Under the pieces are notes generated by a model. That model worked only from the letters and a program-made list of their open reading frames with translations, searched no databases and was not told the DNA's origin. A DNA stretch of 64,000 nt from NCBI RefSeq assembly GCF_023016155.1, contig NZ_JALKBG010000008.1, forward strand, positions 498,501-562,500, given 5' to 3'. Position numbers and translations under genes: made by a program. Below are positions 1-64,000 of the stretch, piece after piece (the stretch's first letter is position 1; every line of letters starts with the position of its first letter). Source of the DNA: Aliiroseovarius sp. F20344 (GTDB lineage Bacteria; Pseudomonadota; Alphaproteobacteria; Rhodobacterales; Rhodobacteraceae).

Positions 1-405
1 GACCATTCCGGTGGCTTGTGTCCAGACGAAAGCGCGTGTTCCACCGCCGCCGGAAAGATCCATATCCCCGATGACAACCGAACCGTCTTCGCTTGCATCA
101 TAAGCAACGCTACGCGGCATCGAGCCCGATGGGTCCAATGCGGTCAGTGTGCCATTGACGAATATGAACGCCGTTTCTGTCACCGTTCCGGAAGAGGCTG
201 TGCCGACAACAACCTGACCGTTGCCGGATATCCCGTGTGCTTCGGCGATCGGGGATCCGACAGTGCTGGGGAAGGGATCAACTTGTTCGAAGGTAGGTTG
301 CGCAATTGCTGATCCAGCAATGGGAGCAGCGAGTACAGCACCGATGGCATATCGGGACAGCGAACTGAGCCTAAGGTCAGTTGATAAAGAAGAACGACGC
401 GCCAT
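1..405 (-). CDS. HAF-repeat secreted/autotransporter-like protein, N-terminal part (cut by window edge)
   Basis: An open frame of 135 codons starts at the ATG at 405 and runs off the left edge, so only the N-terminus is visible. A GGAGG lies 5 nt before the start. Residues about 18-36 form a hydrophobic, alanine-rich segment ending in an A-x-A type site before Gln, as in an exported protein. Two degenerate repeats follow, of the form G-x-G-x-V-V-V-G ... A-F-x-F/W. They resemble HAF-type extracellular repeats, which are often found in autotransporter passenger domains. The remainder, which might carry a beta-barrel, is outside the window. The function is unknown. The 237 bp between this gene and phosphoglucomutase hold only its upstream region. 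Confidence 0.7.
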   Translation of the reverse strand, partial: MARRSSLSTDLRLSSLSRYAIGAVLAAPIAGSAIAQPTFEQVDPFPSTVGSPIAEAHGISGNGQVVVGTASSGTVTETAFIFVNGTLTALDPSGSMPRSVAYDASEDGSVVIGDMDLSGGGGTRAFVWTQATGMV

Positions 406-642
406 TTGAGCCTCCACCCCACCCAAAGGGCACAGCCCAGGTCAACTGCTGCCCATCAGGATCTTCGGTCGCAAACGCGCGGAGTGGCAGAAACAGATTT
501 CTGCGGTCATAGCAAGCAAGGAAGACCGCGCGAAGCGAAGTTTTAACAATTGATTAACCTATCCCCCAAACAGAGCTGTAAATGCAAGAAAATAAGGCTT
601 TGAAACCAAAATTGCGATCAAAGGACGCAGATTTGCAGCACT

Positions 643-2322
<1,680 letters not shown>

Positions 2323-2754
2323 TTAGCCCAACCGGTCGATCCGCGTCGAGAGGTGGATCAGACTTTCCGATCCTTTAACGCCGTCAATTTCCCCTATCGC
2401 ATCGAGAACTTCATCCAAAAGTGCCGTTGAAGGGGCTGCCAGTTGCAACACCATATCCCAACGACCTGACGCAGTATGGGCAGCTTCGACCTGTGTCAGA
2501 GTTTTCAGGCGTGCCAATACTGCGGGGGTTGAGCGTGGCTCGATCGAGATCAGGACGGTGGCACGGATACGATCACTGCGCGCAGCGTCCCCCAGCCGAA
2601 GGGCATATCCCGCGATAATCCCCTTTTCTTCCAGACGCTCGATGCGGGCTTGTACCGTAGACCGCGCAAGCCCCAGTCGTCGGGCCAGCGTGGCGACTGG
2701 AAGGCGCGCATTGCTTTCAAGTTGGACAAGTAATTCTCGGTCCGTGTCGTCCAT
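2323..2754 (-). CDS. Lrp/AsnC-family transcriptional regulator
   Basis: The product has an N-terminal winged helix-turn-helix (about residues 1-55, with LARRLGLARSTVQARIERLE) and a C-terminal RAM/ligand-binding alpha-beta domain. This is the typical 140-150 residue Lrp/AsnC layout. I chose the ATG at 2754 because it gives the family-typical MDDTDRELL beginning. An in-frame start at 2796 adds 14 residues that the family does not need. The gene diverges from the ornithine decarboxylase-like gene at 2877, so regulating that gene in response to an amino acid is the natural inference. No operator could be assigned with confidence. Confidence 0.85.
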   Translation of the reverse strand: MDDTDRELLVQLESNARLPVATLARRLGLARSTVQARIERLEEKGIIAGYALRLGDAARSDRIRATVLISIEPRSTPAVLARLKTLTQVEAAHTASGRWDMVLQLAAPSTALLDEVLDAIGEIDGVKGSESLIHLSTRIDRLG

Positions 2755-2876
2755 TTGTCTGATCTCTCGTTCAATTTGACGATATATAAGCGACATATTG
2801 ACCGGAGTGCCACTGGAAATCGACGGCGCGAGTTGTGATTCTTAGTTTAGCGACAACAGGATCACGGAAAATAGCA

Positions 2877-4016
2877 ATGAGCAGGCAACCCTCAATCTGG
2901 CTGACACCGCTGTCTCATCTGAAGACAGAGCGCCCCATGCAGCCCGTCATGTATTTTGCACCCGCCGTATTGCAGGCCACTGCACGTCGTTTCATCGCCG
3001 GGTTTGACGGATTGGTGACCTATGCAGTGAAAGCCAACGATACGCCGATGGTGCTTGAGAACCTTGTCACAGCAGGGCTGCAGGCCTTTGATGTGGCAAG
3101 CCCGGCTGAGATGCAGGCACTGCGCGCCGTGTCTCGTGATGTCGAGATGCATTACAACAATCCCGTCCGATCGCGCGCTGAGATCGCCGAGGCCGTGTCC
3201 CTAAACGTCCGTTCCTATTCCGTAGACAGCACCCGCGAGCTTGAAAAGCTGATCGCGCAAGTGCCGCCGGAAGGCGTTGAGATCTCTGTACGATTGGCCC
3301 TTCCGATTGAAGGGGCTGCCTATAACTTCGGGGCGAAGTTTGGTGCTGATCCCGATTTGGCTGTTTCACTGCTTGAACAAGTTAAGGCCGCTGGATTTAT
3401 CCCATCGATGACGTTCCATCCCGGAACGCAATGTGCCGAACCGTCTGCATGGGTGGCTTACATATCCCAGTGTGCCAAGGTGGCACAGCAGGCAGGGATC
3501 AAGTTGCGTCGCCTGAACGTTGGAGGTGGATTCGCCGCCAACCGCGGAGTTGCACCAGACCTCGAGGCAATATTCCATGCCATTCATGCTGCCGTCGTGA
3601 TCGAGTTCGGAGATGATGCGCCGGAACTGGTTTGCGAACCGGGTCGGGCCATGGTGGCCGAAGCGTTCAGCCTTGCCACTTGTGTCAAAGCCATCCGCGA
3701 AGATGGTGCGATCTATCTGAATGATGGGATTTACGGCGCATTGTCAGAAGCGCCGTCTATTGGTGTTCCTGATCGCTTGAAAACAGTGCGCGCGGATGGT
3801 GATCCGCATGAGGGCGAACAAGAAAAGCGCACGGTGTTTGGGCCGACCTGCGATTCAATCGACCAATTGCCTGACCCATTGTCGCTGCCCTCAGACTTGG
3901 CTGAAGAAGACTATCTACTGCTGGCAGGTATGGGAGCCTACAGCCTTGCAACGGTCACCCGGTTCAACGGCTATGGGGCAATTGAAACCGTGACCGTGCA
4001 GTCCTTGGCGCTTTAA
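2877..4016 (+). CDS. Type III PLP decarboxylase, ornithine decarboxylase-like
   Basis: The 379-residue product belongs to the alanine-racemase-fold PLP decarboxylases (ornithine/DAP/arginine decarboxylases). The PLP lysine sits in YAVKAND near residue 55. The phosphate-binding GGG loop is NVGGGF, and CEPGRAMV is the substrate/PLP arginine region. FGPTCDSID provides the catalytic cysteine and aspartate characteristic of ornithine/lysine decarboxylases, so polyamine (putrescine or cadaverine) formation is likely. The ATG at 2877 has a GGAAA upstream; a GTG at 2835 is an alternative. Its stop codon overlaps the stop of the convergent thioesterase in a shared TTAA. Substrate choice between ornithine and lysine cannot be fixed from sequence. 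Confidence 0.85.
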   Translation: MSRQPSIWLTPLSHLKTERPMQPVMYFAPAVLQATARRFIAGFDGLVTYAVKANDTPMVLENLVTAGLQAFDVASPAEMQALRAVSRDVEMHYNNPVRSRAEIAEAVSLNVRSYSVDSTRELEKLIAQVPPEGVEISVRLALPIEGAAYNFGAKFGADPDLAVSLLEQVKAAGFIPSMTFHPGTQCAEPSAWVAYISQCAKVAQQAGIKLRRLNVGGGFAANRGVAPDLEAIFHAIHAAVVIEFGDDAPELVCEPGRAMVAEAFSLATCVKAIREDGAIYLNDGIYGALSEAPSIGVPDRLKTVRADGDPHEGEQEKRTVFGPTCDSIDQLPDPLSLPSDLAEEDYLLLAGMGAYSLATVTRFNGYGAIETVTVQSLAL

Positions 4017-4495
4017 GTCGCCTTCATAATGATACAGGTGGTCGAGCCGGTGGCGTAAAGCTTCCCGTCCTCGACGCCTCGGATTTCTCCGTTCGATATT
4101 CCGGTTGAACGGCCAGCGTGTTGGATGTGCCCGTTGGCCTCGATCAACGTGCCACGCGGAATGGGGCGCAGGATATTCACCTTGTATTCCAAGGTCGTAT
4201 AGACCGAGCCTTTCGGCACGCGGGTCATAACTGCGCAAGCCATGGCGCTGTCCAGAAGTGTCCCGTACCAGCCGCCATGTACCGTGCCCATTGGGTTGCA
4301 ATGCTCAAAAAGCGGCGTTCCACGAAAGCTGACTTTCCCATCCTCGACCGCATGAAGGTGGTAGTTCAAAGTGGCCCCAATCGGCGGCCCAGAGATGGTC
4401 CCGTCCAAGATCCCTTGCATGAAATCCAACCCAGACATGGACGTGGTGACGTCCAATGTTGGCAGCTGTTCGTATGAGGTTGCGATGATGCTCAT
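4013..4495 (-). CDS. PaaI-family hotdog-fold thioesterase
   Basis: This 160-residue hotdog-fold protein has the family signature HGGWYGTLLDSAMACAV, matching the H-G-G ... D-x-A/T active-site helix of PaaI/YbgC-type acyl-CoA thioesterases. A following beta-strand region reads TLEYKVNILRP. The likely role is hydrolysis of acyl- or aryl-CoA thioesters in the cytosol. The natural substrate cannot be read from the sequence. It lies 105 bp upstream of the metF stop, on the same strand, with no evident functional link. Confidence 0.85.
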   Translation of the reverse strand: MSIIATSYEQLPTLDVTTSMSGLDFMQGILDGTISGPPIGATLNYHLHAVEDGKVSFRGTPLFEHCNPMGTVHGGWYGTLLDSAMACAVMTRVPKGSVYTTLEYKVNILRPIPRGTLIEANGHIQHAGRSTGISNGEIRGVEDGKLYATGSTTCIIMKAT

Positions 4496-4599
4496 AAGGA
4501 GGCCTTTCCGATCTGATGCTCGGGAAGGCTAAGGGCGGCACCCCAAGGTGCAAGACTTACGCTAGGTCACAAAGTGGGTGCCGCTGCAATAAACTGATA

Positions 4600-5466
4600 T
4601 CAGGCGACATTTGCCAGGCTGATTTGCGGCGTGACGCCCAGCGCATGGGCCACATCACGCGTCAGAGTGGGTTTGTTCAGCGTATAGAAATGAAGGTCGT
4701 GCACACCTTCATCAATCAGATCGGAACAAAGCTCTGTACACAGGGCAGTGGCTAAAAGATCGGTGCGATCATCCCGCTCCGCCTTTACGAATGCATCATC
4801 CAGCCATTTGGGGATGTTGGTGCCACAGCGTTCAGCAAACTTGCGCACGCCCTTCCAGTTTTCAATGGGCAGAATGCCCGGAATGATCGGTACATCAATG
4901 CCAGCTTGTTCGCATTTGTCGCGGAAACGGAAGAAGGTCTCGGCCTCGAAAAAGAATTGAGTGATGGCCGATCCAGCACCGGCGTCCACTTTGCGTTTCA
5001 GCCATTCGACGTCAGCATCCATATCCGACGCTTCAGGATGCGGATCAGGATAAGCGCCAACACGAATGTGGAAATCACCAGTGGTGGCGAGCGCTTCGAT
5101 AAGCTCGACCGAGTTCGCAAACCCGTCTTCGCGGGGAATGAAACGATCTGCGCCTTTCGGTGCATCGCCACGCAGGGCGACAATCTCTTTCACGCCGACC
5201 TCGGCATAGCTTTTTGCGATTGCCAGGGTTTCATCTCGCGTGGCTTCAACGCAAGTCAGGTGTGCTGCAACGTTTAGACCGTAATGCTTGTGGATCGTGC
5301 CAACCGCGTCATGGGTAAGCTCCCGCGTGGTTCCGCCCGCTCCGTAGGTGACGGATACAAAGTTAGGGTCCAGCGGCGCTAGCTGACGAACGGTTTCCCA
5401 AAGCCGGAACGAAGCGTCCAGCGATTGCGGGGGAAAGAATTCGAATGAGATACTTGGCGTGGTCAT
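4600..5466 (-). CDS. metF: Methylenetetrahydrofolate reductase
   Basis: The 288-residue TIM-barrel flavoprotein reduces 5,10-methylene-THF to 5-methyl-THF for methionine synthesis. Visible family motifs are SFEFFPPQ at the N-terminus, VSVTYGAGG, the folate-site ALRGD, the flavin/folate region ITQFFFEAE, and PGILPI. The ATG at 5466 is preferred because GAGGG lies 5 nt upstream; an in-frame ATG at 5484 adds six residues. It is divergently transcribed from a MetR-like LysR regulator, as in many proteobacteria, so regulation by homocysteine through MetR is the expected arrangement. Confidence 0.95.
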   Translation of the reverse strand: MTTPSISFEFFPPQSLDASFRLWETVRQLAPLDPNFVSVTYGAGGTTRELTHDAVGTIHKHYGLNVAAHLTCVEATRDETLAIAKSYAEVGVKEIVALRGDAPKGADRFIPREDGFANSVELIEALATTGDFHIRVGAYPDPHPEASDMDADVEWLKRKVDAGAGSAITQFFFEAETFFRFRDKCEQAGIDVPIIPGILPIENWKGVRKFAERCGTNIPKWLDDAFVKAERDDRTDLLATALCTELCSDLIDEGVHDLHFYTLNKPTLTRDVAHALGVTPQISLANVA

Positions 5467-5519
5467 GGCACCCTCGGCGGACATATGGCGATTTGGCCCT
5501 CTTGTGCCTCATCTTCGAT

Positions 5520-5545
5520 TGTGAGACAAATTCATAATACTCACA
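5520..5545. promoter_or_regulatory. Putative LysR/MetR operator in the metF-metR intergenic region
   Basis: An inverted repeat with arms TGTGAG and CTCACA separated by an AT-rich 14 nt spacer lies in the short space between the divergent metF and metR starts. LysR-type regulators generally bind such dyads between divergent genes. The E. coli MetR consensus (TGAA-N5-TTCA) is not matched exactly, so assignment to MetR rests on position. Confidence 0.45.
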
Positions 5546-5564
5546 TTAAACATGAGGTGTGTGC

Positions 5565-6470
5565 ATGTATATTGAATTCCGGCACTTGCGCACAATGCGA
5601 GCCATTCACCAATCGGGGTCTCTGGCCCGCGCAGCGGATATTTTGCACATCACCCAGTCGGCGCTGAGCCACCAGATCAAAGGGCTGGAAGAACAAGTCG
5701 GTATGGAATTGTTCCACCGACGCACCAAGCCCATGCGCCTTAGCCCTGCAGGGATGAAGCTGCTGCGGCTGGCCGAGCAGGTGTTGCCCGAAATTGACCG
5801 GCTGGAAGAGGAATTCAGGGCTTTGAAATCAGGGCGCTCTGGCAGGTTACACATCGCCATTGAGTGTCATGCCTGTTTCGATTGGCTCTTTCCGGTGCTT
5901 GATAAGCTGCGCCATGCATGGCCCGACGTGGATCTGGATATTCGCCAGCGCCTTGCCTTTGACGCGATCGAAGCTTTGCGCCGCGAGGAAGTTGATTTCG
6001 TGATCTCATCCGATCCGGTTGAGGTGCCGGGGATCACCTTTTCTCCACTCTTCGCGTATGAGCCCCGGTTTGTTGCCTCATCCGCGCATCGATTAGCGAG
6101 GGAGGATTTCATCGTTGCGGAAGATTTTGAACAAGAGCTGCTGCTGACCTATCCGGTAGAACGTTCGAAGATTGATGTGTTTACCGGATTGCTCACCCCA
6201 GAACGCATTGAACCGCGTGGGATCAGGCAAGTTGAAATGACCGAAGTAATCCTGATGCTGGTAGCGGCTGGGCGCGGCGTCGCGGTGCTGCCAGATTGGG
6301 TTTTGGGGGACGTGAAAGACAATGCGGATTTCATCACCAAGCCCCTGACCGAAGGTGGCCTGCGCAAGCAAATGTATGCCGCAACCCGGGATGAAGATAC
6401 CATGGTGCCCTTTATGGCGCATATGATCCGTCTGTGTAGGTCTGAACCCGTGAAACTTCAGCGCAACTGA
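5565..6470 (+). CDS. metR: LysR-family regulator, MetR-like
   Basis: This 301-residue LysR-type regulator has an N-terminal winged HTH (about residues 1-60, containing SLARAADILHITQSALSHQI). A two-lobe substrate-binding domain follows, with an early IAIECHACFDWLFP strand typical of MetR. It diverges from metF with an inverted repeat between them. MetR activates methionine-synthesis genes with homocysteine as co-inducer, so this is the probable role. An ATG two codons upstream (5559) is also possible. A weak GC hairpin at about 6488-6521 follows the stop. Confidence 0.85.
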   Translation: MYIEFRHLRTMRAIHQSGSLARAADILHITQSALSHQIKGLEEQVGMELFHRRTKPMRLSPAGMKLLRLAEQVLPEIDRLEEEFRALKSGRSGRLHIAIECHACFDWLFPVLDKLRHAWPDVDLDIRQRLAFDAIEALRREEVDFVISSDPVEVPGITFSPLFAYEPRFVASSAHRLAREDFIVAEDFEQELLLTYPVERSKIDVFTGLLTPERIEPRGIRQVEMTEVILMLVAAGRGVAVLPDWVLGDVKDNADFITKPLTEGGLRKQMYAATRDEDTMVPFMAHMIRLCRSEPVKLQRN

Positions 6471-6542
6471 CGTCCTTTCAGTCTTGGCAAACAAGGCGCA
6501 CAGGCGTATACGCGCCGTTTGAAACATCAGGAGTCCTTTCCA

Positions 6543-7337
6543 ATGCAAGGCAGTGCAAATCTGAACGTGATGATCAAGGCAGCCCGCAAAGCTGGCCGCA
6601 GCCTTGTGAAAGACTTTCGCGAGGTCGAGAACCTTCAGGTTTCGATGAAAGGCGCTGGTGACTTCGTATCGAAAGCCGACATCTCTGCGGAACAGATCAT
6701 CCGTGAAGAACTTATGGAAGCCCGCCCGAACTATGGCTGGTTGGCCGAAGAAGGTGGTGCGGCAGAAGGCAAAGACCCAACACGCCGTTGGATTGTCGAT
6801 CCGTTGGATGGCACCACGAACTTCTTGCATGGACTACCGCACTGGGCAATCTCGATTGCGTTGGAACACAAAGGCGAAATTATCGCTGGTGTGGTTTATG
6901 ATGCCGCCAAGGACGAGATGTTCTATGCCGAAAGGGGCGAAGGCGCTTGGTTGAACCAAAGCCGCCTGCGTGTATCAGGCCGTTCACGCTTGATCGAATG
7001 CATCTTTGCAACAGGTCTGCCGTTTGGTGGTCGCTCAGACCTTCCTGAAACGCTGCAGGATTTGGCACGTATCTTGCCTGCCTGTGCCGGTGTGCGCCGT
7101 TTTGGATCGGCTGCATTGGATTTGGCCTATGTCGCCGCTGGCCGTTATGACGGCTATTGGGAACGCAGCCTCAATGCCTGGGATATTGCAGCGGGCCTGC
7201 TGATTGTGCGCGAAGCCGGTGGCATGGTTGCCCCGTTTGAAGGCGAGTCGATTCTGGACAGCGGCAGTATTGTTGCTGGAAACGAACCAGTATTTGAGAA
7301 ATTCACTGGATTGGTTCGTAGTGACTCAAGCAAATAG
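6543..7337 (+). CDS. suhB: Inositol monophosphatase family protein (SuhB-like)
   Basis: The 264-residue product has the complete lithium-sensitive phosphatase signature. LAEEGG is followed by WIVDPLDGTTNF (metal-binding motif A) and, near the C-terminus, by WDIAAGLLIVREAGG (motif B). It should hydrolyse myo-inositol-1-phosphate or related sugar phosphates; in bacteria SuhB also affects rRNA transcription. The ATG at 6543 follows AGGAG at about 6529. A TTG at 6519 is in frame but lies before the ribosome-binding site. Confidence 0.92.
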   Translation: MQGSANLNVMIKAARKAGRSLVKDFREVENLQVSMKGAGDFVSKADISAEQIIREELMEARPNYGWLAEEGGAAEGKDPTRRWIVDPLDGTTNFLHGLPHWAISIALEHKGEIIAGVVYDAAKDEMFYAERGEGAWLNQSRLRVSGRSRLIECIFATGLPFGGRSDLPETLQDLARILPACAGVRRFGSAALDLAYVAAGRYDGYWERSLNAWDIAAGLLIVREAGGMVAPFEGESILDSGSIVAGNEPVFEKFTGLVRSDSSK

Positions 7338-7403
7338 GATCTGAGCCTAAATTTCCCCAACCATGACACATTCGTGCCGCAAACGTCGCGAATAAAATGG
7401 GCC

Positions 7404-7604
7404 ATGAGCACAATGTCACATATCTCTCGCCGCTTTGCACTTTTCATTTCTGAAGAGGAAGGCGCAATTACAGTCGATTGGGTGGTTTTGACCGCCATTG
7501 TTGCCGGCGTCGGATCCGTTTCTGCCTGGCTGGTTACGTCGAATATCCCGGGATTTGCTCAGAACATTGGAGATGCCATTTCCGTAATGTCCGTCGGCCC
7601 CTAA
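7404..7604 (+). CDS. Flp/Fap-type small pilin-like protein
   Basis: This 66-residue protein has a short basic start, then EEEGAITVDWVVLTAIVAG, a glutamate-preceded hydrophobic helix like that of type IVb (Flp) prepilins. The tail is short and polar. In Flp pilins the prepilin peptidase cuts before this hydrophobic segment. No tad/cpa assembly genes are in the window, so it is an orphan pilin or a small membrane protein of the same build. The ATG at 7404 is preferred; 7413 (ATG) and 7374 (GTG) are also in frame. Confidence 0.65.
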   Translation: MSTMSHISRRFALFISEEEGAITVDWVVLTAIVAGVGSVSAWLVTSNIPGFAQNIGDAISVMSVGP

Positions 7605-7615
7605 GCACAACTTGA

Positions 7616-8365
7616 CTACCGTCTACGACGCCCGGTCCGGGGAATGCTGGATCGGGTGAGCTTGTATTTGGCTTCTGGATGATCGGGATGCCCGTCTGTG
7701 CGTTCCCAAAATCTTTGTGCTCCCAATCGAAGCCAAAGCGGAAGCACAATTGCAAAGCCAGCGATAAAGCCACCTGCATGCGCCCAATGGGCCACCCCGC
7801 CTCCTTCTGCCCCGAAGGATGCTACGCCATTGAAAAGTTGCAATCCAAACCATACCAGCAGTGCGGCCCAAGCAGGGATTGGAATAACCCTGATGATGAT
7901 CACAATGATGAACAGCACATCCACACGCGCTTTTGGAAACAGCAGTAAGTATCCCCCCATAACGCCGGCAATTGCCCCCGACGCGCCAATCATCGGAACC
8001 GCACTGCTGGGGTCGGTCACATATTGCAACAGTGCCGCTGCAATGCCGGTTGCCAGATAGAACAGAAGGAATTTGACATGTCCCAACATGTCTTCAAGGT
8101 TGTCGCCGAAGATCCACAAAAATAGCATATTGCCTGCGAAATGCATGAAGCCGCCATGCAGGAACATGGATGTTATAAGCGTTTCCAGCTCTGCGCCCTG
8201 CGACAGGCGCGCTGGGATCATGCCGTAACTGACAAAGATCTCGGACGCGGCAGAGCTGCCGTAGAGCGGCAGCATAAACAGAAAAACCAGAGTGTTCGCC
8301 GCCAACAGGCCATACGTGACGACCGGGCGACGTTCCGAAGGATTGTGATCGCGTAATGGAAACAT
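7616..8365 (-). CDS. Rhomboid-family intramembrane serine protease
   Basis: The 249-residue protein has about six hydrophobic segments. The catalytic serine lies in GASGAIAGVMGG and the catalytic histidine in WAHAGGFIAGF, the two defining rhomboid motifs. A HGGFMHFAGNMLFLWIFGDN segment marks the conserved L1-TM2 region. It should cleave substrate transmembrane helices in the inner membrane. The ATG at 8365 gives the usual short cytoplasmic start; longer frames upstream (to 8479) run into the putA end and look spurious. Substrates are unknown. Confidence 0.92.
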   Translation of the reverse strand: MFPLRDHNPSERRPVVTYGLLAANTLVFLFMLPLYGSSAASEIFVSYGMIPARLSQGAELETLITSMFLHGGFMHFAGNMLFLWIFGDNLEDMLGHVKFLLFYLATGIAAALLQYVTDPSSAVPMIGASGAIAGVMGGYLLLFPKARVDVLFIIVIIIRVIPIPAWAALLVWFGLQLFNGVASFGAEGGGVAHWAHAGGFIAGFAIVLPLWLRLGAQRFWERTDGHPDHPEAKYKLTRSSIPRTGRRRR

Positions 8366-8412
8366 GCGCTGACTTGACCCGATGCATGCCACCGGGTCAA
8401 GCCAAAGGCCCG

Positions 8413-11400
8413 TCAGGCTTTGGTTTGGGCCAGCATCAACAGCTCCGCATTGCCGCCTGATGCGGTCGTGTCGACGCAAAGATGGCGTTCATGGGTCACC
8501 GTTTCAGCAGTCGGCGCGCCAGTGATCAACGGAAGAATAGCCCCCGGTCGATTGGCTAAAGCCGTCACGATCTGCCTTGCGGAGCCTTCGTCCCCCCAAA
8601 ACACAACGCCGCCGATCCCCTGAATGGTTCCGGCATTTTTTGTAGCGGCATTCGGTGCAAGAACGGCGGTGCCGCCAAGCTGTTCAATCGCCTTTTTCTG
8701 CGCCTCCGCATTGGCTTGCCCAGGACCCATGCACAGGAAGGGCGCGCGCGGGTGGACCGAGAGCTGGTTCAGTTCTCCTGTCGGTCCCGGCAGACGTTCC
8801 GAGGACAAGGTGACATCGCAGTTGATGGCTGCGATCTCGGTTTCCAGTACCGGAACGGGTGGGGCTGCAACCTTGTCAGCAGGCGCAGCTTGTGGGGCTG
8901 CATCCGCTTTGCAGAACCGATCCATATACATTGGTCCACCCGCCTTGGGGCCGGTGCCAGACAGGCCTTCCCCGCCAAAGGGCTGAGAGCCCACGATAGC
9001 GCCGATCTGATTGCGGTTCACATAGGCGTTGCCCACATGCATGCGATCGCAGACATGCTGCACCCTGTCGTCAATGCGCGTGTGCAGACCGAAGGTCAGG
9101 CCGTACCCAGTGGCATTGATATCATCAATCACCTGATCCAGCTCGTCGGCTTTGAAGGTGGCAAGGTGCAGGACCGGGCCGAAGATCTCGCGTTTCATGT
9201 CTTCGATGCCGGATACGCGCACAAGGGTCGGCGCAACGAAATAGCCGCCTTCTGGGGCTGTTAGTTCATGCGCAATGCGCCCCTCAGTACGGGCTGCGTC
9301 TACATAGGTTTTAATGCCCTGAAACGCCTCGTCATCAATCACTGGGCCAAGATCGGTGTGCAGGTACCATGGATCGTCCTGCTTCAACTCGTTCATTGCG
9401 CCGATCAGCATTTCCGTGACGGCTTCGGCCACATCTTCCTGCACATAGAGGCAGCGCAGAGCCGAGCATCGCTGTCCCGCTGACTGGAAGCTTGAGGCCA
9501 CGATATCGCGCACGGCTTGTTCGGGCAGGGCGGTACTGTCGACGATCATCGCGTTTAACCCGCCTGTTTCTGCGATCAGCGGCGCCGACGGGGCCATGTT
9601 CGCCGCCATGGCGCGGCGGATGATTTGCGCGGTTTCGGTTGACCCTGTGAAGGCAACGCCTCCGATCCGTTGATCAGAGGTCAATGCAGCGCCAACCGTC
9701 GCGCCATCGCCGGGCAACAATTGAAGCACATCTTTCGGAACGCCGGCTTCATGCAGAAGATTCACCGCGGCATGGGCGATCAAGCCTGTTTGTTCGGCGG
9801 GTTTTGCAAGGACGCCGTTGCCCGTGGCCAATGCGCCAGCAATCTGTCCGGTGAAAATCGCCAGCGGGAAATTCCAGGGTGAAATACAAGTAAACAGACC
9901 AACCGGATCACGTGTATGGTCCTGAGCGCGGCTGGCATAATATCGTAGGAAATCAACTGCTTCACGCAGTTCCCCCATGCAATCCAGCCAGATTTTCCCT
10001 GCCTCGCGCGACAGAAGTGCAAAGAAGAGGCCAAGGTTCTCTTCGTACAAATCCGCGGCGCGGTTCAGCACTTCGGCCCGCTCGCCAGCACCGGCATCCC
10101 ATTGCTTGGCAGAGGACAGGGCCGTTTCCACATCTGCCGCGCTGGCCCATGTGATTTGACCGATCGCAGAGTGGGTCGAGGGGTTCTTGACCGTGACGAC
10201 AGGGCCGCCTTTGGGTGTGCCAGAGATCAGAGGGGCGGCTTCAAAGCTAGCCTTAGCAAATGTACCACGCGCGGTTTCAATCTGTTCCAGATGCGGATCA
10301 TAGGTCAGATCCAATCCCATCGAGTTCTTGCGCGCGCCGAAAAGCTCGGGCCCGGTGGGAACATGTGGTGCCTCCAAGGCAAGCGCGTCAAACGGGCAGG
10401 CGGCGACCTCTTCTGGTGTCACGCTTTCGTCGACAATCTGGTTCACGAAAGAACTGTTCGCGCCGTTCTCCAACAGCCTACGCACCAGATAGGCCAACAG
10501 GTCACGATGGGCCCCGACGGGGGCATAGATGCGGCAGCGCGTGTTGTTTGCATCCATGATGATCTGATGAAGGCGTTCGCCCATGCCATGCAGGCGCTGG
10601 AATTCATAGGCTTGCGTGTCTATGCCAGAGGTCTGCGCGATGTCCAGAATGGCTGCAGCAGTGTGGGCGTTATGGGTGGCGAATTGCGGATAGATCCGGT
10701 CGGTCAGGCCAAGCAGTTTCTTGGCGTTGGCGATATAGCTGACATCGGTGGCAACTTTGCGGGTGAAAACGGGGAAGCCCTCTAGCCCTTCGACCTGCGC
10801 GCGCTTGATCTCGCTGTCCCAATAGGCGCCTTTCACCAGACGGACCATGATCTTGCGATCCAGACGTTCCGCCGTTTCATGCAGCCAGTCGATCACGGCG
10901 CCCGCGCGGTGGCCATAGGCTTGTACCACAACGCCGAACCCGTCCCAGCCAGCCAATGCGGGGTCTTCCAGAACCTTTTCGATCACGTCCAAGGAAATCT
11001 GAAGGCGATCTGCTTCTTCCGCGTCGATGTTGAACCCCATTCCTGCGGACTTAGCCAGCTGCGCCAGCGCGGACACGCGTGGAACAAGGGTTTCCATGAC
11101 GCGCTTGTGCTGACCACGTTCGTACCGTGCGAAAAGCGCGGACAGTTTCACCGAAATGCCGGGGTTTGAACGGATGTCATCGGATGTGCAAGCCCCTGCA
11201 ATCTCAGAAATCGCTTTTGCATACGCCATTTGATACCGGCGCGCGTCGCTGTCGGTCAGCGCCGCTTCCCCCAGCATGTCATAGGAATAGGTGAATCCCT
11301 TTTCCTCCATCTTTGATCCGCGCTTCATGGCGGCCCCGATGGTTTCACCCAGCACGAACTGGCTGCCCATTTCCTTCATGGCGCGGCCAACCGCCGTGCG

Positions 11401-11859
11401 GATGACGGGTTCGCCAAGTCGTTTGACGGCACCGCGCAAAGCGCCAGCAATGCCCGGCTCACGATCTTCCAGCACCTTGCCGGTCAGAAGAAGCGCCCAC
11501 GTGGATGCGTTTACAAGGGAGGACGACGACCGACCCAAATGTTTGCCCCAATCTGACGGTGCGATCTTGTCTTCGATTAACGCGTCGATGGTCTCGGCAT
11601 CCGGGACGCGCAAAAGGGCTTCAGCCAGACACATCAGCGCGATGCCTTCGTCGGTGGACAGGCCATACTCCGCCAGAAAAACTTCCATCAGGCCGGGATC
11701 AGAGGATTCGCGGATGGCCTGAACCAACAAGGCGCCGCTGGCCGAAATGCGAGCACGATCTGTGTTCGACAGATTGGCGTCGCGGACGAGGTCTGCAATG
11801 TGCGTCTCCTCGTTCGTATAGGCAAGGTCGTCGATCAGCTGTCTCAGGTCTTTGGGCAT
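8413..11859 (-). CDS. putA: Bifunctional proline dehydrogenase / delta-1-pyrroline-5-carboxylate dehydrogenase
   Basis: The 1148-residue PutA oxidises proline to glutamate in two channelled steps. The FAD-dependent PRODH barrel (about residues 170-470) shows RLVKGAYWDSE, EFQRLHGMGE and the double arginine in YLVRRLLENG. The aldehyde dehydrogenase domain (about 520-980) has the catalytic Glu in ETGGLNAMIVD and Cys in SAGQRCSALR. A C-terminal ALDH-like domain ends in the conserved TTASGGNAELL. There is no N-terminal ribbon-helix-helix domain, so it is not an autoregulatory trifunctional PutA. This fits the divergent Lrp-type gene at 11982 being its regulator. Confidence 0.97.
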   Translation of the reverse strand: MPKDLRQLIDDLAYTNEETHIADLVRDANLSNTDRARISASGALLVQAIRESSDPGLMEVFLAEYGLSTDEGIALMCLAEALLRVPDAETIDALIEDKIAPSDWGKHLGRSSSSLVNASTWALLLTGKVLEDREPGIAGALRGAVKRLGEPVIRTAVGRAMKEMGSQFVLGETIGAAMKRGSKMEEKGFTYSYDMLGEAALTDSDARRYQMAYAKAISEIAGACTSDDIRSNPGISVKLSALFARYERGQHKRVMETLVPRVSALAQLAKSAGMGFNIDAEEADRLQISLDVIEKVLEDPALAGWDGFGVVVQAYGHRAGAVIDWLHETAERLDRKIMVRLVKGAYWDSEIKRAQVEGLEGFPVFTRKVATDVSYIANAKKLLGLTDRIYPQFATHNAHTAAAILDIAQTSGIDTQAYEFQRLHGMGERLHQIIMDANNTRCRIYAPVGAHRDLLAYLVRRLLENGANSSFVNQIVDESVTPEEVAACPFDALALEAPHVPTGPELFGARKNSMGLDLTYDPHLEQIETARGTFAKASFEAAPLISGTPKGGPVVTVKNPSTHSAIGQITWASAADVETALSSAKQWDAGAGERAEVLNRAADLYEENLGLFFALLSREAGKIWLDCMGELREAVDFLRYYASRAQDHTRDPVGLFTCISPWNFPLAIFTGQIAGALATGNGVLAKPAEQTGLIAHAAVNLLHEAGVPKDVLQLLPGDGATVGAALTSDQRIGGVAFTGSTETAQIIRRAMAANMAPSAPLIAETGGLNAMIVDSTALPEQAVRDIVASSFQSAGQRCSALRCLYVQEDVAEAVTEMLIGAMNELKQDDPWYLHTDLGPVIDDEAFQGIKTYVDAARTEGRIAHELTAPEGGYFVAPTLVRVSGIEDMKREIFGPVLHLATFKADELDQVIDDINATGYGLTFGLHTRIDDRVQHVCDRMHVGNAYVNRNQIGAIVGSQPFGGEGLSGTGPKAGGPMYMDRFCKADAAPQAAPADKVAAPPVPVLETEIAAINCDVTLSSERLPGPTGELNQLSVHPRAPFLCMGPGQANAEAQKKAIEQLGGTAVLAPNAATKNAGTIQGIGGVVFWGDEGSARQIVTALANRPGAILPLITGAPTAETVTHERHLCVDTTASGGNAELLMLAQTKA

Positions 11860-11981
11860 ACTGAAATCCTTCTGTTATCGTTATCACCATAATAGCGCAA
11901 TTTTATGGGTCGAAAATACCGAAGAAATGATCTATGAAAGTCAAAGAGACTTAAAAGAGCTAAAATGACAGGAAAAAGTGA

Positions 11982-12437
11982 ATGGAATTTGACCGCTTTG
12001 ATCGCTTGATTCTGGACATTCTGTCTGCGGACGGGCGGATATCGATCACCGAACTGGCCAGCCAGATCGGCCTGTCAAAATCGCCCACTCAAGCCCGCCT
12101 GAAAAAATTGGAGAAATCCGGCGTAATCACCGGATACCGCGCCCAAGTAGATCCCATTCGAATGGGGCGCGACCATGTCGCGTTTGTTGAGGTGAAGCTT
12201 TCCGACACGCGTGAGGCTGCACTGAACGCCTTCAACGAAGGTGTTGTGGCTATTCCTGAAGTCGAAGAATGCTATATGTTGGCGGCCCATTTCGATTATC
12301 TGCTGAAAGTGCGCACGCAGGACATGCGCGATTATCGCCGGGTTCTGGGCGAGAAAATCAGCTCTCTGCCCAATGTGGCGCAAAGCTCAACCCATGTAGC
12401 GATGCAAGCCGTGAAGGAAGATGGCACTTCTGTGTGA
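11982..12437 (+). CDS. putR: Lrp/AsnC-family regulator divergent from putA (PutR-like)
   Basis: The 151-residue regulator has an N-terminal winged HTH (ISITELASQIGLSKSPTQAR) and a C-terminal RAM domain. It lies head to head with putA across an AT-rich 122 bp region. In alphaproteobacteria, PutR-type Lrp proteins activate putA in the presence of proline, and this gene has the position and size expected. The symbol is inferred from context rather than from a diagnostic residue. tRNA-Leu follows 48 bp downstream. Confidence 0.88.
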   Translation: MEFDRFDRLILDILSADGRISITELASQIGLSKSPTQARLKKLEKSGVITGYRAQVDPIRMGRDHVAFVEVKLSDTREAALNAFNEGVVAIPEVEECYMLAAHFDYLLKVRTQDMRDYRRVLGEKISSLPNVAQSSTHVAMQAVKEDGTSV

Positions 12438-12484
12438 TCTGCCGTTGCCCCTTCCGATCTTTGGCGCTAGGAAAAGAGCGCTTT

Positions 12485-12571
12485 GCCCGCGTGGTGGAAT
12501 GGTAGACACAGGAGACTTAAAATCTCTAGGCCGGATAGGCCGTGCCGGTTCGAGTCCGGCCGCGGGTACCA
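12485..12571 (+). tRNA. tRNA-Leu (anticodon TAA)
   Basis: A complete class II tRNA of 87 nt. The acceptor stem GCCCGCG pairs with CGCGGGT (one G-U pair). The anticodon stem is GGAGA/TCTCT with loop CTTAAAA, giving anticodon TAA. A long variable arm precedes the T arm with GGTTCGAGTCC. The CCA end is encoded. Confidence 0.97.
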
Positions 12572-12596
12572 AGCAACTGACAAGCTGCCCATACGC

Positions 12597-12632
12597 AAAC
12601 GGCGCACCAGATTGGCGCGCCGTTTTCTTTTC
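12597..12632. terminator. Hairpin terminator between tRNA-Leu and the convergent ABC operon
   Basis: Perfect 9-bp arms AAACGGCGC / GCGCCGTTT around an 11 nt loop, followed by a T-rich run (TTTTCTTTTCT) on the plus strand and preceded by A residues for the minus strand. It probably ends the tRNA transcript and may also serve the convergent substrate-binding-protein gene that ends at 12645. Confidence 0.8.
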
Positions 12633-12644
12633 TATATCAGCGAA

Positions 12645-13634
12645 TTACTTCAGCGCAGCATCCGTAATGGCACTGGTCCAAGCACCTGATGGCTCAGCCG
12701 TAATCACTGGGTCCGATCCGCCACCCAGCAGCGTCGCAACGGTGCGTGCGTAGGCAGCTTCGTCCAATGCGCCGTCCGAGCCTGCGGTCAGCTTGGCAAT
12801 CTCGCCCATCATGCGAACCTGATGCTTTTCGGTTTGCGCACCGGTTTCATCATATTCCAGAACGATCATAGCCGCATCTTCCGGGTTTTCTTCGGCCCAT
12901 TTCCAACCTTTCATCGAGGCGCGCACGAAGCGCTCCATCTTGTCGGTGAAGGCGGCATCGCCAAGGTTTTCTTCCATGACGTAAAGACCGTCTTCCAACG
13001 TGGCGACGCCCTGGTCTTCATACTTGAAGGTCACAAGCTCTTCTGGCGCTACACCGGAATCGATGACCTGCCAGTATTCGTTGTAAGTCATGGTCGAGAT
13101 GCAGTCGGCCTGACGCTGAAGCAGGGGATCGACGTTGAAGCCTTGCTTCAGGACTTCGACGCCTGTTTCGCTGGCTCCGTCCGTCGCAATGCCCAGCTGT
13201 GACATCCAGCTCATGAATGGGAATTCATTGCCGAAGAACCAGACACCCAGGGTGCGGTTGGCAAGGTCGGCAGGCGACGAAATTCCAACGTCCCCCCAGC
13301 AGGTCAGCATCATGCCAGAAGAGGCGAAGGGCTGTGCGATGTTCACCAAGGGCAAGCCTTTTTCGCGGGCAGCCAAAGCTGCGGGCATCCATTCAACAAT
13401 CACGTCGGCACCACCACCAGCAATCACCTGCGTGGGGGCGATGTCCGGACCACCGGGTAGGACGGTCACGTTCAGATCTTCTTCGGTGTAGAAGCCGTTT
13501 TCCAACGCCACATAGTAGCCCGCAAATTGCGCTTGCGTGACCCATTTCAGTTGCAGCTTCACCTCGTCCGCGGCCATTGCCATGCTGGACGATGCTGCCA
13601 GCACTGCTGCGCTGATCATCGATGTGAGTTTCAT
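12645..13634 (-). CDS. ABC transporter substrate-binding protein (NMT1/THI5-like), likely pyrimidine/hydantoin uptake
   Basis: The 329-residue periplasmic protein has a 21-residue signal peptide ending in AMA. The NMT1-type binding domain begins VKLQLKWVTQAQFAGYYVAL, a pattern typical of binding proteins for thiamine-pyrimidine precursors and related aromatic bases. It is the last gene of a run encoding two permeases, an ATPase, dihydropyrimidinase and an amidohydrolase. Import of pyrimidines, dihydropyrimidines or hydantoins is therefore the best inference; the ligand itself is not shown by sequence. Confidence 0.85.
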   Translation of the reverse strand: MKLTSMISAAVLAASSSMAMAADEVKLQLKWVTQAQFAGYYVALENGFYTEEDLNVTVLPGGPDIAPTQVIAGGGADVIVEWMPAALAAREKGLPLVNIAQPFASSGMMLTCWGDVGISSPADLANRTLGVWFFGNEFPFMSWMSQLGIATDGASETGVEVLKQGFNVDPLLQRQADCISTMTYNEYWQVIDSGVAPEELVTFKYEDQGVATLEDGLYVMEENLGDAAFTDKMERFVRASMKGWKWAEENPEDAAMIVLEYDETGAQTEKHQVRMMGEIAKLTAGSDGALDEAAYARTVATLLGGGSDPVITAEPSGAWTSAITDAALK

Positions 13635-13683
13635 GTCTCTCTCCTTGTTGAATGCATTTTTTAGTTTGTTTTGTTGTGTTTAC

Positions 13684-14529
13684 TCAGCCTCTTTGGGATG
13701 GGTGCCAGAACGTCACCTTCTTTTCTATCCAGGCCACCGCGCCGTAAAACGCTGTGCCTGCCAATGCTGCGACGGCAATTTCAGCCCATACCAAATCGAT
13801 GGACAGGCTGCCGACGCCTGTGGAAATGCGAAACCCCATGCCGCGGGTTGGGGATCCGAAATACTCCGCCACGATAGCACCGATAAGCGCCAAGGTCGCG
13901 GCAACTTTCAATCCGTTGAAGATGAATGGCATTGCTGCCGGAATGCGCAGCTTGATCAGGGTCGAGAAATAGCCAGCCGCATAGGTTTTCATCAGGTCGC
14001 GCATCATCGCATCGGTTTCGCGCAAACCTTGAACTGTGTTCACAAGCACTGGGAAGAAGACCATCACAACCACCACGGCCGCTTTCGAATGCCAATCAAA
14101 GCCGAACCAGCTGACCAGAATGGGGGCGACGCCGACGATGGGAAGAGCTGCGACGAAGTTCCCGATAGGCAGAAGCCCACGGGTCAAGAAGGGCGACTTG
14201 TCGATCAGGATAGCGACAAGAAAGGCTGCCGCCGCACCGATGAAATAGCCGCGGAGCGCTCCCTTCAGGACGGTTTGTTTGAAGTCCTCCCACAACATGC
14301 CGGTCGACTTGGCAAAGGTTTCTGCAACGTCAGACGGGGCGGGAAGAATTGCGGCGGAGACATTGAAGGCATGAACCAAGGCCTCCCACGCGACGATGAG
14401 CGTCAAGCCGAAGATGATTGGCACCAGATAGCGCACCAGCGTCGTGTCGGCCCATTTTGAGCGCACCATCGCAACATTCGCAGCCCATGCGGCCAGCCAA
14501 AAGATAAGGGCAATTATCAACCAGCTCAT
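13684..14529 (-). CDS. ABC transporter permease (BPD type)
   Basis: This 281-residue inner-membrane protein has about six hydrophobic segments and a binding-protein-dependent permease EAA-type loop (LMKTYAAGYFSTLIKLRIPA), where the ATPase docks. It overlaps the next permease gene by 4 nt, so the two are translationally coupled. Together with the ATPase at 15454 and the binding protein at 12645 it forms a complete NitT/TauT-like importer. A long plus-strand open frame opposite this gene is antisense noise. Confidence 0.9.
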   Translation of the reverse strand: MSWLIIALIFWLAAWAANVAMVRSKWADTTLVRYLVPIIFGLTLIVAWEALVHAFNVSAAILPAPSDVAETFAKSTGMLWEDFKQTVLKGALRGYFIGAAAAFLVAILIDKSPFLTRGLLPIGNFVAALPIVGVAPILVSWFGFDWHSKAAVVVVMVFFPVLVNTVQGLRETDAMMRDLMKTYAAGYFSTLIKLRIPAAMPFIFNGLKVAATLALIGAIVAEYFGSPTRGMGFRISTGVGSLSIDLVWAEIAVAALAGTAFYGAVAWIEKKVTFWHPSQRG

Positions 14530-15461
14530 GAGCGCATCCCCATTTTGCGAAGAAGAACATGCTGGGTCCGATCAATCAGTGTGACAAGCACGCCTGCCAG
14601 AATGGCGGCCGCGAAGAGAGCGGACCAGATGGCAAGCGGGGTGCCGAATTGATCCCCGATCAGAATGCGGGCGCCAAGACCGCTGATGGCTCCTGTTGGA
14701 AGCTCGCCAACGATGGCTCCGACAAGTGCTGCCGCAATCCCGATCTTCAGCGATGTGAACAGATAGGGCAGGGAAGCAGGCAGCCGCAGCTTTAGGAAAC
14801 GTTGCACACCGGATGCACTATAGGTTTTCAGAAGGTCCAACTGCTCTCCGGTTGGCGAGCGCAGACCTTTGACCATCCCGACGAGTACAGGAAAGAAACA
14901 CAGGTAGGATGAGATCAGCGCTTTCGGAAAGCCGCGCCCTTCGATCCCGACTTGGGACGACAGCACAATTATCATTGGGGCAAGGGCAACAATCGGAACC
15001 GCTTGCGAGATGATGGCCCAGGGCATCACGGACATCTCAATCACGCGGGATTGCACGATCGCGATGGCCCCGATGATCCCAATGGTGGTGCCCAGAAGGA
15101 ACCCCCAGAAGGTCGATTGAAGCGTGACCCATCCGTGATAGATCAACGAACGCTTAGACCATGTGCGACCTTTCAGAACCATTGCACCCGTGGTTTTCCA
15201 AAGCTCTTTTCCGACTTGCGTCGGGGTCGGCAGCCTTGGCCGGTCCAGATCATAACCCGCCGCGATATGGCTGCTGTTCTTTGCCATCAGCGTCCAGCTG
15301 GACACCTCGCGCCGTTCTACGGGTGTTTCTGGCGTGACGGTTTCACCTGCCCGGTCAGCCTGATCCAGCGCCACGCGAATGTTCATCGGTGCGACCGCCA
15401 GATACCAGATGACGACGATTGCCGCCAAAACCGTTAGAACTGAAAGCGCGGTTTTAGTCAT
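14526..15461 (-). CDS. ABC transporter permease (BPD type)
   Basis: The 311-residue second permease has an N-terminal membrane anchor, a roughly 80-residue periplasmic stretch, and then the conserved permease core. Its EAA loop reads LLKTYSASGVQRFLKLRLPA. It overlaps the ATPase gene by 8 nt upstream and the partner permease by 4 nt downstream. The ATG at 15461 gives MTKTALSV and is preferred over a start at 15503, which would lie well inside the ATPase gene. The two permeases probably form the transport heterodimer. Confidence 0.9.
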   Translation of the reverse strand: MTKTALSVLTVLAAIVVIWYLAVAPMNIRVALDQADRAGETVTPETPVERREVSSWTLMAKNSSHIAAGYDLDRPRLPTPTQVGKELWKTTGAMVLKGRTWSKRSLIYHGWVTLQSTFWGFLLGTTIGIIGAIAIVQSRVIEMSVMPWAIISQAVPIVALAPMIIVLSSQVGIEGRGFPKALISSYLCFFPVLVGMVKGLRSPTGEQLDLLKTYSASGVQRFLKLRLPASLPYLFTSLKIGIAAALVGAIVGELPTGAISGLGARILIGDQFGTPLAIWSALFAAAILAGVLVTLIDRTQHVLLRKMGMRS

Positions 15462-16236
15462 AGGAATGCCCCGCGCGCAGCCCTTCGCGGACCCTGTGGG
15501 CAACGTCCAGAAACTCTTGCGTGTCGCGAATGTCCAAGGGTCGGTCTTTGGGCAGCGGATTTTCGATCACGTCCGAAATCCGACCGGGGCGCGGTGACAT
15601 AACCACGATCTTGGTCGACAGATACACGGCCTCGGGGATCGAGTGGGTGACAAACGCAATCGTCTTTTCGGTCTTGGCCCAAAGCTGCAAAAGCTGCTCG
15701 TTCAGGTGATCGCGCACGATCTCGTCCAGCGCACCGAACGGTTCGTCCATCAACAGAATATCCGCATCAAAGGCCAGCGCACGGGCGATCGAGGCCCGTT
15801 GCTGCATGCCGCCCGACAATTGCCACGGGAACTTCTTTTCAAAGCCCGCCAGGTCAACCAGCTCCAACACGCGCTTGATCCGTTCGTCTTGGTCTTCTTT
15901 TGGGTAGCCCATGATTTCAAGCGGCAGGCGGACATTCTTGCCAATCGTGCGCCATGGATACAGGCCGGCATGCTGGAACACATAGCCATAGGCGCGCGAT
16001 TTGCGCGCCTCGCGCGCAGACACGCCATTGACGGTGATCGAGCCGCCTGTGGGCTCTTCGAGATCCGCCATGCAGCGCAAAAATGTGGTTTTCCCACAGC
16101 CCGACGGGCCGATGAAGCTGACGAAGTCGCCCTTGTTGATATCAAGAGACACGTCCTTCAACGCATGTACCGGCCCGTCATTGGTCTGAAAGGTCAGCGA
16201 GAGATTCTCGGCCTTGATCGCCGTTTCTGTAGTCAA
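15454..16236 (-). CDS. ABC transporter ATP-binding protein
   Basis: The 260-residue nucleotide-binding subunit has Walker A GPSGCGKTT, Q-loop, signature LSGGMQQR, Walker B ILLMDEPFGALD and switch His in FVTHSIPEAV. This is the NitT/TauT/SsuB-like pattern. I assign a TTG start at 16236, two bases after the dihydropyrimidinase stop, with AGGGG upstream. The longer frame to 16302 would overlap the hydantoinase coding region. It energises the importer formed with the two downstream permeases. Confidence 0.9.
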   Translation of the reverse strand: MTTETAIKAENLSLTFQTNDGPVHALKDVSLDINKGDFVSFIGPSGCGKTTFLRCMADLEEPTGGSITVNGVSAREARKSRAYGYVFQHAGLYPWRTIGKNVRLPLEIMGYPKEDQDERIKRVLELVDLAGFEKKFPWQLSGGMQQRASIARALAFDADILLMDEPFGALDEIVRDHLNEQLLQLWAKTEKTIAFVTHSIPEAVYLSTKIVVMSPRPGRISDVIENPLPKDRPLDIRDTQEFLDVAHRVREGLRAGHSYD

Positions 16237-16238
16237 TG

Positions 16239-17693
16239 TCAGACCCCTGTTGCCGGAATGCCGGTGCGTTTGACTGGTTGCGGAGCCGTCAGCTCTTTCC
16301 ACTTCGACAGCGCTGTGTTGACGGTGGCATTCGGTTCGCGCTCGACGAACTTGCCGTGGCCTTCTTGCGTGCGGATTTCGCCGTCATGCACAGCGACCTG
16401 TCCGCGAGAAAGCGTGAAGCGTGGCAGGCCTTTGACCTTGTGACCTTCAAACACGTTGTAGTCGATGGCCGATTGCTGGCTGTCCGCGGCGATGGTCTTT
16501 TCCTTTTCAGGATCCCAAACCACAAGGTCCGCATCCGCGCCTACCAGCACTGCGCCCTTCTTCGGGTAGCAGTTCAGGATCTTCGCGATGTTGGTCGAGG
16601 TCACGGCGACAAATTCGTTCATCGTTAGGCGGCCCGTGGCCACGCCATTGGTCCAAAGCATCGGCATCCGATCCTCAAGCCCACCCGTCCCGTTCGGGAT
16701 CTTGGTGAAGTCGCCCACGCCATAGCGTTTCTGTTCGGTCGTGAAGGCGCAGTGATCGGTGGCAACCACAGACAGGCTGCCCGATTGCAGACCGGCCCAC
16801 AGGCTGTCTTGGTGCTGCTTGTTGCGGAAAGGCGGAGACATCACGCGGCGCGCGGCGTGGTCCCAATCCTTGTTGAAATACTCGCTTTCATCCAGCGTCA
16901 AATGCTGGATCAGCGGCTCGCCCCAAACGCGCTTGCCCTGCATGCGGGCACGCCGGATGGCTTCGTGGCTTTCCTCGCAGGACACATGCACCACATACAG
17001 CGGCGCGCCGGCCATGTCTGCGATCATGATCGCGCGGTTTGTGGCTTCACCTTCGACTTGAGAGGGGCGCGAATAGGCATGTGCTTCTGGCCCGGTATTG
17101 CCCTCGGCCAGCAGTTTGGCCGACAGTTCCGCCACCACGTCGCCGTTTTCTGCATGGACCATCGGGGTCGCGCCGAGTTCCGCCAGACGGTTGAACGAGG
17201 CGAAAAGCTCGTCGTCATTCACCATCAGCGCGCCTTTATAAGCGAGGAAGTGCTTGAATGTGTTTATGCCGCGCTCCTGCACAACGGTTTTCATGTCGTC
17301 AAACACTTGTTCACCCCACCATGTTACGGCCATGTGGAAGGAGTAGTCGCAGTTCGCGCGGGTCGATTTGTTATCCCACCGTTTCAGCGCGTCCAGCAGG
17401 CTTTCGCCTTGGTTGGGAAGGGCAAAATCCACGACCATCGTGGTGCCGCCCGCCAACGCCGCCCGCGTCCCACTTTCGAAATCGTCCGAGGAATAGGTGC
17501 CCATGAACGGCATTTCGAGGTGCGTGTGCGGGTCGATCCCGCCGGGCATGACATAGCACCCTGTGGCGTCGAGCACTTCGTCGCCCTTCAGGTCCGGCCC
17601 GATCTCGATGATCTTGCCGTTTTCGACAAGGACGTCTGCTTTATAAGTGAGGTCCGCCGTGACGACGGTTCCGTTTTTGATGACTTTGGTCAT
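16239..17693 (-). CDS. hydA: Dihydropyrimidinase / D-hydantoinase
   Basis: The 484-residue amidohydrolase-superfamily enzyme opens dihydrouracil or 5-substituted hydantoins to N-carbamoyl amino acids. Metal ligands are visible: the H-x-H in GGIDPHTHLEMPF, the carboxylated lysine in HFLAYKGALMV, later histidines in VHAENGD and YVVHVSC, and the Asp in VATDHC. It sits between the barstar-like/amidohydrolase genes and the ABC importer. With preTA it provides steps one and two of reductive pyrimidine breakdown. Uracil-type substrates are favoured by context; hydantoin use is possible. Confidence 0.95.
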   Translation of the reverse strand: MTKVIKNGTVVTADLTYKADVLVENGKIIEIGPDLKGDEVLDATGCYVMPGGIDPHTHLEMPFMGTYSSDDFESGTRAALAGGTTMVVDFALPNQGESLLDALKRWDNKSTRANCDYSFHMAVTWWGEQVFDDMKTVVQERGINTFKHFLAYKGALMVNDDELFASFNRLAELGATPMVHAENGDVVAELSAKLLAEGNTGPEAHAYSRPSQVEGEATNRAIMIADMAGAPLYVVHVSCEESHEAIRRARMQGKRVWGEPLIQHLTLDESEYFNKDWDHAARRVMSPPFRNKQHQDSLWAGLQSGSLSVVATDHCAFTTEQKRYGVGDFTKIPNGTGGLEDRMPMLWTNGVATGRLTMNEFVAVTSTNIAKILNCYPKKGAVLVGADADLVVWDPEKEKTIAADSQQSAIDYNVFEGHKVKGLPRFTLSRGQVAVHDGEIRTQEGHGKFVEREPNATVNTALSKWKELTAPQPVKRTGIPATGV

Positions 17694-17704
17694 TTTGTCT
17701 CTCC

Positions 17705-18034
17705 CTAAATCTGAAATGCCAGCGACAGTACTGGTGGCAGATCAACGTCTATCCGACTTAAATTCACGAACGTCGAGCACTCGGTCAGCGCATCCCAAAT
17801 CTGAGGTTGGGCAGATTTCAGTTTGGCAGCATTCTCAATATAGAGCGTAACTGTTTTTCCTGGCTCTACATGCGTAGCCGTTAGCCCGTATTCTGGGTCG
17901 TCCAAAGAGGTCATGCAGTCAATCCAAGCATCCATGTTCCGACCATAGAGCTCCGGAAAACCAAGTTCGCGTGCAAACAGGTCATGAAAGTCCTTCCACG
18001 AGGAAACCTTCCCGACATCTATTCGCAAAATCAC
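17705..18034 (-). CDS. Barstar-family (ribonuclease inhibitor-like) protein
   Basis: The 109-residue protein matches the barstar fold pattern. An N-terminal beta strand (VILRIDV) is followed by a helix and the conserved LGFPELYGRNMDAWIDCMTSL, where barstars contact and block barnase-type RNases. The start is a GTG at 18034 that overlaps the amidohydrolase stop as GTGA; a longer frame reaching 18151 lies inside that gene. No barnase/RNase gene is seen nearby. It is embedded in a catabolic operon, which is unexpected, so its role is undetermined. Confidence 0.75.
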   Translation of the reverse strand: MILRIDVGKVSSWKDFHDLFARELGFPELYGRNMDAWIDCMTSLDDPEYGLTATHVEPGKTVTLYIENAAKLKSAQPQIWDALTECSTFVNLSRIDVDLPPVLSLAFQI

Positions 18035-19278
18035 TCCACAATCTCCGCCGTTTCCAACACCGCATGCATCAGCACATCCGCGCCCGCCGCTGCCCATTCC
18101 TTGGAAATATCCTCGGCCTCGTTGTGGCTTAGACCATCCACACAGGGGCACATGATCATCGCGGTTGGGTAAACCTCGTTGATCCAGCAGGCGTCGTGGC
18201 CCGCGCCGGAGACGATATCCATGTGGCTATAGCCTAGCTCTTCCGCAGCATCGCGGACCGCTTTCACGCAGGTCTCGTCAAAGGCGGGCGGGTCGAAGGT
18301 GCCGACCATTTCCCAGCTCATCTCAACGCCGATACCTTCGCAAAGCTTCGGCGCGCGTTCGTCAAACTCGGCGATCATTGCGTCGATCACCTCTTGCAGG
18401 TGCGAGCGGAAATCGACGGTGCAGACGACCTTGCCGGGGATGATGTTGCGCGAGTTTGGATAGACGTCGATATGTCCGATGGCCCCCACTGCGTTGGGTT
18501 GGTGCTTCATCGCGATCTCGTGGACCAGTTCGGTGATCAGCGCCAAACCGCGCCCTGCGTTGATCCGCATCGGCATAGGGGTCGAACCCGTGTGGCTTTC
18601 CTTGCCCACAATGGTCACTTCCAGCCAGTTAAGACCTTGACCATGAGTGACAACGCCGATGTCTTTGCCTTCGGCCTCCAGAATGGGGCCTTGTTCGATG
18701 TGTAGCTCGAACATTGCGTGCATCTTGCGCGCGCCGACTTCTTCGTCACCAACCCAGCCGATGCGCTTCAGCTCATCGCCGAACTTTTTGCCCTCGGCAT
18801 CTTCGCGATCGTAGGCCCAGTCTTGCGTGTGTTTGCCCGCGAACACGCCCGAGGCCAGCATGGCCGGCGCAAAGCGCGTACCTTCTTCGTTGGTCCAGTT
18901 GGCGATGACAATCGGATGTTTTGTTTTGACGTTCAGGTCGTTCATCGTGCGGACGGCTTCCAGCCCGCCCAGCACGCCCAAAACGCCGTCATATTTGCCG
19001 CCAGTGGGCTGGGTATCTAGGTGCGACCCCATATAGACGGGAAGGGCGTCGGGGTCTTCGCCGGGGCGGGTGGCAAACATATTGCCCATCGTATCCACGC
19101 CCATGGTCATGCCCGCGGCTTCGCACCATGTCTGAAACAGCGCGCGGCCCTCGGCGTCTTCATCGGTCAGGGTTTGGCGATTGTTGCCGCCCGCGATGCC
19201 GGGGCCAATCTTTGCCATCTCCATCAGGCTGTCCCACAGCCGATCAGGATTGATGCGCAGGTTTTTGCGATTGGTCAT
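18031..19278 (-). CDS. Zn-dependent N-carbamoyl amino acid amidohydrolase (beta-ureidopropionase / allantoate amidohydrolase family)
   Basis: The 415-residue M20-type amidohydrolase has metal-ligand motifs MGSHLDTQP, NWTNEEGTRF, FELHIEQGP and SGAGHDA, the set seen in N-carbamoyl-beta-alanine and N-carbamoyl-L-amino acid hydrolases. In this operon it should release CO2 and ammonia from N-carbamoyl-beta-alanine, the third step of reductive pyrimidine degradation. The ATG at 19278 is chosen because GGGAG lies 6 nt upstream; ATG 19284 directly abuts that site. It is the first gene of the minus-strand operon, facing the RutR-like genes. Confidence 0.9.
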   Translation of the reverse strand: MTNRKNLRINPDRLWDSLMEMAKIGPGIAGGNNRQTLTDEDAEGRALFQTWCEAAGMTMGVDTMGNMFATRPGEDPDALPVYMGSHLDTQPTGGKYDGVLGVLGGLEAVRTMNDLNVKTKHPIVIANWTNEEGTRFAPAMLASGVFAGKHTQDWAYDREDAEGKKFGDELKRIGWVGDEEVGARKMHAMFELHIEQGPILEAEGKDIGVVTHGQGLNWLEVTIVGKESHTGSTPMPMRINAGRGLALITELVHEIAMKHQPNAVGAIGHIDVYPNSRNIIPGKVVCTVDFRSHLQEVIDAMIAEFDERAPKLCEGIGVEMSWEMVGTFDPPAFDETCVKAVRDAAEELGYSHMDIVSGAGHDACWINEVYPTAMIMCPCVDGLSHNEAEDISKEWAAAGADVLMHAVLETAEIVE

Positions 19279-19356
19279 ATTCATCTCCCTTTGGGTACAC
19301 ATGAATGTGTTCGCGGAATTTAGATTCCGTCTTGATCATTAGGCTGGATGATTTCT

Positions 19357-19391
19357 GCACGATCGGTCAACATTTTTCTGACCGATCGTGC
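19357..19391. promoter_or_regulatory. 13-bp perfect inverted repeat, likely operator between the divergent pyrimidine genes
   Basis: Arms GCACGATCGGTCA and TGACCGATCGTGC are perfectly complementary across a 9 nt A/T-rich spacer. It lies 79 bp upstream of the amidohydrolase start and 94 bp upstream of the first TetR gene. Read outward, each arm contains TGACC, the half-site core of the published E. coli RutR consensus. The most economical reading is a double operator for the RutR-like regulators. A transcribed hairpin is also possible, but it has no T-run. Confidence 0.65.
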
Positions 19392-19437
19392 GAATTGTTC
19401 TGTTTTCTGACGAAATCTCGTGCGAAAAGGTAAAGAA

Positions 19438-19456
19438 CTGCGTTAATTCTACGCAG
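19438..19456. promoter_or_regulatory. Second small inverted repeat near the start of the RutR-like gene
   Basis: CTGCGT-N7-ACGCAG forms a 6-bp dyad 29 bp before the TetR-family start. It could be an additional operator or part of the promoter. The sequence differs from the larger repeat at 19357. Confidence 0.35.
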
Positions 19457-19484
19457 AACTTAGGTGTGAAGTGTTGACGTAAGT

Positions 19485-20117
19485 ATGGCGACAGAAGGCA
19501 TTCAAAGCCGCAATCGGCAAGAGGTGACGGCGCGGATTCTAACCGCTGCTGAACGCGTGTTTGCCGAGTTCGGATATGCCGGAGCCTCGATCAGCAGGAT
19601 CGCGGCGCAGGCGGGCATTCCGAAGTCGAACGTGGTCTATTATTTTGAGACCAAAGAGCTTCTGTATCGACGCGTGGTGGGCGAGATCTTTGATATCTGG
19701 CGTGCGGCGGCCGACAGCATCACCATCGACAATGACCCGATTCAAGCGCTGGGCGACTATATCGACACGAAGCTGGATCTGGCGCGCACGCGGCCCTATG
19801 GCTCGAAGGTCTGGGCGAATGAAATCATTCAGCGCGCGCCGATTGTGCAGGATTATCTGGAAGACGAACTGCGGTCTTGGACCGAAGATCGGATTGTGGT
19901 GATCGAGGCATGGATTGAACACGGAAAGATCCGCCCGATTAGTGCGCGTCATCTGCTCTATGCGATCTGGGCGACGACACAGCACTATGCAGATTTTACC
20001 CACCAGATTACTACGTTGAACGAAGGGGTCGAGCTGACGAACCGCCAGTGGGTCGAGTCCAAAACGGCGGTGAAAGACCTGCTTCTGCGTGGCGTTGAAA
20101 AGCATGGGGACGCGTAA
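19485..20117 (+). CDS. TetR-family regulator, RutR-like (first of a tandem pair)
   Basis: The 210-residue product has an N-terminal TetR HTH (ISRIAAQAGIPKSNVVYYFETK) and a YcdC/RutR-type C-terminal domain that includes LYAIWATTQHYADF. RutR proteins sense uracil or thymine and control pyrimidine use and degradation. This gene faces the dihydropyrimidinase operon and precedes preTA, which supports that role. Its stop overlaps the start of the next TetR gene as TAATG. The second copy suggests a heterodimer or a division of labour between two pyrimidine ligands. Confidence 0.88.
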   Translation: MATEGIQSRNRQEVTARILTAAERVFAEFGYAGASISRIAAQAGIPKSNVVYYFETKELLYRRVVGEIFDIWRAAADSITIDNDPIQALGDYIDTKLDLARTRPYGSKVWANEIIQRAPIVQDYLEDELRSWTEDRIVVIEAWIEHGKIRPISARHLLYAIWATTQHYADFTHQITTLNEGVELTNRQWVESKTAVKDLLLRGVEKHGDA

Positions 20118-20743
20118 TGGCGCGGGCGGGGACAACAGCGCGCAAGACGCGCAATCAGTTGGAAAAGCGGCAGGCGATATTTGAGGCTGCGCTGGACGTG
20201 TTCTCGGAAAAAGGGTTGCGTGGCGCGACGTTAGAACAAGTTGCTAAAGCTGCCGGGCTGTCCAAGCAGAACGTGGTTTACTACTTCAACGGCAAAGACG
20301 CGATCTATGCAGAGCTTTTGGAAAGCCTGCTTGAGGTGTGGGTGCAGCCACTGCGTGATATGTCAGCGGACGGCGATCCGCTGGACGAGATCCTGACCTA
20401 TGTGTCGCGCAAGGTGCAAATGTCGCGCGATATGCCGCGTGAGAGCCGCCTGTTCGCGACCGAAATCCTGCATGGAGCTCCGCGATTGGGGGACGTGCTG
20501 CCCTCAGAGCTGAAGGCACTGGTTGATGAAAAATCCGCCATAATTCAGGGTTGGATGGATGCAGGAAAACTGGCGCCGCTCGACCCGCATCACCTGATCT
20601 TTTCGATCTGGGCGATGACGCAGCACTATGCAGATTTCGATGTGCAGGTACGCTCGGTTCTGGGGCCAGATCGCTCGGCCACCCGGTTCGAGGATGCAGA
20701 AGCTTTCATCAAGGATATGTTGATTAGGACGCTTCGGCCTTAA
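20117..20743 (+). CDS. TetR-family regulator, RutR-like (second of a tandem pair)
   Basis: This 208-residue paralogue of the upstream gene shares the HTH pattern (LEQVAKAAGLSKQNVVYYFNGK) and the C-terminal IFSIWAMTQHYADF element. It is coupled to the first gene by a TAATG overlap, so the two proteins are probably made in similar amounts. Its 3' end overlaps the 3' end of the convergent EamA permease gene by 20 nt. Targets are inferred from position: the surrounding pyrimidine operons. Confidence 0.88.
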   Translation: MARAGTTARKTRNQLEKRQAIFEAALDVFSEKGLRGATLEQVAKAAGLSKQNVVYYFNGKDAIYAELLESLLEVWVQPLRDMSADGDPLDEILTYVSRKVQMSRDMPRESRLFATEILHGAPRLGDVLPSELKALVDEKSAIIQGWMDAGKLAPLDPHHLIFSIWAMTQHYADFDVQVRSVLGPDRSATRFEDAEAFIKDMLIRTLRP

Positions 20744-21671
20744 GCAGCATAAGCAACGCCAGTAGTGTTGCGCCGACCCCCAAAAGCAGCATCAGCGGCT
20801 GGGTCTTGCCATGCAGCAGCAGATCCCACAGCACCACCCAGCTGGGCACCAGATAGGTGTAGGCCATGACTTTGCCCGCGGGCAGGCGTTGGGCGGCGTA
20901 TTGCAGCAGGAAGAATGACCCGGCGGTGGCGGCAACGGCCAGATAGATGATCACCAGCCAAACCGCAGGGCGCAGGGCGGCATAGTCCGTCGCAATCAGG
21001 TCGGGCGCGCCGTAGATTGCCGTGACGACCAGCGCCCCCAGAATGGTCCCGATCGAGGTCTGCACAGGTTTCACATCATGGGCCAGCTTGCGGGCGAGCG
21101 CTGGGACCATGGCGTGTGCGAAGGCTCCAAGCGTGAAAAGGGCTTCACCAAAGCCGATTTCGAACCGCAAAAGTGCGTTCAAGTCGGCACGGAAGATCAC
21201 CCAGATGGCACCTATAGCTCCGATGGTCAGGGCAATCAGGGTCCAGCGACTGGCATATTGGCGGGCGATGACATAGCCGAACCCAGCCGCCATCAGCGGG
21301 GTCAGGGTGAATACGGCGGCAGTTGATACGGCAGAAGTTACACGCAGGGCCTCGAACATCGTGATGAAATAGACGGCCATCAACCCGCCCATCAGCCCGA
21401 AGCGCCAGAAGCGGTGGAACACCGGGGTAATTGGCACGCGCATCGCCTTTGCGACGGCCATCAGCAGCAACGCGGCCAAGGCAAAGCGTACGGTGCTCAG
21501 TGCCGCAGGGGCCATGTCGCGCGCTACGATATGTCCAAAGGTGAAGGACAGCGATACCAGCATCGAAAAGCTGAGCATCGCCAAATGGCCCTGCCACGCG
21601 GGCGGCAGGGCCGAAGGGTTTTTACTCCGCAGCGGCTGAGCTGGGGTTGTTGGGGTGGGTTGTCCAGTTCG
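20724..21671 (-). CDS. EamA/DMT-family permease
   Basis: This inner-membrane protein has about ten hydrophobic segments in two EamA repeats, like drug/metabolite exporters of the DMT superfamily. The start is uncertain. ATG 21671 gives 315 residues and overlaps the end of preA by about 50 nt. ATG 21578 gives 284 residues and still includes the first membrane helix. It lies directly downstream of preA on the same strand, so a role in moving pyrimidine breakdown products such as beta-alanine is conceivable, but the substrate is unknown. Confidence 0.75.
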   Translation of the reverse strand, partial: RTGQPTPTTPAQPLRSKNPSALPPAWQGHLAMLSFSMLVSLSFTFGHIVARDMAPAALSTVRFALAALLLMAVAKAMRVPITPVFHRFWRFGLMGGLMAVYFITMFEALRVTSAVSTAAVFTLTPLMAAGFGYVIARQYASRWTLIALTIGAIGAIWVIFRADLNALLRFEIGFGEALFTLGAFAHAMVPALARKLAHDVKPVQTSIGTILGALVVTAIYGAPDLIATDYAALRPAVWLVIIYLAVAATAGSFFLLQYAAQRLPAGKVMAYTYLVPSWVVLWDLLLHGKTQPLMLLLGVGATLLALLMLLKAEAS

Positions 21672-22926
21672 CATACTCATCCGCAACAGGCTTTCCGGTC
21701 CGTTCATCCATTGCGCCGGGCGCGATGGTTTCCATCGTGATACAGCCTTCAACGGGGCAGACATTGACGCACAGGTTGCAAGCAACGCATTCGTCGTCTT
21801 TCACGTCAAAAACCCGATCTTCTGACATGCTGATTGCCTGATGCGAGGTGTCTTCGCAAGCGGCATAACACCGACCACATTTGATGCAATCCTCTTGGCT
21901 GATCCGCGCTTTGGTGACGTGGTTCAGGTTTAGATACTGCCAGTCAGTGACATTCGGAACAGCGCGCCCGATGACTTCGTCAATCGAGCTGTAGCCCTGT
22001 TCGTCCATCCATTGGCTGAGGCCCGAGATCATCTCTTGCACCACTTTGAAGCCATAGGTCATCGCGGCGGTGCAGACCTGCACGTTGCCCGCACCAAGCG
22101 CCATGAACTCCGCCGCGTCACGCCATGTGGTCACGCCGCCAATGCCTGAAATGGGCAGGCCATGCGTGCCGGGGTTGCGGGCGATCTCGGCCACCATGTT
22201 CAGGGCGATGGGTTTCACCGCCGGGCCGCAATAACCGCCATGCGTGCCTTTGCCGTCGATCATTGGCTCGGGCGACATAGCGTCTAGGTTCACGGAGGTG
22301 ATCGAGTTGATCGTGTTGATCAGGCTGACTGCATCCGCCCCGCCATCCTTCGCCGCTTGAGCGGGCATCAGAATGTTGGTGATGTTCGGTGTCAGCTTCA
22401 CGATCACCGGCAGGTCGGTCGCGGCTTTACACCAGCGGGTCACCATCTCGATATACTCGGGCACCTGACCCACAGCGGATCCCATGCCGCGTTCGGCCAT
22501 ACCATGCGGGCACCCGAAATTGAGTTCGAACCCGTCACAGCCGGTCTCTGCGATGCGTGGGATGATCTCTTTCCACGCGGCTTCCTCGCACGGCACCATG
22601 ACCGAGGCGATCAGCGCGTGATCAGGATAGTCCTTTTTCACGCGGGTCATTTCCTCAAGGTTCACCTCAAGCGGGCGATCGGTGATCAGTTCGATATTGT
22701 TAAGACCCAAAAGGCGCCGATCGGCCCCGTGTATGGCACCGTAGCGCGGGCCGTTCACATTGACGACGGGCGGGCCTTCCGACCCAAGGGTCTTCCAAAC
22801 CACGCCGCCCCAGCCAGCCTCAAACGCGCGACGGACGTTATATTCTTTGTCTGTCGGCGGGGCCGAAGCCAGCCAGAACGGGTTGGGAGAAGAAATTCCA
22901 AGAAAGTTTGATGTCAGATCGGCCAT
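21622..22926 (-). CDS. preA: NAD-dependent dihydropyrimidine dehydrogenase, subunit PreA
   Basis: The 434-residue product has an FMN-binding dihydroorotate dehydrogenase-like barrel (about 1-330) with LELNFGCPHGM-type and KLTPN motifs. A C-terminal two-[4Fe-4S] ferredoxin domain follows, with CIKCGRCYAAC and CVACNLCVNVC. With PreT it reduces uracil and thymine to the dihydro forms, the first step of reductive pyrimidine catabolism. Start and stop overlap with preT as TAATG. At the position of the mammalian catalytic cysteine (GLACGQ, recalled) this protein reads GSAVGQ. Confidence 0.95.
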   Translation of the reverse strand: MADLTSNFLGISSPNPFWLASAPPTDKEYNVRRAFEAGWGGVVWKTLGSEGPPVVNVNGPRYGAIHGADRRLLGLNNIELITDRPLEVNLEEMTRVKKDYPDHALIASVMVPCEEAAWKEIIPRIAETGCDGFELNFGCPHGMAERGMGSAVGQVPEYIEMVTRWCKAATDLPVIVKLTPNITNILMPAQAAKDGGADAVSLINTINSITSVNLDAMSPEPMIDGKGTHGGYCGPAVKPIALNMVAEIARNPGTHGLPISGIGGVTTWRDAAEFMALGAGNVQVCTAAMTYGFKVVQEMISGLSQWMDEQGYSSIDEVIGRAVPNVTDWQYLNLNHVTKARISQEDCIKCGRCYAACEDTSHQAISMSEDRVFDVKDDECVACNLCVNVCPVEGCITMETIAPGAMDERTGKPVADEYANWTTHPNNPSSAAAE

Positions 22927-24266
22927 TAGCTTGCTCCCATCAATGTAGCGTGAATATCCATGGCCGCATCGCGACCCTCGGCAACAGCGGTGACGGTCAG
23001 GTCATCCCCACCCGTGGCGCAATCGCCCCCAGCCCAGACGCCTTTGGCGCTGGTGCGTTGGGTGTCGTCGACGGCAATTTTGCCCCCGTCCAACGCAAGC
23101 GCATCAGGTGTGTCGCCCAGTTTCTGACCGATGGCTTTAAACAGCTGATCAGCCGGCAGGGTGAAGGTCTCGTCCAATGTGACCAGCTTGCCGTTTTGGG
23201 TTTCGGTGTAGGCAAAGGTGACGCCGGTCAGCGATCCGTTGCCCTCGATCCCAACGGGGGTGGCATTGCAGATAAGCGTGACACCTTTTTGCTGCGCCAG
23301 ATCCTGTTCGAATTCCGAGGCTGCCATCGCCTCTTGCCCACGACGGTAAACGATTGTGACGTCTTCCGCGCCCAACAGCTTGGCTTGAACGCCCGCATCA
23401 ATCGCGGTCATGCCGCCACCGATGACAACCACGCGGCGCCCAACGGGCAGGGTGGTCAGGTCGCTGGCCTGTCGCAGGTCTGCAATGAACTCAACCGCGT
23501 CCGAGACGTTGTCTTTGTCCTCGCCTTCCATCCCCAAGGCATTCACAGCAGAAAGCCCCATGCCAAGGAAAACCGCGTCGAAGTCGCTTTGCAGCGCGTC
23601 CAGCGTGACCCCATTGCCAAGGCCTTGGCTATATCGGATGTCGATCCCACCAATGGACAGAAGCCAATCCAACTCGCGCTGGGCGAAGTCGTCGGTGGAT
23701 TTATAGGCGGCGATGCCGAATTCGTTCAGGCCGCCCCCTTTGGCGCGCGCTTCAAACACTACGACGTCATGGCCGAGCATGGCCAGACGATGCGCGCAGG
23801 ACAGACCTGCGGGACCAGCACCAACGACAGCAACTGATTTTCCGGTTTTGTCGGCGCGGGTGAATGGGTGCGTGTTTGCCGCCATAACGGTGTCGGTTGC
23901 ATAGCGCTGAAGACGGCCGATCTCGACTGGCTTGCCTTCTGCGGTTTCGCGTACGCAAACCTCTTCGCAGAGTGTCTCGGTCGGGCAGACGCGGGCGCAC
24001 ATGCCGCCGAGGATATTTTGCTCCAGAATGGTCTTCGCAGCCGCCTCGGGCGTACCCGTGGCGATCTGTCGGATGAACAATGGAATATCGATCGAGGTCG
24101 GGCAGGCGGTCATGCACGGCGCATCGTGGCAGAAATAGCATCGATCCGCGGCAACCAGTGCTTCGTGTTCGTCATATTCCGGGTGAAGGTCCGTAAAGTT
24201 GTCGGCAACTTGCGTCGGGTCTAGCCGCCCGGCTGCAACGCCGTTTTCCCTGTTGATATGTGCCAT
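22926..24266 (-). CDS. preT: NAD-dependent dihydropyrimidine dehydrogenase, subunit PreT
   Basis: The 446-residue GltD-like electron-input subunit has an N-terminal domain with Fe-S cysteines (CYFCHDAPCMTACPTSID and CARVCPTETLCEEVC). An FAD-binding GAGPAGLSCAHRL and a second nucleotide-binding VVVIGGGMTAIDAG follow. It takes electrons from NAD(P)H and passes them to PreA. AGGAAG precedes the ATG at 24266. A 20-bp perfect palindrome resembling a RutR site lies 53 bp upstream, consistent with control by the tandem TetR proteins. Confidence 0.95.
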   Translation of the reverse strand: MAHINRENGVAAGRLDPTQVADNFTDLHPEYDEHEALVAADRCYFCHDAPCMTACPTSIDIPLFIRQIATGTPEAAAKTILEQNILGGMCARVCPTETLCEEVCVRETAEGKPVEIGRLQRYATDTVMAANTHPFTRADKTGKSVAVVGAGPAGLSCAHRLAMLGHDVVVFEARAKGGGLNEFGIAAYKSTDDFAQRELDWLLSIGGIDIRYSQGLGNGVTLDALQSDFDAVFLGMGLSAVNALGMEGEDKDNVSDAVEFIADLRQASDLTTLPVGRRVVVIGGGMTAIDAGVQAKLLGAEDVTIVYRRGQEAMAASEFEQDLAQQKGVTLICNATPVGIEGNGSLTGVTFAYTETQNGKLVTLDETFTLPADQLFKAIGQKLGDTPDALALDGGKIAVDDTQRTSAKGVWAGGDCATGGDDLTVTAVAEGRDAAMDIHATLMGAS

Positions 24267-24318
24267 AGCTACTTCCTGTTGTTGGCTTTGGTCACTTCAG
24301 TAAGGCATAGATTTAAAA

Positions 24319-24338
24319 ATTTTACCAGATGGTAAAAT
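24319..24338. promoter_or_regulatory. 20-bp perfect palindrome upstream of preT, RutR-like operator
   Basis: ATTTTACCAGATGGTAAAAT is self-complementary with 9-bp arms and a GA centre. Its core, TTnACCA-N2-TGGTnAA, matches the published RutR consensus TTGACCA-N2-TGGTCAA except for one symmetric base per arm. The position 53 bp before preT suits repression at the promoter. Which of the two RutR-like proteins binds it is unknown. Confidence 0.75.
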
Positions 24339-24400
24339 AGTTGAGTTGAAAGTGGATGGCTGCGTTTGCCGAGTGTGAGTTTGGGGTTCACACAACAGAA

Positions 24401-24427
24401 AAAGCCGCAGCGTTTTCGCTACGGCTT
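24401..24427 (-). terminator. Terminator downstream of ychF
   Basis: Read on the minus strand, AAGCCG and CGGCTTT close a stem with an inner CGCT/AGCG-type pairing, an A/C mismatch and an AAAA loop, followed by TTTCTG. It begins about 25 nt after the ychF stop. Confidence 0.75.
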
Positions 24428-24451
24428 CTGAAATTCCGTGTTTAAAAGGGG

Positions 24452-25549
24452 TTAGGCGTTGAACAGGAAGTGCAGAACGTCGCCATCTTTCACGGTGTAA
24501 CCCTTACCTTCGGCGCGCATTTTTCCCGCTTCTTTCGCGGGTCCTTCGCCGCCCAGTTCGACATAATCGTCATAGGCAATGGTCTCGGCCCGGATGAATC
24601 CGCGTTCGAAATCACCGTGAATCACCCCGGCAGCTTGTGGGGCCATGGTGCCTTCTTTGATCGTCCAGGCGCGGGCCTCTTTCGGGCCGACAGTGAAGTA
24701 GGTTTCCAGATGCAAAAGCTCATAGCCGGCGCGGATCAGGCGATCGAGGCCAGCCTCTTTCAGGCCAAGCTCTTCCAGGAACATCTCCATATCGTCTGCA
24801 TCAAGCTGGCTGATCTCTTCCTCGATCTTGGCCGAGATCACGACCGAGGCCGCACCCTGTTCAGCAGCCATCTTCTCGACCGCTTCAGAGTAGGCGTTGC
24901 CAGTGGCCGCGTCGCCTTCGTCCACGTTGCAAACATATAGGATCTTTTTCGAGGTCAGAAGCTGAAGCATGTTCCACTGCTTGCGGTCCTCGTCGTCGAC
25001 GTCGACAGTACGGGCCGGGCGACCTTCTTCCAATGCGGCTTTGGCGGCTTGCATTAGGCGTTCCTGCTGAACGGCCTCTTTGTCGCCACCGCGCACCTTG
25101 CGCACGATGTTCTGCAGGCGCTTTTCGATGCTTTCAAGATCGGCGAGCATCAGCTCGGTTTCGATCACTTCGGCGTCTTCGACCGGGTTTACACGACCTT
25201 CGACATGGGTCACGTCTCCATCATCAAAGCAGCGCAGCACGTGAGCGATGGCATCCACTTCGCGGATATTGGCCAGGAACTGGTTGCCTAGCCCTTCGCC
25301 TTTGGATGCACCTTTCACCAGACCGGCAATGTCCACAAAGGTCATGCGTGCGGGGATGATTTCTTTCGACGACGCGATCTCGGCCAGTTTATAAAGGCGC
25401 GGATCGGGCACGTTTACTTCGCCCACATTGGGTTCGATGGTACAGAAGGGGAAGTTGGCGGCTTGCGCAGCAGCCGTTTTGGTCAGCGCATTGAAAAGCG
25501 TCGATTTGCCCACATTTGGCAGACCCACGATACCCATCTTGAAACCCAT
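24452..25549 (-). CDS. ychF: Ribosome-associated Obg-family ATPase YchF
   Basis: The 365-residue P-loop protein has G1 GLPNVGKST at its start, a switch region with [20 protein letters not shown], the altered G4 motif typical of this ATP-preferring member, a coiled-coil insertion, and a C-terminal TGS domain. YchF binds ribosomes and modulates translation and stress responses. The ATG at 25549 has GGAGG 6 nt upstream; the GTG just before it is less well placed. A terminator follows the gene. Confidence 0.96.
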
Positions 25550-25649
25550 CACGGCCTCCGTCGTTGAAACACTCGCGCGTTCTAGGGCTTTGACAGGCTG
25601 GGCGCAAGCGTGGTGGAGTGGGAAGGTATGAAATGGAGGAGGATGACTG

Positions 25650-26066
25650 ATGCAACCTATTCCCTATATGTTTTTCAAAGACCAAGCACGAGCGGCAATG
25701 ACCCGCTATGGCGAGATTTTCGGCAACGCGCCCGAGATCATGTCGTTCAAGGACATGCCCGAAGAAGATCGTGCCCAAATGCCGGGTGTCGCCGACGATG
25801 CGGTGATGCATGCCGGATTGGCCATCGGAGACGGCTGGCTGTTTGCAAGCGATGACCCGAGCGGTGAAACACCCGAAATGGCGGGGTGCAATGTATGTGT
25901 CTCACTCGCGGGCGACGACGAAACGCGCCGCGTCTTTGACGCTTTGGCTGAGGGCGGTGAAGTCCGCATGCCTTTGTCGCCCATGTTCTGGACTTCTTTG
26001 TTCGGAACGTTGACCGACAAGTTTGGCGTACGTTGGATGATTATGGCGGACAGCGATTATCAGTGA
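25650..26066 (+). CDS. VOC-superfamily (PhnB/glyoxalase-like) protein
   Basis: The 138-residue protein is similar in build to PhnB-like VOC proteins. It opens PIPYMFFKDQARAAMTRYGEIFG and ends with the paired strand segment FGTLTDKFGVRWMIM, which forms the second beta-alpha-beta-beta-beta module. Such proteins bind a metal or small molecule, and many have no assigned reaction. The gene diverges from ychF and precedes trpA by 59 bp on the same strand. No specific function can be given. Confidence 0.8.
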   Translation: MQPIPYMFFKDQARAAMTRYGEIFGNAPEIMSFKDMPEEDRAQMPGVADDAVMHAGLAIGDGWLFASDDPSGETPEMAGCNVCVSLAGDDETRRVFDALAEGGEVRMPLSPMFWTSLFGTLTDKFGVRWMIMADSDYQ

Positions 26067-26125
26067 GCCATTGATTTTCCCGTCGCGCTTGGGCAAACCG
26101 GGCTGGACCAAGAAGGGGATCACGC

Positions 26126-26917
26126 ATGACTCGCATTGACGCCAAGTTTGCCGCGCTTAAGGAAAAGGGCCAGAAAGCCTTTGTTGCCTACATCATGGGC
26201 GGTGATCCTGATGTGGAAACTTCGCTTGAAGTGATGAAAGGTCTGCCCGCAGCCGGTGTGGACGTGATTGAGTTGGGTGTGCCCTTCACCGACCCGATGG
26301 CGGATGGTCCGACCATTCAGCTGGCCGGTCAGCGCGCGCTTGGTGCAGGTATGACGCTGCAAAAGACGCTGGATATGGCTGCTGAGTTTCGCAAGAAAGA
26401 TGACACGACGCCAATTGTTTTGATGGGCTATTACAATCCGATCTACAATCGCGGCGTAGATAAGTTTCTGGTCGATGCAAACGCCGCCGGCGTTGACGGC
26501 CTGATCGTGGTGGACCTGCCGCCCGAAGAAGATGACGAGCTGTGCATCCCTGCGCAGAAAGCGGGCCTGAATTTCATCCGTCTGGCGACCCCGACTACCG
26601 ATGACAAGCGTTTGCCGAAGGTGCTACAGAACACCTCGGGCTTTGTGTATTACGTGTCTGTCACCGGCGTGACTGGGTCCGCCGAGGCACAGGCCGGCAA
26701 TGTTGGCCCTGAAGTGGCACGCATCAAATCAGCCACGGATATTCCAGTGATTGTCGGCTTCGGCGTGAACACACCCGAAAAGGCCGAAGCGATTGCAAGC
26801 GTGGCCGACGGCACCGTGGTTGGATCGGCCATCGTGTCGAAAATCGGCGCGGGCGAGCCCGTTGCTGACATTCTGGCATTCGTCAAATCACTGGCCGACG
26901 GTGCGCATCGCGGCTGA
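26126..26917 (+). CDS. trpA: Tryptophan synthase alpha subunit
   Basis: The 263-residue TIM-barrel protein has the catalytic Glu and Asp in [16 protein letters not shown], then DLPPEE, the GVTG phosphate loop and GFGVNTPE. It cleaves indole-3-glycerol phosphate to indole and glyceraldehyde-3-phosphate and passes indole to TrpB. trpB is not adjacent, so trpA stands apart from the rest of the trp genes here. AAGGGG lies shortly before the ATG. The gene ends directly against the stop of the convergent FAD oxidoreductase gene. Confidence 0.97.
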
Positions 26918-28135
26918 TTAGATCACGGCGCGCTCGCCAAACGGGGTGCCGGTGACGATCCGCTCATACCCAAACGGTGACAGGTCCATGCTGCGATAAC
27001 CGCCATGGGTGATCAGTTCGGTCAATCCGCGCCCCATGGCCGGAGCCTGTTGCAGCCCGTGGCCTGAGAATCCATTGATAAAAAAGAAGTTTTCTAGCTC
27101 GGGATGGGGTCCAAGAACAGCGTTCTGATCCAGCGTGTTATAGGCATAATGCCCGGCCCATTCGGTGACGATCTTTAGCGCCTCAAACTGCGGGATCCGC
27201 GTCGCCACATGGGGCCAGACATGGGTTTCCCAGATGCTGTGATCCATGTGGAAATCGTCCGGCGTGACGGCGACATCATCTTCCGAGGCGGCTCCAATCA
27301 TGTAGGTTTCCGGCCCGTCTTGACGGAAATGGATACCGCTTGGATCAACGGTCAGGGGCAGGGGGCGATCCAGTGGATCAGCGGCACTGACCACCCATGT
27401 GAACCGTTTGCGGGGTTCAATCGGAACGTCCAATCCAGCCATCTTTGAGAACACTGCAGCGCGAGGGCCAGCCGCGTTCACCAACTGACCGCAACCGATG
27501 TTTGTGCCATCAGCAAGGGTCACGGATGTCGCGCGCGCGCCTGAGGTCTGGACCCCGACGACCTCGCCCGAGAGGTATTCAACACCAGCCTCAATCGCCT
27601 TGCGCCGGAACCAGTCGAACAGTGCGCCACCGTCCCAATAGCCTTCATCTTTGGCACCATGGCTGCCCAAAATGATGTCATCCAGATTGTAAAACGGATA
27701 CGCATCCGCAAGGTCGTTGCGCGTCATAATACGGGTTGAGGCACCAAGCTTGCATTGCATGGCCTGCGTCGTTTTTAACGTCTCCGCACGCTGTTCGGTG
27801 TCCGCCAGATAGAGATATCCGAAATCTTGAACCCTAAGGTTCTCAACCCGCTCATCTCCGCCCATCTGCGCGCGCAGGTCCTTGATGAACTCCAGCGTGA
27901 ACTGAGAAATCTGAACATTCAGAGGTTCCGAGAATTGCTGGCGGATACAGGAATTTGTATGCGCGGTGGAACACTGTGCAAAGCTTGGGTCACGTTCGAT
28001 CACCAGAATGCGCCCATTAAAATCCGGGTCCCGCGAAAGCCACCAAGCCACCGACGATCCCATGATGGCCCCACCCACAATGACAACATCATAAGTTGAA
28101 TGCTTGGGTGCACCGGCAAACACCTGTCGGGTCAT
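26918..28135 (-). CDS. FAD-dependent oxidoreductase (DAO family)
   Basis: This 405-residue flavoprotein has an N-terminal Rossmann motif, DVVIVGGAIMGSSVAWWLS, an Arg-rich FAD loop, and a C-terminal second FAD contact FINGFSGHGLQQAPAMG. That places it in the D-amino acid/sarcosine/glycine oxidase-dehydrogenase (DAO) family, close in layout to FOXRED1-type proteins. It probably oxidises a secondary amine or amino acid; the substrate cannot be read. The DUF2478 gene lies 26 bp upstream on the same strand and is likely co-transcribed. Confidence 0.85.
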   Translation of the reverse strand: MTRQVFAGAPKHSTYDVVIVGGAIMGSSVAWWLSRDPDFNGRILVIERDPSFAQCSTAHTNSCIRQQFSEPLNVQISQFTLEFIKDLRAQMGGDERVENLRVQDFGYLYLADTEQRAETLKTTQAMQCKLGASTRIMTRNDLADAYPFYNLDDIILGSHGAKDEGYWDGGALFDWFRRKAIEAGVEYLSGEVVGVQTSGARATSVTLADGTNIGCGQLVNAAGPRAAVFSKMAGLDVPIEPRKRFTWVVSAADPLDRPLPLTVDPSGIHFRQDGPETYMIGAASEDDVAVTPDDFHMDHSIWETHVWPHVATRIPQFEALKIVTEWAGHYAYNTLDQNAVLGPHPELENFFFINGFSGHGLQQAPAMGRGLTELITHGGYRSMDLSPFGYERIVTGTPFGERAVI

Positions 28136-28161
28136 AGGTCAATCCATCTTTGTTATTGGTT

Positions 28162-28686
28162 TTAGGAAGTTTTTTGGCCATCTGCCGCGTCAACGGCATT
28201 CATGACCCAGTGCAATATGGCGTCATGCTGCGGCTCCAACGCCACCGCCTCGCCAACGAACTCCATAAACGCATCGCGAGACCCTTCGCTTAGCCCGATG
28301 ATCGCAGGGATATCGTCTGCCAACGCCAGTCCGACCGCCTCACGAAAGCCACGGCCTTCGGCCTCTTGCTTGCCGAACTTGTTGACCAACAGAAGATCAG
28401 CACCCTCCTTAAGACGCGCTTCGGTCGTTGCGACGGCCGTTTCCAGTGCCTCCGGGTTCAGCTTACACCCCCGTGCATTCGCGCCGAGATACTGACTGAT
28501 GCGGATTTTGGGGCCGTCCGGCAGGACCAGCACATCCATATCGCAATGATGCTCTTCGGCCCGTTCGGTATCCAGCTGAACCGTGCCGCAAAGCTTCAAA
28601 CCCTTCTCGGAAAGGGCTTCGGCAACGCCGGCTAAAAGCAAATTGGTTGTGCCCCGTCCGGGCGCGATCACATAGGCAAGTTTCAT
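28162..28686 (-). CDS. DUF2478 family protein
   Basis: The 174-residue protein starts MKLAYVIAPGRGTTNLLLAG and carries LLLVNKFGKQEAEGRGF in the middle, matching the DUF2478 pattern. These are annotated as nucleotide triphosphatase-like proteins and are sometimes linked to molybdenum genes. A canonical Walker A is not visible. The ATG at 28686 follows AAGGAAC; a start at 28716 is less likely. It may form an operon with the FAD oxidoreductase downstream. The function is unknown. Confidence 0.75.
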   Translation of the reverse strand: MKLAYVIAPGRGTTNLLLAGVAEALSEKGLKLCGTVQLDTERAEEHHCDMDVLVLPDGPKIRISQYLGANARGCKLNPEALETAVATTEARLKEGADLLLVNKFGKQEAEGRGFREAVGLALADDIPAIIGLSEGSRDAFMEFVGEAVALEPQHDAILHWVMNAVDAADGQKTS

Positions 28687-28804
28687 CTGATGTTCCTTCT
28701 GTTTCCCAATTTGCAAGCCGCTGCGTGCTTGTCAATTGTCGCCTGCGCTATTGCTCTGGAAACATCCCCGTGTCTTGATGCCTCCAGTCAACGGGAGTGG
28801 GAAA

Positions 28805-29668
28805 ATGAAACCAAAGATTTCACAGCATGAAGCCCCTGCAGATGCGGAACAACGCCGCGCTGTTAAACCCGTGATCTGCTATCCAGTGGACAGCCTTACG
28901 CCACCGCCCATGGCGCTTTACCGCAATGCTCGCGAAACTGCGCGAAAGGTGGACGAAGTTTTGGTTCCAGCACGGGATGCAAAGACCTTTCAGGTGCATG
29001 CAGGGCAGTTCTTCCGCATCTCTTCCGTTGACGGTCCGCAGGTTGGCGACCTGAACCTGTGGAACGTCGATGATTTGGGCGAAAGGTTCTATTCAGGCAA
29101 GACTCGCGCCCTTCATGGCACACATTTAAGCACTTCAGATCGGATGTGGACAAGTCATCCCAACCTGCGCCCGATGGCTACCATCACCGATGATACGCTG
29201 GATTGGTACGGGTTCGACGACTTTGGCGGGTCCGTGCATGACGTGATTGGTACACGCTGCGATCCCTACACACACAACCTTTTGTCAGGCGGTCAGTATC
29301 ATCATTGCTGCCATTCAAACCTGACGCGCGCCTTGGCCGATCACCTTGGCTGTTCTTTGGCTGAAGCGGAAACCCATGTGCATGACGTGTTAAACGTTTT
29401 CATGTGTACAGGCTTCACGCGCGACACCGGCCAATACTTTATGAAAGCCAGCCCTGTGCGTCCGGGCGACTACCTTGAGTTCTTTGCCGAAATTGACCTT
29501 CTCGGCGCGCTAAGTGCGTGTCCGGGCGGGGATTGTTCTTCTGAGCACAGCTCGGACGAGGCCGCATGCTACCCTTTGCTGGTCGAGGTATTTGCGCCCG
29601 AAAAAGACGCCTTGATCGGCTGGGAACCGCCGATGCGCAATGGATATGAGGGCAGCCACGGGCGCTAA
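28805..29668 (+). CDS. DUF1989 / urea carboxylase-associated family protein
   Basis: The 287-residue protein has the DUF1989 features GDLNLWNVDD, the His/Asp region TRCDPYTHNLL, YHHCCHSN and a C-terminal CPGGDCSSEH motif, with Cys and His likely to bind metal. Relatives flank urea carboxylase or amino-methyl metabolism genes, but no urea carboxylase gene is present here. GGGAG lies 7 nt before the ATG at 28805. It is divergent from the DUF2478/FAD oxidoreductase pair, which suggests a shared nitrogen-metabolism theme. No reaction is assigned. Confidence 0.8.
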   Translation: MKPKISQHEAPADAEQRRAVKPVICYPVDSLTPPPMALYRNARETARKVDEVLVPARDAKTFQVHAGQFFRISSVDGPQVGDLNLWNVDDLGERFYSGKTRALHGTHLSTSDRMWTSHPNLRPMATITDDTLDWYGFDDFGGSVHDVIGTRCDPYTHNLLSGGQYHHCCHSNLTRALADHLGCSLAEAETHVHDVLNVFMCTGFTRDTGQYFMKASPVRPGDYLEFFAEIDLLGALSACPGGDCSSEHSSDEAACYPLLVEVFAPEKDALIGWEPPMRNGYEGSHGR

Positions 29669-29737
29669 GGTATTCCGTCCCTTGCACCTTCGAGTGACCG
29701 CACTAACCTGTGTTCAACATAGTTGAAGGAGGTTCCC

Positions 29738-31171
29738 ATGCGGTCCCTTGGTTGGCGTTTTATTATCGTCGGTGTTTTGTGCCTTGTTATGTTTATTCCC
29801 CTGATGATGGTGTCGGATATCGTGAATTCACGACGGCACTATTCTGAAGACACCATCCGGTCCGTTGGGCAGGAATGGGGCGGCGAGCAAACGATCTCTG
29901 GCCCGCAGGTTATTATTCCAGTCAATGCGCGGGTCAAAGTGACCGAGCTGCGCAATGTGATCGACGAGGCCACCGGCTTGGTCATGCGCGATACTGAGAC
30001 AGGCAAGAACCTGCAAAAACTGGTGGAAGAAGAGCGGATTGAGAACCGCGAACCGCTTTATGTGTATCCCGATCTTTTTGACGTCCAACTGTCCTCGGAA
30101 ACGCAAATGCGTCACCGCGGGATTTTTCAGGTGCCGGTGTATCAGGCCAAAGCCAAGATCGTGACCGAGTTCCCGTTTGACCGGGTTGAGGCCACGCTGG
30201 GCGAGGGTGAGTTTGCCGTTTGGGATGAGGCAACGTTGCGCCTGACCGTCAGTTCAAATCGGGCGTTGCGCGGCGAAGCCAGCCTGATGTCTGAGGGGCA
30301 GGAAATACTCCTTGAACCGCTTGGCGGAACGGCTGGCCTTTCTGCGGCACTGCCGGGGGGCAAAGATCAGTCCAGCTTTGATCTAATCCTGGGCTTCAAC
30401 GGCGCGGCAGAGTTGCGCGTCTCACCCGTCGGGCGATCCAGCACGATCCAGATGAAAAGCGACTGGCCAGATCCCAGCTTCAGCGGGGCGTTCTTGCCTG
30501 ATGGGTCAGAAATCTCGGACACTGGATTTACCGCCAACTGGTCGATCCCACATCTGGCGCGCAGCCTGCCGCAAATCTCGCGCATAGATCATGAACCGAT
30601 CTCTCGTCGGGATACATCCTTCGGCGTACGCTTCTATCAACCCAATGATTTCTATCAAAAGGCATGGCGCGCGGCGCGCTATGGCATTCTTTTCGTGTCG
30701 CTGACCTTCCTAACCGTTCTGCTGATGGACATGCAAAGCAAACGGCCTGTGCATCCGGTGCAATACCTATTGATTGGCCTGTCGCAAGCTGTCTTTACGC
30801 TGCTCATGCTGGCCTATGCCGAACAGATCGGTTTCTCGATGGCGTATCTTGGGTCTGCCGCTGCGCTGATATTGCTTTTGGTTCTGTTTGGCAGGTTTGC
30901 CCTTAAAATGGGATCCCGCACGTGGGTGCTTGGGGGCATGTTGGTGCTGCTTTATGCGGTTCTCTATCTGATCCTCTATTCCACCGATTACGCGCTGCTT
31001 GCAGGCGCGACGCTGGCCTTCGTGGCGATTGGCGCAACCATGTACGCCACCCGGAACGAGGAATGGTATGGCGAGGATGGACCTGGAACGGGCCTGTTTG
31101 CGCGCCGTGCGGCACGGAAGGCCGAAAAGCAGGTGGTGCCCCCTACTGCGGGACCCAAAGCAGAAAGCTGA
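29738..31171 (+). CDS. creD: CreD-family inner membrane protein
   Basis: The 477-residue product has one N-terminal transmembrane helix and a large extracytoplasmic domain (about residues 30-295), followed by about six C-terminal helices. This is the CreD architecture, and CreD shows the same RFYQPNDFYQKAWRAARYG junction before the helices. In E. coli, CreD is an envelope protein controlled by CreBC. No creBC genes are seen here. GGAGG precedes the ATG at 29738. A strong hairpin terminator follows. Confidence 0.85.
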   Translation: MRSLGWRFIIVGVLCLVMFIPLMMVSDIVNSRRHYSEDTIRSVGQEWGGEQTISGPQVIIPVNARVKVTELRNVIDEATGLVMRDTETGKNLQKLVEEERIENREPLYVYPDLFDVQLSSETQMRHRGIFQVPVYQAKAKIVTEFPFDRVEATLGEGEFAVWDEATLRLTVSSNRALRGEASLMSEGQEILLEPLGGTAGLSAALPGGKDQSSFDLILGFNGAAELRVSPVGRSSTIQMKSDWPDPSFSGAFLPDGSEISDTGFTANWSIPHLARSLPQISRIDHEPISRRDTSFGVRFYQPNDFYQKAWRAARYGILFVSLTFLTVLLMDMQSKRPVHPVQYLLIGLSQAVFTLLMLAYAEQIGFSMAYLGSAAALILLLVLFGRFALKMGSRTWVLGGMLVLLYAVLYLILYSTDYALLAGATLAFVAIGATMYATRNEEWYGEDGPGTGLFARRAARKAEKQVVPPTAGPKAES

Positions 31172-31176
31172 AACGA

Positions 31177-31208
31177 AAAGAGGCGCCGCATGGCGCCTCT
31201 TTCATTTT
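31177..31208. terminator. Bidirectional hairpin terminator between creD and deoD
   Basis: Perfect 11-bp arms AAAGAGGCGCC / GGCGCCTCTTT with a GCAT loop, flanked by T-rich sequence on both strands. It sits between two convergent genes. Confidence 0.9.
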
Positions 31209-31223
31209 AGATGAACGGTTTGA

Positions 31224-31928
31224 TTAAGCGAACGCAGCTTCTAGCGCGATTTCAACCATATCGCCAAAGGTCTTCTCGCGCTGATCCGATGGCAGGGCCT
31301 CGCCAGTTTGCAGATGGTCAGACACAGTCATGATCCCCAAGGCGCGCACGCCATGTCGGGCGGCCAGAGTGTAAAGCTCGGCCGCTTCCATCTCGACCCC
31401 CAGAATGCCGTGGCGGGTCATTTCTTTGTTCAGATCTGGGCGTTCGTCATAGAACGTATCGGACGAATAAATCCCGCCCACATGCACACCTACATCACGC
31501 CCGCGAGACGCCGCAACTGCGGCCTCCAACAAGCCGTAATCGGCGCAAGGGGAGTAGTTCAGCTCGCGAAAAATGGTGCTGGATGGGGTCGCGACTGTTG
31601 TGCAGGTCATTGCGATCACCACGTCACGCACCTTCACATGTGGCTGCATTCCGCCGCAGGACCCGATGCGGATCAGCGTTTTCGCGCCATAGTCACGGAT
31701 CAGCTCATTCGCATAGATCGAGATCGACGGCATCCCCATGCCCGACCCCTGAATGGTCACGCGGTCGCCCTTATAGGTGCCGGTAAAGCCCAACATGCCA
31801 CGCACTTCGTTGACCAACTCGGCCCCTTCTAGGAAGTTTTCAGCGGCCCAACGCGCCCGATAGGGGTCACCGGGCATCAGTACAGTTTCTGCGATTTGGC
31901 CCTTTTCGGCCCCGATATGGACGGTCAT
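31224..31928 (-). CDS. deoD: Purine nucleoside phosphorylase, DeoD type
   Basis: The 234-residue hexameric-type phosphorylase begins [20 protein letters not shown]. It has the phosphate-site RIGSCGGMQ, the nucleoside-binding [12 protein letters not shown], and the catalytic Asp in MTVSDH. It cleaves purine (deoxy)nucleosides with phosphate. AGGAG precedes the ATG. A second, unrelated phosphorylase of the PunA type is at 44371, so purine salvage is duplicated with two different folds/specificities. Confidence 0.95.
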
Positions 31929-31974
31929 GGTCGGCTCCTATAGTCATTGTGTTTCGCAGGCAAAGGAGAACCCC

Positions 31975-32499
31975 GTGCGCTGGATCATATTACCATTCTT
32001 TATCGTGCCAAGTTTGACCCATGCGCAAGAGGCAGCAGAGTTAACGCTGGTGAAACAGGTCTTTACCGAGCTTCAGCCCAAGTCGATCCGATGGAATCGC
32101 GAGTATTGTGGGTACATTGGCTATGACCAAAGCGGCCAGCTGATTGCATCACGTCCCACGCCGGGAAAACGCGCGAGCTGTCTGGCAGATGAACCCGAAA
32201 ACATCGAAACAATTCTGTCTTCATATCATACGCATGGGGCGTTTTCGTATGATTATGCCAATGAAGTTCCATCCGGGGATGACATGGAAGGGGATGAGGA
32301 AGAGGGGATCGATGGCTGGGTCGCCACGCCCGGTGGGCGGCTATGGTATATCGACACAGAAGATTTGATCACCACGCAGATTTGCGGGATCGGGTGCCTG
32401 CCGATGGACAAAGAATTTGAGCCCGGCGACATGGGACATATCGCCGAAAGCTATAGCTATAACGAGCTGGTGCAAAAGCTTGAGGAAGGTGACGGGTAA
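31975..32499 (+). CDS. Exported DUF4329-like protein
   Basis: The 174-residue protein starts at GTG 31975, preceded by AAGGAGA. Its first 20 residues form a signal peptide ending in THAQ. A central SSYHTHGAFSYDYANEVPSGDD, given here in two parts as SSYHTHG and S-x2-D, resembles DUF4329. That domain family is related in pattern to JAB-type metal-binding HxH...D proteins. The N-terminal part contains CGYIGYD and a later CGIGC pair. It lies divergent from deoD. The function is unknown; a periplasmic metal-dependent hydrolase is possible. Confidence 0.65.
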   Translation: MRWIILPFFIVPSLTHAQEAAELTLVKQVFTELQPKSIRWNREYCGYIGYDQSGQLIASRPTPGKRASCLADEPENIETILSSYHTHGAFSYDYANEVPSGDDMEGDEEEGIDGWVATPGGRLWYIDTEDLITTQICGIGCLPMDKEFEPGDMGHIAESYSYNELVQKLEEGDG

Positions 32500-32562
32500 T
32501 CTGTGGTCTGTAATCGGCACCGGACCTGAAGCAGTCACGATGCCAGATAACAGCGCCCAACT

Positions 32563-33195
32563 TTAGTTGCGCTTTGGCTTGCCCGCCGGATCTTTGGAAT
32601 CCCCGAACCAAATCGACCAGAATGTCCGGTATTGTCCCTTAACCTTTGCGCGACCAAAGCCAATGCCAACGGATTTCCAGTTTTTCCGCCGCCACATGCC
32701 TTCGTTCAAAATGACCTTGCGGTGATTGGGCGAATTCAGGAAGCCTTTGATCACAACTTCCGGATCGCTATACCCCCACGCGGTGATTTCATAGGCGTTT
32801 TTGCGGTACTTTGTTCTCAAACGCTTGGGGGCGTCCCACATGGCTTTCGGGGCCCGATGGTTGGCGTAGTAGGGCGCATCGCTCCAGCTGTGCGTATTCG
32901 TGCCGCGGATTGGGCCGCCTCGTGGGGCGATGTTGCGAGTGAAATCCTCGACATGGCGTCCGGCGACAAGGGTCAAGCTGGACGAGAGCGGGATCGGTTT
33001 TAATCCGCGCTTTGCGCGCTCGCGCATAAGGATGTCATAGGCCTGTTTTTCAATGCCACTGAGGTGATCATTGGCGGTCGGCTTATAGTAGTTGAAAGCC
33101 GCACCTTTCGAGCTGACCTTGATGATCTCATTCGCCAACGCGGGCGACTGAGAGGCAAACAGCCCCAGAGCTGCTGTCAGAAGAAGCATTTTCAT
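32563..33195 (-). CDS. Secreted CAP-domain (SCP/PR1) protein
   Basis: The 210-residue product begins with a signal peptide (MKMLLLTAALGLFASQSPALA). The CAP fold follows, with an early helix, the HVEDF segment, THSW and NSPNHRKVILN, which hold the conserved His/Glu cavity residues of the family. CAP proteins bind lipids or act at the cell envelope; the specific role is unknown. The start could also be the ATG two codons later. The longer frame to 33297 adds a non-signal N-terminus and is rejected. Confidence 0.82.
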   Translation of the reverse strand: MKMLLLTAALGLFASQSPALANEIIKVSSKGAAFNYYKPTANDHLSGIEKQAYDILMRERAKRGLKPIPLSSSLTLVAGRHVEDFTRNIAPRGGPIRGTNTHSWSDAPYYANHRAPKAMWDAPKRLRTKYRKNAYEITAWGYSDPEVVIKGFLNSPNHRKVILNEGMWRRKNWKSVGIGFGRAKVKGQYRTFWSIWFGDSKDPAGKPKRN

Positions 33196-33325
33196 ATGGA
33201 CACACACGCCTTTGGCTGGAAACGGATCACTACTTTCACGAGATTTACACGTGAAATGAGGCCGGAATCTGCACGGAATGGTGCAATATCGCGTCAATTG
33301 TTTCCAGTTTTAACGAGTTGCTGCT

Positions 33326-35290
33326 CTATTCAGCTGCGATGTCCTTGGGGGCAACCAGCGTCACGATGTCTTCCATGATTGTGTTCAGCTCGAAATCCTT
33401 CGGCGTATAGACCTTGGCAACACCCATTGCGCGCAGACGCTCGGCGTCTTCGTCGGGAATGATGCCACCGGCCACGACCGGAATGTCGCCCAACCCGGCG
33501 TCTTTCATGCGCTCCATCAGCTCTTCTAGCAACGGGATGTGGCTGCCGGATAGGATCGACAGGCCAACCACATGGGCTTTGGTTTCAATGGCCGAAGCGA
33601 CGAGTTCCTCAGGAGTCAGGCGGATGCCTTCATAGGTGATGTCCATGCCGCAATCGCGGGCGCGGGCAGCGATCTGCTCGGCACCGTTCGAGTGTCCGTC
33701 CAGTCCCGGTTTGCCGACCAAGAAGGTCAGGCGGCGGCCTAGAGCGTCCGATACAGCGTCCACACGATTGCGGATTTCGTCCAGACCTTCGGTGCGGTTT
33801 GACGGGTTCTTCGACACGCCGGTCGGTGCGCGATACTGGCCAAAGGTCTGACGCATTACCTCGCCCCATTCCCCGGTCGTTACGCCCGCTTTGGCAGCGG
33901 CAATCGACGACGGCATGATGTTTTCGCCCGACTTGGCGGCGGCGCGAAGGGCGTTCAGGGCTTCCTTAACTGCAACGTCATCACGATCCGCACGCCATTG
34001 TTCCAAACGTGCGATTTGGTCGGCTTCGGCTTCTTTGTCAGCCACCATGATGGCTCCGTCTCCAGCCGTCAGCGGGCTTTCAGTGGTTTCAAGCCATTTG
34101 TTCACGCCAACCACAGTGGTGTCGCCGACTTCGATCTTGCCGATGCGGGCAGCGTTGGATTCCACCAGTCGCGACTTCATGTATTCGATGGCAGCAACTG
34201 CGCCACCCATACCGTCAATCTGGGCCAGTTCGGCTCGTGCGCCGTCTTTCAGCTCGGCCACTTTGCGTTCCACGGCGGGGTTTTCATCAAAGAGGTCGTC
34301 GAACTCCAACAGGTCAGTTTCGTATGCTAGAATTTGCTGCATGCGGAGCGACCACTGCTGATCCCACGGACGGGGTAGGCCAAGCGCTTCATTCCAAGCG
34401 GGCAACTGCACCGCGCGGGCGCGGGCATTCTTCGACAGCGTCACAGCCAGCATCTCGATCAAGATACGATAGACGTTGTTTTCAGGCTGCTGCTCGGTCA
34501 GACCAAGTGAGTTCACCTGAACGCCATAGCGGAAGCGGCGGAATTTCGGGTCTTCAACGCCGTAACGTTCGCGGGTGATTTCGTCCCACAGCTCGACGAA
34601 GGCGCGCATTTTGCACATTTCAGTCACGAAACGGATGCCGGCGTTCACGAAGAACGAGATGCGGCCGACCATGGCCGGGAAGGCCTCGGCAGGGACTTTG
34701 TTCTTCAGGTCGTCCAGAACTGCGATCGCGGTGGCCAGCGCGAAGGCCAGCTCTTCCTCGGGCGTCGCGCCAGCTTCCTGCAGGTGATAGGAACAGACGT
34801 TCATCGGGTTCCATTTCGGCAGGTGTTCGCGCGTATAGGCGGCCACATCGGTGATCATGCGCAAGCTGGGCTTGGGCGGGCAAACATAGGTTCCGCGCGA
34901 CAGATACTCTTTGATGATGTCGTTCTGAACAGTGCCCTGCAGCTTCGAGATATCAGCGCCCTGTTCCTCGGCGACGGCAATATAGAGCGACAACAGCCAC
35001 GGCGCAGTAGCGTTGATCGTCATCGAGGTGTTCATTTGCTCAAGCGGGATATCTTTGAACAGCGCGCGCATGTCGCCCAGATGGCTCAGCGGTACGCCAA
35101 CCTTGCCCACTTCGCCGCGCGACAGCTTGTGGTCGCTGTCATATCCCGTCTGAGTAGGCAGATCGAAGGCCACCGACAGACCGGTCTGACCCTTGGCCAG
35201 ATTGGTGCGGTACAGCTCGTTCGATGCTTTTGCGGTCGAGTGACCAGCATAGGTGCGGAAAAGCCAGGGGCGGATGGTATTCGAAGACAT
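33326..35290 (-). CDS. ecm: Ethylmalonyl-CoA mutase (B12-dependent)
   Basis: The 654-residue single-chain mutase has an N-terminal substrate barrel (PWLFRTYAGHSTAKASNELY, FDLPTQTGYDSD) and a C-terminal cobalamin domain (about 520-654) with the His ligand in DGHSNGAEQ and the GGIIPDED loop. The S-N-G-A-E cobalamin motif separates ethylmalonyl-CoA mutase from methylmalonyl-CoA mutase, which normally has DGHDRG. It converts (2R)-ethylmalonyl-CoA to methylsuccinyl-CoA in acetyl-CoA assimilation. ccr, the preceding step, is 1.8 kb away on the other strand. Confidence 0.93.
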   Translation of the reverse strand: MSSNTIRPWLFRTYAGHSTAKASNELYRTNLAKGQTGLSVAFDLPTQTGYDSDHKLSRGEVGKVGVPLSHLGDMRALFKDIPLEQMNTSMTINATAPWLLSLYIAVAEEQGADISKLQGTVQNDIIKEYLSRGTYVCPPKPSLRMITDVAAYTREHLPKWNPMNVCSYHLQEAGATPEEELAFALATAIAVLDDLKNKVPAEAFPAMVGRISFFVNAGIRFVTEMCKMRAFVELWDEITRERYGVEDPKFRRFRYGVQVNSLGLTEQQPENNVYRILIEMLAVTLSKNARARAVQLPAWNEALGLPRPWDQQWSLRMQQILAYETDLLEFDDLFDENPAVERKVAELKDGARAELAQIDGMGGAVAAIEYMKSRLVESNAARIGKIEVGDTTVVGVNKWLETTESPLTAGDGAIMVADKEAEADQIARLEQWRADRDDVAVKEALNALRAAAKSGENIMPSSIAAAKAGVTTGEWGEVMRQTFGQYRAPTGVSKNPSNRTEGLDEIRNRVDAVSDALGRRLTFLVGKPGLDGHSNGAEQIAARARDCGMDITYEGIRLTPEELVASAIETKAHVVGLSILSGSHIPLLEELMERMKDAGLGDIPVVAGGIIPDEDAERLRAMGVAKVYTPKDFELNTIMEDIVTLVAPKDIAAE

Positions 35291-35309
35291 GGCAGAGACT
35301 CACCTTATG

Positions 35310-35337
35310 TTGCGCTGCAGCATTTTTAGTGGCGCAA
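35310..35337. promoter_or_regulatory. TTGCGC/GCGCAA dyad upstream of ecm
   Basis: TTGCGC and GCGCAA flank a 16 nt spacer 20-47 bp upstream of the ecm start, where a promoter or operator is expected. A TTGCAA core also occurs in the upstream region of ccr (about 37001-37006), so a common regulator is possible. The evidence is positional only. Confidence 0.35.
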
Positions 35338-35504
35338 GAAAATTACGCAAGGGGTAAAATCAATAGAACAAAGTTACGCGGCGTGGCGTTTCGATCCGTT
35401 TGGCTGCGGTCGCCAAACTCTGAACCGCATTCAAGATGCAACGCACCGCGAAGACCAGTGTCACGATGCTTTACCTTTTAGCCAAATGGTGAAAATGCTT
35501 GGAC

Positions 35505-36950
35505 ATGACGCGCGCGGTGGAACTTCCTCTTTGGTTGCTTGTGTTGATCCTGGCCTTCGCCACGGTGACTTTTGCCTCGCATTTTCTGTTTCCATCCGTC
35601 CGCTGGTTTTTCCGCAAACGCCTTGAACGGGCGGTGGCCCGTCTAAACGAAAAGCTTGAGCGCCCGATCGAGCCGTTCAAGCTGGCGCGGCGCTATGACA
35701 TGGTGCAGCGACTGTCTTATGACCCCGAGGTTGCCAAAGCGATTGTTGAACATGCGCGCAAAGCCGGAATTCCTGAACAGGTCGCCTTTGAGAAAGCCCA
35801 GCGATATGCGCGCGAGATTGTGCCGCGTTTCTCGGCGACAGCGTATTTCGGTTTCGGCATTTGGCTGGCGAAACTGCTCAGCCGCGCCTTCTATCGTGTG
35901 CGCTTGGGCGCCTTTGATGAGGCACGTTTAAGCGAGATTGATCCAGACGCGACGGTGATTTTCGTAATGAATCACCGATCCAATATGGATTACGTGCTGG
36001 TCACTTGGTTGGCCGCCGAACGATCACATCTGTCTTATGCGGTGGGGGAATGGGCACGGGTTTGGCCGCTTCGTACGCTGATCCGGTCTATGGGCGCGTA
36101 TTTCATTAGGCGGAAAAGCCGCAACAACCTCTATCGAAAAGTTCTGTCGCGCTATGTGCGATTGGCGACGGACGGAGGTGTGACACAAGCCATGTTCCCC
36201 GAAGGCGGGTTGAGCCTGAACGGCGAGGTGGGCGAGCCGAAGCTTGGTTTGCTCAGCTACATCGTTCAGGACTTCGTGCCGGGCGAAAGCCGAAATGTGG
36301 TCTTTATTCCGGTCGCTATGAACTATGACCGCGTGCTGGAAGACAGGGTTTTGGTATCTGCCGACATAAAGGGCAGCCGCCGGTTTGGCCTTCGCTTTAA
36401 ATATGTTGCCCGCCACGTAGGGCGGCATCTTTGGCAGAGATTGACTGGTCGGTTTCACAGGTTCGGCTATGCCAGCGTCTCGTTCGGGGATCCGGTATCG
36501 TTGGTAGATTACTTGGATGGGCGAGATCCCAACGACATCATGGAACCGTTGGGACATGAACTTATGTCGCGCATTCGCGATGTGGTTCCTGTGCTTCCTG
36601 TGCCGGTGGTGTCTGCAATCCTGCTGCAACATGACGGGTCCAGCCATGCCGAGATCACCGATCGCTTTGAAGCGCTGGTTCAGAATATGGAGGCTCAAGG
36701 AGCGCATGTTCATATTCCACGCAGCGACATGAACTATGCCGCCGAAGTGGGCCTGCGAGAATTGTTGTTGCGCAAGCTGATCACGAAATCCGGTGAAGGT
36801 GCAGAAGCAGCCTATCATATTCACGGACCGGACAGGCTTGTGCTGGCCTATTATTCCAACTCGATTGCGCATCTTAGTGCGGAAATTGAACCGATCCACA
36901 TCTCGGATCTGACCCCAGCCGAGGTCGCAGATGCTGCGATCTTGCCTTAA
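35505..36950 (+). CDS. PlsB-like glycerol-3-phosphate/lysophosphatidate acyltransferase
   Basis: The 481-residue protein has an N-terminal membrane helix and a PlsC-type acyltransferase core. NHRSNMDYVL carries the catalytic H-x4-D, GAYFIRR follows, and FPEGGLS is the substrate-binding loop. The C-terminal 200 residues resemble PlsB-like extensions. It should acylate glycerol-3-phosphate or a lysophospholipid at the inner membrane. It lies between ecm and ccr; that adjacency is common in this group but has no obvious metabolic explanation. ATG 35505 is preferred over an upstream TTG. Confidence 0.85.
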   Translation: MTRAVELPLWLLVLILAFATVTFASHFLFPSVRWFFRKRLERAVARLNEKLERPIEPFKLARRYDMVQRLSYDPEVAKAIVEHARKAGIPEQVAFEKAQRYAREIVPRFSATAYFGFGIWLAKLLSRAFYRVRLGAFDEARLSEIDPDATVIFVMNHRSNMDYVLVTWLAAERSHLSYAVGEWARVWPLRTLIRSMGAYFIRRKSRNNLYRKVLSRYVRLATDGGVTQAMFPEGGLSLNGEVGEPKLGLLSYIVQDFVPGESRNVVFIPVAMNYDRVLEDRVLVSADIKGSRRFGLRFKYVARHVGRHLWQRLTGRFHRFGYASVSFGDPVSLVDYLDGRDPNDIMEPLGHELMSRIRDVVPVLPVPVVSAILLQHDGSSHAEITDRFEALVQNMEAQGAHVHIPRSDMNYAAEVGLRELLLRKLITKSGEGAEAAYHIHGPDRLVLAYYSNSIAHLSAEIEPIHISDLTPAEVADAAILP

Positions 36951-37097
36951 ACGGGTAAAATCCGTCGCGACATAAAATTACAAAAACTTCCTGATTGAGG
37001 TTGCAATCTTACCTTCTGATCCGTAATGCTGCGGTAGCAGCCGCATTTCTGCACTGCGGCGATAGAATCAGATAACGCGCTAGATCAGGAGGCCACC

Positions 37098-38387
37098 ATG
37101 GCTTTGGACACACAACCCGGCATCGCCGAATATGATGCCCCCAAAAAAGACCTTTATGAAATTGGCGAGATGCCCCCAATGGGCCATGTCCCAAAGCAGA
37201 TGTATTCGTGGGCCATCCGCCGCGAACGTCAGGGTGAGCCCGACCAAGCCATGCAGGTAGAAGTGGTTGATACCCCCACACTAGACAGCCACGAAGTGCT
37301 GGTTCTGGTGATGGCTGCAGGTGTGAACTACAACGGTATCTGGGCCGGTCTCGGCGTTCCGGTCAGCATGTTCGACGTGCACAAGCAAGATTACCACATC
37401 GCAGGGTCCGACGCGTCGGGCATCGTTTGGGCGGTGGGTGACAAGGTCAAAAGCTGGAAAGTAGGCGACGAAGTTGTCATCCACTGTAACCAAGACGATG
37501 GTGATGACGAAGAATGCAACGGCGGCGACCCGATGTATTCACCCAGCCAGCGCATCTGGGGCTACGAAACCCCGGACGGCTCTTTCGCCCAGTTCACTCG
37601 CGTTCAAGCTCAGCAGCTTCTGCCGCGCCCCAGACACCTGACTTGGGAAGAAAGCGCCTGTTACACGCTGACACTGGCAACCGCGTATCGGATGCTGTTC
37701 GGTCACCACCCGCATGAACTGAAGCCCGGCCAGAACGTGCTGGTTTGGGGTGCTTCGGGCGGTCTGGGCTCTTACGCTATTCAGCTGGCCAACGCAGCTG
37801 GTGCAAACGCAATCGGCGTGATCTCGGACGAAAGCAAACGTGACTTTGTAATGGGTCTGGGCGCGAAAGGCGTGATCAACCGCAAGGATTTCTCGTGCTG
37901 GGGTCAGTTGCCCACCGTGAACACCCCTGAATATGACACCTGGTTCAAAGAAGCCCGCCGCTTTGGCAAGGCGATCTGGGATATCACCGGCAAAGGCAAC
38001 AACGTGGACATCGTGTTCGAACACCCCGGTGAATCGACCTTCCCCGTGTCCAACCTGGTTTGTAAGAAGGGCGGTATGGTTGTGATCTGCGCCGGTACCA
38101 CCGGGTTTAACTGCACATTCGACGTGCGTTACACTTGGATGCACCAGAAACGTCTGCAGGGCTCGCACTTTGCGCACCTGAAACAAGCTGCAGCCGCCAA
38201 CAAGCTTATGATCGAGCGTCGCATCGATCCCTACATGTCGGAAGTGTTCCCCTGGGACGAGATTCCAGCGGCCCACATGAAGATGTACCGCAATGAGCAT
38301 AAGCCCGGTAACATGTCGGTGCTGGTGCAGGCTCCAAAGACCGGATTGCGGACCTTCGAAGACGCACTGGAAGCCGGCCCTAAATAA
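37098..38387 (+). CDS. ccr: Crotonyl-CoA carboxylase/reductase
   Basis: The 429-residue MDR-superfamily enzyme catalyses NADPH-dependent reductive carboxylation of crotonyl-CoA to ethylmalonyl-CoA, the signature step of the ethylmalonyl-CoA pathway. Visible features are the N-terminal extension with KQMYSWAIRRERQGEP, VNYNGIWAGLG, and the nucleotide-binding VWGASGGLGSYAIQLA. The C-terminal FAHLKQAAAANKLMIERRIDP is characteristic of CCR rather than plain crotonyl-CoA reductase. AGGAGG precedes the ATG. A strong terminator follows the stop. Confidence 0.96.
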   Translation: MALDTQPGIAEYDAPKKDLYEIGEMPPMGHVPKQMYSWAIRRERQGEPDQAMQVEVVDTPTLDSHEVLVLVMAAGVNYNGIWAGLGVPVSMFDVHKQDYHIAGSDASGIVWAVGDKVKSWKVGDEVVIHCNQDDGDDEECNGGDPMYSPSQRIWGYETPDGSFAQFTRVQAQQLLPRPRHLTWEESACYTLTLATAYRMLFGHHPHELKPGQNVLVWGASGGLGSYAIQLANAAGANAIGVISDESKRDFVMGLGAKGVINRKDFSCWGQLPTVNTPEYDTWFKEARRFGKAIWDITGKGNNVDIVFEHPGESTFPVSNLVCKKGGMVVICAGTTGFNCTFDVRYTWMHQKRLQGSHFAHLKQAAAANKLMIERRIDPYMSEVFPWDEIPAAHMKMYRNEHKPGNMSVLVQAPKTGLRTFEDALEAGPK

Positions 38388-38408
38388 GCCACAAAATCTG
38401 CTTACAAT

Positions 38409-38450
38409 ACTGCCCGTCATCTTACCAAAGATGGCGGGCAGTCGCGTTTT
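38409..38450 (+). terminator. Terminator after ccr
   Basis: ACTGCCCGTCATCT pairs with AGATGGCGGGCAGT (14 bp, one G-U) around a 6 nt loop, followed by CGCGTTTT. It begins 22 nt after the ccr stop. Confidence 0.8.
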
Positions 38451-38457
38451 GAAAACG

Positions 38458-38511
38458 AATCACCTTCTATTTTCATTCGATTCTGGCAAATTTACGTTAC
38501 GGAAGGTGATT
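38458..38511. repeat. 10-bp inverted repeat upstream of the quorum-sensing locus
   Basis: AATCACCTTC and GAAGGTGATT are perfectly complementary with 34 nt between them. The repeat lies 110-163 bp before the small gene that precedes luxR. It could be a pair of operator half-sites or a transcribed hairpin. The remaining bases between it and 38620 show no further structure. Confidence 0.5.
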
Positions 38512-38620
38512 TGCATCCGTATCTCTACCTCGCTATTTATGGGGAGTTGCATTCAGCGAGTTAGAAGGCCTCAGTTTACATGCTAAAGTTGTTGGTAGAC
38601 GCACTTAATGAGGTTTTGTC

Positions 38621-38836
38621 ATGTCAGATAAATGGATTGTGGATGTACTTAGCGACCTCATGGCCTATGCTGAGCAAAACGGTCTGAGTGTGACGGCAGA
38701 ATGGCTCGATGATGCGCGCCTCATCGCTTTGACTGAGATTGCAGACAAGTCTCGCGAGAAGAGGGAGATCCCGCGCACCTATGAAGAACCGGCTCGAAGA
38801 CCTGCTCTCTACCTTGCAAGCGGCGGCCACGCTTGA
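38621..38836 (+). CDS. Small protein encoded upstream of and overlapping luxR
   Basis: This 71-residue acidic, helical protein (MSDKWIVDVLSDLMAYAEQNG) has no recognised domain. A GAGG lies before the ATG. The reading frame continues 56 nt into luxR in another frame, so the two genes overlap unusually deeply. Similar short genes preceding luxR are, to my recollection, found in other roseobacters, which supports it being real. The likely role is translational coupling or regulation of the LuxR protein; no direct evidence for this exists. Confidence 0.6.
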   Translation: MSDKWIVDVLSDLMAYAEQNGLSVTAEWLDDARLIALTEIADKSREKREIPRTYEEPARRPALYLASGGHA

Positions 38837-39494
38837 GGATCTTCAAACGGTTCTGGAAGAACTGCGCGATTACTACAAAGTCGAACATACCGTATATCAC
38901 TGGGTAAACTCAGTCGGTGAGCGCTATGGCGCGGGCACCTATTCTGCGGAATGGGTGGATCGCTATCTTGAAAAAGACTATCTGCGATTAGACCCGGTTA
39001 TTTTTGGCTGTTTTCAAAGATTTACACCTGTTTCCTGGAAGTCTCTAGACTGGTCTTCAAAGCCAGCACGCGAAATGTGGCAGGATGCAATTGACCATGG
39101 ACTGGGCAATCAGGGGTTCACAATTCCCATTCGCGGTCCGAATGGACAGTTTGCGCTTTTCACCATGAATGCGACTGCGGCGGATGAAGACTGGGATCAT
39201 TTCATAGACGAAAACACCCGCGATTTGATGATCATTGCACATGAGTTCAACAAAAAAGCGTTGGAGTTTGAGCAGTGGGGCGAAGACGGAAACGTGCCCG
39301 CATTGTCCCCCAGAGAGCTTGCGTCGATGAGCTGTTTGGCGAAGGGAATGAGCCGCGCACAGGCCGCTGCAGAGCTGAATATCTCAGAGCATACCCTGCG
39401 AGTTTACATCGAAAGTGCCCGTCACAAATTGGGTGCGATGAACACAACCCATGCGGTCGCGAGGGCACTGTCGACGGGAATCATTATAATTTAA
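38781..39494 (+). CDS. LuxR-family quorum-sensing regulator
   Basis: The 237-residue regulator has an N-terminal autoinducer-binding domain (VYHWVNS, YSAEWVDRYLEKDYLRLDPV with the conserved Asp-Pro pair). A C-terminal GerE/LuxR HTH reads LSPRELASMSCLAKGMSRAQ ... ISEHTLRVYIESARHKL. The tandem arrangement with the luxI-type gene 89 bp downstream indicates a cognate acyl-homoserine lactone receptor. The spacing of the ribosome-binding site to ATG 38781 is long; a TTG at 38739 is an alternative start. Confidence 0.92.
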   Translation: MKNRLEDLLSTLQAAATLEDLQTVLEELRDYYKVEHTVYHWVNSVGERYGAGTYSAEWVDRYLEKDYLRLDPVIFGCFQRFTPVSWKSLDWSSKPAREMWQDAIDHGLGNQGFTIPIRGPNGQFALFTMNATAADEDWDHFIDENTRDLMIIAHEFNKKALEFEQWGEDGNVPALSPRELASMSCLAKGMSRAQAAAELNISEHTLRVYIESARHKLGAMNTTHAVARALSTGIIII

Positions 39495-39583
39495 TCTACG
39501 TTCTACCTCACGATGTATTTGCCATACGTTAACTAAGAAGCGAGCATGTTCTTGTTAAACACTCGGACAAAGGAGCTCCACTC

Positions 39584-40234
39584 ATGCTGCGTTATCTCTA
39601 TGGCAATGATCTTGCAAAATTTCCCCTTCTGGCTGACACCATGTTCAAGGACCGCGCTGAACAGTTTTCGCGCCGTCTTGGCTGGGATGTTTCGGTGGAC
39701 GACAAAGGTCACGAACGGGACGAATACGACGATATGAACCCGCTATACGTTATCTGGGAACAAGCGGATGGTCGTCACGGCGGATCCATGCGCTTTCTAC
39801 CTACGGTCGGTCAAACGATGGTGAATGACCACTTTAGCCATCTGACCGACGGTGTTCATATTGAAAGCCCGTTGATCTGGGAATGCACCCGTTTCTGTCT
39901 CTCCCCGGATGCAGACCGTCGTGCATCTGCCGCGCTTGCCCTCGGCGCTGGTGAACTTATGGCCTCTTTCAAGCTAGAGCACTATGTTGGTGTCTTCGAT
40001 CCACGTATGGAACGGATCTATCGCTTGATGGGTCTTGTACCTGAGGTGATCGGTATGGCCGGCGAAGGCCGTGACCGTATCGGCGTTGGCCTGTGGTCGA
40101 TGGATGAGGCTGCGTTTGAACCCACCTTGAAACGGGTCGGTGTCACACGCGAGATCAGCCAAGGCTGGTTGCGCTATTCGCTGTCGACAGGCAACCGCGC
40201 CCCAGCACCAGAGGCACTGCCACGTACAGCTTAA
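39584..40234 (+). CDS. Acyl-homoserine-lactone synthase (LuxI family)
   Basis: The 216-residue synthase contains the family's invariant features: an early Arg (in DRAEQFSRRLGW) with F/W nearby, the acidic stretch DEYDDMNPLYVI, GSMRFLPT, and the E/R core IWECTRFCL. It should make an acyl-homoserine lactone from SAM and acyl-ACP. AAGGAG precedes the ATG. The chain length of the signal cannot be predicted reliably. No clear lux box is visible between luxR and this gene. Confidence 0.92.
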   Translation: MLRYLYGNDLAKFPLLADTMFKDRAEQFSRRLGWDVSVDDKGHERDEYDDMNPLYVIWEQADGRHGGSMRFLPTVGQTMVNDHFSHLTDGVHIESPLIWECTRFCLSPDADRRASAALALGAGELMASFKLEHYVGVFDPRMERIYRLMGLVPEVIGMAGEGRDRIGVGLWSMDEAAFEPTLKRVGVTREISQGWLRYSLSTGNRAPAPEALPRTA

Positions 40235-40260
40235 GAAAATATACCTGAGAAATACGGCTA

Positions 40261-40280
40261 CCAGCGCCTACGGGTGCTGG
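40261..40280. terminator. Hairpin with TACG tetraloop after luxI
   Basis: CCAGCGCC-TACG-GGTGCTGG is an 8-bp stem (one G-U) with an exceptionally stable UUCG-class UACG loop, 27 nt after the luxI stop. No T-run follows, so termination would be weak or Rho-assisted; mRNA stabilisation is an alternative. Confidence 0.5.
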
Positions 40281-40312
40281 TGCTGCCCCCATACGCGCGA
40301 TAGGGTCGCGCC

Positions 40313-41851
40313 ATGACCGAACGTTCCCCCGTAACTTTCTCTGACGATCAGGCCGAGGCACATGACCGCGTGTCCGAGATGCTGCGCCTATCAGGCGTGA
40401 ACCTTGATGATGCACTGCTGACGCCGGTTTCTGATGGGAAGTCCCAGTTGATGGCGGTGATCGGCAAAGCGGGGTCGGGTAAAACTCTTCTGTTGGCAGA
40501 ACTATACCGCGCTTTGGATGAAGCTGGCGTCGATGTGATTTCGGGTGACTGGGAAGGGAAACGTCGAAAGGACCGCCGCACCCTGGCCATTCTTGCGCCG
40601 ACGAACAAAGCCGCAAGTGTGTTGCGCAACCGGGGGGTGCCCGCCACGACCATCCATCGCATTCTCTATACGCCCGTCTACGACCCCGAATACGAAAAGA
40701 TCGCTGAATGGCTGGCCGGAAATGGCGAACGGCCCGAGATCGAAGGGCTGACGGATGAAGCCCTGGATCGTGCCTACAGCTTTTATCAGGCGCAGAAATC
40801 CATTCCGGGTGCCTTGGCTGCAGCCGGGCTAAGGGGATCAGACTTCATTACCGGGTGGAAACGGCGCGACGATCCGTTGGATATTGGATTTGTCGACGAA
40901 AGCTCGATGCTGGATGAAAAGCAGTTTGAAGATCTGCGCGAGATTTTCCCAACGTTGGTTTTGTTCGGTGATCCGGCACAGCTTGCCCCGGTCGGGCAGT
41001 CCGGGAAGATGGTGTTTGATGGCATTAAGGGGCCTCGAAAACAGGTTTTGCACCGAATTCACCGGCAGGAAGACGACAACCCAATTCTGGACCTTGCGCA
41101 CGCCCTAGCGGATGATGCGCTGGACTTCGATGGGTTCGAAAAGATGATCCACGATGCTGCTAGGCGTGATGACCGGGTTGTGGTGTCACCGCGCGCCAAT
41201 GCCGACCTCATGGCGCGATCGCCAGTTCTGGTCTGGCGCAACAAGACGCGCGTGCGTCTTATCCAAGCCTTCAGATCCGCCTTCCAAGCGCCAGAGATTG
41301 AGCTGTTGCCCGGGGAACCGCTGATTTGCGACGGGATCGAGCTGCCTTTGAAACACCGCAAGAAGCGGATTGATCTGGAAGCGCGCGGCCTTATCAAAGG
41401 GGCGCAATGCGTCTATCTGGGACCTGGGAAACGGCCCGGCTTTTCGCGGTTGCATGTGCTTGGGGCTGAGGATCCACAGGTCTCGGCGGCATCGATTGTA
41501 AAGATCGAAAAGCCTGATGAGGAAGAGCCGTTCATTCCCTTCGCGGCCCGCATGGGGGCAACCTTTCTGCACGGCGCAGCGGTAACGATCCACAAAGCGC
41601 AGGGTTCCCAGTGGCCGGAAGTTCAGGTGTTTGCCCCGGACATCGCAGCCGCCGCCTGGGCCGGGCGGAGCGAGGCTGGCCTGCCGCTTTGGAAGCGCTT
41701 GGCCTATGTGGCAATCACAAGGGCGGAAACGCGCCTGCATTGGGTGACGCGCTATGCCATGGCACGCCCATCGGCGGAGCTTTCGACGGCCGACTTGCCA
41801 GCGAAACCCGCCGCACTGACGTTAGAAACCCAAGGAGCTTCGGATGCCTAG
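40313..41851 (+). CDS. RecD-like ATP-dependent DNA helicase
   Basis: This 512-residue superfamily 1 helicase has Walker A GKAGSGKT (about residues 51-58), a following LAPTNKAA motif Ia, Walker B FVDESSM, motif III FGDPAQLAP, a late TIHKAQGSQWPEV (motif V) and YVAITRAETRLHWV (motif VI). It resembles RecD2/ATP-dependent exonuclease-type proteins. It lacks RecB/RecC neighbours, so it probably acts alone in DNA repair or processing. Its 3' end overlaps the SDR gene by 8 nt. Confidence 0.9.
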   Translation: MTERSPVTFSDDQAEAHDRVSEMLRLSGVNLDDALLTPVSDGKSQLMAVIGKAGSGKTLLLAELYRALDEAGVDVISGDWEGKRRKDRRTLAILAPTNKAASVLRNRGVPATTIHRILYTPVYDPEYEKIAEWLAGNGERPEIEGLTDEALDRAYSFYQAQKSIPGALAAAGLRGSDFITGWKRRDDPLDIGFVDESSMLDEKQFEDLREIFPTLVLFGDPAQLAPVGQSGKMVFDGIKGPRKQVLHRIHRQEDDNPILDLAHALADDALDFDGFEKMIHDAARRDDRVVVSPRANADLMARSPVLVWRNKTRVRLIQAFRSAFQAPEIELLPGEPLICDGIELPLKHRKKRIDLEARGLIKGAQCVYLGPGKRPGFSRLHVLGAEDPQVSAASIVKIEKPDEEEPFIPFAARMGATFLHGAAVTIHKAQGSQWPEVQVFAPDIAAAAWAGRSEAGLPLWKRLAYVAITRAETRLHWVTRYAMARPSAELSTADLPAKPAALTLETQGASDA

Positions 41852-42572
41852 TATTCTGATCACAGGTGCCAGTGCTGGCATCGGTCGCGCAGTGGCAGAA
41901 CTGTTTTTGTCCGAAGGGTGGACCGCAGGGCTTATGGCTCGCCGGGCTGAGGTGTTGGAGGAGATTGCAGCAGATCACCCGAACGCGCATGTCTTAGTCG
42001 CGGATGTTGCCGATCCAGATGCGGTCAGTGGTGCGTTTGATCAGTTCGCTGCCAAAACAGGCCGCTTGGATGTGTTGTTTAACAATGCCGGGCTGTTCAC
42101 CCCCGCCGCCCAAATTGACGAGGTTTCAATTGAGGATTGGAACCAAGCGGTTTCGGTCAACCTGACGGGCATGTTCTTATGCGCGCGGGCTGCGTTTCGT
42201 CTGATGCGCTCTCAATCGCCACAAGGCGGGCGGATCATCAACAATGGGTCAATCAGCGCACATGTCCCACGCGAAGGGGCCGTGACCTATACGGTAACGA
42301 AACATGGGATCACCGGCCTTACACGCCAGCTTAGTCTGGATGGTCGACCCTATGATATTGCATGTGGTCAGATCGACATCGGAAATGCGCGGACGGATTT
42401 GTTGCAGGGCATCATCGACGCTGCCGTTGCGAAAGGAGAGGCCCCGCCGCCCTCTATGGATGTGTGTGAAGTGGCCAGGTCGGTCCTTCATATGGCCAAC
42501 TTGCCGCCCGAAGCGAATGTGCAATTCATGACCGTTATGGCCACCAAGATGCCTTACATCGGGCGGGGGTAA
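41844..42572 (+). CDS. Short-chain dehydrogenase/reductase
   Basis: The 242-residue Rossmann oxidoreductase has ITGASAGIGRAVAEL for cofactor binding, NNAGLF, the catalytic Ser in NNGSISAH, and the Tyr/Lys pair YTVTKHG. It is a classical SDR; the Asp after the second beta strand is not obvious, so either NAD or NADP is possible. It is coupled to the helicase gene by overlap, which looks like chance compaction. The substrate is unknown. Confidence 0.92.
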   Translation: MPSILITGASAGIGRAVAELFLSEGWTAGLMARRAEVLEEIAADHPNAHVLVADVADPDAVSGAFDQFAAKTGRLDVLFNNAGLFTPAAQIDEVSIEDWNQAVSVNLTGMFLCARAAFRLMRSQSPQGGRIINNGSISAHVPREGAVTYTVTKHGITGLTRQLSLDGRPYDIACGQIDIGNARTDLLQGIIDAAVAKGEAPPPSMDVCEVARSVLHMANLPPEANVQFMTVMATKMPYIGRG

Positions 42573-42590
42573 TCCACACGGAATCTGTTC

Positions 42591-42610
42591 GCGGCATGCT
42601 TACATGCCGC
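42591..42610. terminator. Hairpin between convergent SDR and TIGR02186 genes
   Basis: GCGGCATG-CTTA-CATGCCGC is a perfect 8-bp stem with a 4 nt loop midway between two convergent stops. There is no T-run, so it is a probable but imperfect terminator. Confidence 0.5.
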
Positions 42611-42635
42611 ACAAAGTTGCCCGATTCATTCGAGA

Positions 42636-43403
42636 TCAGTTTCTCAGGATCATACGGAAGGCGGCTGATGCACCCCAGCCAGCTGCGATGGCAATGACCA
42701 AAGACAGCAAGCCATAGATCAGTGGTTTCTCGTGGGCCAGATTGAAGATCCACCGCTCGAGTCCAACCTTCTGAACGTTAATCACGGTCTCGTATTCAGA
42801 CGTAACCTCTCCGCCGCGGGTCAGCAGGATACGTGTGCGATATTCGCCTTCAGTTAGGTTGGCTGGTAGGGCGACGCGCGTTTCAAAAAGCGTGTCTTTT
42901 TGAAGCGTTACCGAGCTTTCCAGAAGCTTATACAAGCCGGACTTCTGACGGATGCGGATCAGGGCATCCACAAATTCTCGCGGGTCATCAATGTTAAAAG
43001 GATTTTCCGATATCTTGATCGACCGTTCGACAGAAATCAGATGCCGCAAATCGTCCAGGGTCGAGACACTTTGCTCAAGTGGTGCCGAAGACGCAACGGC
43101 ATAGAAGCTTGGCGCGGCCGCAAGTTCCATGGCTTCTGTGTTCACCCAGATCCCGAAACGTTTGTCTTTCTTGCGAACTGTGATAGGCGCGCTGGGGCCC
43201 TCAACCACCACAACAACTTCCAAAGGGTTATCCTCGGGAGGAGGGCTGTCGCGCTTCACAGCCCCGAAGATCAGGATCTCGGACCCGACAAATGTCGCGG
43301 TGATGGACACGCGGTTCTGGCTAAGTCCCGCGACAACCTCTTCCGCGCGAACGGGTAGGGCGGACAGCAGCAGAAATGAAAGAACGGTAAGAAGGCGCAG
43401 CAT
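42636..43403 (-). CDS. TIGR02186-type membrane-anchored protein paired with the TauE/SafE exporter
   Basis: The 255-residue protein has an N-terminal signal peptide (ending VRAEE), an extracytoplasmic beta-rich region with IFGAVKRDSPPPEDNPLEVV and FGIWVNTEAMELAAAPSFYA, and a single C-terminal transmembrane helix. This matches the TIGR02186 family. Its start shares a base with the stop of the exporter gene (TGATG), so the two are co-translated. The arrangement suggests a periplasmic partner of the transporter. The function is otherwise unknown. Confidence 0.82.
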   Translation of the reverse strand: MLRLLTVLSFLLLSALPVRAEEVVAGLSQNRVSITATFVGSEILIFGAVKRDSPPPEDNPLEVVVVVEGPSAPITVRKKDKRFGIWVNTEAMELAAAPSFYAVASSAPLEQSVSTLDDLRHLISVERSIKISENPFNIDDPREFVDALIRIRQKSGLYKLLESSVTLQKDTLFETRVALPANLTEGEYRTRILLTRGGEVTSEYETVINVQKVGLERWIFNLAHEKPLIYGLLSLVIAIAAGWGASAAFRMILRN

Positions 43404-44317
43404 CAGTGGCCTCCCGCTGCGCCAAGCTCGTACAGCTCGGCTGGCATAATCAGAAGATCCAGACCCAGTTTCCCGCAGACGGCAAGAACCATGATCGCCA
43501 GAAGGACACGCAGCTGTTCAGCCTTAAGCTTGACGCCGATCCGTGCCCCGATCTGAGCGCCGATAACACCACCGATCAAAAGAAGCACTGCAAGGCCCAT
43601 ATCCACGGTGAAGTTGGTGGTGGCATGCAAAAGCGTAGTGAAGGCCGTTACGAAGATAATCTGGAACAGCGATGTACCGACTACAACTTTCGTAGGCATT
43701 CCAAGCAGGTAGATCATGGCAGGCACCATGATGAAACCGCCACCCACGCCCATGATCGCAGCCAAAATGCCCACAAGGACACCCACCAAAATCGGCGGAA
43801 TGACCGAGATATAAAGGCCTGATGTGCGGAACTTCATTTTGAAGGGCAGGTTGTGGACCCAGGTGTGTTTGCGTCGCTTGGGAACGCTGCCGCCACGCGA
43901 CTTCATAAGCGCACGCAGGCTTTCGACAAACATCAGAGATCCAATGATGCCCAAGAATAGAACGTAGGACAGCTTGACCAACAGGTCGACCTGCCCAATG
44001 GCTTTCAGCGCGTTGAAGAGTTGCACACCCAGCGCGGCACCGATCAAGCCACCAACAAGCAGCACGCCCCCCATTCGAAGATCCACCGTCTTTCGCTTTA
44101 GATGGGCGAGGACGCCGGAAAACGAACTGGCAACGATTTGGTTGGCTTCTGTGGCAACTGCCACGGCTGGCGGGATGCCGATGAAGAACAGAAGCGGCGT
44201 CATCAAAAAGCCGCCGCCCACACCGAACATGCCAGACAGGATGCCGACGATGCCACCAAGGCCTAGCAGAAGGAACGCGTTCACGGACACTTCGGCGATC
44301 GGCAGGTAAATCTGCAT
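43403..44317 (-). CDS. TauE/SafE (TSUP) family anion exporter/importer
   Basis: The 304-residue integral membrane protein has about eight hydrophobic segments and the two TSUP repeats, each with a glycine-rich motif (GMFGVGGGFLMTPLLFF and AIMGVGGGFIMVPAMIYLLG). Family members transport sulfite, sulfoacetate or other organosulfur anions. It is translationally coupled to the TIGR02186 gene. The substrate is not defined; in roseobacters sulfite or a sulfonate is plausible. Confidence 0.92.
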   Translation of the reverse strand: MQIYLPIAEVSVNAFLLLGLGGIVGILSGMFGVGGGFLMTPLLFFIGIPPAVAVATEANQIVASSFSGVLAHLKRKTVDLRMGGVLLVGGLIGAALGVQLFNALKAIGQVDLLVKLSYVLFLGIIGSLMFVESLRALMKSRGGSVPKRRKHTWVHNLPFKMKFRTSGLYISVIPPILVGVLVGILAAIMGVGGGFIMVPAMIYLLGMPTKVVVGTSLFQIIFVTAFTTLLHATTNFTVDMGLAVLLLIGGVIGAQIGARIGVKLKAEQLRVLLAIMVLAVCGKLGLDLLIMPAELYELGAAGGH

Positions 44318-44370
44318 GGGGCAAAAACTCTGAATTAGTGGTCTTGGGGTGCGACCATTAATGGCTCAAA

Positions 44371-45183
44371 CTACGCCCGTTCGTCACCTGTTAAGTAGCG
44401 CCAAACCAGTTTTTCCAGCTTTTCGGCTCCAAGTGGTGCCATTTTCTTGGTGTGCTCATGGCTTATGGCCTCGTCGGACATGCCTTGAGCCATATTTGTG
44501 ATGGTCGAGAAGCCCGCAACTCGCAGCCCAAGAAAGCGCGCCAGAATCACTTCGGGCACTGTGGACATGCCTACGGCATCGGCACCCAAGGTGCGGATCG
44601 CTTTGATTTCGGCGGGCGTTTCAAAGGATGGCCCTGAATACCACGCATAGACACCTTGTTGCAGCGCGACCCCTTCTGCTTGCGCAATGCGCTGGAAATC
44701 GGCGGTCATGTCGGGGTCATAGGCGCCGCCCATGGGGACAAAACGCGCATCTGTTTTCTCGCCAATAAGTGGGTTCAGGCCCGAGAAGTTGATGTGATCC
44801 GTGATCTGCATCAGCTCGCCCGGTGGAATGTCAGGACGCATGGACCCGGCGGCATTGGTCAGGATCAGGCGATCGGCTCCAAGTTCGCGCAAGACCTCAA
44901 GCGGCAGGCGCATCGCGTCGGAACGGCCATTTTCATAGTAATGCTCGCGCCCGCCGAACACAGCGACGCGTGTGTTGCCAAGCATCCCGATTGCCAGGTT
45001 CGGATTGTGCCCCGAAACACCCGCATGGGGAAACCCCTCTAGCTGATCATAGGGGATCGCAATGCCGTCCACGGCGTCGGCCAAATGCCCCAGCCCCGAC
45101 CCAAGAACCAATCCGACTGAGACCGGATCAGTACCCGCAATCGCGCGGACCTGATCGGCGACCGCCTTAGCGTTCTTTGACAT
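44371..45183 (-). CDS. punA: Purine-nucleoside phosphorylase (PunA/PNP trimeric type)
   Basis: The 270-residue trimeric-type phosphorylase has LVLGSGLGHLADAV, the phosphate loop GREHYYENG, LTNAAGSMRPDIPPG, and the base-binding GPSFETPAEI. It releases purine base and ribose-1-phosphate from inosine, guanosine or xanthosine. It is the last gene in the nucleoside ABC-transporter operon and overlaps the permease by 17 nt, so imported purine nucleosides are probably its substrates. ATG 45183 gives the family-typical length. Confidence 0.94.
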   Translation of the reverse strand: MSKNAKAVADQVRAIAGTDPVSVGLVLGSGLGHLADAVDGIAIPYDQLEGFPHAGVSGHNPNLAIGMLGNTRVAVFGGREHYYENGRSDAMRLPLEVLRELGADRLILTNAAGSMRPDIPPGELMQITDHINFSGLNPLIGEKTDARFVPMGGAYDPDMTADFQRIAQAEGVALQQGVYAWYSGPSFETPAEIKAIRTLGADAVGMSTVPEVILARFLGLRVAGFSTITNMAQGMSDEAISHEHTKKMAPLGAEKLEKLVWRYLTGDERA

Positions 45184-46174
45184 AGGGCTGTCCGCCTGCC
45201 TTTGGCGCAATGGCCGAGCCAACAAAGCCGGCAAGGATTACGACGGTCAGGATATAGGGCAGGGCCTGCATGAACTGAACGGGGATCACGATGCCGCCAA
45301 GGTCGATGTTCTGATAGCGGTTGGCGATGGCTTCCAACAATCCAAACAGGAAGGTCGCGCCCAAAGCGGGCACCGGTTTCCATTTGGCAAAGATCAGAGC
45401 GGCCAGCGCGATATATCCGCGCCCCGCAGACATTTCTTTGATGAATCCCGCGCCCAATCCCGTTGCTAGATACACGCCGGACAACCCGCACAATGTGCCT
45501 GCGATGGCCATTGAGGCATAGCGCAGTCGTACGACAGAAATACCTGCAGTATCTACGGCTGCCGGGTTTTCGCCCACTGCACGAAGGCGCAGGCCGAACC
45601 GTGTGCGGAACAAAACAAACCACGACAGCGGCACCATCAAAAGCGCTACATAGACAAGGATCGTGTGACCCGAGATGAACTCGGAATAGACCTGTTGGAT
45701 TGGGTTGGCTTGTTCGATCAAAATGCGCAGGGGAACGCCTGCAGCTTCAGCATCTGACCTACCAATTGCGAAGGGCAGCTCGATCGGGGGAAAGCGTCCA
45801 TTGCCGGTCAAGGGCGGGGTACGCCCACCTTGGCCAAACCAAGCTTGGGCAGCGAGCACTGTAATGCCAGAGGCCAGGAAGTTCAGCGCAACACCAGAAA
45901 TCAGCTGATTGCCCCGGAAGGTGATTGAAGCCATGCCATGCACCGCGGAAAAGCAGATCGAGGCAAAGATCCCGCTGAGAAGGCCCAGCCAGACCGAACC
46001 TGTGACGAAGGCAACGGCAGCCGACAAGAAGGCTGATGCGAGGATCTTGCCTTCAAGCCCGATGTCAAAGATGCCCGCACGTTCGGAAAACAGGCCTGCG
46101 AGACAGGCAAACAAAAGCGGCGTCGCAAGGCGCAGGGCCGAGTCGGCAATCTGGATGATCGTCAGGAAATCCAT
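45167..46174 (-). CDS. Nucleoside ABC transporter permease
   Basis: The 335-residue inner-membrane protein has eight to nine hydrophobic segments and a GLEGKILASAFLSAA-type motif seen in BMP-linked sugar/nucleoside permeases (branched-chain-like fold). The ATG at 46174 lies one base after the upstream permease stop, so they are tightly coupled. With the second permease, the double-cassette ATPase and the BMP-type binding protein it forms a complete importer. Confidence 0.92.
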   Translation of the reverse strand: MDFLTIIQIADSALRLATPLLFACLAGLFSERAGIFDIGLEGKILASAFLSAAVAFVTGSVWLGLLSGIFASICFSAVHGMASITFRGNQLISGVALNFLASGITVLAAQAWFGQGGRTPPLTGNGRFPPIELPFAIGRSDAEAAGVPLRILIEQANPIQQVYSEFISGHTILVYVALLMVPLSWFVLFRTRFGLRLRAVGENPAAVDTAGISVVRLRYASMAIAGTLCGLSGVYLATGLGAGFIKEMSAGRGYIALAALIFAKWKPVPALGATFLFGLLEAIANRYQNIDLGGIVIPVQFMQALPYILTVVILAGFVGSAIAPKAGGQPYVKER

Positions 46175-46175
46175 C

Positions 46176-47282
46176 TTACGCGTCCTTTCGTTTGGCAGCA
46201 GCAATGAACATGCGTTCGACCGGCATACGCACCATGTTGTCCAGTGCGCCTGTGAACAGGATCACCAAACCTTGAATAACCACGATCAGCTCACGCGGGA
46301 TTTTCGTCCAAAGCGACAGCTCGCTGCCACCTTGATAAAGGAAGCCGAACAAAAGCGCCGCCAGAAGAACTCCGAACGGGTGGTTGCGGCCCATCAGGGC
46401 AACCGCGATGCCGATGAAGCCTGCGCCTTCAACCGCGTTCAGGATCAGGCGTTCGTGCTGGCCCATCGTGGCGTTGATTGCCATCAGGCCCGAGATCGCA
46501 CCGGACAGCATCATAGCGACAATGATGATCTTGGTGGGTGAGATGCCCGCATAGACCGAGGCCGTTGGGCTTTCCCCGAAGGCGCGGATTTCATACCCCA
46601 GACGCGAGCGGTTCATAAGCAGATAGACAACGACACACATGGCAAGCGCCAGGAACAGCGACACGTTGGCCGGAGCCGATTTTGAGAAACTGATGCCCAG
46701 CGGGGCCAAAAGCTCGTGCAGGGTCGGAAGGTTGGTCACATCCGGAAAGCTGGCAGAAGCACTTTCCTGCGCGCCTTTCAGCTTCAGCGGTTTGATCAGC
46801 AGATAGCCCATCAAAGCGGTCGCAATGAAGTTGAACATGATCGTGGTGATCACGACGTGGCTGCCGCGTTTGGCTTGCAGGTATGCCGGGATCAGCGCCC
46901 AACCTGCACCAAATAGTCCACCGGCAATCACCGCAAAGACCAGTGCAATGGTCCAATGAGGCATCAATGCCGTGGGGATAAACAGACAAGCCAGACCCAC
47001 GCCCAGCCCCCCGATCATCGCTTGGCCTTCACCACCAATGTTGAACATCGCGGCTTTGAACGCGATGGACACGGCAAGGCCGGTGAAGATGAAGTTGGTG
47101 GTGTAATAAAGCGTGTAGCCCCAGCCATAGGTGGACCCAAAGGCCCCGTCGATCATGGTCATCAACGCTTTGAACGGGTTTTCGCCAATGGCAAAAATCA
47201 CCAATCCCGATAGGACAAAGGCAATCAGCAAGTTCAGAAAGGGGATCAGGGCGACGTCGGCCCATTTAGGAATCTTATCCAT
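46176..47282 (-). CDS. Nucleoside ABC transporter permease
   Basis: The 368-residue permease has about nine hydrophobic segments and the conserved NIGGEGQAMIGGLG region near the first third. It is the larger partner of the BMP-family importer. Its start overlaps the ATPase stop by one base (position 47282). It likely heterodimerises with the permease at 45167. Confidence 0.92.
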   Translation of the reverse strand: MDKIPKWADVALIPFLNLLIAFVLSGLVIFAIGENPFKALMTMIDGAFGSTYGWGYTLYYTTNFIFTGLAVSIAFKAAMFNIGGEGQAMIGGLGVGLACLFIPTALMPHWTIALVFAVIAGGLFGAGWALIPAYLQAKRGSHVVITTIMFNFIATALMGYLLIKPLKLKGAQESASASFPDVTNLPTLHELLAPLGISFSKSAPANVSLFLALAMCVVVYLLMNRSRLGYEIRAFGESPTASVYAGISPTKIIIVAMMLSGAISGLMAINATMGQHERLILNAVEGAGFIGIAVALMGRNHPFGVLLAALLFGFLYQGGSELSLWTKIPRELIVVIQGLVILFTGALDNMVRMPVERMFIAAAKRKDA

Positions 47283-48850
47283 CAGTTGTCTCCCTCGCCG
47301 GTTACACCCGCCATAAGAAGGCCCAGCTCACGTTCGTCGGTTTCTGATGGCAAGCGCTCGCCCATGATATGGCCGTCGAACATCACGGCAATCCGGTCTG
47401 AAAGTGACAGGATTTCCTCAAGCTCAACGGAAACAAGTAGCACTGCTTTGCCTTGGTCGCGCAGGCCAATGATCTGTTTGTGGATGAACTCAATCGCACC
47501 GATATCGACGCCGCGTGTGGGTTGGCCAACCAAAAGGAGGTCGGGATTGCGTTCGATTTCACGGGCCACAACGATTTTCTGCTGGTTCCCGCCAGAAAAG
47601 CTCTTCGCGGCCAGATTGGGAAGCGGGGGGCGCACATCGAAGCGGTCCATCTTGTCCTGAGCGACGTCGACCATCTTGGCATTGTCCATCAAGAGCGTGT
47701 TCTTCTGATATTCGGGCTCGTGGTGATATCCGAACACAATATTTTGCCAGGCCGGGAAGTTCATGATCAGCCCGTGTTCCTGCCGATCTTCGGGCACATG
47801 TGCAATGCCGCGTTCACGGCGGGACCGGCCGTCAGAATATTTCCCTGTCAGGTCAATGGGATCCCCGTTAACCTTGATTTCGCCTGTGGCTGTGGCATAC
47901 CCGCCCAAAACCTCCAAAAGTTGCGTTTGGCCGTTGCCGGATACACCTGCAATCCCCAAGATCTCGCCCGCGCGGACATCCAAAGATATGCCCTTCAAGC
48001 GTTCGACCCCATGATCGTCGACCATGTGCAGGTCCGTGACTTCTAGAACCTTTTCACCCGGTTGAGCGGGCACCTTGTCGACACGAAGCAACACTTTACG
48101 GCCAACCATCAGCTCGGCCAGCTCTTCAGGGTTGGTATCCTTGGTCTTGACGGTTGCAGTCATCTGGCCACGGCGCATCACGGACACAGTGTCGGTGATC
48201 TCCATAATCTCACGCAGCTTGTGGGTGATCAGGATGATGGTTTTGCCCTGATCACGCAGCCCGTTCAGGATGCGGAACAGGTGGTCGGCTTCCGCAGGGG
48301 TCAAAACACCCGTGGGTTCGTCCAAAATCAGGATGTCGGCTTCACGATAGAGCGCCTTGAGGATCTCAACACGTTGCTGTGTTCCGACGCCCAGATTTTC
48401 GATCAGGGCTTCGGGGTCAACGTGGAGCTCGTACTCATCCGCCAATGCTTTCAGAGACTTACGCGCCTTCGCCAAAGATGGCCGTAGCATTGCACCTTCT
48501 TCGACCCCGAGGATCACGTTTTCAAGCACGGAAAAATTCTCAACCAGTTTAAAGTGCTGGAACACCATCCCGATGCCCGCGCGAATAGCGGCTTGGCTGT
48601 CAGGGATCTGGGTTTCCTTGCCATGGATGAAGATCTGACCTTCATCGGCTTTGTAAAACCCATAGAGGATGGACATCAGCGTGGATTTGCCCGCACCGTT
48701 TTCGCCGATGATCCCGTGGATCGTCCCCGGCTGTACGGAAATCGAGATGTCCTTGTTCGCCTGCACCGGCCCAAAGGCCTTAGAGATACCGCGAAGCTCA
48801 ATAGCAGGAGCAACAGTTACCTGTTGCTCCTCGTTTTTCATGTCCACCAT
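47282..48850 (-). CDS. Nucleoside ABC transporter ATP-binding protein (two cassettes)
   Basis: The 522-residue double-cassette ATPase has Walker A GENGAGKST, LGVGTQQRVEI and Walker B ILILDEPT in cassette one. Cassette two has a degenerate P-loop (GVSGNGQTQ), signature FSGGNQQK and LLLVGQPTRGVD. This layout is typical of nucleoside/ribose-type importers partnered with BMP proteins. The starts at 48850 and 48841 are both possible. The gene lies 8 bp downstream of the binding-protein gene. Confidence 0.9.
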   Translation of the reverse strand: MVDMKNEEQQVTVAPAIELRGISKAFGPVQANKDISISVQPGTIHGIIGENGAGKSTLMSILYGFYKADEGQIFIHGKETQIPDSQAAIRAGIGMVFQHFKLVENFSVLENVILGVEEGAMLRPSLAKARKSLKALADEYELHVDPEALIENLGVGTQQRVEILKALYREADILILDEPTGVLTPAEADHLFRILNGLRDQGKTIILITHKLREIMEITDTVSVMRRGQMTATVKTKDTNPEELAELMVGRKVLLRVDKVPAQPGEKVLEVTDLHMVDDHGVERLKGISLDVRAGEILGIAGVSGNGQTQLLEVLGGYATATGEIKVNGDPIDLTGKYSDGRSRRERGIAHVPEDRQEHGLIMNFPAWQNIVFGYHHEPEYQKNTLLMDNAKMVDVAQDKMDRFDVRPPLPNLAAKSFSGGNQQKIVVAREIERNPDLLLVGQPTRGVDIGAIEFIHKQIIGLRDQGKAVLLVSVELEEILSLSDRIAVMFDGHIMGERLPSETDERELGLLMAGVTGEGDN

Positions 48851-48857
48851 GGTCGGA

Positions 48858-49853
48858 TCAGAAGTCCAGAACTGGGCAGCTGTCGTCGGACATATAGTCG
48901 TGAACCACCAGTTCACCCGAGATGATCTTGGCAGCGGCTGCGTCAACAGCAGCTTTCATCTCGTCTGAAACCAGAGCGGCGTTGTGTTCGTCCAGCGAAT
49001 AGCCAACACCTTCGGCTGCCAGGTTCATGACCTGTACGCCCGGTTTGATGTCCGCACCCATTTTCATGGCTTCATACACGGCAACGTCAACACGCTTCAG
49101 CATCGAGGTCAGAACTTTGCCTGGCTGCAGGTGGTTTTGGTTGGAATCCACGCCGATCGACAGGATGCCTTCGTCAGCAGCAGTTTGCAGAACACCCAGA
49201 CCGGTGCCGCCAGCAGCAGCGTACACAATGTCAGCGCCTTGGCTGATCTGTGCTTTGGTCAGCTCGCCACCCTTTACCGGGTCGTTCCAAGCCGCAGGCG
49301 TGGTGCCGGTCATGTTGGCGATGACTTTCGCGTCAGGGTTCACGGCCAGAACGCCTTCTGCATAGCCACAAGCAAACTTACGGATCAGCGGAATGTCCAT
49401 GCCACCGATGAAGCCAACGGTGCCCGATTTGGACGCGGTGGCGGCCATCATACCGACCAGGTACGAGCCTTCATGCTCGGAAAATGCGACGTTCAGAACG
49501 TTCGGTGCATCCGACCAACCGTCAATGGTGACGAAGGTAGTATCAGGATAATCTGGGGCAACATCCGAGATCGGGGTCGACATGGCGAAACCCATGGTGA
49601 TCACAGGGTTGGCACCTGTTTCAGCAAAGCGGCGCAGGGCCTGCTCGCGCTGAGCTTCGGATTGCAGCTCAACTTCAAGGTACGAACCACCGGTTTCTTT
49701 GGCCCATTTCTCGGCGCCATTGAAGCCAGCTTCGTTAAAGGATTTGTCAAATTTTCCGCCCAAGTCGAAAATGATTGCGGGCTCGGCCAACGCGGCACCT
49801 GCGGTCAGGGCCAGCGACGCGGCTGCGCCAAGAAAGCTTTTCATCAGGGTCAT
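48858..49853 (-). CDS. BMP-family ABC transporter substrate-binding protein (nucleoside)
   Basis: The 331-residue BMP/PnrA-like periplasmic protein has a signal peptide ending AALA and IIFDLGGKFDKSFNEAGFNG, the nucleoside-binding entry of the family. VGFIGGMDIPLIRKF and AAGGTGLGVLQTA follow. PnrA-type proteins bind purine nucleosides, and the purine nucleoside phosphorylase in the operon agrees. GGGAG lies 7 nt before ATG 49853. It is the first gene of a five-gene operon. There is no lipobox cysteine, as expected for a soluble periplasmic protein. Confidence 0.94.
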   Translation of the reverse strand: MTLMKSFLGAAASLALTAGAALAEPAIIFDLGGKFDKSFNEAGFNGAEKWAKETGGSYLEVELQSEAQREQALRRFAETGANPVITMGFAMSTPISDVAPDYPDTTFVTIDGWSDAPNVLNVAFSEHEGSYLVGMMAATASKSGTVGFIGGMDIPLIRKFACGYAEGVLAVNPDAKVIANMTGTTPAAWNDPVKGGELTKAQISQGADIVYAAAGGTGLGVLQTAADEGILSIGVDSNQNHLQPGKVLTSMLKRVDVAVYEAMKMGADIKPGVQVMNLAAEGVGYSLDEHNAALVSDEMKAAVDAAAAKIISGELVVHDYMSDDSCPVLDF

Positions 49854-50033
49854 TTCAATACTCCCGGTTATTGTTGTGGGGTCCGCACAGACCGAATGTC
49901 CGCCGATTCCCCCAAAGTCTGCGAGCAGATCGCTGCAAAGGATCATCCGGGATTTTACAACAAGGGCAAGAGGTGATCACAACTTTTGTTCGCCGCAGTG
50001 CCGCAATTTCTGGGGAATTTCAGGTGGTTCACG

Positions 50034-50456
50034 CTAGGTAATGTGCTTTTCCATCAAGATGGCATCGCAAGATGACCCATCATCGCGCGCGTAATAATTA
50101 GGGCGTTTGCCGCATATCGCCCAGCCAGAGTTCTTATAAAGCGCTATTGCCGCGTGATTGTCTGTCGCCACCTCAAGGAAGGCGCGTGTGGCACCACGTT
50201 CGGCGGCAGTCCGCTCGAATTCCAGCAACAGGGCGGTTCCTTGCCCGTGTCCTTGGGCGCTGGGCAGAACTGCAATCGTCAAAAGCTCTGCTTCATCAAC
50301 AACCACCCGCCCCATCGCAAACCCATCAGGGCGTACAGTTACGTATACGTGAGGGGAGTCCAGCAGCTGCGCGATTTCCTCGGCGTTCCAGCCGCGAGAT
50401 GTTTCAAACGCGGCGTTATGGATGGCAGACAGCTTTTGGGCAGATGTGTTGGACAT
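50034..50456 (-). CDS. rimI: Ribosomal-protein-alanine N-acetyltransferase RimI-like
   Basis: The 140-residue GNAT protein has acetyl-CoA binding motif A, AVLPSAQGHGQGTALLLEFE (R/Q-x-x-G-x-G/A), and a C-terminal YKNSGWAICGKRPNYY that matches the RimI family. It probably acetylates the N-terminus of ribosomal protein S18. It lies just downstream of tsaB, an arrangement common for RimI and the t6A-modification genes. The 180 bp upstream of the BMP gene are otherwise empty. Confidence 0.88.
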   Translation of the reverse strand: MSNTSAQKLSAIHNAAFETSRGWNAEEIAQLLDSPHVYVTVRPDGFAMGRVVVDEAELLTIAVLPSAQGHGQGTALLLEFERTAAERGATRAFLEVATDNHAAIALYKNSGWAICGKRPNYYARDDGSSCDAILMEKHIT

Positions 50457-50462
50457 AGCGGA

Positions 50463-51071
50463 TCAGGGCAAGATAACCGGGGCGGGATCGCGTGGAGGCG
50501 CAGCATCGGCAGCGCGGATATAAAGCGGGGCAGGGCGCTCAATTGGCGCTTCAGAACTTAGCCGCTCTGCTGCGATCCGGGCGATCGCAAGGGCAGGGTT
50601 CTGATCCGAAACAGGTCCAACACGTTCCCCTTCTAATGACTGCGCATATTCGGCCGAAATCAGCTCGGGCGCTGATGCCGGACCCATTTCGAACAGTTGT
50701 GCATACAGATGATCGCGCCGCGCATCGACCAAAGACCAAACCGGGCGCGGGGCGTTGTCCACTTGCGCCTCAAGCGACGACACGCCAATCGCGGGGATGC
50801 CGAGCGATAAGGCAAGTCCGCGTGCGGCAGAAACCGAAATACGAATGCCCGTGAAGTTGCCGGGGCCAATGCCAACGCCAATGGCTGAAAGGTCAGCCCA
50901 GCTCACTCCAGCTTCGGCAAGAACCTCTTCCAACAAGGGAAACAGGCGTTCAGCCTGTCCTTTGGCCATGTTTTCTATGCGCTCCACCACAATCTTGTCG
51001 CCACATAGCAAAGCGGCCGCGCAGTGCGCGGCCGATGTGTCAAATGCCAGAATAAGTGGATCAGGCTGCAA
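50463..51071 (-). CDS. tsaB: tRNA t6A37 threonylcarbamoyltransferase subunit TsaB
   Basis: The 202-residue ASKHA-fold protein begins ILAFDTSAAHCAAALL and contains GIGPGNFTGIRI and SLEA motifs typical of TsaB (YeaZ). It supports TsaD in forming N6-threonylcarbamoyl-adenosine in ANN-reading tRNAs. It overlaps nfuA by 11 nt and is followed by rimI. tsaD and tsaE are not in the window. Confidence 0.93.
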   Translation of the reverse strand: MQPDPLILAFDTSAAHCAAALLCGDKIVVERIENMAKGQAERLFPLLEEVLAEAGVSWADLSAIGVGIGPGNFTGIRISVSAARGLALSLGIPAIGVSSLEAQVDNAPRPVWSLVDARRDHLYAQLFEMGPASAPELISAEYAQSLEGERVGPVSDQNPALAIARIAAERLSSEAPIERPAPLYIRAADAAPPRDPAPVILP

Positions 51072-51624
51072 CAGGGCGTACCTCGACCACTTCGGGAATG
51101 TAGTGCTTCAGCAAGTTCTCGATCCCCATTTTCAAGGTCAGGGTCGACGACGGGCAGCCCGCGCAGGCGCCTTGCATGTGCAGATAAACGATGCCGCGAT
51201 CAAAGCCGTGGAAGGTGATGTCGCCACCATCTTGTGCAACGGCCGGACGGACACGCGTATCCAGCAGCTCTTTGATCTGTTCAACGATCTCGCCATCCTC
51301 ACCGTCATGTTCCGCATGACCTGAGGCCGCAGTGGCTTCACCTGCCATGATCGGCTGACCGGATTGGAAATGCTCCATGATCGCGCCCAGAATGGCTGGT
51401 TTGATATGGTCCCAGTCAACAGCGTCATCTTTGGTGACCGTCACGAAGTCAGCACCAAAGAATACACCCGTTACGCCGTTCACTTTGAACACGCGTTCGG
51501 CCAAAGGCGATGCAGCTGCGGCATCGGCAGTTGGGAAATCAGCAGTCCCTGCGCCAAGAACGTCCTGACCAGGCAGGAACTTCAATGTCGCGGGGTTCGG
51601 AGTGGATTCGGTCTGAATGAACAT
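51061..51624 (-). CDS. nfuA: NifU-family Fe-S cluster scaffold/carrier (NfuA-like)
   Basis: The 187-residue protein has an N-terminal Nfu_N domain (MFIQTESTPNPATLKFLPG) and a C-terminal NifU-like domain with the cluster-ligating C-x-x-C in GACAGCPSSTLTLKMG. It delivers [4Fe-4S] clusters to target enzymes. The ATG at 51624 gives the family-typical beginning; a longer frame to 51810 is not supported. tsaB overlaps its 3' end by 11 nt. Confidence 0.95.
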   Translation of the reverse strand: MFIQTESTPNPATLKFLPGQDVLGAGTADFPTADAAAASPLAERVFKVNGVTGVFFGADFVTVTKDDAVDWDHIKPAILGAIMEHFQSGQPIMAGEATAASGHAEHDGEDGEIVEQIKELLDTRVRPAVAQDGGDITFHGFDRGIVYLHMQGACAGCPSSTLTLKMGIENLLKHYIPEVVEVRPVAA

Positions 51625-51674
51625 GGGGCACACCTTTTTTGTCAGGTTTGATATGGGCCTCGCGCGGTCAGGTG

Positions 51675-52106
51675 TCAACCATCTCGGGCTACCTTCACAT
51701 TGATACGCCAGAGCGCAAATCCGCACGCCAGCGCCAACACCATCCCCAAAAGGCCTGCTTGAAGAGCATAGTCTGGTATCGCGAAAGCGGTGTCCCAGAT
51801 ATCGGCACAATCAAGCGCGGCGAGCCATAAGCCGAAGACGGAAAGCCCTAGGCAGACTAAAAGTACAAGTAGTTCCATACGAGTATATGACTTTTTCATG
51901 CGCATGAGGCGGATGACTATGGGGATAATTAGCGTGATGAACATCACCACCACCGCGTCATCGTCGCCACCACTGCTTTTCAAATCACGGCAAAGGAATT
52001 CCCCACCGGTGGCGTGAAACCCATGAGAAAGCGTATCAAACAACAGGCCGACAACCGAAATGGTCGCAAGCGAAGATAGATAAAGCAGGTTTAAAACCGT
52101 CTTCAC
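51675..52106 (-). CDS. Four-helix membrane protein of unknown function
   Basis: The 143-residue protein has four hydrophobic segments and a soluble loop with SSGGDDDA between the first and second. The start is a GTG whose GTGA overlaps the universal-stress-protein stop by 4 nt, so it is translated together with that gene. No family is recognised. It lies 51 bp upstream of nfuA. Confidence 0.7.
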   Translation of the reverse strand: MKTVLNLLYLSSLATISVVGLLFDTLSHGFHATGGEFLCRDLKSSGGDDDAVVVMFITLIIPIVIRLMRMKKSYTRMELLVLLVCLGLSVFGLWLAALDCADIWDTAFAIPDYALQAGLLGMVLALACGFALWRINVKVARDG

Positions 52107-52558
52107 GTGATCGCTTCAAGACGTTCCTTGGTCATTGTGCCCGGCACAATGGTGATCGGGATCGGCAGATCGGCGGCCGCGCGCGTCATTTGCGTTACCA
52201 GCGGACCTGGCCCGGATTTTCCTTCGCCTGCGCCCAGTACCAGCACACCCACATCGGGGTTCTCGCGGACATGGGCCAGAATTTCCGGCACGGCCTCGCC
52301 TTCACGAATAACCAACTCAGGCTCAACATCCTGACGATCGCGCATCCACTTGGCGAATACCTCGTAGTGCACGGTGATCCGCTCACGCTCTTCTTCGCGC
52401 ATCAATTCGCCGACGCCAATCCAGTGGTTGAATTCCTCGGGGGGAATGATCGACAAAACGGTTACACCGCCGCCGGTATGGGCCGCGCGCATGGCCGCGA
52501 AACGCATGGCGTTCAGGCATTCGCGGCTGTCATCCAAAATTACGAGAAACTTGCGCAT
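52103..52558 (-). CDS. Universal stress protein (UspA family)
   Basis: The 151-residue protein has the UspA fold: first strand FLVILDDS, a central MRFAAMRAA helix, and a C-terminal LVLGAGEGKSGPGPLVTQM stretch that corresponds to the ATP-binding G-x2-G-x9-G-S/T region. VGELMREEERERI forms a charged helix. GGAGG precedes ATG 52558; the earlier start at 52582 is unnecessary. A stress or ATP-sensing role is likely but not specified. Confidence 0.9.
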   Translation of the reverse strand: MRKFLVILDDSRECLNAMRFAAMRAAHTGGGVTVLSIIPPEEFNHWIGVGELMREEERERITVHYEVFAKWMRDRQDVEPELVIREGEAVPEILAHVRENPDVGVLVLGAGEGKSGPGPLVTQMTRAAADLPIPITIVPGTMTKERLEAIT

Positions 52559-52625
52559 ACGTGTCCTCCGAAACGCGACCACTCTGCCCGAGGGGCAGGT
52601 GAGTGTCTATCGTTTTCGATCATGG

Positions 52626-53498
52626 TCAGTTCTGCGCGGCGTCGGAAAGCGCCCAATCCCAATACATCTCGCGCACGTTCCGGGTGATTGGCCCAGCGTT
52701 ATAACGTGTGTCCTCAAACGCGCTGACCGCGGTGATCTTGGACATATTGCCGGTCACGAACACCTCGTCGGCCTGACGAAAATCGTCATAACCCATGACG
52801 GTTTCGTGCACGGTGTACCCATTGGCACGCATGTTCTTGATATGGCGCGCGCGGGTGATGCCAGCCAGGAAGCATCCATTTGCGATCGGGGTGAAGACCT
52901 CTCCATCCCGAACCGTGAAGACGTTTGTGGTGGCCGTTTCAGCGACATTGCCAAGCGCATCCGTGACCAAAGCATTGTCAAAGCCCTTGGAGTGAGCCTC
53001 AAGAAGAATGCGCGCATTGTTAGGATAAAGGCAGCCAGCTTTGGCGTTCACCACAGCACTGTCGAGGGTCGGACGGCGGAAGCGTGTGGTCGTCAGGGTG
53101 GTCGAAGCCGCCGCGGGTGTCATTGGGATTTCTTCCAAGCAGACCGCGAAACCTGTCGCGCCCTCTTTTGGGGCAACCCCCATATGGCCCCCATCCAAGG
53201 CCCAGTACATTGGGCGAATATAAACGGCTGCGTCCTTGGGGAACATTGCCAGCCCTTCTTTGACGATCTCGACCATCTTCTGTGTTGAAACGGTTGGCGT
53301 AATCATCAGCGCTTCGGCGGATCGATTGGTTCGGGCGCAGTGAGAATCTAGATCCGGGTGTACGCCTTCAAAGAAACGCGCACCGTCAAAGACATTGGTG
53401 CCCAGCCATGATCCATGATCGGCCGCTTTCATCACAGCCACATCTTCATTGTGCCAGCTGCCATTGAAATAGGTGCGGATATTTGTGCCAAGTACCAT
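52626..53498 (-). CDS. ilvE: Branched-chain amino acid aminotransferase
   Basis: The 290-residue fold-type IV PLP enzyme has the catalytic Lys in VNAKAGCLYPNN, the GTNVFDGARFFEG entrance, and YIRPMYWALDG. It transaminates the keto acids for leucine, isoleucine and valine. The closely similar D-amino acid transaminase or ADC lyase cannot be excluded entirely. GGGAG precedes ATG 53498. The upstream region carries an apparent leader peptide and terminator (53558-53661), which favours IlvE. Confidence 0.9.
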   Translation of the reverse strand: MVLGTNIRTYFNGSWHNEDVAVMKAADHGSWLGTNVFDGARFFEGVHPDLDSHCARTNRSAEALMITPTVSTQKMVEIVKEGLAMFPKDAAVYIRPMYWALDGGHMGVAPKEGATGFAVCLEEIPMTPAAASTTLTTTRFRRPTLDSAVVNAKAGCLYPNNARILLEAHSKGFDNALVTDALGNVAETATTNVFTVRDGEVFTPIANGCFLAGITRARHIKNMRANGYTVHETVMGYDDFRQADEVFVTGNMSKITAVSAFEDTRYNAGPITRNVREMYWDWALSDAAQN

Positions 53499-53557
53499 GA
53501 TGATCTCCCAAATTTGATTGGAAGTTACCAGCGAAGTCAGGTGGTTCCAAGGGCGAC

Positions 53558-53598
53558 AAAAGAAAGCGCCCTGACGGCTGGGGAAGCTGTCAGAGCGC
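53558..53598 (-). terminator. Putative attenuator terminator upstream of ilvE
   Basis: Read on the minus strand, GCGCTCTGACAGCT and AGCCGTCAGGGCGC form a 14-bp stem (one G-U, one A-C mismatch) with a TCCCC loop, followed at once by TTTCTTTT. It ends 60 nt before the ilvE start, so a transcript would be cut before the gene unless the hairpin is prevented. A copy of CCGTCAGA upstream could pair with the left arm. Confidence 0.7.
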
Positions 53599-53661
53599 AA
53601 ATGCGTGCAATAGGATCAGACGGGCACGCGACTGTGCCTTGATGCATGTCCGGGCGGGCAT
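53590..53661 (-). CDS. Putative ilvE leader peptide
   Basis: A 23-codon frame from ATG 53661 ends at a TGA that lies inside the left arm of the attenuator hairpin, as in classical amino-acid attenuators. Its C-terminal part reads RLILLHAFAL, with four leucine codons and one isoleucine, the amino acids relevant to IlvE. A clear ribosome-binding site is not visible, which lowers confidence. If real, stalling at Leu/Ile codons would control ilvE read-through. Confidence 0.55.
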   Translation of the reverse strand: MPARTCIKAQSRARLILLHAFAL

Positions 53662-53725
53662 CCGGGATGCGTGAATCAGGCACGGTCACAGTCTGACGGT
53701 TGGATGAAAAAGTTCTATGACAGAT

Positions 53726-54160
53726 CTAGCGAATACCGATATCGGCCAGTGCTGATGCCAATTCAGCGGGCAAGGGGTCCTTGTCAGAGGTGTCCGCACC
53801 AATCAGATCGCGTGGAGCGTCATCTGCGGACAGATATCGCCAGCCTTGGAATGCACGCCTTGGTTGGCTTTCTGTGCGTATAACCGTGTGATCCAGCACC
53901 AAGCCACAACGCCGGATCCCGTCGTCTCCGATCACTTCTTCAAGACGCAAAATACGTTGACGGGCAAGGATCAGGCCTTTGAAGACCCAATAAAGTGATC
54001 CACCTGCCAGCAGCTCGGATTCGCGTTTTGGCCACATCCGCGTTACATGGCGCGGGTTGGGCAAACCGGTCTGCCCCATGCGCATATTTTGCCACGCCGT
54101 AAGATCTTCGACCTTTTCGGCGCCAACGCAGAGTTTTACCAGATTTACGTGTGTGGTCAT
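53726..54160 (-). CDS. DUF1489 family protein
   Basis: The 144-residue protein begins MTTHVNLVKLCVGAEKVEDL. It carries MWPKRESELLAGGSLYWVFKG and RAFQGWRYLSADDAPRDL, a pattern typical of DUF1489, a conserved alphaproteobacterial family. The function is unknown. It lies upstream of the ilvE leader on the same strand and could be co-transcribed through it, but a separate ilvE promoter seems likely. Confidence 0.82.
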   Translation of the reverse strand: MTTHVNLVKLCVGAEKVEDLTAWQNMRMGQTGLPNPRHVTRMWPKRESELLAGGSLYWVFKGLILARQRILRLEEVIGDDGIRRCGLVLDHTVIRTESQPRRAFQGWRYLSADDAPRDLIGADTSDKDPLPAELASALADIGIR

Positions 54161-54267
54161 TGGGGTCTACTAAATGTTGTGGTGCAAGTGTCGATTTTAG
54201 TGCGTTTTGGTACGAGTTGGCTGATTTGGCAATTGACCGTGCATCTATCGGGGCTTAGTTTGTAACT

Positions 54268-54306
54268 CCCATCAGATGGCAAGTTGTTCTTTGCTCATCT
54301 GATGGG
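54268..54306. repeat. 11-bp inverted repeat upstream of the tRNA-like gene
   Basis: CCCATCAGATG and CATCTGATGGG are perfectly complementary with 17 nt between them, ending 7 nt before the tRNA-like gene. Neither side has a T-run. It might mark a processing site, an operator or the end of the DUF1489-side transcript. Confidence 0.5.
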
Positions 54307-54313
54307 AAATCAT

Positions 54314-54413
54314 TGCGACGTAGCTCAACTGGATAGAGCACCCCGCGCGTTAGGTCTGGCGACACTAACTGTCTAAAGCGGGGAGGTTGCGGGTTCAAGT
54401 CCCGTCGTCGCAC
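54314..54413 (+). tRNA. tRNA-like gene with an enlarged anticodon arm (anticodon not assignable)
   Basis: The ends fold as a tRNA: acceptor TGCGACG/CGTCGCA, D arm GCTC...GAGC with GG in the loop, and T arm GCGGG-TTCAAGT-CCCGT. The anticodon stem CCCCGC/GCGGGG encloses 31 nt instead of 7. Inside it a hairpin GTTAGGTC-TGGC-GAC(A)CTAAC forms, followed by TGTCTAAA. A single intron excision does not restore a standard loop with U33 in the usual register; shifting the stem by one base gives anticodon CTA. No CCA is encoded. nrdJ starts 45 nt later. Confidence 0.5.
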
Positions 54414-54458
54414 TCAATTTATCGTCGCCTGAACAAATGACACATAGGAATTGCTTGC

Positions 54459-56714
54459 ATGAGCCGCTTTGCTGCCCCCATCGCCGAACAGATCTGGGAT
54501 ATGAAATACCGTTTGAAACAAGCGGATGGGACCCCCGAAGATCAAACGGTCGAGGATACGTGGCGACGTGTCGCGCGTGCCCTTTCGGCGTCAGAGACCG
54601 AGCAAGAGCAGCGATTCTACGAAGCCCTTGAAGATTTCAAATATCTGCCCGCAGGCCGCATCACCGCAGGCGCGGGCACAGGGCGCTCGGTCACCTTGTT
54701 CAACTGTTTTGTAATGGGCACCATCCCGGACAGCATGGGCGGCATTTTCGACATGCTGAAAGAAGCCGCGTTAACCATGCAGCAAGGTGGTGGGATCGGC
54801 TATGACTTCTCAACTATTCGCCCGCGTGGTGCGGATGTGATGGGCGTTGCGGCAGATGCATCTGGCCCGCTGTCTTTCATGGATGTCTGGGACGCAATGT
54901 GCCGCACCATCATGTCCGCAGGCTCGCGCCGCGGGGCGATGATGGCGACCATGCGTTGCGACCACCCGGACATTCAGGACTTCATCACCGCGAAATCTGA
55001 TGCCGCCCGACTGCGCATGTTCAACATGTCGGTACTTGTCACCGATGATTTCATGTCCGCTGTAAAGGAAGACGGCAGCTGGGATCTGAAGTTTGGCGAC
55101 ACGATCTATCATACGGTCGAGGCCCGTGATCTTTGGAATAAGATCATGAAGGCGACCTATGATTACGCAGAGCCGGGCGTGATTTTCATTGATCGCATCA
55201 ATCAGATGAACAATCTGAACTACTGCGAAACCATCGCGGCAACAAACCCGTGCGGCGAACAGCCCTTGCCGCCCTATGGCGCCTGTCTGCTGGGGTCGAT
55301 CAACCTTGCCAAACTGGTCACCGACCCGTTTGAGGATGCGGCCAAGCTTGATGGCGATGCTCTGACCGAATTGGTCGCCACTGCCGTGCGCATGATGGAC
55401 AACGTGGTCGATGAAAGCCGTTTCCCGCTGGAAGCTCAGGCGCAGGAAGCCCAAGCCAAACGCCGCATCGGTCTTGGTGTCACCGGACTGGCGGACGCGC
55501 TTTTGATGTTGGGTCTGCGGTACGGATCGGACGAGGCCGCGGCCCAGACCGAGGCGTGGATGAAGCAGATCGCACGCGCGTCTTATTTGGCGTCGGTCGA
55601 GCTGGCCAAGGAAAAGGGTCCGTTCCCGCTGTTTGACGCCGAAAAATTCCTCGCTTCGGGCTCGCTTCAGCACATGGATGATGACGTGCGCGAGGCGATC
55701 CGCGAACATGGCATCCGGAATGCGCTTCTGACCTCGATCGCGCCAACAGGCACCATCAGCCTCTATGCGGGCAACGTGTCCTCGGGCATCGAGCCGGTCT
55801 TCGCCTATGCGTACACGCGCAAAGTTCTGCAAAAAGACGGCACACGCACTGAAGAAGAGGTTGTGGATTACGCCGTGCAGCTATGGCGTGACAAATTCGG
55901 CGACAAAGAGCTGCCGGACTATTTCGTCAACGCACAAACATTGGCCCCGCTGGAGCACGTGAAGATGCAGGCAGCGGCCCAGAAATGGATCGACAGCTCG
56001 ATTTCGAAAACCATCAACTGCCCCGAAGACATCAGCTTTGATGACTTCAAGGACGTCTACATGGAAGCATGGGAAACCGGCTGCAAAGGCTGCACCACGT
56101 ATCGCCCCAATGACGTGACCGGATCGGTTCTGTCTGTGTCCGAGGAAAGCGAGAAAGCCCCCGAGGCTGATAGCGGTGCGGATGTAGTCTATATCTCAGA
56201 GCCATTGGACCGCCCGCAGTCTTTGGAGGGACATACCTACAAGGTGAAATGGCCTGACAGCGAGCACGCGATTTACATCACCGTGAACGACTTGATCATG
56301 AACGGCCATCGCCGCCCGTTTGAGGTTTTCATCAACTCCAAGAACATGGAGCATTTCGCCTGGACCGTTGCGCTCACCCGTATGATTTCGGCCGTGTTCC
56401 GGCGCGGGGGCGATGTGAGCTTTGTTGTGGAAGAACTGAAAGCCGTGTTCGACCCGCGCGGTGGTGCTTGGATGGATGGGAAATACATCCCCTCGATCTT
56501 GGCCGCGATCGGCTCTGTCATCGAACGCCACATGATCGCAACAGGGTTCCTTGAAGGCGAGGGCATGGGCCTGAAGTCTGACCCACAGGCCGAGGTTGTC
56601 AACCTGGGCGAACCGCCCCGTGGCAAAGCGTGCCCAAGCTGCGGACAGTTCGACATGCGCATGATCGAAGGGTGCATGACCTGCGCGTCATGTGGCCATT
56701 CAAAGTGCGGTTGA
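54459..56714 (+). CDS. nrdJ: Adenosylcobalamin-dependent ribonucleoside-diphosphate reductase
   Basis: The 751-residue class II reductase makes deoxynucleotides with B12 rather than a diiron/tyrosyl radical. It has the active-site N-x-C-x-E in NPCGEQPLPPYG and FNCFVMG. The C-terminal domain carries redox and zinc cysteines (CPSCGQ and CMTCASCG). No cobalamin riboswitch is visible upstream. The preceding tRNA-like gene is close enough to share a transcript. A 7-bp hairpin (CGGCTCC/GGAGCCG, 56740-56769) follows and may terminate transcription. Confidence 0.96.
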   Translation: MSRFAAPIAEQIWDMKYRLKQADGTPEDQTVEDTWRRVARALSASETEQEQRFYEALEDFKYLPAGRITAGAGTGRSVTLFNCFVMGTIPDSMGGIFDMLKEAALTMQQGGGIGYDFSTIRPRGADVMGVAADASGPLSFMDVWDAMCRTIMSAGSRRGAMMATMRCDHPDIQDFITAKSDAARLRMFNMSVLVTDDFMSAVKEDGSWDLKFGDTIYHTVEARDLWNKIMKATYDYAEPGVIFIDRINQMNNLNYCETIAATNPCGEQPLPPYGACLLGSINLAKLVTDPFEDAAKLDGDALTELVATAVRMMDNVVDESRFPLEAQAQEAQAKRRIGLGVTGLADALLMLGLRYGSDEAAAQTEAWMKQIARASYLASVELAKEKGPFPLFDAEKFLASGSLQHMDDDVREAIREHGIRNALLTSIAPTGTISLYAGNVSSGIEPVFAYAYTRKVLQKDGTRTEEEVVDYAVQLWRDKFGDKELPDYFVNAQTLAPLEHVKMQAAAQKWIDSSISKTINCPEDISFDDFKDVYMEAWETGCKGCTTYRPNDVTGSVLSVSEESEKAPEADSGADVVYISEPLDRPQSLEGHTYKVKWPDSEHAIYITVNDLIMNGHRRPFEVFINSKNMEHFAWTVALTRMISAVFRRGGDVSFVVEELKAVFDPRGGAWMDGKYIPSILAAIGSVIERHMIATGFLEGEGMGLKSDPQAEVVNLGEPPRGKACPSCGQFDMRMIEGCMTCASCGHSKCG

Positions 56715-57023
56715 ATAAAGCTTTTTGAGTTGATCAAACGGCTCCTGTCGCACGTTAGGCGGGAGCCGCAAGAGGCTGCAAACGCAAGTGATTCTTGCTT
56801 TGTGGGTTCGCACGGTCAGAGAAACAGTTTATTCCACCTTCGGCGAACTGGTTTAGATTGCTTTTTGCTGTCGGAATGTGGTGAATCCCCAGCAAATATC
56901 GTCAGCTGTCATATTTTTGACCGGAATCTGATTTTACGTTTTGTTTTACGCTGTTGTTGGTGGATGTTGAGCGGACTCAACGCCGCAAATTATTTTAATA
57001 ACGATGAGAAGCAGTTTTAGTTT
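56715..57023. other. AT-richer spacer between nrdJ and the sulfotransferase gene
   Basis: Apart from the possible nrdJ terminator at 56740-56769, no gene is supported here. A 96-codon frame at 56730 has a poor, cysteine- and arginine-rich composition and no ribosome-binding site. The last 150 bp are notably A/T rich and probably contain the promoter of the polysaccharide genes that follow. Confidence 0.6.
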
Positions 57024-57980
57024 ATGACCCAATCCACGCCGACTTTCATCCATATCGGGATACACAAGACCGGCTCATCCACTCTGCAGCAAAAATTCCG
57101 TACGCACCCGTCGATGTACTATGTCGAGCGGGCAGACGTACGCAATGCTTTCATTGGCCACTTGCTGGATTTTAACGAAGCACCATTTCAGGCCGAAACC
57201 GAACGCGCAACTGAGCAAGGTAAGGCTTTGGTCATGTCGCACGAGCGCCTGACAGGCTATCCCGCATCCGGCGGGTTTGATCGAGAAATCATCGCGGCCC
57301 GTTTGGCCAAAGCTTTTCCGGATGCGAAGATACTTGTCTTGTTCCGAGAGCAGTCCCGGTGGATCAAAAGCTTTTATCAACAATATGTGGCAGATGGAGG
57401 TGGATTGACGCTGAAAGAGTTTCTGACCAATCCGCAGCCTCAGATCTATAAACTGCCCGCGTTTGAGCTGGACTATCTGAACTATCACAAGCTTGTTTCT
57501 TTGTATCACAACAATTTTGGCGCGGAAAACGTCCTGGCCTTGCCTTACGAGCTTATGGTGCAAGACTTTGATTCATTTACAACGCGGTTGAATGCGTTCT
57601 TTGGATTTGATTTGCAGCTCGAAAACGAAGTGACAAATCGGTCGCGTCCGTTGATGCCGCTTCTGTTTATGCGTTTCGTGAATGGCACAATTGGCAATAC
57701 ACAGCTTTCACCCGGAGGCTTTGTGCCACTGGGGTACTTGAAATTGGCCACCAAGCTTTTGGGCAAAATTCCTGGCGCACGATCAATGGACAAACGAATT
57801 TCGACACGGTTTGATCGTCTGATTGAAGAAAAGATTGAAGGCTATTACGATGAAAGCAACGGGGATCTGGAAGCTCTGATCGGCATGGATTTGAAGCCGT
57901 TCGGGTATTTCCCTGATACGATTGAGGCACAGATGCAAAAGGACAGCAGCCCGATGCTGGGCGAAACGTCAATCATTTGA
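57024..57980 (+). CDS. Sulfotransferase-family protein
   Basis: The 318-residue protein begins with the PAPS 5'-phosphosulfate loop FIHIGIHKTGSSTLQ. The 3'-phosphate-binding region LVLFREQSRWIKSFYQQYV follows. That identifies the sulfotransferase superfamily, probably modifying a carbohydrate. It lies at the start of the surface-polysaccharide segment. The acceptor is unknown. No ribosome-binding consensus is obvious at the ATG, and base composition is lower in GC than the neighbouring nrdJ gene. Confidence 0.82.
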   Translation: MTQSTPTFIHIGIHKTGSSTLQQKFRTHPSMYYVERADVRNAFIGHLLDFNEAPFQAETERATEQGKALVMSHERLTGYPASGGFDREIIAARLAKAFPDAKILVLFREQSRWIKSFYQQYVADGGGLTLKEFLTNPQPQIYKLPAFELDYLNYHKLVSLYHNNFGAENVLALPYELMVQDFDSFTTRLNAFFGFDLQLENEVTNRSRPLMPLLFMRFVNGTIGNTQLSPGGFVPLGYLKLATKLLGKIPGARSMDKRISTRFDRLIEEKIEGYYDESNGDLEALIGMDLKPFGYFPDTIEAQMQKDSSPMLGETSII

Positions 57981-58067
57981 AGACGAAGCTCCGGCCACAT
58001 GATTTCTCGGGCCGCGAGGGGGTAAATTGGGGTAAGGATGGGCCGTGCCTTTGGGGCGGAGATTGAG

Positions 58068-58994
58068 ATGAACGAAATTTTACAAAATATTGATGCCGAG
58101 GTACTGGGCGCGGAATTGCCGCGCACAGATCGGTTTTACCGACAGCTTGTCCTGATCCGTCGGTTCGAACAAAAGCTGTTGGAGCTTTTCACCAACAATT
58201 TGCTCGCCGGAACAACGCATACGTCAATGGGACAAGAAGCGAATGCCGTGGCGATTATGGAAGCGCTTGAGCTGGACAAAGACATGGTTTGGTCCAACCA
58301 CCGCTGTCACGGGCATTTCCTGTCTTATTGTGGACAAAGCTATCGCCTGTTTGCCGAAATCTTGGGGCGCCGCACGGGCGCTTGTGGCGGGCGTGGTGGT
58401 TCGCAACACCTACACTGGCGCAACTTCTATTCGTCGGGCATTCAAGGGGGCTTTGCTGCAGCGGCCGTGGGTGCCGCATTGGCCGAGAAGGACAAAGGTG
58501 CGATCAGCTGTATCTTTATGGGCGACGGTACCATGGGCGAGGGGGCCGTCTACGAGGCGTTGAACTTCGCGTCGCTTCTGTCAGCACCTGTCTTGTTTGT
58601 GGTCGAGGACAACGGAATTGCGCAAACCACCCCAAAGGAACTGGGCGTGGCCGGGTCGATCACAGATCGTGCGAAGGCGTTTGGGATCGATTGCCATCAT
58701 ATTGCCAGCACCGATGCGGATGACATTTATAAAGGTGTTGCACCGATTGTAGATCAGATCCGATCAAGCGGGCGGCCCGCGTGGTTACATCTGGAAACGG
58801 TCCGCCTTGGCCCGCATTCCAAAGGCGATGATACGCGGGATGAAACCTACGTTGCCGAATTGCAAAAACGTGACCCGCTAGTGCTTTATCGGGATCGGGT
58901 TTCTGACCCGGACGCGTTGGAGCAATGGTGTGATGACCACATCGCCGAGGTACTTGAAGTAGCTTTGAAGGATGAAGTTGCATGCGCGTCGTAG
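58068..58994 (+). CDS. 2-oxoacid dehydrogenase E1 component, alpha subunit
   Basis: The 308-residue TPP enzyme subunit has FYRQLVLIRRFEQKL at the start, the active-site NHRCHGHFLS region, the diphosphate/metal motif MGDGTMGEG...EDNG, and the loop TRDETY near the C-terminus. It matches the alpha subunit of pyruvate or acetoin dehydrogenase. ATG 58068 follows GGAG by 7 nt. It is coupled to the beta gene (13 nt overlap) and then to the lipoyl-NeuD fusion, so it decarboxylates a 2-oxoacid for transfer to that protein. The substrate is unknown. Confidence 0.92.
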   Translation: MNEILQNIDAEVLGAELPRTDRFYRQLVLIRRFEQKLLELFTNNLLAGTTHTSMGQEANAVAIMEALELDKDMVWSNHRCHGHFLSYCGQSYRLFAEILGRRTGACGGRGGSQHLHWRNFYSSGIQGGFAAAAVGAALAEKDKGAISCIFMGDGTMGEGAVYEALNFASLLSAPVLFVVEDNGIAQTTPKELGVAGSITDRAKAFGIDCHHIASTDADDIYKGVAPIVDQIRSSGRPAWLHLETVRLGPHSKGDDTRDETYVAELQKRDPLVLYRDRVSDPDALEQWCDDHIAEVLEVALKDEVACAS

Positions 58995-59911
58995 AAGAGC
59001 TGCGGGACAGCCTGTTTTCAATCATGCAACGTGATCCTAAGACGATTGTCTTGGGGGAAGATCTATTGGATCCGTATGGCGGGGCCTTCAAGGTCACGCA
59101 GGGATTGTCGGACGCCTATCCAGACAATGTGATCACGACTCCGATTTCAGAGGCCGGCCTTGTCGGAGTCGGACTTGGTATGGCCTTGCGCGGACGCACA
59201 GTTCTGGCTGAGATCATGTTTGGCGATTTTCTGACCCTGACCACAGATCAATTGGTCAACCATGCCGCCAAGGTAAAATGGATGTTCAACGACGCTGTGG
59301 ATGCAAGCCTTGTGGTGCGCACGCCTATGGGCGGCGGACGCGGTTATGGGCCGACGCATTCGCAAAGCATCGAAAAGCATTTTTGCGGTGTGCCGGGGCT
59401 GACCGTCATGGCCGTAAACCAATTTCAAAGCCCCGGTGAGCTTCTGAAACAGGCAGCGGGACTTGGCAGCCCGGTTTTGTTCATTGAGAACAAGATCATG
59501 TATTCGAAACTGGTCGAGCCTGATCGCCTTGTCAGCTACGACCGGCCTGATGCGGTCATTCTGACCTATGGCGGCGTGACCGAGTTTTGCGTGCAGTCAG
59601 CCGAACGGCTGTTGGAGGATGAAGAGATCACGGTCGAAGTGGTACCAGTGCAACACTTGTCGCCAATGCCAGGCGATCTTATCCGCGCGGCGGCTTCGAA
59701 ATCGGATCGTGTTTTCACGGTCGAGGAAGGATCGGAAAGCTGGGGTTTTGGGGCCGCAGTGGCCGAGGAAATTCTGTCAGCGGGTATAGCCCCGCGTCAT
59801 TTCCAATCCATTGCTGCCGATCCGACCGCAATCCCAAGTGCGCGCAATTGGGAATTGGAAATCCTACCCAGCGTCGACAAAATCGAACGCGCAGTTTTGG
59901 CTTCGTTCTAA
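58982..59911 (+). CDS. 2-oxoacid dehydrogenase E1 component, beta subunit
   Basis: The 309-residue partner of the alpha subunit has LGEDLLDPYGGAFKVTQG, PISEAGLVGVGLGMAL (the TPP-activating glutamate) and FGDFLTL. A C-terminal transketolase-C domain includes EVVPVQHLSPMP. It completes the alpha2-beta2 E1. In PDH-like complexes this subunit docks on the small binding domain of E2, which is present in the next gene. Its gene lies 10 bp upstream of the fusion gene. Confidence 0.92.
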   Translation: MRVVEELRDSLFSIMQRDPKTIVLGEDLLDPYGGAFKVTQGLSDAYPDNVITTPISEAGLVGVGLGMALRGRTVLAEIMFGDFLTLTTDQLVNHAAKVKWMFNDAVDASLVVRTPMGGGRGYGPTHSQSIEKHFCGVPGLTVMAVNQFQSPGELLKQAAGLGSPVLFIENKIMYSKLVEPDRLVSYDRPDAVILTYGGVTEFCVQSAERLLEDEEITVEVVPVQHLSPMPGDLIRAAASKSDRVFTVEEGSESWGFGAAVAEEILSAGIAPRHFQSIAADPTAIPSARNWELEILPSVDKIERAVLASF

Positions 59912-59921
59912 AGGAAAAATC

Positions 59922-61010
59922 ATGGCACTTATCGACATCATGACCCCTCGGGTAAATGCAAATGAAGACGAGGTTTTGGTTGCCGAGCTGAACGTTGCAG
60001 TCGGCGATCAGGTCGAAGAGGGGGATCTTCTGATCTCGGCCGAGACGACGAAAGCCTCGGTTGATATTGAAGCCACGCATGCTGGAACGGTCGCCAAGAT
60101 CAACGCCAAAAAAGGCCGGATGATCGCAAGCGGCAGTGTGATTTTGGTGATCGACACTTGCGGCGATGACGCAGCAGCGGGTGATGAGGCCGGCGGGGCT
60201 GACGCTGGCAGCGCCGAGGTTAAGGTGACCACCAAAGCACGCATGCGGGCGGAAGAACTTGGCGTGGATCTGGATACAGTTCAGCCTAAAGCTGGCCGTA
60301 TTGGCGTGTCCGAAGTCGAAGCGGCGGCACGCAAAGGCTCGGGTGACGGACCGGCTGTCACTGCGATGCAAGCCGTCTTGGTCGGCGGCGGTGGTCATGG
60401 TGCGACGATTGGTGAAATCGCTGTGGCGTGTGGTTGGGACTTGGTTGGCGCAGTTGATGGTAAACTGCCAAAAGGAACACAGGTCATTTCCGGGGTTCAG
60501 GTGATCGATACCGATGATGCGTTGCAGTCACTTTATGACAGCGGAGTGCGCGTTGCGTTTGTGGGTATTGGCGGCGCGACCTCGTCCGAGACGCGCAAGG
60601 CGGTCTATGAAAAGCTGTACGCCATTGGTTTTATCATGCCGCCATTGGTCCACCCGACGGCTCATTTCGGTGCGGATGTGAAACTAGGGCCGGCAAGCTA
60701 TGTGTTGCCAAACGCCATGGTTGGTCCACGGTGCCGGATTGGGGCAAATGTGATTGTGAATTCGTCCAGCACGGTGGCTCATGATTGCGTAGTTGGGGAT
60801 CATGCCCATTTGACACCCGCAGCGATCCTTGCTGGTAATGTTGGCATTGGTGAGGGCAGTGTTGTTGGAATGGGGGCATCGGTGCTCTTTGGCGTTTCCG
60901 TTGGGCAGGGTTGCCTGATCCACAACAATGTTTCCGTCCTGATGGACGTTCCTGACTTTACCGAATTGTCATTGGAACACGCCCCGAAACGCAGGGACCT
61001 TGAAGTCTAG
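59922..61010 (+). CDS. Lipoyl domain - E1/E3-binding domain - NeuD/PglD-type acyltransferase fusion
   Basis: The 362-residue protein is continuous in one frame. Residues 1-80 are a lipoyl domain with the modifiable lysine at about position 44 (in ETTKASVDIE). About 100-139 are a peripheral subunit-binding domain (TTKARMRAEELGVDLDTV ... GRIGVSEVEAA). From about 150 it is a NeuD/PglD sugar O/N-acyltransferase with the GGGGHG nucleotide loop, hexapeptide-repeat beta-helix and the catalytic His in VAHDCVVGDHAHL. The E2 catalytic core is absent. AAAGGA precedes the ATG. The stop overlaps the convergent glycosyltransferase stop as CTAG. Confidence 0.88.
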   Translation: MALIDIMTPRVNANEDEVLVAELNVAVGDQVEEGDLLISAETTKASVDIEATHAGTVAKINAKKGRMIASGSVILVIDTCGDDAAAGDEAGGADAGSAEVKVTTKARMRAEELGVDLDTVQPKAGRIGVSEVEAAARKGSGDGPAVTAMQAVLVGGGGHGATIGEIAVACGWDLVGAVDGKLPKGTQVISGVQVIDTDDALQSLYDSGVRVAFVGIGGATSSETRKAVYEKLYAIGFIMPPLVHPTAHFGADVKLGPASYVLPNAMVGPRCRIGANVIVNSSSTVAHDCVVGDHAHLTPAAILAGNVGIGEGSVVGMGASVLFGVSVGQGCLIHNNVSVLMDVPDFTELSLEHAPKRRDLEV

Positions 61011-62080
61011 CTTTCCTTTGTCGCCCGCGCGATGACTTGGTCCCAGTCCTGTAGAATTTGGCTAGGGGCCAACCGGTCGCGGTTGATCGCGGCCGCGTCC
61101 GCCATATGCGTGCGCAAGTCGCGATCCTTCAGCAATCGAATGATGTTATCCGCCAAAGCTTCGCTGTCATCGACAGGAACGAGCAATCCGTTTTCGCCTT
61201 CGGAGATGATCTCGCGCGGGCCGAAATCACAATCGGTGGACACCACGGGCAGGCCGTTGACGGTGGCTTCTGCCAGTACATTGGGGAAGCCCTCAAACCG
61301 CGAGGGCATGACCAGCACATCCGCGTCGGATAGCCACGAACCGGGTGTCGGGCTCGCCCCTGGCAGGGCGACGTGATCGGTCAGGGAAAGAGATGAGCGC
61401 AGCTCTTCCAAATGCGCGCGCTCCGGCCCTTCGCCGTGGATGGTCAGTTTTGCCTCTGGAACCGCTTGGATGATTTGGACCATTGCGTGCAAAAGAACGT
61501 CAAAGCCCTTTTGCTTGTCCAAACGTCCGACTGCAACCATTCGGTTCTTCACAGAATTCGGAGCGGCTTTGTGAGTCTCGTGCGGGGCGCATGGGTTCGG
61601 AATCACTACAGATGTGCCCTGTACCGAAGAGGGCAAGTCTGCACGCGCCCGTTCCGTTTGCATCACGGCGCAGGCTGCACGGCGCACCAACAGGTTCTGT
61701 GCGTGCCGCCAGACTGGATGGGCATTCTGGGCACGTGGATTGTTGCGTTCTGAAATCACAACCGGGGTGCCGGTTCCAATGGCAGCGGCAAGGCTGAGGA
61801 CATTCACTTTTGTCAAGAAGGACAGAACCACATCAGGGCGTTCGCGTCGGATAGCTTGCCGGATCATTTTTAACCGCGCAAAAGGGGATCCGCTTTTCGC
61901 CCCATCTGGTACAAGAAGCTGAACGTCTTCGGGGTAGGGGAAATAGGACCCGCTTTCGGGCATGTCAAAACCCATGACGGTCACATCATTCCCAAGTTGT
62001 GCGCGATAGGCGGCGATCATGGCGACAACCTTTTCAGCGCCGCCTGCGCCGAATCCGCCCTGTATCATTAGGATTTTCAC
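61007..62080 (-). CDS. Glycosyltransferase, GT4-like
   Basis: The 357-residue protein is a two-Rossmann GT-B glycosyltransferase. The donor domain has VAVGRLDKQKGFDVLL and the E-x7-E motif PSRFEGFPNVLAEA. The N-terminal GGFGAGGAEKVVAMIAA suggests an acceptor loop. It probably adds one sugar during surface-polysaccharide synthesis. It lies 4 bp downstream of the family 2 glycosyltransferase in the same operon. Confidence 0.9.
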   Translation of the reverse strand: MKILMIQGGFGAGGAEKVVAMIAAYRAQLGNDVTVMGFDMPESGSYFPYPEDVQLLVPDGAKSGSPFARLKMIRQAIRRERPDVVLSFLTKVNVLSLAAAIGTGTPVVISERNNPRAQNAHPVWRHAQNLLVRRAACAVMQTERARADLPSSVQGTSVVIPNPCAPHETHKAAPNSVKNRMVAVGRLDKQKGFDVLLHAMVQIIQAVPEAKLTIHGEGPERAHLEELRSSLSLTDHVALPGASPTPGSWLSDADVLVMPSRFEGFPNVLAEATVNGLPVVSTDCDFGPREIISEGENGLLVPVDDSEALADNIIRLLKDRDLRTHMADAAAINRDRLAPSQILQDWDQVIARATKES

Positions 62081-62083
62081 GTA

Positions 62084-63091
62084 TTACTCCGCCGCGTCGG
62101 GCGCCTTTGTTTTATCCCCGGCGACACTATGGGGGTTCTCTGTCTCAGATAAACCGTCTGGCGCATTCAATTGGGCTTCGATCAGTGGTTGGTGCAGGTT
62201 CTTAGACTGGATGAATATGCGTCCAATGTATTCCCCCAAAATACCAAGAAACATCGCGTTCAAAGTCATGGAAAGCAAGAGCAATACTGTTGTGGTCGCA
62301 AAACCTGCGGGCCAATCCTGGCCGAAAACCAGCTTGGCGATGATGTAGAACATCATCAGAAGGAAAGTCCCCAGCCCAACCAACAAGCTAATGTAGGATG
62401 CCAGGCGTAGCGGCAAAAGCGAATGGTTGATCAACCCGTCAATGGCCAGCGATAGCATGGCGCGAAATGGAAACTTCGTTTCGCCCTCAAGCCGCGCTTG
62501 CCGGTCATATTCAAATCCGATCTGGCTGAACCCCATGCCGCTGATCAACCCACGAACATAGGGGGATCGGTCATCCACGCGCTTCAACTCGTCCAGAATG
62601 CGCCTGTCAGTTAGGCGAAACTCTCCGGCATTGCGTGGAAGGTTGTCTTCGCTGATCCGGTCGATCAAAGCATAGAAAAACCTGCGCGCGAAGGCAGTAA
62701 TACGTCCATCAGGCAAGCTGCGACGGACCCCGTAGACGACTTGATGACCTTGTTTCCATAGGTCCAGCATATGTGGAATCAGCTCGGGCGGGTCTTGCAG
62801 GTCACAATCCAGCTGGATCGCACAAGCCCCCCGTGCTGCACGATACCCGGTTAGCACAGACGCTTGATAGCCCACGTTCTTGGAAAACCGGATCACCCGG
62901 ACGTTTGGGTCGTTCTGGGCGATCTCCGAGAGGATCAGAAAGGTGTCATCATCTGAATGATTGTCGGTGAAAATGATTTCCGGTTCATATCCGTCAAGAT
63001 CCTCAAATACGGTCAGCACACGGTCATAGGCGCGTCTTACATTGGCCTCTTCGTTCAAGGCTGGGATCAGAATTGAAATTAGCGTTGTCAT
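62084..63091 (-). CDS. Membrane glycosyltransferase family 2
   Basis: The 335-residue GT-A protein has an early PALNEEANVRRAYD, the metal-binding D-x-D region LDCDLQDPPEL, and two C-terminal transmembrane helices (about 235-255 and 265-290). This resembles dolichol/undecaprenyl-phosphate sugar transferases such as ArnC and GtrB. It likely loads a sugar onto undecaprenyl phosphate. Its start overlaps the epimerase stop by 4 nt (ATGA), so the two are coupled. Confidence 0.9.
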   Translation of the reverse strand: MTTLISILIPALNEEANVRRAYDRVLTVFEDLDGYEPEIIFTDNHSDDDTFLILSEIAQNDPNVRVIRFSKNVGYQASVLTGYRAARGACAIQLDCDLQDPPELIPHMLDLWKQGHQVVYGVRRSLPDGRITAFARRFFYALIDRISEDNLPRNAGEFRLTDRRILDELKRVDDRSPYVRGLISGMGFSQIGFEYDRQARLEGETKFPFRAMLSLAIDGLINHSLLPLRLASYISLLVGLGTFLLMMFYIIAKLVFGQDWPAGFATTTVLLLLSMTLNAMFLGILGEYIGRIFIQSKNLHQPLIEAQLNAPDGLSETENPHSVAGDKTKAPDAAE

Positions 63092-64000
63092 GCGCTCCTC
63101 CTGCCATAGGGGGACAAGCCTTCCTGCTCTTCCATCGCTTTGATCATAAGGGTCAGACCAGCGTTCAAATCAAGGGATGGACGCCAGCCAGTCAGGTCAA
63201 AAACCTTGTCCGAGATCAGGCAAAGCTCATGGCCAGTTTCCGGGTCTTGCGGGTGAAGATGCAAAAGATCCTCTGAGGCACCGGTAAGTTCTAAAACCAT
63301 CTGTGCCAGTTCGCGCATGCTGGGTGCGGTGGCTGACCCAAGGTTCAAAACGGGTGGCAAATCCCCTTCAACCCGGCCAAGCCCGATCAGCGCCTGAACC
63401 ATATCTGAAACATGCACCAGATCGCGGCGGTCTTCGGGGCGTCGCACATCAAAGTTCTCTCCGGAAAGGCATGCTTCCACCATTGACGGAACTATGAAAT
63501 CTCCGCCCTGATCCGGGCCATAGGTCAACGCCAAACGTGCTGTGGTAGTAGCGAAACGCAAATGAGGACGGGCTGCATTCAGATAATGGGTGCCTGACAG
63601 CATGGAGGCTGCGTATGCATTTGTCGGCTGGGCGTGAGATCCTTCGTCATGCGGGGCGGGCGCACGGCCATATTCGGCAATCGTGCCTGCACGAATGAAT
63701 GCTTTGGGCGGCGTTTGCAACGCGTCAGCGGCCCGGATCATCGTAAGAAGCGGCGCGACATTTGCTTCATGTGCGGTCTTTAGATCCCGAAGTGGGTCCG
63801 AAGAGGTAAACCGCGTCTGCGCGCTAAGGTGATAAATCACATCAGGAACGATTTGCTGCATCTGCCGGGTCAGCCCTACCAGATCCTGTGAATCGACCCA
63901 GTAAACCCCAATCTGTGAAGCGATATCCTGCAGGCGTGCAGTGGAAGAACCCGGTCGCGACAGAACCGCGACCTCGTCCCCATTTGCGAGTAAAGCGCGG
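63088..64000 (-). CDS. NAD-dependent sugar epimerase/dehydratase (N-terminus cut by window edge)
   Basis: This extended-SDR protein is open to the right edge, so its N-terminal nucleotide loop lies outside. Visible are RALLANGDEVAVLSRPGSS (second strand), YHLSAQTRF, the Ser/Thr region RAGTIAEYG and a Y-A-A-S-M motif where Y-x3-K is normal. A C-terminal substrate domain follows. It probably modifies a nucleotide sugar for the adjacent glycosyltransferases. The apparent loss of the catalytic lysine is unusual. Confidence 0.85.
   Translation of the reverse strand, partial: RALLANGDEVAVLSRPGSSTARLQDIASQIGVYWVDSQDLVGLTRQMQQIVPDVIYHLSAQTRFTSSDPLRDLKTAHEANVAPLLTMIRAADALQTPPKAFIRAGTIAEYGRAPAPHDEGSHAQPTNAYAASMLSGTHYLNAARPHLRFATTTARLALTYGPDQGGDFIVPSMVEACLSGENFDVRRPEDRRDLVHVSDMVQALIGLGRVEGDLPPVLNLGSATAPSMRELAQMVLELTGASEDLLHLHPQDPETGHELCLISDKVFDLTGWRPSLDLNAGLTLMIKAMEEQEGLSPYGRRSA

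Follow-up and report, generated by a model that had tools for sequence, protein, structure and literature searches.

The E1 genes and the domains of the fusion

The window analysed here, a 64,000-nucleotide stretch from Aliiroseovarius sp. F20344, contains three consecutive genes on the + strand, of which the first two encode the subunits of an E1 component and the third a single protein that joins a lipoyl domain to a hexapeptide acyltransferase. These genes, the features within the third and the immediate neighbours are as follows:

57024..57980, + strand: sulfotransferase-family protein, upstream of the unit (Sulfotransfer_3, 39.3 bits, cut-off 27)
58068..58994, + strand: E1-alpha subunit, thiamine-diphosphate binding, 308 aa (Pfam E1_dh, clade placement and a GDG..N motif seen by eye)
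58982..59911, + strand: E1-beta subunit, 309 aa (Pfam Transket_pyr and Transketolase_C), overlapping E1-alpha
59922..61010, + strand: fusion of a lipoyl domain, a subunit-binding-like domain and a NeuD/PglD hexapeptide acyltransferase, 362 aa
59937..60152, + strand: lipoyl domain, fusion residues 6-77 (Pfam Biotin_lipoyl)
60051-60053, + strand: candidate lipoyl lysine, K44 of the fusion
60216..60341, + strand: peripheral-subunit-binding-like domain, fusion residues ~99-140
60375..60617, + strand: PglD_N nucleotide-sugar-binding-type domain, fusion residues 152-232 (Pfam PglD_N)
60663..60956, + strand: left-handed beta-helix acyltransferase domain, fusion residues ~248-345 (Hexapep)
60780-60782, + strand: catalytic-type His287 of the fusion
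61007..62080, - strand: glycosyltransferase-like neighbour, convergent with the unit (named by eye)

E1-alpha has a second in-frame start at 58038. A Pfam search confirmed the architecture that had been read from the sequence only, with E1_dh on E1-alpha (148.5 bits), Transket_pyr and Transketolase_C on E1-beta (90.8 and 56 bits), and Biotin_lipoyl (50.2 bits, cut-off 22.1), PglD_N (34.7 bits, cut-off 23.4) and Hexapep (43.7 bits, cut-off 27) on the fusion. The CAT domain (2-oxoacid_dh, PF00198) gave no Pfam match in the fusion up to E = 10, and, as a control, CAT was detected in the gene that takes third place in each of four related E1 operons (133 bits in L131, 106 in L133, 112 in L106 and 127 in L107), which together rule out a hidden CAT domain. 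The earlier claim that the E2 core has been replaced is thus upheld, with Hexapep and PglD_N present instead.

The region between the lipoyl domain and the acyltransferase was harder to classify. E3_binding matched residues 106-127 at 14.7 bits, below its cut-off of 23.7, and Pfam did not detect it in the fusions of five other lineages (see below) with E values of up to 0.01 allowed. In a profile-profile comparison (hhalign), this domain aligned with ten E2-type proteins at a probability of 87.7 (P 3.4e-6), and a structure model predicted helices at residues 104-113 and 129-138, i.e. a helix-loop-helix; the model had a mean pLDDT of 59 with the lipoyl part unmodelled, and only its PglD part and these two helices were used. 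The linker between the lipoyl arm and the core is Ala/Gly-rich.

The unit resembles the pyruvate, branched-chain and acetoin dehydrogenase complexes in its E1-alpha/beta pair, its lipoyl domain on a flexible linker, its putative subunit-binding-like domain and its expected dependence on E3, but differs from them in that a sugar acyltransferase of unrelated fold, a left-handed beta-helix, stands in place of CAT. That half resembles the sugar N-/O-acetyltransferases NeuD, PglD, VioB and PerB, with PglD_N and a hexapeptide core bearing a catalytic-type His, although these lack the fused lipoyl arm and the dedicated E1 genes alongside. Beta-helix acyltransferases that take their acyl group from a protein-bound thioester and not from CoA are known in LpxA and LpxD, where the donor arm is the phosphopantetheine of ACP and not, as here, lipoyl; the sequence match of the fusion to LpxA/LpxD-type families is weak (about 50 bits).

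Recurrence, invariant residues and selection

The unit was found in 3 of the 21 Aliiroseovarius genomes, the two others carrying the same contiguous frame at 89-90% identity, as well as in five divergent lineages (G831, G573, G801, G630 and G921) whose fusions are 20-41% identical to that of the window. E1 genes adjoin the fusion in all six lineages. The lipoyl and Hexapep domains exceed their Pfam cut-offs in all five of the other lineages, and PglD_N does so in three of the six only (window, G831 and G921). A search of other genomes for the same pairing, which the sequence-only reading had suggested, was successful. Since the frame is joined in three Aliiroseovarius genomes and in five further lineages, the sequencing error that this reading had allowed for, and likewise a faulty assembly, is ruled out as the cause of the fusion. 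The three-gene unit is neither an assembly error nor unique to this genome. This recurrence of the core swap in distant bacteria suggests a direct passage of acyl groups to sugars without coenzyme A.

Sampling nevertheless suggests that the fusion is rare: it was matched by 17 of 198 in a sample of the family (both halves only in its own genome), by 5 of 321 in the class of G921 (G921 itself and four at 239-243 bits) and by 1 of 121 in the family of G801. Among the best 80 loci of 421 relatives in a close-relative scan of genome contigs, two carried the fusion with E1, and in three (L030, L032 and L045) the lipoyl-type and acyltransferase matches were over 4 kb apart. None of 63 plasmid records searched with the fusion had one place covering 80% of the query, a viral scan with E1-alpha returned no relative, and the literature searched gave no description of such a lipoyl-acyltransferase fusion with E1 genes.

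The residues on which a lipoyl-fed acyltransferase would depend are retained throughout. E41 and the candidate lipoyl lysine K44 are invariant in 7/7 fusion rows, which represent the six lineages, and H287 is invariant in the same seven rows and in 19/19 rows of alignment A5; it aligns with the PerB residue altered in the H141N/H141A structures 4eaa and 4eab. The dN/dS was ~0.02-0.06 across the fusion domains (0.03-0.06 for the lipoyl domain), i.e. strong purifying selection, and 0.18-0.33 for the linkers, where selection is weaker; these figures are rough, given the high synonymous divergence and, in one of the two comparisons, saturation of the last domain.

Such values bear on whether the acyltransferase half simply uses acetyl-CoA, with the lipoyl and binding domains left over for regulation or serving as a tether. 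Structures of its closest solved relatives (PerB, PglB-ATD, PglD and VioB) include complexes with CoA or acetyl-CoA, and the score against the NCBIfam NeuD/PglB/VioB family (TIGR03570) is close to the cut-off of 160.8, at 153.4 bits for the window's fusion and 131.5-160.3 bits, all below it, for those of the other five lineages. We nonetheless consider acetyl-CoA use unlikely, given that the lipoyl and binding domains are selected about as strongly as the acyltransferase core, that E1 genes accompany every fusion, and that a C-terminal G-x-P-[AS] motif occurs in none of the six fusion lineages. The G-x-P-A motif probably has a role in CoA binding. It was present in 30 of 37 free NeuD/PglD relatives, which are non-independent rows, and is frequent but not universal among such proteins. 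In two of these free relatives, L017 and L089, a lipoyl-like match of low significance (E 7.5e-4 and 0.003, respectively) overlapped the start of the PglD match, which we took as chance; leaving both out gives 28 of 35. A CoA-free relay would fit both the strong purifying selection on the lipoyl domain and the absence of the G-x-P-A/S motif. A separate lipoyl-hexapeptide fusion, in G731, retains a GIPA sequence.

Placement of the E1 pair and the candidate donor

In both the E1-alpha and the E1-beta tree, the window's subunits fell in a clade apart from the pyruvate and acetoin dehydrogenase references (support 100/99 and 100/100, respectively), and hence, unlike the E1s of the 2-oxoacid dehydrogenase complexes, outside the primary-metabolism group. 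The clade holds RenH, the only named glycolicacyl-type protein in these trees, together with ACP-linked systems of Streptomyces (order ACP-E1-E1-E2) and Paenibacillus. Its E1-beta rows carry Thr125 in 18/18 cases, versus Gln in all 14 other rows, and Glu57 and His126 were found in every E1-beta row shown. RenH and RenI we take to be a glycolicacyl-ACP system, to be set beside NapB/NapD, QncN/QncL and SclQ1-4. For relatives of the ACP-linked E1 systems, the donor reported or proposed is a ketose and not a 2-oxoacid.

This placement weighs against the decarboxylation of a 2-oxoacid by E1, which the sequence-only reading had assumed and which is now less well supported. In that version the relay would be the same, the donor would be pyruvate or another 2-oxoacid, and the sugar would receive an acetyl or related group. 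The best curated family matches of the E1 pair are indeed pyruvate dehydrogenase E1 models, and among solved structures it is closest to human pyruvate dehydrogenase E1-alpha. For the pepteridine system, which likewise has parts resembling E1 and E2, the available part of PMC5384830 proposes alpha-keto acids as donors. The score of 187.9 bits, however, lies far under the pyruvate-dehydrogenase cut-off of 393.85, and both the grouping with RenH and the ACP-linked E1s and the clade residues, Thr125 included, speak against it, leaving a 2-oxoacid donor possible but doubtful. A ketose-phosphate donor we infer from the E1 clade only, and a ketose-derived glycolyl would be slightly more likely than a pyruvate-derived acetyl as the transferred group.

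The sister systems also raise the possibility that the hexapeptide domain loads a small carrier (ACP or CoA) with the lipoyl-bound acyl group instead of transferring it to a sugar. An adjacent ACP is found in sister systems of the E1 clade (Pfam-confirmed for L106), and SclQ and QncM-type systems load ACP. By eye, however, there is no ACP among the ORFs of at least 55 aa in the 56.7-61.1 kb interval of the window, the transferase has a PglD_N domain, and the sisters with ACP or NRPS (L106 and L107) retain the CAT domain, as does RenI (127 bits), unlike the fusion. We regard a small-carrier acceptor as very improbable.

E1/lipoyl units have been proposed or shown to load non-CoA carriers, and the NapB, QncN, SclQ and RenH systems share with the present unit the diversion of dehydrogenase parts to feed a non-CoA acceptor (PMC6335953 and PMC5384830, as far as their available text goes). 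The pepteridine locus is similar in combining an E1-like gene with a protein that joins an E2-like part to a transfer domain, in the proposed passage of the acyl group to a free small molecule, and in having no E3 in the part of the description available (PMC5384830). Its E2-T-C fusion, as described there, keeps an E2-like part with an NRPS carrier and condensation domain, whereas here a sugar acyltransferase takes the place of the E2 core.

Locus context, E3 and the proposed relay

Two of the other lineages carry the unit in pseudaminate- or sialate-type (nonulosonate-type) loci. In G801 it is surrounded by NeuC, a NeuB-type gene, a cytidylyltransferase, an E3 and a polysaccharide deacetylase, with the E3 gene separated from the E1 genes by one gene; in G921 it is surrounded by PseB, PseC and PseF. 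The genome of the window has three lipoamide dehydrogenases above the TIGR01350 cut-off, none adjacent to the unit, in agreement with the earlier expectation of an E3 supplied from elsewhere.

Around the window's own unit, the nearest pathway genes (RfbF-, RfbG- and RfbH-like, 4-7 kb away) would give a CDP-deoxy-4-keto sugar. The amino-sugar acceptor of the sequence-only reading is accordingly likely in some relatives, but here the nearest genes point elsewhere. The NeuB pathway is ruled out as the acceptor source within the genus: none of the three fusion genomes has NeuB, which is present in 2 of 21 genus genomes, neither with the fusion. The wider inference from neighbouring genes to a polysaccharide role has also lost ground. 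In a second Aliiroseovarius (L003) the unit occupies another place, outside the sugar cluster and without the glycosyltransferase-like neighbour that is kept in L004, and this, with the gene profiles of the genus, weakens the window's sugar cluster as proof of function.

The CDP-sugar genes are an argument for a different role, in which the E1 pair would be a carboligase adding a two-carbon branch to a CDP-4-keto-deoxy sugar, the reaction described for AviB1/AviB2 and YerE in other pathways, and the fused acyltransferase would decorate the product. The RfbF-, RfbG- and RfbH-like genes would more precisely yield a CDP-3,6-dideoxy-4-keto sugar, and YerE acts on a substrate of this type. RfbF and RfbG also occur near the unit in G573, where RfbG is 2 kb away, and AviB1/B2 and Pau11/12 are described as pyruvate-dehydrogenase-like in the available part of PMC4425429. 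A carboligase would have no need for a lipoyl arm, yet the lipoyl lysine is invariant; other lineages have NeuB/NeuC or PseB/C/F and not CDP-sugar genes; and across the genus the presence of RfbG does not follow that of the fusion, CDP-glucose dehydratase being found in 2 of 3 genomes with the fusion and 4 of 18 without. We therefore judge a carboligase quite unlikely.

Our preferred reading, to which we give a probability of roughly two in three, is that the three gene products relay an acyl group from thiamine diphosphate via lipoyl to a sugar without CoA, with a donor that is most likely a C2 unit, glycolyl being favoured somewhat over acetyl. E1-alpha/beta would cleave the donor on thiamine diphosphate and reductively acylate the lipoyl arm at Lys44, which would then swing on its Ala/Gly-rich linker to the beta-helix core. 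There, His287 would activate an amino or hydroxyl group on a sugar, free or bound to a nucleotide, and this sugar would take the acyl group directly from lipoyl. The arm would be reoxidised by a lipoamide dehydrogenase, which the unit probably shares with the central complexes in this genome and which in G801 is encoded next to E1. Against this reading count the PglD_N scores under the cut-off in three lineages, the NeuD-family scores under it in all six, the weak match of the binding domain and the GIPA sequence kept by the G731 fusion. The direct use of acyl-lipoyl on a sugar, as first suggested from the sequence, gains support from the invariant Lys and His in six lineages, the G921 and G801 loci and the E3 of G801. 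More tentatively, the unit may be a machine in which a central ketose phosphate gives up two carbons to an E1 with ketol-cleaving activity, these are loaded as glycolyl on the lipoyl arm, and the fused acyltransferase writes the glycolyl on a sugar (e.g. an N-glycolyl amino sugar or nonulosonate) without CoA or ACP, as a three-gene cassette spread among distant bacteria that decorates flagella and surface polysaccharides.

Bacterial sugar acylation is taught as CoA- or ACP-dependent, and lipoyl arms as parts of central metabolism. If the relay is real, the direct link between a lipoyl arm and a sugar acyltransferase would bring the two fields together, an unrelated fold would be able to replace the E2 core in a dehydrogenase complex, and the unusual N-acyl groups of nonulosonic acids and flagellin glycans would have a candidate source. 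The flagellin 'lipoylation' of PMC4875605, in its available text, concerns fatty-acid genes and not lipoic acid, and is irrelevant here. Among the neighbouring genes, the cupin near the unit in G630, at first taken as FdtA-like, was reassigned to WbuC, and a sulfotransferase homologue (by eye) also adjoins the operon in L004.

Domains of the fusion and selection within the genus

The unit consists of three closely packed genes on one strand of the window:

58068-58994, E1-alpha
58982-59911, E1-beta, overlapping E1-alpha
59922-61010, fusion protein of 362 residues

The sequence-only reading had placed a lipoyl domain and a hexapeptide acyltransferase in the frame of the third gene, with the E2 core missing, and this was borne out: the lipoyl domain (residues 6-77, 50.2 bits), PglD_N (residues 152-232, 34.7 bits) and the hexapeptide repeats (43.7 bits) all exceeded their Pfam cut-offs, while the 2-oxoacid_dh catalytic domain of E2 (CAT) had no Pfam match in the fusion in a listing to E = 10. 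As to the E1/E3-binding domain also claimed there, profile comparison likens the middle domain to the peripheral-subunit-binding domain found in E2 proteins (probability 87.7) and the predicted structure has two helices in it, but the Pfam E3_binding score of 14.7 bits is sub-threshold. The acyltransferase half scored 153.4 bits against the NCBIfam NeuD/PglB/VioB family (cut-off 160.8). By sequence, the nearest solved relative of the fusion is PerB (E 6.9e-23), followed, for the acyltransferase half, by the acetyltransferase domain of PglB, and both also rank first by fold in a low-confidence model; His287 of the fusion aligns with PerB His141, which is substituted in the H141N and H141A structures.

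The fusion occurs in 3 of 21 Aliiroseovarius genomes (matched by coordinates), namely the window's and two relatives with the same unit, in which the fusion is 89-90%, E1-beta 93-94% and E1-alpha 88-89% identical. Compared with these relatives, the window shows high synonymous divergence and few protein-changing substitutions, with dN/dS of 0.03-0.06 in the lipoyl domain, 0.04-0.06 in the binding domain, 0.02-0.03 in PglD_N, 0.016 in the beta-helix (from a single unsaturated comparison) and 0.18-0.33 in the linkers. Such a pattern would not be expected of a lipoyl domain that had lost its function. Among the matches listed in a literature search, no title or abstract opening described the fusion of a lipoyl domain with a sugar acyltransferase, a weak negative given that subscription papers lay mostly outside it. 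A hijacked dehydrogenase module is already known; a sugar acyltransferase in place of the E2 core is, as far as we found, new.

Recurrence in other lineages and the C-terminal motif

Searching 385 class members with E1-alpha yielded one further strong case (G573), and a profile search gave matches at E <= 1e-60 in 19 of 398 genomes of the phylum, which were classed by the gene in third position of the operon. A lipoyl-NeuD fusion was present in five (the window's own, G831, G801, G630 and G921); one (G731) joins its lipoyl domain to a hexapeptide transferase of another kind, and four have an E2 with CAT (by Pfam in G682 and G607, by eye in G672 and G596; a second place in G596 lies near a contig end, with the genes after it outside view). 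The remaining nine cluster with primary-metabolism E1s in the trees. The same fusion with E1 genes, for which a search had been proposed, was found in six lineages in total, G573 and the window's own genus included.

Outside the genus, the five fusions share 20-41% identity with that of the window, but every one of the seven aligned rows keeps lipoyl-domain residues E41 and K44 and beta-helix residue H287. Lipoyl and Hexapep exceed their Pfam cut-offs in all five; PglD_N does so in G831 and G921, falls below in G630 and has no match at E 0.01 in G573 and G801. The unit is sporadic in distribution: the E1 clade occurs in 6 of 48 genomes in the class of G630, where G630 itself has the NeuD-type fusion, and in 1 of 121 in the family of G801, and the class of G921 has one strong case in 321, plus four weaker matches. 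This pattern fits horizontal spread of the unit.

A C-terminal G-x-P-[AS] motif is found in 30 of 37 free NeuD/PglD relatives (28 of 35 once two rows with a weak lipoyl-like match are dropped) and in none of the six fusion lineages; the hypergeometric chance of drawing six motif-less rows from 43 is 2.8e-4, the free rows not being independent. This segment adjoins CoA in hexapeptide acetyltransferases, and its absence is a pointer, short of proof, that the fusion may forgo CoA. In the G731 locus, the stand-alone NeuD retains the motif (GVPAR) and the other hexapeptide fusion has GIPA.

The G731 fusion (L136:6997-9216 (-), 740 aa) joins a lipoyl domain to a hexapeptide transferase without PglD_N and adjoins E1 genes of the same clade as the window's; E2 cores may have been swapped for hexapeptide enzymes more than once. 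In G607, a separate hexapeptide-transferase-like gene (L133:8349-9056 (+)) lies directly 5' of a fused E1 gene, which is followed by a CAT-type E2 gene; the separate gene is perhaps an unfused version of the E1/hexapeptide pairing.

Sugar genes around the unit

Genes near the unit in other lineages
G801: NeuC (417 bits); NeuB (389 bits, just under cut-off); PseF-type cytidylyltransferase (163 bits, under cut-off); dihydrolipoyl dehydrogenase (447 bits, over the cut-off of 408.8)
G921: PseB, PseC and PseF (all over cut-off); another aminotransferase-family gene
G630: flagellins upstream (by eye); downstream, a WbuC cupin and, scoring below all cut-offs, a gene of the aminotransferase family
G573: upstream, glucose-1-phosphate cytidylyltransferase, CDP-glucose 4,6-dehydratase and RmlC-type epimerase; flagellar genes farther upstream (by eye)
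G831: acyltransferase-3 gene adjoining the fusion
G731 (different fusion): NeuC, NeuB, NeuD, polysaccharide deacetylase; LegC-like aminotransferase (388 bits, cut-off 420)

Of the six lineages, the window's own, G573, G801 and G921 have tested genes for nucleotide sugars or nonulosonates beside the unit; in G831 no nucleotide-sugar gene was recognised in 18 kb of the locus. Against a simple tie to the window's own sugar cluster stand the other Aliiroseovarius genomes. Although the arrangement around the operon is kept in one relative (L004), in the other (L003) the three genes are located elsewhere and the operon is the sole stretch in common with the window. Moreover, CDP-glucose 4,6-dehydratase is present in 6 of 21 genus genomes (2 of 3 with the fusion, 4 of 18 without), and NeuB in 2 of 21, both of which lack the fusion.

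In the window's genome, the stretch 4-7 kb beyond the fusion encodes a cytidylyltransferase, a CDP-glucose 4,6-dehydratase and the RfbH-like protein listed below, and an acyltransferase-3 gene, similar by eye to that of G831, lies ~3 kb beyond the fusion. Among the features past the window end are:

L101:9153-10358 (-), ~65153-66358 in window numbering, RfbH-like protein (301 bits, cut-off 423)
L102:9739-12682 (+), ~25 kb beyond the fusion, consecutive genes for a formyltransferase, a PIG-L deacetylase and a DegT aminotransferase

Read by eye, the RfbH-like protein has His at the position of the PLP-type lysine of the L102 aminotransferase and thus fits a 3-dehydrase; adjoining the CDP-glucose pathway genes, it likely makes a 3,6-dideoxy sugar. 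The L102 row is likely an amino-sugar editing cassette, which suggests that amino sugars are edited near the window.

Polysaccharide-deacetylase-family genes (L137:10234-11160 (-) and L136:5984-7000 (-)) adjoin E1/lipoyl/acyltransferase genes in two nonulosonate loci; such a set could remove an N-acetyl group and put another acyl group in its place. A 751-aa ribonucleotide-reductase-like protein, ordinary and by eye of the B12-dependent type, is encoded at 54459-56714 (+) of the window, and a similar gene also lies upstream of the operon in L004.

Affinity of the E1, likely donor and proposed relay

The E1-alpha tree (33 rows) and the E1-beta tree (32 rows) each fall into two groups (split support 100/99 and 100/100); with several long branches and unsettled inner forks, only this main split was relied on. 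The primary-metabolism group (14 rows) includes a Sinorhizobium acetoin dehydrogenase operon and the genome's own pyruvate dehydrogenase. The second (19 and 18 rows) contains the window, all fusion lineages, RenH of the renieramycin plasmid, which we take to be a member of the NapB/QncN family, and Streptomyces and Paenibacillus E1s adjoining an ACP. Signature residues were selected with the split already known; among them are E1-beta Thr125 (18/18 second-group rows; Gln in 14/14 others) and E1-alpha Ser122 and Asp255 (19/19 vs 0/14), while Gln113 and Ala185 occur in 19/19 and also in 2/14 others.

PMC6335953 describes QncN/QncL/QncM as loading an ACP with a glycolicacyl unit drawn from a ketose phosphate and ascribes the same route to SclQ1-4 by homology, and PMC5384830 proposes that the pepteridine system loads its carrier from an alpha-keto acid. 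Judging from kinship, it seems somewhat more likely that the window's E1 takes glycolyl from a ketose than acetyl from a 2-oxoacid; the 2-oxoacid donor originally claimed loses ground, as the E1 falls outside the primary-metabolism group and with RenH and the ACP-linked E1s.

In the proposed relay, E1 would form an acyl-ThDP-type adduct, and the lipoyl arm of the fusion would become acylated and reduced and carry its acyl group into the active site of the beta-helix, where His287 would activate a sugar amine or hydroxyl; an E3 (lipoamide dehydrogenase) would then reoxidise the arm. An E3 from elsewhere had been called for, and three lipoamide dehydrogenase genes in the window's genome exceed the curated cut-off. 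E3 lies beside the E1 genes in one lineage of six (G801), where NeuC, NeuB, the cytidylyltransferase, E3, a polysaccharide deacetylase, a fused E1 and the lipoyl-NeuD gene follow one another on the same strand. Hexapeptide acyltransferases and CAT cores are both trimers, so exchange of one for the other would be structurally easy.

The canonical E2 motif is HxxxDG. Among E2s that go with the window's E1 clade, three have HRFING or HRVTEG (L131:11167-12303 (+), L132:10366-11505 (+), L135:10625-12277 (+)) and that of L133 has HRVADG at this site; by eye, the L133 and L135 E2s carry CxxC-type cysteine pairs at their ends.
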